This document shows, piece by piece, positions 1 through 25,519 of a DNA stretch of 25,519 nt (position 1 is its first letter; each line of letters starts with the position of its first letter). The notes under the pieces were generated by a model. It had not been told where the DNA came from. It was given only the letters and a program-made list of their open reading frames with translations, and made no database searches. The stretch is from positions 1 to 25,519 of IMG/VR virus record IMGVR_UViG_3300030506_000048; one strand, 5' to 3'. Origin of the DNA: a virus. A program made the translations under genes and the position numbers.

Positions 1-1011
1 ATTGCTGGCATTATTCCAATACCATAAGACCGCAAAGAAATTAGTTAATGGGGCAATGTTGACCGTGAAAATGTTGGTTCCGGACTCCCGTGCTCCGTTG
101 ATGTTCGGGCCTGTAAAACCGTAGCTCACCCCCAATGGGACTGTCATCGGGTTCAGCATTAAATCGTAATTGGTGGGGTTGAACCGGCTATCAAAGCATC
201 CAGCTGACACCACATTAGACGCGACACTTAATGCGTACTGATCATTCCAAGCTGTTGTAAGAAATGACTGTGCTTCAATGTCTGATACATGATTTGTATT
301 GCAGTAAGTTCTGGCAAGAGTGTCATTATATATCGTTATTGCAGTATTTGTGCTGACGTAGTTATTCGTCGTCACCACACTCCCTGGCAGGCTGGCGATT
401 GGGAGCGTGCCGGTTGCGGTGGAAACCGAGTAGTTGGTTGCGTTGACCAGATTCAATGCTGGTGATGCGCCATTAGTGACAAACGAAGGTAGATTGGTCG
501 GGTTGATAATACCGACGATGTTTGGGCCGGACAGATTAGTCCCAGCGCCTAGATTCGATGGCTCGACGAGGTTAAATCCATTCGTCCACGTTGCTACTAA
601 GTTTCCACCAGAATCACGAAGCTGTCGAGTAGTTGTATTAATTGCCTGAAAGCCACCAATGAAATCAAATCCAGTTAGTCCGTAAATCGTCTCACTAGCT
701 GTCTGTGTAATGCCATTCGTAGCCGTAAAATTACCACTCACCAATAGTGTGTTGTTCACGGTTACATTATTACTAAAGGTTACAGGTCCAGTAGCATTAT
801 TACTAAGGATATTCTGAGGTATGGTAAATCCTAACACTGTGCTATTAGTCAGTGTTGCAGCCAAAGCCGGAGCATTGGTCTGGAATAGATTAGTACTTGA
901 ACCTGCTAAAACCCCATTAGTATCAGTAATAACAGCTACTGATATAATATTAGCCTGGATTGATACTAAACTAAATAATAGGATTGATGATGCTATGAAT
1001 TTCTTAAACAT
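1..1011 (-). CDS. Partial secreted tail-fibre-like protein (C-terminus outside window)
   Basis: An open minus-strand frame runs from the ATG at 1011 past the window edge, giving at least 337 residues. It begins with a clear signal peptide: MFKK, then a hydrophobic stretch IASSILLFSLVS, then a likely cleavage after IQA. The rest is rich in Asn, Thr, Ser and Gly, with recurring phrases such as PTNLPSF, NATNYS and GTLPIASLPG. These are typical of phage fibre or bacterial surface proteins with beta-structured repeats. It starts 3 nt after the stop of the 170-aa gene, so it probably ends the tail-fibre transcript. The start follows an AT-only leader with no Shine-Dalgarno. GC content rises towards the C-terminal half, unlike its neighbours. 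A Sec signal is unusual for a virion fibre, so a secreted or surface-displayed phage protein is an alternative. Function is inferred from composition and context only. Confidence 0.75.
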   Translation of the reverse strand, partial: MFKKFIASSILLFSLVSIQANIISVAVITDTNGVLAGSSTNLFQTNAPALAATLTNSTVLGFTIPQNILSNNATGPVTFSNNVTVNNTLLVSGNFTATNGITQTASETIYGLTGFDFIGGFQAINTTTRQLRDSGGNLVATWTNGFNLVEPSNLGAGTNLSGPNIVGIINPTNLPSFVTNGASPALNLVNATNYSVSTATGTLPIASLPGSVVTTNNYVSTNTAITIYNDTLARTYCNTNHVSDIEAQSFLTTAWNDQYALSVASNVVSAGCFDSRFNPTNYDLMLNPMTVPLGVSYGFTGPNINGARESGTNIFTVNIAPLTNFFAVLWYWNNASN

Positions 1012-1014
1012 AAA

Positions 1015-1527
1015 TTAATTAGATACTACCCAAGCGAGTTGAGGAGGATTGTTGACACACTGTAAATTATAACTTAATCCAGTAGTGGTATTGCTATAAA
1101 TAAACGATGAACCATTTGATGTACTAGATCCTACTACAGATAATGTTACTGGATTATATAGATTATCATGAGAGATCCAAATATATAGATAATTACCGGT
1201 TAAATTAAGATTAGTATTTGATTCAAAATCAAATAAGTTACTATTATAAGGATTAATAGTCTTTATAGTAGTAGACCCTGAATTACCGTCTACTACAACA
1301 TTCTGCCTAATCGAACCAGCAATTAGACCAGAACTAGTTAAAGGTAGATTGGAACTTGTAATAAGATAATTGATACTTACTTCTGCACCTTGAGCTGGAG
1401 GATTAGTACCATTTACTAAAGTTACGGTAAAGGTAGGAGAAGTCCAGCCACCACCTACTTGAATAGCATTGGCATCATATTCATAGGTTGCAGCCAAAGT
1501 CTTGTTAGTTATTAGATTTGTACTCAT
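1015..1527 (-). CDS. Tail-fibre-associated protein, 170 aa
   Basis: The product has an N-terminal half that reads like an Ig-like or beta-sandwich domain (residues ~25-125, alternating hydrophobic and polar). Its C-terminus, around TTTGLSYNLQCVNNPPQLAW, matches the spacing of the short module repeated at the end of the adjacent 365-aa fibre (WHTLLCISNPAELAF). It lies 2 nt downstream of that gene and 3 nt upstream of the partial fibre gene, so all three are likely co-translated. I infer a role in the tail-fibre or receptor-binding assembly. No enzymatic motif is visible. The start follows an AT-rich leader without Shine-Dalgarno. Confidence 0.8.
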   Translation of the reverse strand: MSTNLITNKTLAATYEYDANAIQVGGGWTSPTFTVTLVNGTNPPAQGAEVSINYLITSSNLPLTSSGLIAGSIRQNVVVDGNSGSTTIKTINPYNSNLFDFESNTNLNLTGNYLYIWISHDNLYNPVTLSVVGSSTSNGSSFIYSNTTTGLSYNLQCVNNPPQLAWVVSN

Positions 1528-1529
1528 AA

Positions 1530-2627
1530 TTATACATTACCTGCATCTAATGTAGGTGTGGGTAAGGAGGTATTGCCTGTAGTTAGGGTATGCCATAGAT
1601 TGGTTGTACTATTATGATATTGCATACCTTTTACCAAATCAAATCTAAAGTTACTACCTGAACCTGTAGTTGTGGTTCCATCATCAAAAGCTAGTTCGGC
1701 TGGATTACTTATACAAAGAAGCGTATGCCATTTAGTAGTAGAAGTATTGTAGAATTGAAAACCTAGATTGTCTATAAATCTCACATTAGAGAAGTTATTA
1801 TTAAATAAGTTATTATTAAAAGCTGGTTGGGGGGTTGAGCCGTAATTCATTAATGTATACCAGGAAGTTGTAGGTATATGATATAATTGCCACCCTATAT
1901 TCTCTTTAAACCTAACTCCAGTAACCCCTAATGTATAATTACCATATAAATCCCTGGTCATATTTAAACTACTGTTATTATATATATAATTAACGTAATT
2001 TAAACTTGTACCACTAACAATACCTCCAGCATCGGTTATGTCTGGAAAGAAGGAAGCTCCTGATACCGCTTGAGTAGAAACTGCAGTAATCAAACCTTTA
2101 GCATTAACTGTAATTACTGGAATGTGTTGTAAATCACCAAAAATACCTACATTAGAGTTTACTGTAGCTAAGGTAGTTAATACTGATCCTACTGAAGTTG
2201 TTATATCTCCGGTCAAGGCTGGCATTCTTAGCGTAGGCAATGTTCCGGATATAATAGCAGAGGCATCAAAAGTAGAAGTAGTAGCTGCTAATGTATTGAT
2301 AGCAGATTCAATATCAGTAAGTGTTTTTGCTGTAACTACTAAACTAATTATATCCCCTACTAATATAGACCTTGGACTAGTTCCTTCCTGTGCTCTAGTT
2401 ATTGCTGTAAATGTATCCCCACTAACAGCAGTAACTCTAAAGATTTCCGAGTTTAATAAGGTTGGGAAAATACCTGTAGGATATACTACTACATTAAATG
2501 GCGGGCTAGGAAATAAGGCTCCACCACCACTAGCTAGAGTTAAAGATGTTCCGGATAGGGCTGGACTAGGGGCACCTAATACTGAAGTACTAACCAGGTT
2601 CTTGTGAAGATCAAAAGTAAAAGCCAT
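1530..2627 (-). CDS. Phage tail fibre / receptor-binding protein, 365 aa
   Basis: The N-terminal ~110 residues match a common phage fibre domain: FNVVVYPTG, then EIFRVTAVSGDTFTAITRAQEGT, then VGDIISLVVTAKTLTDIE. Residues ~120-195 carry the frequent fibre segment containing LPTLRMPALTGDIT, LATVNSNVGIFG and TVNAKGLITAV. The C-terminal third holds three copies of a ~35-40 residue module. Each starts with RF and an aromatic Gly-x-Q-x-Y phrase and ends in W(H/Y)TL, and such modules are typical of host-contact regions. It is flanked by other structural genes in the same orientation with 2-3 nt spacings. It should form a trimeric fibre at the virion tail that contacts the host surface. The domain match is from memory of the family and the host target is unknown. 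Confidence 0.92.
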   Translation of the reverse strand: MAFTFDLHKNLVSTSVLGAPSPALSGTSLTLASGGGALFPSPPFNVVVYPTGIFPTLLNSEIFRVTAVSGDTFTAITRAQEGTSPRSILVGDIISLVVTAKTLTDIESAINTLAATTSTFDASAIISGTLPTLRMPALTGDITTSVGSVLTTLATVNSNVGIFGDLQHIPVITVNAKGLITAVSTQAVSGASFFPDITDAGGIVSGTSLNYVNYIYNNSSLNMTRDLYGNYTLGVTGVRFKENIGWQLYHIPTTSWYTLMNYGSTPQPAFNNNLFNNNFSNVRFIDNLGFQFYNTSTTKWHTLLCISNPAELAFDDGTTTTGSGSNFRFDLVKGMQYHNSTTNLWHTLTTGNTSLPTPTLDAGNV

Positions 2628-2630
2628 AAA

Positions 2631-3005
2631 TTATGTTATGATTATCGTCTCGCCTATAAGTTTTCCATCATCTTCACCAGTATAACCTAAATGATACTCA
2701 GTATTAATTATTTTACCGTCACTTTGGATAGTTATAGTATTTCTTCTAAAGTGCTTCAATTTTATATAGTTAGGATTAGTATGGGTTGGTTTAAATATTA
2801 TATGCTTTTTAAAATAAAATGTTAATGTAGCTAGGTCCAAACTAAACCAGTTTTCGTCATTATAGAGAGTAAATGTCTTAATTTCATCCAATTTAAGATC
2901 AGAATAACAGCTTTTAGTAGGATCTATAATAGAAATATCTTCCTCATTCTGTTCATAAGTAGACCCATCATTATAAACTACTTTGTATAAATATTTAAAC
3001 TTCAT
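2631..3005 (-). CDS. Hypothetical protein, 124 aa
   Basis: I do not recognise this protein. It is Lys-, Thr- and Ile-rich and lacks a signal peptide or membrane segment. It has a predicted alternating beta pattern (KYLYKVVYNDGSTYEQNEED near the N-terminus). Its start overlaps the end of the upstream 183-aa gene by 11 nt, and it ends 3 nt before the tail fibre start. Translational coupling within the structural operon is therefore likely. A small tail or fibre accessory role is a context-based inference. Confidence 0.8.
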   Translation of the reverse strand: MKFKYLYKVVYNDGSTYEQNEEDISIIDPTKSCYSDLKLDEIKTFTLYNDENWFSLDLATLTFYFKKHIIFKPTHTNPNYIKLKHFRRNTITIQSDGKIINTEYHLGYTGEDDGKLIGETIIIT

Positions 3006-3546
3006 TATAACTTACCTGGAGTATTACATTGTTTAAATCTCCAGCATTGGCATTGATGGCTACTTGTAATTGAGTTATAAAATATGTGCTATATAATGGA
3101 GTTCCTGAATTACCAGCTGCATTAGACTTACCATCAGCTCCAGCACCATCTACATTATTAGGAGCAGGACCTATTAACAGATTAACTGAACTACCTACAC
3201 TACTTAAATCATTGGAGGTGATGGAGGTAGTTGCTGTAGTAGGTGTAATATAAAGTGGTCTATTACTAGTTTGAGTTATAGTTGGATTCGACATTAATTT
3301 CACTCCGGAAGGGAGGGTACCGGTTAAATGAGTAACTGATACATTTCCTATACTTGTAAATACTCCAGTAAATTTAAAATAATTATATACAGTATAGCTA
3401 TTATTGCCTAGATTGAGGACAGCATTATAAGAACTATATGGAGTAGTAACATCATCTACAGCTTTCCAACTAATTGAGCTTATATTCTCTGTAATCAAGC
3501 CTGGTATAACACCATTCCTTTCACACAATGAGATAATAGCTGACAT
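2995..3546 (-). CDS. Probable structural (tail-associated) protein, 183 aa
   Basis: The frame is open from 3561, but I chose the internal ATG at 3546 (MSAIISLCERNGVIPG). The five upstream codons (MYYIV) look like leader, and the preceding stretch is AT-rich in the style of other starts. The protein is Ser/Thr/Asn/Gly-rich with beta-type alternation and no membrane segment. Its C-terminal part includes YFITQLQVAINANAGDLNNVILQVSY. It sits directly upstream of two fibre-operon genes and overlaps the next by 11 nt. I infer a tail or baseplate-peripheral protein. The start assignment is moderately certain and the function is not established. Confidence 0.75.
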   Translation of the reverse strand: MSAIISLCERNGVIPGLITENISSISWKAVDDVTTPYSSYNAVLNLGNNSYTVYNYFKFTGVFTSIGNVSVTHLTGTLPSGVKLMSNPTITQTSNRPLYITPTTATTSITSNDLSSVGSSVNLLIGPAPNNVDGAGADGKSNAAGNSGTPLYSTYFITQLQVAINANAGDLNNVILQVSYNEV

Positions 3547-3582
3547 AACTATATAATACAATCAAGTTAATCTATATTCAAG

Positions 3583-3630
3583 GCAAACTTACTGATAGCT
3601 AAAAAAAGGTGTGCTTTGCAGCTATCACCT
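3583..3630 (-). promoter_or_regulatory. Switch-like RNA with mutually exclusive stems and a U-tract
   Basis: Read on the minus strand, this gap holds three competing pairings. One is AGGTG/CACCT (3626-3630 with 3607-3611) followed by a run of seven T, resembling an intrinsic terminator. The second is an 8-bp perfect stem TGATAGCT/AGCTATCA (3620-3627 with 3593-3600). The third is GCAAA/TTTGC (3615-3619 with 3583-3587). The second and third together would form a pseudoknot and would break the terminator stem. It lies between the 35-aa ORF and the 183-aa structural gene, so it could set expression of the fibre genes relative to the Cys-triplet block. Regulation is inferred. Confidence 0.5.
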
Positions 3631-3638
3631 TAGGTAGA

Positions 3639-3746
3639 TTAAAACAGAACATATCTGGGAGGGCTATAATTAAGTGGTCTAGCTTCATTCTTAGTCAACT
3701 TAATATCTGCCATTGTTGCTATATTATATAATATGTGAAGTTTCAT
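3639..3746 (-). CDS. Small protein, 35 aa, coupled to the Cys-triplet gene
   Basis: The start codon at 3746 overlaps the TGA stop of the upstream 125-aa Cys-triplet gene as ATGA, the same junction used throughout this block. The product begins MKLHILYNIATMADIKLTKN and ends in NYSPPRYVLF. A second in-frame ATG at 3713 would give a 24-aa peptide (MADIKLTKNEARPLNY...). The hydrophobic start could be a short membrane segment if the first ATG is used. I do not recognise the sequence. The ATGA junction is the main support, and the switch-like RNA follows 9 nt after the stop. Confidence 0.5.
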   Translation of the reverse strand: MKLHILYNIATMADIKLTKNEARPLNYSPPRYVLF

Positions 3747-4120
3747 AATTCTAATTCTAGCTTTCTATCATTAATATTGTATTCCTGTCTAATTTTAGCA
3801 ATTTTATTCTTTTTCTTAGATTTAATAGGCTGTGGTTTATAGTTTTTCTTAAAGTCTAATTCTATTGACTGTTTGCAACCTTTACAACCTATACAATTAT
3901 AACAAGCACTACAACGACTACAACTTCTACAACTATTACAATTAATACAATCACTACAATAACTACAATTAATACAACTACTACAATTACTACAACTACT
4001 ACAATCTCTACAATTATAACAATTAGTTAAGGTAGGTGAATATGTAGTAGCTAGTTCTTCAGTTATCCAACTATTACCGTTTTCGTCATACCATCTATCA
4101 GCTCTTTTTGTTAGTTTCAT
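3743..4120 (-). CDS. Cys-triplet repeat protein, 125 aa
   Basis: Three parts are visible. Residues 1-34 form the family cap (MKLTKRADRWYDENGNSW, then YSPTLTNC). Residues ~34-82 hold 17 cysteines at exactly every third position (CxxCxxC...) with mostly Ser, Asn, Asp and Arg between. A Lys-rich tail follows, ending in the family tag INDRKLELEL. The tail from KGCKQSIELDF onward is nearly identical to that of the 137-aa paralogue upstream. No other catalytic motif is seen. The regular Cys spacing suggests metal or Fe-S binding, or a disulphide-laddered solenoid; neither is proven. It overlaps genes on both sides by 4 nt. I do not recognise the family. Confidence 0.88.
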   Translation of the reverse strand: MKLTKRADRWYDENGNSWITEELATTYSPTLTNCYNCRDCSSCSNCSSCINCSYCSDCINCNSCRSCSRCSACYNCIGCKGCKQSIELDFKKNYKPQPIKSKKKNKIAKIRQEYNINDRKLELEL

Positions 4121-4299
4121 GATTGTGTTACTGAAATATAACGTAAAGAACTACCATTTAAAGCATAAGCGTAATTAAGTATTCTAACTTCATCATCACT
4201 TAAATCAACTATGGTAAGGTCTTCAAAATTTAATGTTCCATTTATCTTATCAACCAATATATAAGTATCATCGATTGTATTTTTATTGTTTATTATCAT
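4117..4299 (-). CDS. Small acidic protein, 60 aa, between two Cys-triplet genes
   Basis: The gene overlaps both neighbours by 4 nt (ATGA), so it is probably translated by coupling with the Cys-triplet genes on either side. The product is acidic, without cysteine and without a membrane segment (FEDLTIVDLSDDEVRILNY in the middle). I do not recognise it. Its position as a spacer between two near-identical Cys-triplet genes suggests either a partner protein or a passenger left by a duplication. Confidence 0.75.
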   Translation of the reverse strand: MIINNKNTIDDTYILVDKINGTLNFEDLTIVDLSDDEVRILNYAYALNGSSLRYISVTQS

Positions 4300-4709
4300 A
4301 GTTCAATCTCCAATCTTCTATCATTAATATTGTATTCCTGTCTAATTTTAGCAATTTTATTCTTTTTCTTAGATTTAATAGGCTGTGGTTTATAGTTTTT
4401 CTTAAAGTCTAATTCTATTGACTGTTTGCAACCTTTACAAATACTACAACCACTACAACGACTACAACTAATACAATTTCTACAATTACTACAATCACTA
4501 CAATTATAACAATTAATACAACTACTACAATTACTACAACTACTACAATAACTACAATTATAACAATCTCTACAACTACTACAATTACTACAACCTCTAC
4601 AATCATAACAATTAGTTAAGGTAGGTGAGTATTGAGTAGCTGATTCTTCAGTTATCCAACTATTATTATTTTCGTCATACCATCTATTATTTCTTTTTGT
4701 TATTGTCAT
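4296..4709 (-). CDS. Cys-triplet repeat protein, 137 aa
   Basis: The family cap comes first (NRWYDENNNSWITEE and SPTLTNC). It is followed by 21 cysteines at strict three-residue spacing (~residues 34-96). The Lys-rich tail and terminal tag (INDRRLEIEL) are almost the same as in the 125-aa paralogue, which points to recent duplication. The intervening residues are Ser, Asn, Asp, Arg and Tyr, giving a polar surface. The gene overlaps its upstream paralogue and the downstream 60-aa gene by 4 nt each. The Cys codons are almost all TGT. Metal binding or a Cys-lined solenoid is an inference. Confidence 0.88.
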   Translation of the reverse strand: MTITKRNNRWYDENNNSWITEESATQYSPTLTNCYDCRGCSNCSSCRDCYNCSYCSSCSNCSSCINCYNCSDCSNCRNCISCSRCSGCSICKGCKQSIELDFKKNYKPQPIKSKKKNKIAKIRQEYNINDRRLEIEL

Positions 4710-5122
4710 AAGTCTGGTTCCAACTTTCTATCATTAATGTCTAATTCTGGTCTTATCATAACTTCAGTCTTAATTTGAACTGGCTCTAGATGTGTTCCAT
4801 TATCACATTTATAACATTTTTTACAATCACTACAATCATTACAACTACTACAATCACTACAAACACTACAAACACTACAATTAATACAACCTCCACAACT
4901 ACTACAATCACTACAAACACTACAAACACTACAATTAATACAACCTCCACAAGTACTACAACCACTACAATTACTACAATCATCACAATAACTACAATCA
5001 TCACAATTACTACAATCTCTACAATTAGTTAGGGTAGGTGAGTATTGAGTAGCTGCTTCTTCTGATAACCAGCTATTATTGTTTTCGTCATACCATCTAT
5101 TGTTTATTTTTGTTATTGTCAT
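4706..5122 (-). CDS. Cys-triplet repeat protein with internal tandem duplication, 138 aa
   Basis: The cap (NRWYDENNNSWLSEEAATQ, SPTLTNC) is followed by 25 cysteines at every third residue. Within the repeat an 18-residue block, GGCINCSVCSVCSDCSSC, occurs twice in a row, matching an exact 54-nt DNA duplication (4841-4948). The C-terminus ends DINDRKLEPDL. It shares its cap and first repeats closely with the 150-aa paralogue at 6766-7218. It starts by ATGA overlap with the 88-aa gene and ends by ATGA overlap with the 137-aa gene. An 18-residue unit equals one coil of a left-handed beta-helix, which makes that fold worth testing. Confidence 0.88.
   Translation of the reverse strand: MTITKINNRWYDENNNSWLSEEAATQYSPTLTNCRDCSNCDDCSYCDDCSNCSGCSTCGGCINCSVCSVCSDCSSCGGCINCSVCSVCSDCSSCNDCSDCKKCYKCDNGTHLEPVQIKTEVMIRPELDINDRKLEPDL
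4841..4948. repeat. 54-bp exact tandem duplication inside a Cys-triplet gene
   Basis: Two identical 54-bp units (4841-4894 and 4895-4948) encode two copies of an 18-residue, six-cysteine block. The following sequence resembles the start of a third unit but diverges. This indicates repeat growth by slippage or unequal recombination in units of six Cys triplets. Confidence 0.9.
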
Positions 5123-5385
5123 AAGAAAGGGTCTAGATTTCTATCATTAATGTCTAAGATAGGTCGTTTTTCATTTGTTGTATCAATGCTAGGTTGCGCT
5201 GACCAATTTTTCTTATTTATAAAATTATAAAGTCCTTCACAATCACTACAATTAATACCATTACTACAATTATTACAATCATTACAACCACTACAATCCC
5301 AACAATCAATACAATCACTACAATTGTAGCAATCATTACAACCATCATGATTTATTAGTATTACTTTATAGTCATAAGTTTTCAT
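5119..5385 (-). CDS. Short, cap-less Cys-triplet protein, 88 aa
   Basis: This member lacks the WYDENNNSW cap. Instead it starts MKTYDYKVILINHDG and enters the CxxC repeat at residue 16. Eleven cysteines follow at three-residue spacing, with one position replaced by Gly (SNG where SNC is expected, a TGT-to-GGT type change). The C-terminal tag is present (DINDRNLDPFL). It is coupled by ATGA to the 138-aa paralogue downstream. It may be a divergent or decaying member, or a specialised short form. It starts 12 nt after the stop of the 95-aa gene. Confidence 0.82.
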   Translation of the reverse strand: MKTYDYKVILINHDGCNDCYNCSDCIDCWDCSGCNDCNNCSNGINCSDCEGLYNFINKKNWSAQPSIDTTNEKRPILDINDRNLDPFL

Positions 5386-5397
5386 ACTACTTCTTAA

Positions 5398-5685
5398 TTA
5401 AAGGTCACGCATAGTATCGAATTCAGTTATATCAGCCCGCATAGTTCCTGGTTCTTCAACTTCACTGATAACCGGCTCTGGAACCTTGAGTACAGTTCTA
5501 ATTTCTCTAATAATATCTTCAAATATAGGACGATCCAGACCTAAGTGAATGTTATAAGCTACACTAGTTGCAAAAGCCATTCTAGTACCGGTAGTGTCAT
5601 CGATATTCTCTAATTGATTTAAAACTGCCCAAAGAATGGCATCTTTAGGGTCAGAGACTAGGGCTGGTAATGGTGATATAGGCAT
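5398..5685 (-). CDS. Hypothetical protein, 95 aa
   Basis: I do not recognise this protein. It begins MPISPLPALVSDPKDAILWA, is predicted mainly helical in the middle (QLENIDDTTGTRMAF, FEDIIREIRTVL), and has an acidic, Pro-rich C-terminus ending FDTMRDL. There is no signal or membrane segment. It has its own leader made of repeated AACC/AAAC units without Shine-Dalgarno (5686-5715), so it may be a separate translation unit within the block. It ends 12 nt before the short Cys-triplet gene. Confidence 0.8.
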   Translation of the reverse strand: MPISPLPALVSDPKDAILWAVLNQLENIDDTTGTRMAFATSVAYNIHLGLDRPIFEDIIREIRTVLKVPEPVISEVEEPGTMRADITEFDTMRDL

Positions 5686-5718
5686 AATATTAGTTTGTTG
5701 GTTTGTTGGTTTGGTTGT

Positions 5719-6198
5719 TTACTTTTTGGTTTTTGGTTTAATAGCATCCTGGAAATTCTTGAGTTCTTGCTGAGCTGTTTTTATGCTTCTGGTAGTTAGT
5801 TTAGCATAATGTTTCTTCTTCTTTTCAATATCTTTTGCTTTTCGGATCAATGCTGGAATAACACTACTATAATGTACAATCGACCTTTGTATTTTAATCA
5901 GACTATTATCAACTTCTATATATTCCGAACCAGGACTAAAATAGTGGTAATTATAGGTTAATCTATCAAACTCAAAATATAGAAGAGAACTTATTATTGG
6001 AATCTCTAAATAGATGTTAATGTCTCTACATTGACCTACTTTTAATTTATTGTTATTTTTTTGTTCTATCCCACCAAAAGTTAAATTAGAATAAGTATTA
6101 TTAGTATTCCATATTTGAACCAATCTATTAACTAAATCTATATTAATTTTAACTATTGTACTATTATGGTCTTGGAAGCATTGTTCTAGGAAAGTCAT
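5719..6198 (-). CDS. Hypothetical protein, 159 aa
   Basis: I do not recognise this protein. The N-terminal two thirds have beta-type alternation (STIVKINIDLVNRLVQIW, LLYFEFDRLTYNYHYF), and the last 50 residues are a basic helix ending KPKTKK. There is no cysteine repeat, one isolated Cys pair far apart, and no membrane segment. It overlaps the upstream 106-aa gene by 4 nt. A nucleic-acid or virion surface role could be suggested from the basic tail but is not supported further. Confidence 0.78.
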   Translation of the reverse strand: MTFLEQCFQDHNSTIVKINIDLVNRLVQIWNTNNTYSNLTFGGIEQKNNNKLKVGQCRDINIYLEIPIISSLLYFEFDRLTYNYHYFSPGSEYIEVDNSLIKIQRSIVHYSSVIPALIRKAKDIEKKKKHYAKLTTRSIKTAQQELKNFQDAIKPKTKK

Positions 6199-6515
6199 AT
6201 AAACAATATTTTAGGGTGTATTCTACATTTATTCAATTTAAGCTCAGCATAAATCTGTGTAGCTAATTCAAAATCATCTTTATCTATTACTTTATAATAA
6301 GTGGAATCTACTTTAGCAGCTAAATAGACTGTATCATTATTATCAAGTTCCACCTTCTTTAGTGATTCTTTACTCGAAATTCTAATATATACGGTTGATT
6401 CGTCCAATACCTTTGAAATATTTGTAGATCCACTAAATCCATCAAACAAATCTTTTATAATACTAAGTGGGACTAGCTCTTTGGTAGGTTTGGCTACGAT
6501 GAGGAAATAATTCAT
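6195..6515 (-). CDS. Hypothetical protein, 106 aa
   Basis: I do not recognise this small protein (starting MNYFLIVAKPTKELVPLS). It shows a mixed alpha/beta pattern with several valine-rich strands (STVYIRISS, DTVYLAAKVDSTYYKVID). It is coupled by 4-nt overlaps to both the 85-aa and 159-aa genes. A phrase of the type NDTVYLAAKVD is loosely like the end of the 72-aa protein at 7259-7477 (NQLYVAARGVDS), which could reflect a shared fold; this is weak. Confidence 0.78.
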   Translation of the reverse strand: MNYFLIVAKPTKELVPLSIIKDLFDGFSGSTNISKVLDESTVYIRISSKESLKKVELDNNDTVYLAAKVDSTYYKVIDKDDFELATQIYAELKLNKCRIHPKILFI

Positions 6516-6769
6516 ATATTTATCATTTTTATATTAATACTTTGTTTAGTTGGTAAAATTTTAATCTTTTCTAGGAAGGAATTCATCATCCTTAAATTCA
6601 TATCAGCTTCCATGAATACTGTTTCATTAGGTATGAAGTTTGTAAATTCTAGGTGATCTGGTTCAGTTATAATAGCTGTTTCTTCAGGTTTAAGCTTAAA
6701 TTCTGAGGTTATAGTATTACCATTTACTATATTTTTAGCTATAACTATTGATATGTTTGGATTGTTCAT
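6512..6769 (-). CDS. Hypothetical protein, 85 aa, coupled to a Cys-triplet gene
   Basis: The start overlaps the TGA of the 150-aa Cys-triplet gene (LEPDL junction), so expression is tied to it. The product begins MNNPNISIVIAKNIVNG. It has Glu/Pro-rich turns (KLKPEETAIITEPDHLEF) and a methionine-rich helix (FMEADMNLRMMNSFLEKI). No known domain is recognised. It is a candidate partner of the Cys-triplet protein by position only. Confidence 0.78.
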   Translation of the reverse strand: MNNPNISIVIAKNIVNGNTITSEFKLKPEETAIITEPDHLEFTNFIPNETVFMEADMNLRMMNSFLEKIKILPTKQSINIKMINI

Positions 6770-7218
6770 AAGTCTGGTTCTAATAGTCTGTTAGTACAGT
6801 CTATAAATGGTCTAATTACCGGTTCATATTTCATGTTATTAGTCCAGTCATTACAACCACTACAACTACTACAATTATTACAATTAATACAATGATCACA
6901 CCAACTACTACAACTATTACAACCACTACAATTATAACAAGTACTACAACCACTACAACTATTACAACCACTACAACTACTACAACTACTACAATCACTA
7001 CAAACACTACAAACACTACAACTAATACAACCTCTACAAGTACTACAACCACTACAATTACTACAATCATCACAATAACTACAATCATCACAATTACTAC
7101 AACCTCTACAATCTCTACAATTAGTTAGGGTAGGTGAGTATTGAGTAGCTGCTTCTTCTGATAACCAGCTATTATTGTTTTCGTCATACCATCTATTGTT
7201 TATTTTTGTTATTGTCAT
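6766..7218 (-). CDS. Largest Cys-triplet repeat protein of the block, 150 aa
   Basis: The cap (NRWYDENNNSWLSEEAATQ, SPTLTNC) leads into 30 cysteines spaced every third residue. One single-residue insertion (NSCSSWCDHC) shifts the phase near residue 107. The C-terminus ends CTNRLLEPDL, the family tag. The first ~14 repeats are nearly the same as in the 138-aa paralogue, and the rest diverges, so recombination among copies is likely. A hairpin lies just upstream of the start. The gene is coupled by ATGA to the 85-aa gene downstream. Likely a rigid, Cys-rich rod or metal-binding protein; function unknown. Confidence 0.88.
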   Translation of the reverse strand: MTITKINNRWYDENNNSWLSEEAATQYSPTLTNCRDCRGCSNCDDCSYCDDCSNCSGCSTCRGCISCSVCSVCSDCSSCSSCSGCNSCSGCSTCYNCSGCNSCSSWCDHCINCNNCSSCSGCNDWTNNMKYEPVIRPFIDCTNRLLEPDL

Positions 7219-7226
7219 ATATTAAG

Positions 7227-7249
7227 GGGAAGATAGTAACTATCCTCCC
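7227..7249 (-). promoter_or_regulatory. Hairpin upstream of the 150-aa Cys-triplet start
   Basis: The inverted repeat GGGA-A-GATAG / CTATC-C-TCCC (9 bp with one mismatch, TAA loop) sits 8 nt before the start codon at 7218 and after the stop of the 72-aa gene. No T-run follows. It could be a terminator of the upstream gene or a translation-control hairpin for the Cys-triplet gene. Confidence 0.5.
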
Positions 7250-7258
7250 ATCTTATTT

Positions 7259-7477
7259 TTAGCTATCAACACCTCTAGCCGCAACATAAAGTTGATTATC
7301 TTTATTTACGCTTAGCAATACCCATTTAGGTTTATCTGTATTCAGTATCATTCCAAATACTACTGGCATTTCATCGTCAATCATACTTTTAGCTTTGGTA
7401 ACTAACTCTGCTGGAGCATTAGTCACACCATAATTCCAACCTTTACTAGTTATTTCTTCACAGATTTTATAAGTCAT
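7259..7477 (-). CDS. Hypothetical protein, 72 aa, coupled to the VWA gene
   Basis: The start overlaps the VWA gene stop by 4 nt. The product begins MTYKICEEITSKGWNYG and continues with a helix (AELVTKAKSMIDDEMPVV) and strand segments ending LYVAARGVDS. No known domain is recognised. Coupling suggests a stoichiometric partner of the VWA protein. Confidence 0.78.
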   Translation of the reverse strand: MTYKICEEITSKGWNYGVTNAPAELVTKAKSMIDDEMPVVFGMILNTDKPKWVLLSVNKDNQLYVAARGVDS

Positions 7478-8286
7478 ATTTTAGTATCATTAGTTGAAGT
7501 TGGATTAGTGATGAAACTTATCTGACTAGTACTTGTGACTTTATCCAGGGCATCAATAGAACAAGTAAACATGGCAACAGTATCGACACAACGCTTTTGT
7601 AGGACATTGGAAGAAGCTAAACTATAAGCATATGCAATACCACTACTAGTTTGCTGATAATTCAAACTTTGCCCTGGAGCTACACTATATTGTGAACTTT
7701 CTTGAATTGCATCCTGATTAGCACCTAGATAGATAAACTGCCAATTAAGACTTTGTTTATCCGCTATCCTTCTAGACAGATCATCCTTCTTAAACTTAGT
7801 ACTGCTATTTTCCGCCCCATCAGTAATGACTAGAAAAATAATCCTACCAGGCCTGTCTTCTTCTTTAGTCACATTAATAAACTGTGTGCAATCATCAATA
7901 GCTTTACAAAATGCATCTATTAATGGAGTTCCACCTACAGGACTTATCTCTTGAATAGGAGTGATGTCGTTAATATTAACTTTATCGAAATGAACTACAT
8001 AATTGAAATTAACATCAACAGGTTCTCCATGATTAGAATTATAGTTAGTAAACCAATTACTAGGATGACTAACACTACTAAAGAATACTACCGAAGTAGT
8101 ACATTTAACATTATTACTACTATCACTTAAATCTTCTGCAAAACTAAGATTTCTATCCTGGCTTGGCAATACCTTCTGTTGATTCAAGAAGTTATTTATG
8201 CCATCTACGGTAGCTTGTCTAGTATTAAACATGCTACCACTATTGTCTACTAATACTACGATATGTGTATAATTTGTATTACTCAT
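7474..8286 (-). CDS. VWA (von Willebrand factor A) domain protein, 270 aa
   Basis: The protein opens with a core strand and the metal-ion-dependent adhesion site: VVLVDNSGSM (DxSxS, residues ~12-19). A Thr in PVGGTPLIDAF follows (~130), then the third site in FLVITDGAEN (~165). These are the MIDAS elements of VWA domains, so divalent-metal-dependent binding of a protein partner is expected. The C-terminal part (SYQ/QQTSSGIAYAYSL) is family-typical of cytoplasmic VWA proteins in bacteria and phages. There is no signal peptide. It is coupled by ATGA both to the 123-aa Cys-triplet gene upstream and to the 72-aa gene downstream. Its partner could be a Cys-triplet protein; this is inference. Confidence 0.92.
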   Translation of the reverse strand: MSNTNYTHIVVLVDNSGSMFNTRQATVDGINNFLNQQKVLPSQDRNLSFAEDLSDSSNNVKCTTSVVFFSSVSHPSNWFTNYNSNHGEPVDVNFNYVVHFDKVNINDITPIQEISPVGGTPLIDAFCKAIDDCTQFINVTKEEDRPGRIIFLVITDGAENSSTKFKKDDLSRRIADKQSLNWQFIYLGANQDAIQESSQYSVAPGQSLNYQQTSSGIAYAYSLASSNVLQKRCVDTVAMFTCSIDALDKVTSTSQISFITNPTSTNDTKI

Positions 8287-8654
8287 AAGTCTGGTTCTAA
8301 AAGTCTCTGGGCCGGGTCAAATTCTTCTCTTAAAGTTGATTCACGAACAATTTCTTGGGGTTCTAGGTTTATTTTATTTAAATAATTAGCGCAATGTATG
8401 CAACTTCTACAAGCATGACAAGCATAACAATCTCTGCAATTACTACAATCATAACAATTAATACACGCAATACAATCATTACACCAACTACAACGACTAC
8501 AATCTCTACAATCTCTACACTCTCTACAATAACTACAATCTCTACAACTACTACAATTAGTTAGGGTAGGTGAGTATTGAGTAGCTTCTTCTTCAGTTAT
8601 CCAACTATTATTGTTTTCATCAAAGTATCTATTATTTCTTTTAATTATTGTCAT
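8283..8654 (-). CDS. Cys-triplet repeat protein, 123 aa
   Basis: The cap is present with small changes (NNRYFDENNNSWITEEEATQ, SPTLTNC). It is followed by 19 cysteines every third residue, with more Arg/Asp in this copy (CRDCSYCRECRDCRDC). The C-terminus ends AQRLLEPDL. The gene is the first Cys-triplet member on the minus-strand transcript and overlaps the 175-aa gene upstream and the VWA gene downstream by 4 nt each. The direct coupling to a VWA gene is the strongest clue to a functional partner. Confidence 0.88.
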   Translation of the reverse strand: MTIIKRNNRYFDENNNSWITEEEATQYSPTLTNCSSCRDCSYCRECRDCRDCSRCSWCNDCIACINCYDCSNCRDCYACHACRSCIHCANYLNKINLEPQEIVRESTLREEFDPAQRLLEPDL

Positions 8655-9178
8655 AGATTTGGATCTAAATTTCTATCTTCATCTGAATACATAGTTCTAG
8701 TAGTAGATTGCTCGTCTACTGGTCTTACTGTAGGTCTTAGAGAGGCTGTATAATTTGTAGGATCTTCATTTAATGATGGAACAACACTTCTAGTATCAAC
8801 TACAATTTCAGATCCTCTAATTCCTTGTAGTACTCCTCCTACGCTAGCAGGAACTCCAACGACAGTATCTCTTCTCATAATATTGCTTACCTGCCTTATA
8901 TATTCCATCTCTGTCCTTAAAGAATTAATCGAATTTGCTAATAATTCTATATTAGATCTTAGTTCACATACGTCTCTATAACGACTATCTAAATTACTTT
9001 TAAGTCCTTTTAATTCAGACTGGGCCGAAAATTGATGAGTAGGTAAACTACATACTTCATTACTCTTACCTATGTAAATTATATGCTTACCTACATAAGT
9101 TATATCAGCGCCTTTAGTTTCAGGTTTAATACTGTTGAATAACCAATTAATGAATTTAGCTTTGAGTTTGTTTAACAT
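8651..9178 (-). CDS. Coiled-coil protein carrying the family C-terminal tag, 175 aa
   Basis: There is no Cys-triplet repeat. Residues 1-40 include an amphipathic start (MLNKLKAKFINWLF), and residues ~55-100 are a predicted coiled coil (SELKGLKSNLDSRYRDV, then LRSNIELLANSINSLRTEME). A low-complexity Thr/Pro/Val region follows. It ends DEDRNLDPNL, matching the tag of the Cys-triplet proteins (R-x-L-[ED]-x-x-L). It leads the coupled cassette 9178 to 7259. The shared tag on an unrelated body suggests a common sorting, assembly or cleavage signal. I do not recognise the family. Confidence 0.8.
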   Translation of the reverse strand: MLNKLKAKFINWLFNSIKPETKGADITYVGKHIIYIGKSNEVCSLPTHQFSAQSELKGLKSNLDSRYRDVCELRSNIELLANSINSLRTEMEYIRQVSNIMRRDTVVGVPASVGGVLQGIRGSEIVVDTRSVVPSLNEDPTNYTASLRPTVRPVDEQSTTRTMYSDEDRNLDPNL

Positions 9179-9181
9179 AAA

Positions 9182-9355
9182 TTATGAATTTACCCCCAAC
9201 CCTCCAGCCCCTTTAGATTTAAGCTTAATATTTGATATTTTAAGCCTAAGTTGTTGATTTATAAGCAGAGTATTGTCTGCTAATGAGTTAATTTTTATCG
9301 TATAAAATAGTAGAGCTGAATCAAATAAGCCAATACTTAATATTTGATCCAGCAT
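9182..9355 (-). CDS. Small protein, 57 aa
   Basis: An ATG at 9355 opens a 57-codon frame that ends 3 nt before the 175-aa gene, with spacing like that of the other genes in the block. The product begins MLDQILSIGLFDSALLFYTI, then forms a probable helix (SLADNTLLINQQLRLKISN), and ends KSKGAGGLGVNS. The Leu-rich heptad-like pattern could be a short coiled coil partnering with the next protein. Its AT-rich codon use is like its neighbours. No homologue is recognised. It fills an otherwise empty 200-bp gap. Confidence 0.6.
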   Translation of the reverse strand: MLDQILSIGLFDSALLFYTIKINSLADNTLLINQQLRLKISNIKLKSKGAGGLGVNS

Positions 9356-9385
9356 TAAGGAAATCTATACTAACCTATTTATATG

Positions 9386-9784
9386 TCAAGGAGAGACAGT
9401 AATTGAGGAACTATTGATGGTAACGGTTTCAGGAGTGGATAAAGTACTTAAATCATCCGTTTGTTGACATAGAATTTGAATGTCAGAATATATGTGTGTA
9501 CTTATATCAGTTAATAAAGTGGGATCTTCTGATATTAAAGATATGGCACTATCTCTGAAAAACATATTGCCTTGATTAGGACTACTATAAGGCAAATCCT
9601 CCATCTCAGTAGGTGAAGCTACAGTATAGAAAGTATCGTCAAAAGTACCATCAGCTCTAACAATACGTTGTTTGACAAATATATGAGAATCTATATTATT
9701 AGAAGAAGTGACGGTAATATTTAATAAGTAGTTGCTCGGTCTGGTTGATTGAGCAGTCTGTTGTGTTAATGTTATGGATGTCAT
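9386..9784 (-). CDS. Hypothetical, possibly structural protein, 132 aa
   Basis: The frame is open from 9808, but I prefer the ATG at 9784 (MTSITLTQQTAQSTRPSN), because the upstream codons would run into the divergent gene start at 9812. The product is Ser/Thr-rich with beta alternation (YLLNITVTSSNNIDSHIFVKQ) and ends in VTINSSSITVSP, a fibre-like or virion-protein composition. It is the first gene of the long minus-strand block and is divergently arranged from the 218-aa gene, with only 27 bp between start codons. Function is unknown. Confidence 0.75.
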   Translation of the reverse strand: MTSITLTQQTAQSTRPSNYLLNITVTSSNNIDSHIFVKQRIVRADGTFDDTFYTVASPTEMEDLPYSSPNQGNMFFRDSAISLISEDPTLLTDISTHIYSDIQILCQQTDDLSTLSTPETVTINSSSITVSP

Positions 9785-9811
9785 ACCACAAATTATTATA
9801 TTAAACAAATT
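9785..9811. promoter_or_regulatory. 27-bp divergent start region
   Basis: Only 27 bp, all AT-rich except a short CCAC, separate the divergent start codons at 9784 (minus) and 9812 (plus). Neither side has a Shine-Dalgarno sequence. Any promoters must overlap the coding starts, or the transcripts must begin inside the opposing gene. This is the hinge between the minus block and the plus block. Confidence 0.45.
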
Positions 9812-10468
9812 ATGGCAAGTATTTTAAGCATACCTTATGACCCGGAAATCGTTGAAGTAAGCCCTGATGCTTCTGCTCCACCTAAAAGTTATATTGTTCC
9901 TAAATTCGATAATTTTGGTAAAAAGAAAGTAAATGGTGAAATGGTAGGTGGTAGTAAAGAAGCAGAGAAACTAAAAAGATTAATGTTAGATAGTATGCAG
10001 AATAGAGGTTCTTTGATGCCGGGGTTTGTAATGACTCCTACTGGCCCTATAAAAGCAGTACATGCTAAGCAGGAACCTTTAACTATTAAATTTACTAAGC
10101 AAGCAACTGAAGAAGTACAAAACTTAACCAAACCTAAAAAAGGTAAGAAAGCTAAACTACAAGAAATTGAATCATTACCTATTATGGAAGAAACTATGCC
10201 TACTAAAACAGAATACCCTGTCACTTTCATTATTGAGTCAGGTAAGATCAAGGGTATGATAGATGCAGTATTGGAAGATGAATTATTCCTGGCACTAGTA
10301 TTTAATAATGAGGGATCAGTAACTTATGTACCAGAACAAGGCAGTCCATTAAAATTATTGTTACCTGATAAAAGACAATTAAATGTAGTTTTTTCAGGCT
10401 CTCAATTAGATTGGTACAATACTAATCAACAAATATTATTATTCCTTAAACAGGAAAAAGTTAGCTAA
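9812..10468 (+). CDS. Hypothetical protein, 218 aa, first gene of the plus-strand block
   Basis: I do not recognise this protein. The N-terminal 30 residues are Pro/acidic (SIPYDPEIVEVSPDASAPPK). The middle is basic and helical, with KPKKGKKAKLQEIE near residue 115. The C-terminal ~85 residues form a plausible beta-rich domain (EYPVTFIIESGKIKGMIDAV, then LLLPDKRQLNVVFSGSQLDWY). There is no membrane segment. It precedes two small genes and the portal-like gene, so a head or packaging accessory role is possible from context. The start follows an A/T leader without Shine-Dalgarno. Confidence 0.82.
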   Translation: MASILSIPYDPEIVEVSPDASAPPKSYIVPKFDNFGKKKVNGEMVGGSKEAEKLKRLMLDSMQNRGSLMPGFVMTPTGPIKAVHAKQEPLTIKFTKQATEEVQNLTKPKKGKKAKLQEIESLPIMEETMPTKTEYPVTFIIESGKIKGMIDAVLEDELFLALVFNNEGSVTYVPEQGSPLKLLLPDKRQLNVVFSGSQLDWYNTNQQILLFLKQEKVS

Positions 10469-10497
10469 ACATAAGTAATGATGCTATAATTAATTCT

Positions 10498-10689
10498 ATG
10501 ATTGATATTAATGATTTAATCAAGATGGCAATGGAACCAGAACCTGAAAAACTAGAAGAACAACATTCTCCTACCAGAAAAGTATATGATGCTGTATCTA
10601 ATAGTGCTACAGTTTTAGGTAGTGGTGTAGTGGCAGGTATTGCTAGTCTAAATTCATTAGATCAAAAAGCACCACCAAAAACTATATGA
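10498..10689 (+). CDS. Small acidic protein, 63 aa
   Basis: The product begins MIDINDLIKMAMEPEPEKLE and has a C-terminal Gly/Ala/Val-rich segment (SATVLGSGVVAGIASL) that could be a short amphipathic or membrane helix. It is unrecognised. The TGA stop overlaps the next start as ATGA, which indicates coupling. It lies in the plus-strand unit upstream of the portal-like gene. Confidence 0.65.
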   Translation: MIDINDLIKMAMEPEPEKLEEQHSPTRKVYDAVSNSATVLGSGVVAGIASLNSLDQKAPPKTI

Positions 10690-10856
10690 TTAAATATGGC
10701 ATCGTAGATAAAGACTCTCATTCAGATTTCGACCTTACTAAAAAGGCCAAGTACTATGATGAACTAGGTACTGAGATTGCTGATGAGCAGAACAAAGATA
10801 AGCTTAAAGAACCTAAATTGATAGAAATTGAACCTACTAAGCAAAAATCTTCTTGA
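10686..10856 (+). CDS. Small charged protein, 56 aa
   Basis: An ATG at 10686 overlaps the stop of the 63-aa gene (ATGA) and opens a 56-codon frame. It starts MIKYGIVDKDSHSDFDLTKK and ends IEIEPTKQKSS. The product is highly charged and helical in the middle (YDELGTEIADEQNKDKLKE). The 4-nt junction and a codon pattern like its neighbours support it as a real gene despite its size. I do not recognise it. A structured RNA begins 35 nt downstream. Confidence 0.65.
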   Translation: MIKYGIVDKDSHSDFDLTKKAKYYDELGTEIADEQNKDKLKEPKLIEIEPTKQKSS

Positions 10857-10890
10857 CTTTTATTTGTTATCTGATACCGTAAAACATTAA

Positions 10891-10968
10891 GTTATCTAGT
10901 TAAAAAAGCTACCTGTTTCTGTTGCATCAGGACCCTAGTTTGGGAGTTAATGCAACTAACTAGATAAC
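10891..10968 (+). ncRNA. Structured intergenic RNA element (nested long stems)
   Basis: A perfect 12-bp stem, GTTATCTAGTTA / TAACTAGATAAC (10891-10902 with 10957-10968), closes an inner 7-bp stem GTTGCAT / ATGCAAC (10921-10927 with 10950-10956) and a short CCC/GGG pair at the tip. On the 3' side the two stems are contiguous; on the 5' side an 18-nt bulge (10903-10920) intervenes. It ends 11 nt before the start of the 74-aa gene. It could be a cis-regulatory RNA, a processing site, a terminator without a T-run, or a site-specific recombination site. The base pairing is directly seen; the role is not known. Confidence 0.6.
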
Positions 10969-10979
10969 TACAATAATAT

Positions 10980-11204
10980 ATGAATAATCCAATAATGAGA
11001 GCTAAGCTTAAAGTAGATTCAATCACTTTAACTGAATATGGACAAATACTAAACTTAACTGTTAAGTATTCTGACAATCCTGAAGATAATAGCTATTCTA
11101 AATATACACCCGTAGCTTCAGCTTCACTTACTATTACTAATCCAGCTTTAACAGACAAGTTTAAACCAGGACAAGTGTTCTATGTAGATTTTAGTGAAGC
11201 GTGA
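10980..11204 (+). CDS. Conserved small phage protein, 74 aa
   Basis: The pattern MRAKLKVDSITLTEYGQILN, then YSDNPEDNSYSKYTP, LTITNPA and KFKPGQVFYVDFSEA matches a small family I know from many tailed phages. Those proteins are annotated only as hypothetical, with the typical ending PGxxFYVDF. It is likely beta-rich and cytoplasmic. The start at 10980 follows the AATAATAT leader; an alternative ATG at 10995 begins exactly at the family-typical MRAK. It sits behind the structured RNA element and ahead of the portal-like gene. Function is unknown in the family. Confidence 0.88.
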   Translation: MNNPIMRAKLKVDSITLTEYGQILNLTVKYSDNPEDNSYSKYTPVASASLTITNPALTDKFKPGQVFYVDFSEA

Positions 11205-11340
11205 ATAACAATTCTGAAGAAATGAAAGAAGAGTACTTAAGTTAAACTACACTAATTTACAACCATTATGGATAGCTATGTAGGGAATTCAGAGAAAAGT
11301 AATAAATCATTGGTAATCCACAAATTATAAAGAATAATAT

Positions 11341-13095
11341 ATGAGCCAAGGCCACTTAACTGAAATTGATAATGCACAGATACCTAACTTTTTTGGAGCT
11401 GGTGCAGGACCATTAAGATATTCTAATCCCTTCTACGGGGTCCCGCAGCAATTTCTACCATTAAATATTGACCATCAAATTTGGTGGTCTGCACATTTTT
11501 TGGTACGCTTTGGCTTTTACAGAACCGCATTGGAGAGAATAGCTAACTATTTCATTACTTCTCTTAAGATAGAATGTGATGATATTGATACTAAACAGAA
11601 ATATGAAGATGCCTTTGAAAAACTTAAGTGGAAAGAAAGACTTGCAGAATCAGGATTAAACTTGTTGTCTTCCGGCAATCTTATGGTCTCTGTAGCCCAG
11701 GGATTTGATAGATTCCTTCAATGTCAGACTGAAGGTTGTAAGAGAATTACTAATATACAAAAGATAGACAATTATGAATTTACAGCAAAAGGACATTATA
11801 TTCTTCAATGCCCTCAATGCCAGGTTAAAGGTGATCATTTATGCATAGATAAACCTAGTAAAGATCTGGAAAGACTTAACCTTATTTTCTGGAATCCTAG
11901 GGAAATTCAGATTAGATTTGATAGAACTACCAATACCTCAGAATACTTGTGGGATATTCCTCAAGAATACAGCAGTAAAGTCACTCAAGTAAACAATAAG
12001 TTTTTTAGCAAGGTTACTCCTAAACCTATATTTGATGCTATTTATAATAAAAGATTGTTTGCATTTAACAATAAGAACTTTGTACATATTAAAACACCTA
12101 CTCCAGTTCTTATGCCTCAAACTGGTAAGGGTATTCCACTTTGTATTTATTTATGGGATTCGTTCTTCATGCTTAAAGTATTAGAACGTTATAATGAAAC
12201 TATAATGTTTGAAGATATAGTTCCTTTTAGAGTATTTAGCATGGCTCAACCTGGTGGAGATAATAGGCAAACAAGTCCTGTTATTCATCAAAATGCAAGT
12301 CAATGGAAGGCACACATAAATAATATGATAGAGAAGCATAGACAAGACCCAGGTGCTTATCATATGTTCCCCTTTCCATTTCAATATGACCATTTAGGTG
12401 GTGATGGTAAACAAATTGCACCTACTGAGCTTATTCAGAACACTATAGGTAATATTCTTAATGCCCTTAATATACCTCAAGAACTATATACCATGAATCT
12501 ACAAGTACAAGCTATGAGTCCAGCACTTAGATTATTTGAGAATAGCTGGTCTTTTATGATTGATGTATATAATAACTTATTACAAGAAATAGCAGATATC
12601 ATTAGTAAAATTCAAGGATATGCCAAGGCTAAGGTGAGTATATTGCCAGTCACTCTTTCAGATGATATTGAACGTAAGAGTATTATTGGTCAATTAGTCA
12701 GTGCTAATTCAATTGCTAGAAGTACCTTGCTCGACATTTACCATCTCGACTTCAAAGACCAGCTCAAGAAGAAGATGGAAGAAGATGAGATTACAAAAGA
12801 ATTGCAGGAAGAACAACAAATTAAAGATCAACTTAAGCAAATGGCTGAATCTGGTCAATCTAATCAACAAGGTGGTTCTAGTCCAGGTGATGTATTGCAA
12901 CAAGCCCAGACTATTGCTCAACAACTATTCCCGTTAGATGGAGCACAACGCAGAACTGAATTGCAGAAGATTAAAGCTACTAATCAAACATTATGGTCTA
13001 GTGTTAAATCTGCTTTGGACGATATGACTAGTCAGGCTAAGTCACAGGGAGTACAAGGAAGCAAACAACAAGCTCAAGGCGGGCAGCAACAATAA
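11341..13095 (+). CDS. Portal-like protein with zinc-ribbon insertion, 584 aa
   Basis: Size and sequence style fit a portal (head-tail connector) protein. There is an N-terminal region with WWSAHFLVRFGFYRTALERI, a central FPFQYDHLGGDGKQIAPTEL followed by NALNIPQELY (portal-type stem/crown region), and a helical, Gln-rich C-terminal tail (~500-584) of the kind seen in portal proteins. Residues ~127-160 hold a four-cysteine knuckle pair (CQTEGC and CPQC), a probable zinc ribbon inserted into the wing. The portal would form the dodecameric vertex through which DNA is packaged. It starts after an AATAATAT leader and is followed 2 nt later by the zinc-finger gene. The portal assignment rests on remembered family features, not on a search. 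Confidence 0.72.
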   Translation: MSQGHLTEIDNAQIPNFFGAGAGPLRYSNPFYGVPQQFLPLNIDHQIWWSAHFLVRFGFYRTALERIANYFITSLKIECDDIDTKQKYEDAFEKLKWKERLAESGLNLLSSGNLMVSVAQGFDRFLQCQTEGCKRITNIQKIDNYEFTAKGHYILQCPQCQVKGDHLCIDKPSKDLERLNLIFWNPREIQIRFDRTTNTSEYLWDIPQEYSSKVTQVNNKFFSKVTPKPIFDAIYNKRLFAFNNKNFVHIKTPTPVLMPQTGKGIPLCIYLWDSFFMLKVLERYNETIMFEDIVPFRVFSMAQPGGDNRQTSPVIHQNASQWKAHINNMIEKHRQDPGAYHMFPFPFQYDHLGGDGKQIAPTELIQNTIGNILNALNIPQELYTMNLQVQAMSPALRLFENSWSFMIDVYNNLLQEIADIISKIQGYAKAKVSILPVTLSDDIERKSIIGQLVSANSIARSTLLDIYHLDFKDQLKKKMEEDEITKELQEEQQIKDQLKQMAESGQSNQQGGSSPGDVLQQAQTIAQQLFPLDGAQRRTELQKIKATNQTLWSSVKSALDDMTSQAKSQGVQGSKQQAQGGQQQ

Positions 13096-13097
13096 TT

Positions 13098-13433
13098 ATG
13101 TCTAAACCAAACAAACCCAAAACTACAACTACTGACGCTATTCTAGGTAAGGCTAAAATACTTAAAGAAGTAACTTATCCTACTACCTGTCTGATCTGTG
13201 AAAAGACCATACCAGCTGAAAGGTTAGAGGCACTTAAGTTAATGAATACTACTAGAGATAGATGGACTTGTATTGGTTGTAGTCAGGTAAGTAAAGTTAA
13301 AGGTTTATACTTGGGTGAGAGTGGAACTAGTCAATTACAGATCTGTACTAGAGTATATAATGACTCAGTTAGAAGTGTATTTAAGAGTGCAGAGACTGAT
13401 TTAGAAGATAATAGTGAAGAGGAAAAAGTCTAA
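13098..13433 (+). CDS. DksA/TraR-type zinc-finger protein, 111 aa
   Basis: The motif CLICEKTIPAERLEALKL followed ~10 residues later by CIGC is the C4 zinc finger of the DksA/TraR family (CxxC...IPxxRLEAL...CxxC). The spacer between the two halves is longer than usual. The N-terminal coiled coil that reaches into RNA polymerase in DksA is missing here (only ~30 residues precede the finger). It may therefore be a finger-only protein that binds another partner. Its position 2 nt after the portal-like gene suggests late expression. The acidic C-terminus ends DLEDNSEEEKV. Confidence 0.75.
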   Translation: MSKPNKPKTTTTDAILGKAKILKEVTYPTTCLICEKTIPAERLEALKLMNTTRDRWTCIGCSQVSKVKGLYLGESGTSQLQICTRVYNDSVRSVFKSAETDLEDNSEEEKV

Positions 13434-13436
13434 CCT

Positions 13437-14231
13437 ATGTCTAGTCCATCACTACAAGAAATACTTAGTAGATTAAATATAAATGGTGCCACAACTTTAG
13501 GTGGCATCAATTTTCCCAACTATCTTGTATCTACTAATAACTCTGGAGTAATAGATGCAACCTTATTCACTAGTACCCAATCAGTATATCAAGTAACGAC
13601 TATTGGTGGTGGATTAGGAAGTATTACTAGTCCTAAAACTTGTGAAATAGCTATATTAGATAGTTCTTCAGTCTATGTTTACTCCTTAAGTGGTTGGTTA
13701 TTGATAAGCTATACTGGTTCTGGAGTATTACCTTTTACTGGAGCTGGGTTTTCCAGCACTAATGTTCAAGCTGCGATAAATGAATTAGCAGGGAAAACCT
13801 TGCTTAATACTGGAGGTACAATAACAGGTTTAGTCTCATTCACTAATAATCCTCCATTCAGTGTTTCTAATGCTAGTCTAGTAACTAATTTAACAGCAAA
13901 TTATCTTTATGTTAATAGTGTAATTGGTAGTCAGCGAGGAGATTACTTTACTAATGCATCTAATCTAGTTAATGGTACTATCGGATCAAGCTTGCTTAGT
14001 GGTGCATATAATATTAGTGTGCAATCTGCCAGTACTGCTGTTACTGCTAATAATGCTCTACACGCTAATTCGGCTACTACTTTAGATACCGGACTACCCT
14101 TCAATCAAGTTACTGTAGGTGGCAATAACGCATTATCATCTACTAATACTACCTTAACCATAGTTGCTGGGGCTAATATTACATTAAGTTTAAATCCAGC
14201 TACTAATACCTTAACTATATCTGCTAGCTAA
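13437..14231 (+). CDS. Tail-fibre-like structural protein, 264 aa
   Basis: The sequence holds phrases common in phage fibre proteins: FSSTNVQAAINELAGK near residue 105, then NTGGTITGLVSF, and the closing TIVAGANITLSLNPATNTLT. Composition is Ser/Thr/Asn/Gly-rich with beta alternation and no signal or membrane segment. It follows the zinc-finger gene by 3 nt and ends the plus-strand block before a strong hairpin. A trimeric fibre or a head-decoration fibre is likely. The host-binding specificity cannot be read from the sequence. Confidence 0.85.
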   Translation: MSSPSLQEILSRLNINGATTLGGINFPNYLVSTNNSGVIDATLFTSTQSVYQVTTIGGGLGSITSPKTCEIAILDSSSVYVYSLSGWLLISYTGSGVLPFTGAGFSSTNVQAAINELAGKTLLNTGGTITGLVSFTNNPPFSVSNASLVTNLTANYLYVNSVIGSQRGDYFTNASNLVNGTIGSSLLSGAYNISVQSASTAVTANNALHANSATTLDTGLPFNQVTVGGNNALSSTNTTLTIVAGANITLSLNPATNTLTISAS

Positions 14232-14317
14232 AAAATAAAAATGAGCTGGAAAACTTATAGAGAAAATTTCCCTACAGTTCTCCATCTTGTAGTCAAACTA
14301 AAGCAGTTCAATACTAG

Positions 14318-14345
14318 GCCCCTCCTACTAAAGAATAGGAGGGGC
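14318..14345. terminator. Strong hairpin between convergent genes
   Basis: A perfect 10-bp GC-rich stem GCCCCTCCTA / TAGGAGGGGC with an 8-nt loop lies between the plus-strand fibre gene (ends 14231) and the minus-strand 76-aa gene (ends 14352). No long T-run follows on either strand, but position and strength fit a bidirectional terminator. Confidence 0.75.
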
Positions 14346-14351
14346 GCAAAA

Positions 14352-14582
14352 TTATGTTTTGTTCCTTTTAGCCAGTTTTTCTGCCAAAGGTGCAGGAAGT
14401 TTCACTTTCTCTCTAGGTTTTTTGATTGTATCAGCAGCACACCAATCATACTTAAAAATCGCCCACATTATTTTTATGGAAAATACTATAACTACTACTT
14501 TAAATAACAAACCAGTTTCATATAAACCAGCTACTAGAATAAATAATGCCAACCAACCAGAGGAAGTTAACTTCTTGTTCAT
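14352..14582 (-). CDS. Small membrane protein, 76 aa
   Basis: Two hydrophobic segments (GWLALFILVAGLYETGLLF and VVVIVFSIKIMWAIF, residues ~9-43) are followed by a basic tail (TIKKPREKVKLPAPLAEKLA). The start at 14582 is preceded by TAATAAGAAA, the mirror image of the leader of the divergent gene at 14638. A plus-strand frame overlaps this region but makes no sensible protein here. It is probably an inner-membrane protein of unknown role. Confidence 0.75.
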   Translation of the reverse strand: MNKKLTSSGWLALFILVAGLYETGLLFKVVVIVFSIKIMWAIFKYDWCAADTIKKPREKVKLPAPLAEKLAKRNKT

Positions 14583-14583
14583 T

Positions 14584-14633
14584 TTCTTATTAGGTATAAT
14601 TGCCTCTAAATGGTGTATAAACCATAATAAGAA
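14584..14633. promoter_or_regulatory. Divergent region with 9-bp inverted repeats used as leaders
   Basis: TTCTTATTA (14584-14592) and TAATAAGAA (14625-14633) are perfect inverted repeats. Each lies directly in front of one of the two divergent start codons (14582 minus, 14638 plus), so both genes have the same TAATAAGAA leader. They may be translation-start elements, or an operator pair for the promoters that must lie in the 55 bp between the genes. Confidence 0.55.
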
Positions 14634-14637
14634 ACGA

Positions 14638-14865
14638 ATGCGAATTTATCTACCTGAAACTAAAAGGTATTTGGCTCTAGCTTTGCAGCAAGAGTGGGGT
14701 GGGACGGTTAGTAGAATAAACCGTGATAAACACCATAATGTTATGTGGCAAATAACCAGCACACGTTCCTTACAAGCAATTCGGGAGGCAGCTTTAGCTA
14801 TTAAAACCTGGCTACCTCCCGAATTCTATCAGCAATTAATGATGTTTCTACAAGAACATATCTAG
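14638..14865 (+). CDS. Small protein, 75 aa, LAGLIDADG-fold-like pattern
   Basis: I chose the ATG at 14638 (MRIYLPETKRYLALALQQEW) because it follows a leader shared with the divergent gene. The frame is open back to 14359 but overlaps that gene. The pattern L..LQQEWGGTVSRI, then MWQITSTRSLQAIREAALAI is like the part of LAGLIDADG endonucleases that follows the first motif. Just upstream in frame, FLLGIIASKWCI resembles the motif itself without its acidic residues. If real, this would be a non-catalytic relative or remnant. Confidence in that relation is low. The stop overlaps the convergent 76-aa gene by 4 nt. Confidence 0.6.
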   Translation: MRIYLPETKRYLALALQQEWGGTVSRINRDKHHNVMWQITSTRSLQAIREAALAIKTWLPPEFYQQLMMFLQEHI

Positions 14866-15092
14866 GCCTTTTCAGGCTTTGATTTGTGACCGGTATTGTG
14901 ATTAAGCTTTTGGGCTTTCCGATCAGCCAAACTCAACACTTTCTTACCATTCTTCTTCACACCCTTCTTAATCCACATATCCCGTTTAGCAACTCGTTTA
15001 GCCAACTGCTGCTTTTTATGACGGATAGTGACTGATTTTTGGGCTTCGTAGTAGGACCTTTTCCAACCTGATCCCTTTTTATGTTTAGGCAT
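14862..15092 (-). CDS. Small, very basic protein, 76 aa
   Basis: About a third of residues are Lys or Arg (MPKHKKGSGWKRSYYEAQKS, then KNGKKVLSLADRKAQKLN). There is no membrane segment. Such proteins often bind nucleic acid or ribosomes. It lies 11 nt downstream of the 262-aa gene on the same strand and is GC-richer than the phage average, like that gene. Unrecognised family. Confidence 0.75.
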   Translation of the reverse strand: MPKHKKGSGWKRSYYEAQKSVTIRHKKQQLAKRVAKRDMWIKKGVKKNGKKVLSLADRKAQKLNHNTGHKSKPEKA

Positions 15093-15103
15093 GTAGGAGA
15101 AGG

Positions 15104-15892
15104 TTATGATTTGTGCTGTTCAGATTCCTCCAACACCTTATCCAAATCCGCCATAGCCTCCTGCATCGAGTTGATTGGAGGAGGGGCAACGAACTTGATT
15201 TTGGGCTTGGATTTCACCTTGCTGAAGTTATAGCTCCCTTTAAACTGGTTGCGCCGGAATTCGTTCCGCTTCTCGTAATCCACGCCGATATGTACCTCCA
15301 ACTCTCCTATATCGATATTACCATTCTTGGAGAGAAGAGTATGCACATTGCTGGGTGTCCATATTTTCTTCGGTTTACCGCAGAACCAGGCCAGGAAAGT
15401 CTGCTGGTCCTGGGATGTGATGATCGTAATCACATCACACTTCAAGAACCTGAACCCGGCTGCATGGGCTACATAGGAGTAGGTGTTATGCTCCGGATCA
15501 TAGTCCTTGGCAATACCCAAAGATTTGCCCCAGTTCGCCTTTTCGATTTCCGCAATAGTAGCGATGGTGCTGTGACCTTTCCCCTTATAAGAATCCACCA
15601 AGTTGAAGACCCAGGCCATGTCACCATCAGCCGTAACAGAGGTCAAATTCTTATCCATACTGGTAGGATGAGAAATGACCTCCATAAACATGGCTTCTAC
15701 TGAGAGGAAGTCAGTAACACCAACAACCGCAGAGCCTTCCCGGTATCCATGAGCTAGCCGGATTTTCTCAATTTCGAATTCCTCCTTGCTTTGAATGTTT
15801 TCCAGGTTGTTCACTGCATTACGATAAGCAGTGAGAATGACCTCTGTAAGAGAGGGTGTGACTTCAGTTTCCGGCAAGTTTTGTGTTTCCAT
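15104..15892 (-). CDS. Hypothetical protein, 262 aa, GC-richer
   Basis: I do not recognise this protein. It begins METQNLPETEVTPSLTEVIL and has a conserved-looking centre (SVTADGDMAWVFNLVDSYKG, then WGKSLGIAKDYDPEHNTYSY, then GFRFLKCDVITIITSQDQQ). The C-terminus is acidic and helical (MQEAMADLDKVLEESEQ). No nucleotide-binding motif or membrane segment is visible. Its GC content and codon choice are clearly higher than in the Cys-triplet or fibre genes, which hints at transfer or a different expression level. It has a G-poor AAACAAAA leader. Its upstream partner is the 216-aa gene. Confidence 0.8.
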   Translation of the reverse strand: METQNLPETEVTPSLTEVILTAYRNAVNNLENIQSKEEFEIEKIRLAHGYREGSAVVGVTDFLSVEAMFMEVISHPTSMDKNLTSVTADGDMAWVFNLVDSYKGKGHSTIATIAEIEKANWGKSLGIAKDYDPEHNTYSYVAHAAGFRFLKCDVITIITSQDQQTFLAWFCGKPKKIWTPSNVHTLLSKNGNIDIGELEVHIGVDYEKRNEFRRNQFKGSYNFSKVKSKPKIKFVAPPPINSMQEAMADLDKVLEESEQHKS

Positions 15893-15926
15893 ATACTATT
15901 TTTGTTTGTGGTTTACTAACTTTGGT

Positions 15927-16577
15927 TTACTGGTTTTGTGTGTTTTGTGTGTGTTCCGTAGAATCATTAACTATCTGTTTAACCATCCGCTTCGCTAACT
16001 TTTTACCGGTAGGAAAATCTTCGAGAAGTGACCCGTAAAGCTGACCCCAGGCACTTTGCAAACCTTTCGTATGATTAAAAGGATCAAGAACAAAACATTT
16101 AGACTCTCCAGTATATACCTTACCAGTAACTGGATGTGTAAATGATACTTTGGTTGATCCGCCGTTAGGAAAAATATAATTAGTATGCCGGGCATAATTT
16201 TCAGCTATACCACCAGCAATTTCATTCAGAACATCCAATTCTCGTCTTGCATGAAGTTGATGTACTGGTTGAAGTACATCCTGGCACATACGCTTAAACT
16301 TTGAAAGGGCATGGACATATTGAGCTTTATTGGTTGCCCCCAATCTTCTCAATTTTTCCTTCCACACATTTGTCAATGATACACCATCCCAGTCACTAAA
16401 CCGCTTTACTTCAACGTTTACAGTGTAATTCAATTTTTCCAGAGTAGTACGAATTGTGGTTGGCTTTTCCAGATTCTCAAAAATGTCAGCCAGCACAATC
16501 ACATTTGTATCTGTAACTTTGCCAAGCCATTTCCTTTTTGCTGGTTTCTTTTGTTTGTCTTCTACTTTTTCATTCAT
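15927..16577 (-). CDS. Hypothetical protein, 216 aa
   Basis: I do not recognise this protein. A basic start (DKQKKPAKRKWLGKV) leads to a helical middle (LSKFKRMCQDVLQPVHQLH) and a segment like VSFTHPVTGKVYTGESKCFV. The end is Thr/Asn/Gln-rich (EHTQNTQNQ) because the AACACA-rich leader of the next gene is partly coding. Its start overlaps the stop of the MYG1-family gene as ATGA, so it may work with that enzyme. Confidence 0.78.
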   Translation of the reverse strand: MNEKVEDKQKKPAKRKWLGKVTDTNVIVLADIFENLEKPTTIRTTLEKLNYTVNVEVKRFSDWDGVSLTNVWKEKLRRLGATNKAQYVHALSKFKRMCQDVLQPVHQLHARRELDVLNEIAGGIAENYARHTNYIFPNGGSTKVSFTHPVTGKVYTGESKCFVLDPFNHTKGLQSAWGQLYGSLLEDFPTGKKLAKRMVKQIVNDSTEHTQNTQNQ

Positions 16578-17560
16578 AATTCATTTTGTTTGGTTGCTGC
16601 TATTGCTAGTTTTGTTGCTCCTTCTATTGTTTTTGCGGTTGCCAGGAATTGAGCAGAATGACAGAATATTGCCTCTTCTACTCCCGAAATTGCTTGAAGT
16701 TTTTGGTCAGTTAATCCTGCCCATTCTTTAGGAAATGGTATTCTAAGATTTTCCGGGCCATTACTTTGATTGCCATCCATTCTGACTGCTGTGACTACAT
16801 GAGCAGTTTTTTCCTGGTTAGGAAATATTACATGGGTTATATGAGGATGGTCTTTTACCACATCATACCAAGTACAAAACTCCTCTAAGTATAAGAAAGG
16901 ACTATGCTTGCTAATCCTAGCTTCGATATAAGGCTTGGCCAGAATCTCACTAGCCTTCTTTAAGATCAATCTAGTAAGCACAATACCAGCAGTACCAACC
17001 GCTAGTTTAAATGCATCATCATCTAAATCATAGCCTACTAAAGGAATTGGATTAAAACTACTTATAATTGATTGAATTGTAGCTACTTCACAAATGAGTT
17101 CTGAATGACTACTATTTCTAGCTACAATGTTTAGTTGACCTTGGTCCTGCCAATCAATACTTTTGACGAAGTTATCAACTTTATCAACAACATCAAATTC
17201 TAAGTTGGAGTCATAAATCTTTAACTTCTGCATACAATCATAAAGAAGATAACTTACAACTTGCCAACCATGAGCTAACCAGACTAGACCAAATGAGCTA
17301 TAGAGTGTCCCATCCTCCCTACAACTATTAAATCCAGGTTGGTGATGATCAAACTTACCATTAAGAGCATCATACTCACCCCCAACGTCTACCAAATAAT
17401 CAGCACCTATCCAATCAACAGGATCACGACTTCTTATTACCGTTACAGGGATCTCTTCAGAATAAAGTAGTTGAAGGGTGGCACAAGCAAATACTTCATC
17501 GGCGTGAAAAATTCCTGTATGGGTCACTATAGTTATTTTTTCAGTTTTTGGCTCTTCCAT
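16574..17560 (-). CDS. MYG1-family (UPF0160) DHH-type phosphoesterase / exonuclease, 328 aa
   Basis: Motifs in order match MYG1 proteins. THTGIFHADEVFACATL (residues ~13-29, metal site) comes first, then RSRDPVDWIGADYLVDVGGEYD and KFDHHQPGF (~45-77, the DHH-like HH pair), then SSFGLVWLAHG. The C-terminal region has AVRMDGNQ, PFPKEWAGL and ISGVEEAIFCHSAQFLATAKTIEGA. Length is in the family range (~290-350), with all key His and Asp residues present. Eukaryotic MYG1 is a 3'-5' RNA exonuclease; a metal-dependent nuclease role in RNA or nucleotide turnover is therefore plausible. It lies between a Cys-triplet gene and an unknown gene, coupled to the latter by ATGA. Confidence 0.93.
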   Translation of the reverse strand: MEEPKTEKITIVTHTGIFHADEVFACATLQLLYSEEIPVTVIRSRDPVDWIGADYLVDVGGEYDALNGKFDHHQPGFNSCREDGTLYSSFGLVWLAHGWQVVSYLLYDCMQKLKIYDSNLEFDVVDKVDNFVKSIDWQDQGQLNIVARNSSHSELICEVATIQSIISSFNPIPLVGYDLDDDAFKLAVGTAGIVLTRLILKKASEILAKPYIEARISKHSPFLYLEEFCTWYDVVKDHPHITHVIFPNQEKTAHVVTAVRMDGNQSNGPENLRIPFPKEWAGLTDQKLQAISGVEEAIFCHSAQFLATAKTIEGATKLAIAATKQNEL

Positions 17561-17563
17561 AAA

Positions 17564-18079
17564 TCAGATTTTGGTTTTGATAATGTGTTCAACCAGATTG
17601 ATTAACTTCTTATACTGCTTACCAAACTTATTGTTTTTATGAGTCTTTTCTACTTTGTTTTTGAACTCAGTCAAATTTCCTGTAAAACAACCACAATCTA
17701 CTTGAACATTCTTTCCTACCCAATAAATGGTAGTTTGAGCGTTTCTAGAACCAATTTTAGAAGAAGTAAATCTTTGTGGGTTAGATTTGAAACCAATACA
17801 AGTAATACAACTTATACAATCTCTACAATCTCTACAATAATTACAACTATTACAATCTCTACAATCATAGCAACCATTACAACCTTTACAATAAATACAA
17901 TCATTGCAATATCTACAATTACTACAATTATTACAACTACTACAATTATCACACCAACCACAATCAATACAACTAGTACAACCGGTTAGGGTAGGTGAGT
18001 ATAGAGTAGCTAATTCTTCTGATAACCAGCTATTATTGTTTTCGTCATACCATCTATTATATCTTTTTGTTATTTTCAT
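17564..18079 (-). CDS. Cys-triplet repeat protein with extra C-terminal domain, ~171 aa
   Basis: I place the start at 18079 (MKITKRYNRWYDENNNSW), as the family cap begins there; an ATG at 18097 would add six residues. After SPTLTGC come 21 cysteines at every third residue (to ~residue 95). A separate ~65-residue domain follows: GSRNAQTTIYWVGKNVQVDCGCFTG, then a Lys-rich helical end (FGKQYKKLINLVEHIIK). A domain of this form, with aromatic-V-x-CGCF and a helical end, occurs in short phage proteins that I cannot name. The family tag is absent. It overlaps the upstream 83-aa gene by 23 nt and lies 3 nt before MYG1. Confidence 0.87.
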   Translation of the reverse strand: MKITKRYNRWYDENNNSWLSEELATLYSPTLTGCTSCIDCGWCDNCSSCNNCSNCRYCNDCIYCKGCNGCYDCRDCNSCNYCRDCRDCISCITCIGFKSNPQRFTSSKIGSRNAQTTIYWVGKNVQVDCGCFTGNLTEFKNKVEKTHKNNKFGKQYKKLINLVEHIIKTKI

Positions 18080-18308
18080 AGTATTCAAAAGCTTCATCTA
18101 ATTGTTTTAAAGCCTGGTCACGTTTTGACCCTTCCTTATACTTGAGATTAATACCTTTATTACCAGTAAGTCCAATATACAACCATGCTTTAAGTAGATC
18201 TCTAGGTTGAGGTGATGGACTATCAAACTCATTATATGCATAATAATTAGTTATAGCTGATAAAACTAACCTATGTCCATCTATAAATATAATTTTAGAA
18301 TTTTTCAT
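18057..18308 (-). CDS. Hypothetical protein, 83 aa
   Basis: I do not recognise this protein. It starts MKNSKIIFIDGHRLVLSAIT and has a helical centre (RDLLKAWLYIGLTGNKG) and an acidic helical end (LDEAFEYYENNKK). No membrane segment is evident. The leader is AACAAAACTAAAACAATG, the G-poor type. It is the first protein gene downstream of tRNA-Cys on the minus transcript, 23 nt after its CCA. Confidence 0.75.
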   Translation of the reverse strand: MKNSKIIFIDGHRLVLSAITNYYAYNEFDSPSPQPRDLLKAWLYIGLTGNKGINLKYKEGSKRDQALKQLDEAFEYYENNKKI

Positions 18309-18331
18309 TGTTTTAGTTTTGTTGCTTTGGT

Positions 18332-18405
18332 TGGAGACGGTAATAGGAATTGAACCTATGAAACTTGTTTTGCAGACAAGTGCTTTGCCATTCAGCCATA
18401 CCGTC
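18332..18405 (-). tRNA. tRNA-Cys (anticodon GCA)
   Basis: Acceptor GACGGTA pairs with TACCGTC (7 bp), followed by U73 and an encoded CCA. A D stem GCT/AGC, an anticodon stem CTTGT/ACAAG with loop CTGCAAA (anticodon GCA), and a T arm ATAGG-TTCAATT-CCTAT are all intact. U73 and GCA are the main cysteine identity elements. The length of 74 nt is normal. It is the only fully canonical tRNA in this window, and it decodes UGU, the codon dominating the Cys-triplet genes. Confidence 0.96.
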
Positions 18406-18420
18406 TAGGATTAAAATTAG

Positions 18421-18481
18421 TACAGTACTTCAGCTTACGTGATGACTAAATATTTAGCAGGAACGAGTATGAAGTACTGTA
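18421..18481. repeat. Long inverted repeat (12-bp arms) next to tRNA-Cys
   Basis: TACAGTACTTCA (18421-18432) and TGAAGTACTGTA (18470-18481) form a perfect 12-bp stem. The 37-nt interior holds a second perfect palindrome, CTAAATATTTAG. It lies between two tRNA-type sequences. A processing hairpin, a terminator lacking a T-run, or a recombination site are all possible. Confidence 0.7.
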
Positions 18482-18518
18482 ATATCATCATAATATTCGT
18501 GACCTATAATGATGAAAG

Positions 18519-18658
18519 CGGAGCCGTGGGCCGGATTTGAACCGACATCGGCCGAATTTACTTCGGTGCTCTTCTTATTGAGCTACTTTTTCAAAAGACA
18601 TTAATTAGCTAGATTAACGCGCGCTCTAGCCAACAACGTACAGTTAATAATTCACGGC
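18519..18658 (-). tRNA. Disrupted tRNA-like element (anticodon not assignable)
   Basis: A clear T arm (GTCGG-TTCAAAT-CCGGC), a D-arm-like GCTC...GAGC and a 3' acceptor strand CCACGGC plus U73 are present (18519-18592). The seven bases directly 5' of the D arm (GAAAAAG) do not pair with the acceptor strand. A matching strand GCCGTGA lies ~60 nt further upstream (18652-18658) with a structured insert between. The central stem CCGAA/TTCGG has only a 5-nt loop (GTAAA), too small for an anticodon loop. CCG replaces CCA. It is either a decayed tRNA, an intron-like interrupted tRNA, or a tRNA-like RNA. Confidence 0.5.
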
Positions 18659-18665
18659 ATTAAGG

Positions 18666-18690
18666 CCTGTCAAATAATGAAATTGACAGG
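18666..18690 (-). terminator. Hairpin directly downstream of the tmRNA
   Basis: A perfect 8-bp stem CCTGTCAA / TTGACAGG starts 5 nt after the tmRNA CCA end. It has no T-run. It may be a 3' processing or termination hairpin. Confidence 0.5.
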
Positions 18691-18695
18691 GAAAG

Positions 18696-19107
18696 TGGTG
18701 GACGTGGTTGGATTCTCACCAACGTGTTTACTTCAAAACAATATGATTTCTACAAGCTTAGCCAGAATTTTAATACTAGAATAAGGAACTGACTCAACCT
18801 TAGCTATTCCAGTATTTTGTCCTTGTTAATTAGATTGTAATAGTACATAGACTAAACTATCACAACTCACTTATAGATTACGGTTCGTTAGTCCCATAAG
18901 TTTCAGACCAGGAACCGGTATTGGTTAAACCAACACTTCATTGACGGAGGGAACGAACTCATCCGCTTGCGCAGAAATCGCCATCGCTTCATCAAGAATG
19001 CTCATTTTGTTAGCATTTAACGTTTGCATTCATTTTTAGGTAGCCGAGAATGCTTCTACCGCTTGCTGTCATATCTTTCTAAAATAAGTCGATTATGTTA
19101 CACGCCC
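18696..19107 (-). ncRNA. ssrA: tmRNA (transfer-messenger RNA), one-piece, with divergent 29-aa tag
   Basis: The 5' strand GGGCGTG and 3' strand CACGTCC pair with a G3-U70 wobble, followed by A73 and CCA, which are the alanine identity elements. The 3' part has the tmRNA hallmark GGCTAAGCTTGTAG and a T stem GTTGG/CCAAC whose loop is TGAGAAT, lacking the usual TTC. Three H-type pseudoknots are visible: PK1 at 19026-19060, PK2 at 18869-18917 and PK3 at 18816-18866. Eleven nt after PK1 a GCT resume codon (19014) opens a tag starting ANKMSILDEAMAIS and ending SVNEVLV with a TAA at 18925-18927. It would rescue stalled ribosomes and tag nascent proteins. The tag lacks the ALAA end. An upstream GCA would give only ANVKC. 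Confidence 0.9.
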
Positions 19108-19135
19108 ATAAAGCATATAAGAAAATGTTACACTA

Positions 19136-19164
19136 CTAAATTATAATATGCTAGTATAATTTAG
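19136..19164 (-). promoter_or_regulatory. 10-bp hairpin upstream of the tmRNA
   Basis: CTAAATTATA and TATAATTTAG form a perfect 10-bp, AT-rich stem with a 9-nt loop, ending 28 nt before the tmRNA 5' end. It may guide 5' processing, or carry a promoter element. Confidence 0.5.
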
Positions 19165-19170
19165 TTAAAG

Positions 19171-19202
19171 AAGGATTTGATTCTATTAAAGAACTTATCC
19201 TT
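19171..19202 (-). promoter_or_regulatory. Interrupted hairpin upstream of the tmRNA
   Basis: AAGGAT / ATCCTT with an inner GTTCT / AGAAT stem and small internal loops forms an ~11-bp hairpin between the tRNA-Leu-like RNA and the tmRNA. Its role is unknown; processing or spacing is possible. Confidence 0.4.
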
Positions 19203-19217
19203 TATTTTTGTTATTCT

Positions 19218-19235
19218 CCTGATAATTGAATCAGG
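19218..19235 (-). terminator. Hairpin downstream of the tRNA-Leu-like RNA
   Basis: CCTGAT-TCAATT-ATCAGG (minus strand) is a 6-bp hairpin located 30 nt after the 3' end of the tRNA-Leu-like RNA and followed by an A-rich stretch. It is a weak terminator or processing candidate. Confidence 0.4.
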
Positions 19236-19264
19236 TTTTCGACTAAGGGGGCTTTATTATTTAG

Positions 19265-19398
19265 TGCAGGAGGTAGGATTCGAACCTACAAGACGAATCT
19301 AATATCTTCAATGCTACGTTCGTCGACGGAGACCGGCTACTGATTGAAGTCAGGTAAGCCTACTATCCGTTGCGTCTGCCAATTCCACCACTACCTGC
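19265..19398 (-). ncRNA. tRNA-Leu-like RNA with two enlarged arms
   Basis: The 5' part GTGGTGGAATTGGCAGACGC is the typical D region of a leucine tRNA. The T arm GTAGG-TTCGAAT-CCTAC is canonical and the outer acceptor pairs GCAGG/CCTGC match. The middle is not a normal anticodon arm: ACGGA/TCCGT encloses a 35-nt segment with its own hairpin (GGCT..CTGA-CTTCAA-TCAG..AGCC). A second long arm, GACGAA/TTCGTC, has a 21-nt loop. The loop CTTCAA is complementary to TTGAAG in the second loop. At 134 nt it is ~48 nt longer than a normal tRNA-Leu. No CCA is encoded. It could be an interrupted tRNA or a tRNA-mimic RNA. Confidence 0.6.
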
Positions 19399-19402
19399 AA
19401 AA

Positions 19403-19906
19403 CTATTCCTTAGACTTAAACTTACGTAATTGATACTGAGAAACACTAGAATAGACCTTACTGAGGTTGTTGTAAATTGCTTCAAATATATCACCGAACA
19501 AATTCCAAAACACACTCCAAGGCCAATAAGCAATCCAAGTTATAATCTTAGACTTCCAATAAGACAAGGATAGCTCACTTTTTAAACTCATTAATTGAAC
19601 TTCACTTAATTCATTGCCGTATGCTGTTTTAAATTTTTCTATTATTTTTGCAGAAAACTTGAACCACCGAAAAATGGACCAAAGCATTCCTATCACTAAA
19701 TAACAGAAAGAATAAAGAATGACTGAACCCAAAGTTAAATGATGATGAATAGGTTCCCAACACATAAAAATCAAACTAGCCAGAACTATACTTCCAAATA
19801 CTGGTTTATTGTGATCAATAGCGGCTGCCAATATCAGATTGGCAATTATGAGTAGCAACCAGAAAGCTAAGGTGCCAACTGCGAACAATGTGAATAAAGT
19901 ATGCAT
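19403..19906 (-). CDS. Polytopic membrane protein, 167 aa
   Basis: Hydrophobic segments are seen near residues 5-30 (LFAVGTLAFWLLLIIANLIL), 35-50, 58-80 (VILYSFCYLVIGMLWSIF) and 122-138 (WIAYWPWSVFWNLFGDI). The C-terminus is basic. The YWPWSVFWNLFGDIFEAIY phrase is like that of small membrane proteins in other large phages, where function is unknown. It ends 4 nt before the tRNA-Leu-like RNA, so the RNA island may be processed from its transcript. Confidence 0.8.
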   Translation of the reverse strand: MHTLFTLFAVGTLAFWLLLIIANLILAAAIDHNKPVFGSIVLASLIFMCWEPIHHHLTLGSVILYSFCYLVIGMLWSIFRWFKFSAKIIEKFKTAYGNELSEVQLMSLKSELSLSYWKSKIITWIAYWPWSVFWNLFGDIFEAIYNNLSKVYSSVSQYQLRKFKSKE

Positions 19907-19915
19907 ATTGGTTTA

Positions 19916-20485
19916 TTAGAATTCAAGACCGATCCCTGCCTGCCAACGAACTCCATTATCACTCCCACTAGTACGCCAACTCTTACCTGATTCTTGAGTA
20001 AACAAGTCATAATTAGCGCCGGCATAAGAATAGGTATGATCGTTAAAATACCATTGCAGCAAGATTTCAGGCCCGGTTCTCCACAAATCAGAAACACCAG
20101 CACCATAAACGTTACCTATACTCCAACCTCCGTTAAAGTATAGGTTCCTCCAAATCTGCTGGTTCCAATCTGCATCAATATCTGTAGCCCCACCAAACAA
20201 AGGCTGCCAGTAAATGCTCTGACTAGCACCAACCCAGATACTCGGAACCTGTTTGAACGGATCAATAGAGAAGGAGGTATCAAATCCTACTGTATTGTGG
20301 TTGTTATATGAAGTACCGGCACCACCAAATGTAATGTCGATCTTATTATAGTCAACACTACCTACATTAGTTTCACTCAATGTAGGCGGACTGAGTATAA
20401 TTGGTGTGTGGTTAGTATTGGTTTCGGCCAATGTTGTAATTGCTGACAATATAGTAATTGCCAGCAAGATTGTAGTTTTTATCAT
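19916..20485 (-). CDS. Phage-encoded outer-membrane beta-barrel protein, 189 aa
   Basis: A signal peptide (MIKTTILLAITILSAITTLA) is followed by alternating aromatic/polar strands: PSIWVGASQSIYWQPLFGG, RNLYFNGGWSIGN, RTGPEILLQWYF and YSYAGANYDLFTQ. The terminal phrase WQAGIGLEF ends in Phe, the usual C-terminal signature for outer-membrane barrel insertion. It indicates a Gram-negative host. The role may be to alter the host surface, for example excluding other phages; this is inference. It is preceded by the ACAAAACAAAA-type leader and lies between secreted and membrane protein genes. Confidence 0.85.
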   Translation of the reverse strand: MIKTTILLAITILSAITTLAETNTNHTPIILSPPTLSETNVGSVDYNKIDITFGGAGTSYNNHNTVGFDTSFSIDPFKQVPSIWVGASQSIYWQPLFGGATDIDADWNQQIWRNLYFNGGWSIGNVYGAGVSDLWRTGPEILLQWYFNDHTYSYAGANYDLFTQESGKSWRTSGSDNGVRWQAGIGLEF

Positions 20486-20500
20486 TGCTTTTGTTTTGTT

Positions 20501-25519: not shown

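What the first reader, a model, noticed from the sequence alone, without database searches (positions are those of the whole stretch)
18696..19107. Phage tmRNA with a long, non-ALAA tag
G3-U70, A73-CCA, three pseudoknots and the CTAAGC-TGTAG element identify a tmRNA. The likely tag has 29 residues (ANKMSIL...EVLV) and lacks the usual ALAA degron. The T loop TGAGAAT also lacks the usual TTC. A phage tmRNA with a different tag could redirect stalled products away from ClpXP or to another protease.
Basis: partly seen in the sequence, partly recalled or inferred. Interest (0 to 1): 0.85.

Follow-up and report, generated by a model that had tools for sequence, protein, structure and literature searches.

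The report
Phage tmRNA with long divergent tag
An uncultured large phage carries its own complete copy of the bacterial ribosome-rescue RNA (tmRNA); its 29-residue tag without the usual degradation signal turns out to be a recurrent phage style, while its rebuilt elbow, the contact that folds the tRNA-like part, is the more unusual feature.

Summary
Minus strand 19107-18696 encodes a complete one-piece tmRNA (Rfam RF00023, 78.1 bits, E 4.9e-29). ARAGORN misses it. The gene recurs in further contigs of the same phage (pieces overlap to about 187 kb). No SmpB, ClpP or Lon was found there, so it should act through host factors.

The tag is not exceptional. Of 71 distinct long tags (at least 15 aa) from viral tmRNAs, 20 do not end in AA. 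The cultured Bixzunavirus Colt ends in ALV. Degradation by another protease is untested.

The elbow is less ordinary. The canonical contacts G18-U55 and G19-C56 read A18-G55 and U19-A56. A18 with G55 recurs in at least two other phage lineages, A18 never occurs with U55, and the 19-56 swap keeps a Watson-Crick pair. No bacterial tmRNA with this T loop was found in 84,980 species genomes.

Most likely this is a working phage ribosome-rescue RNA that borrows host SmpB, AlaRS and proteases: a new variant of a known kind.

The parts
18696..19107 (-). tmRNA (ssrA-like) gene, 412 nt, one-piece form
   Evidence: Rfam RF00023 78.1 bits, E 4.9e-29; identical in most contigs of the same phage, one SNP (nt 307 A>G) in L005/L009
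19101..19107 (-). acceptor stem, 5' strand GGGCGUG
   Evidence: pairs at all 7 positions with 18700-18706, G3-U70 wobble
18696..18706 (-). acceptor 3' strand CACGUCC + A73 + encoded CCA
   Evidence: sequence
19095..19096 (-). D-loop dinucleotide A18 U19 (tRNA numbering) in place of G18 G19
   Evidence: alignment to RF00023; survey
18707..18723 (-). T arm GUUGG-UGAGAAU-CCAAC (U54 G55 A56 G57 A58)
19026..19060 (-). pseudoknot PK1 (GGUAG/CUACC and GCAUUC/GAAUGC)
18928..19014 (-). tag reading frame, resume codon GCU, 29 codons ANKMSILDEAMAISAQADEFVPSVNEVLV
   Evidence: cmscan alignment of the resume region; other frames closed
18925..18927 (-). tag stop codon UAA in the loop of H5
18918..18936 (-). 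helix H5 GUGUUGG-UUUAA-CCAAUAC
18869..18917 (-). pseudoknot PK2 (CGGUUC/GAACCG and ACUUAU 18901-18896 / AUAAGU 18874-18869)
   Evidence: the first ACUUAU printed there is an unrelated upstream copy, position corrected by reading the sequence
18830..18865 (-). pseudoknot PK3 (UUGUGAUAGU/ACUAUUACAA and UUAG/CUAA)
18760..18816 (-). pseudoknot PK4 (AAUACUGGAAUA/UAUUCUAGUAUU and AGUCAG/CUGGCU)
   Evidence: the only SNP seen (nt 307 A>G) can turn an A-U pair into G-U here
18750..18761 (-). conserved CUAAGC-UUGUAG element
19140..19168 (-). promoter-like TTAACT-17-TATAAT, 10 of 12, about 33 nt upstream of the mature 5' end
   Evidence: the number of promoter-like sites in the region equals chance, so suggestive only

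Best explanation
This is a phage-encoded one-piece tmRNA that performs trans-translation during infection. Inferred path: transcription from its own promoter; processing by host RNase P; charging with alanine by host AlaRS through G3-U70/A73; binding of host SmpB; entry into ribosomes stalled on cut or non-stop mRNA; addition of Ala plus the 29-residue tag; release at the UAA in H5. The phage gains recycled ribosomes. The tag is most likely still a C-terminal degradation signal read by host proteases that accept nonpolar ends, perhaps more slowly than ALAA. Shown: the RNA anatomy, the reading frame, recurrence in several contigs of the phage, and lack of detectable SmpB/ClpP/Lon in the phage pieces held. 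Inferred: transcription, charging, SmpB use, rescue, and the fate of tagged proteins. The elbow is rebuilt rather than lost: A18-G55 and a Watson-Crick U19-A56 replace G18-U55 and G19-C56.
For: Full-length covariance match. All acceptor positions pair, G3-U70, A73-CCA, four pseudoknots, resume motif U-A-A-A-U before GCU, stop in the H5 loop, other frames closed. The SmpB-contacting nucleotides of E. coli tmRNA A15, U17, C18, G19 (PMC8363625) are kept as A14, U16, C17, G18. Recurs in several contigs with one structure-neutral SNP. Comparable long phage tags and complete tmRNAs in many viral contigs and in cultured Colt (72.1 bits; tag). Elbow change paired on both sides, with A18-G55 recurring in the L024 clade and L161, and possibly L208 (tmRNA identity of L024, L161, L208, L149 by cmscan). 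No SmpB, ClpP or Lon in the phage pieces searched.
Against: No expression, charging or tagging data. Host unknown, so its ssrA and protease set could not be compared. ARAGORN rejects the gene. Only one phage species carries this sequence, so neither the tag nor U19-A56 can be tested for conservation. A 29-codon open frame alone has about a 17% chance in shuffled sequence; the argument rests on the resume site and the stop in H5.
Confidence: 0.8

Rival explanations
1. The divergent tag redirects products away from ClpXP, to another protease (Lon, FtsH, Tsp) or to stability, as in Mycoplasma where the tag changed end and became a Lon substrate.
For: The tag ends in VLV and lacks LAA; Mycoplasma is a precedent (PMC3985003; PMC9382460). 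20 of 71 distinct long viral tags do not end in AA.
Against: E. coli tag variants LVA and AAV are still used as degradation tags. No phage Lon or ClpP was found. lambda-immP22, which needs host tmRNA, depends mainly on ribosome rescue.
Confidence: 0.3
2. A decoy RNA that titrates SmpB and inhibits host trans-translation, as shown for the TLD-only RNA of mycobacteriophage DS6A.
For: The DS6A precedent (PMC4131195). A rebuilt elbow could alter binding.
Against: The full mRNA-like domain with PK1-PK4, the resume motif and the H5 stop are kept, which a decoy would not need.
Confidence: 0.07
3. A decaying remnant of an acquired host ssrA gene.
For: Low bit score for a tmRNA; no ARAGORN call; a degenerate tRNA-like sequence lies nearby.
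Against: Every long-range helix is intact, the tag frame is open, the elbow change is paired on both sides, and the only SNP between phage variants is compatible with pairing.
Confidence: 0.06
4. A host chromosomal tmRNA on a contaminating or prophage contig.
For: Prophages often sit in ssrA.
Against: The contigs overlap into one phage of about 187 kb with tail sheath, packaging and RNA polymerase homologues. No bacterial tmRNA with this T loop was found in 84,980 species genomes.
Confidence: 0.02

Closest known systems
Bixzunavirus (Bxz1-type, e.g. Colt) phage tmRNA
   Same: Phage-encoded one-piece tmRNA with a long tag ending in LV (ATDTDATVTDAEIEAFFAEEAAALV, 25 aa)
   Different: ARAGORN recognises the Colt gene but not this one; its elbow was not read here; tag sequences are unrelated apart from the last two residues
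Bacillus phage G tmRNA
   Same: tmRNA in a very large myophage; tag not ending in AA (AKLNITNNELQVA)
   Different: Short tag (13 aa); recognised by ARAGORN
Freshwater and other phage tmRNAs L024 clade, L161, L208 (IMG/VR)
   Same: G55 in the T loop, with A18 in the D loop in most; L161 also has a tag ending in ALV
   Different: They keep G19-C56; tags of the L024 clade end in LAA, VAA or AAA and begin with Gly; one L024-clade member (L149) has G18 with G55; the L208 D loop can be aligned two ways
Mycoplasma / Mesoplasma florum tmRNA tag
   Same: Long tag lacking ALAA (PMC3985003, PMC9382460)
   Different: Cellular gene in hosts without ClpXP; the tag ends in AFA and is read by Lon; no sequence relation seen
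E. coli ssrA
   Same: RF00023 fold, G3-U70, H5 stop, PK1-PK4, SmpB-contact nucleotides
   Different: 10-residue encoded tag ending ALAA; canonical G18-U55 and G19-C56

Membership tests
tmRNA (RF00023, one-piece) | covariance-model score above the gathering score over the full model | tested here: met
   78.1 vs 47 bits, model 1-374
tmRNA (RF00023, one-piece) | alanine identity: G3-U70 and A73 in a 7-position acceptor stem with CCA | tested here: met
   charging itself not testable here
tmRNA (RF00023, one-piece) | tag frame with resume motif upstream and a stop in the H5 loop | tested here: met
   GCU resume, UAA in H5
tmRNA (RF00023, one-piece) | four pseudoknots | tested here: met
   (PK3 S2 is only 4 bp); no covariation test possible for a single sequence type
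tmRNA (RF00023, one-piece) | canonical elbow: G18-U55 and G19-C56, T loop UUC | tested here: not met
   A18-G55 and U19-A56; this is a tRNA-like consensus, not required by the family model, and L024, L161 and L208 also lack U55 yet score 74.0, 103.6 and 89.6 bits
tmRNA (RF00023, one-piece) | function with SmpB in trans-translation | not testable with these tools
   contact nucleotides kept (PMC8363625); no assay
ALAA-type ssrA degron | tag ends in LAA | tested here: not met
   tag ends in VLV
Mycoplasma-type Lon-directed tag | long tag ending in AFA, recognised by Lon in a host without ClpXP | tested here: not met
   long but ends VLV; host and its proteases unknown
TLD-only inhibitory tmRNA (DS6A type) | little more than the tRNA-like domain | tested here: not met
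   412 nt with full mRNA-like domain

The most novel reading that the evidence does not exclude
Some phages have evolved a class of tmRNA insulated from the host. The elbow is rebuilt (A18-G55, here also U19-A56), which removes U55, the site isomerised by host TruB in tRNAs, and the usual LAA signal is gone, so that phage-driven ribosome rescue and the fate of the tagged proteins run under different rules from the host's own system.
Probability: 0.15. Interest if true: 0.75.

Novelty: new variant of a known kind. Interest (0 to 1): 0.45.

Why it matters
Phage tmRNAs are known but rarely analysed: 402 of 18,146 phage genomes carried one by ARAGORN (PMC9004378). Here ARAGORN made no call for 39 of 137 distinct viral candidate sequences, including almost all with a G55 T loop, so that count is probably low. 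The survey gives a testable question: are phage tags not ending in AA degraded by the host, or not? It also suggests a tertiary co-change in the elbow (18-55 and 19-56) that would bear on how strictly SmpB and the ribosome read that surface.

Tried and rejected
DNA similarity of the tmRNA to cultured phages: none, nor for the L024-clade tmRNA. Searches with the phage's tail sheath, RNA polymerase and portal-region proteins gave only the same phage, so the tag and U19-A56 could not be checked in relatives. Homology of the tag to other long tags: best score 38 against L112, 3 of 500 shuffles reach it; suggestive only. Apparent T-loop twins in L140/L141/L144 and similar contigs, in L180, and in the bacterial contig L179 are chance matches outside tmRNAs. 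A Bacteroidota survey found 45 canonical and no true G55 tmRNAs in 395 genomes, but the exact pattern detects only about 11% of genomes there, so its power is low. Own-genome Rfam search returned nothing because of its loose first filter, and was set aside. The host could not be identified with the evidence gathered.

Full report
OBSERVATION. The feature is real and is on the minus strand. cmscan matches the full RF00023 model at 19107..18696 with 78.1 bits, E 4.9e-29 (repeated). ARAGORN does not call it, nor does the fast genome search, which uses a loose first filter. The acceptor stem pairs at all 7 positions with G3-U70, then A73 and CCA. CTAAGC-TGTAG is present. Pseudoknots PK1 to PK4 can all be drawn. 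The resume codon GCU (19014) is preceded by U-A-A-A-U, as the model expects; the frame gives ANKMSILDEAMAISAQADEFVPSVNEVLV and ends at a UAA inside the H5 loop; the other two frames stop after 1 and 3 codons. An open frame of this length alone is not rare (about 17% of shuffles), so the weight lies on the resume site and the H5 stop.

THE CARRIER. The window is a 25.5-kb viral record. The same sequence lies in IMG/VR contigs of 8 to 127 kb; a further 151-kb contig joins them, for a union of about 187 kb (my arithmetic from the positions of the shared genes). It encodes a tail sheath-like protein, packaging and RNA polymerase beta-like proteins, with only weak similarity to cultured phages. The tmRNA is identical in all copies except one A>G at nt 307 in L005/L009, which can turn an A-U pair of PK4 into G-U. 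SmpB was sought in nine records of this phage, ClpP in seven and Lon in four; none was found. The pieces are fragments, so absence from the whole phage is not proven.

THE TAG IN CONTEXT. Pattern scans of viral contigs gave 137 distinct candidate tmRNA sequences. These are defined by the CTAAGC..CCACCA pattern, a paired acceptor and a D-loop motif; only part of them were also checked with cmscan, and many are host-like ssrA genes in prophage contigs. Tags came from ARAGORN or from my own rule. Among 71 distinct tags of 15 aa or more, 51 end in AA, 11 in VA, 3 in AV, 2 in TA, 2 in VE and 2 in LV. Among cultured phages, Colt encodes ATDTDATVTDAEIEAFFAEEAAALV and phage G AKLNITNNELQVA. So a long phage tag without ALAA is a recurrent style. 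Phage tmRNAs have been catalogued before (PMC4131195; PMC9004378).

THE ELBOW. In tRNA the D and T loops meet through G18-U55 and G19-C56 (PMC7912444). In the survey 119 sequences read GG with UC. The window reads A18, U19 with G55, A56. The L024 clade and L161 read A18, G19 with G55, C56 (L161 after shifting the T arm by one base, as its own stem requires). L208 reads the same way if the spacing to UUCGAC is held, but its D loop can be aligned otherwise. L149, inside the L024 clade, has G18 with G55, and L074 in that cluster has the canonical pair. A18 never occurs with U55. By clusters, 3 against 23 gives Fisher p 4e-4; this ignores the relatedness of clusters, and I chose which clusters were unambiguous after seeing the data, so it is descriptive. 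U19-A56 is seen in one phage only and has roughly a one in three chance of being complementary by accident. The nucleotides that touch SmpB in E. coli tmRNA (A15, U17, C18, G19; PMC8363625) are kept. A scan of 84,980 species genomes for this T loop after CTAAGC-TGTAG gave one hit, in a coding region.

MECHANISM. The best reading is a working rescue RNA that relies on host SmpB, AlaRS, EF-Tu and proteases. A promoter-like TTAACT-17-TATAAT lies about 33 nt upstream, the best of six sites in a region where six are expected by chance. What happens to tagged proteins is open: a nonpolar end may still be degraded, since LVA and AAV variants of the E. coli tag are used as degradation tags (PMC9382460); Mycoplasma shows that a switch to Lon can evolve (PMC3985003). 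For lambda-immP22, which needs host tmRNA, ribosome rescue matters more than proteolysis, with a possible secondary role of tagging (PMC2862035).

VERDICT. Observation confirmed; interpretation partly supported. The tag is a new example of a recurrent phage style; the elbow is the part that a specialist may not expect. New variant of a known kind.

Noticed in passing
window 3743-4120, 4296-4709, 4706-5122, 5119-5385, 6766-7218, 8283-8654, 17564-18097, 23983-24378 (minus): Eight related small proteins, most with a shared start (MTITKRNNRWYDENNNSW..) followed by a run of Cys at every third residue (CxxCxxC..); blastn shows DNA copies about 78-93% alike.
   Followed up: no
window 19267-19397 (minus): A 131-nt tRNA-Leu-like sequence with a good T arm and D-arm text but long extra arms; neither ARAGORN nor Rfam calls it; it folds to -40.5 kcal/mol, z -1.4.
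   Followed up: partly
window 18529-18586 (minus): Degenerate tRNA-like sequence between the tmRNA and tRNA-Cys, 28.9 bits, just below the gathering score of 29; no matching acceptor stem seen by eye.
   Followed up: partly
L161:10189-10574 (minus): Another phage tmRNA (103.6 bits) with A18/G55 and a tag ending in ALV (AKTAKNTRNSFCVVSSRATALV), missed by ARAGORN.
   Followed up: partly
L099, L229: Viral tmRNA tags that end in a charged residue (..ALLLVE); PMC4131195 (2014) knew only Carsonella with a charged end.
   Followed up: no
viral loci listed: ARAGORN makes no call for 39 of 137 distinct viral tmRNA candidate sequences, so published counts of phage tmRNAs based on it are probably low.
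   Followed up: partly
L136:8456-11014: Head-maturation-protease-like ORF that appears to carry an intein-like insert (matches to an endonuclease and to unrelated phage proteins over residues 50-455).
   Followed up: no
window 16574-17560 (minus): Phage-borne MYG1-family (UPF0160) protein, Pfam E 9.5e-55.
   Followed up: no
L085:8700-8759, L119:3996-4062: Pistol ribozymes close to phage tmRNA genes.
   Followed up: no
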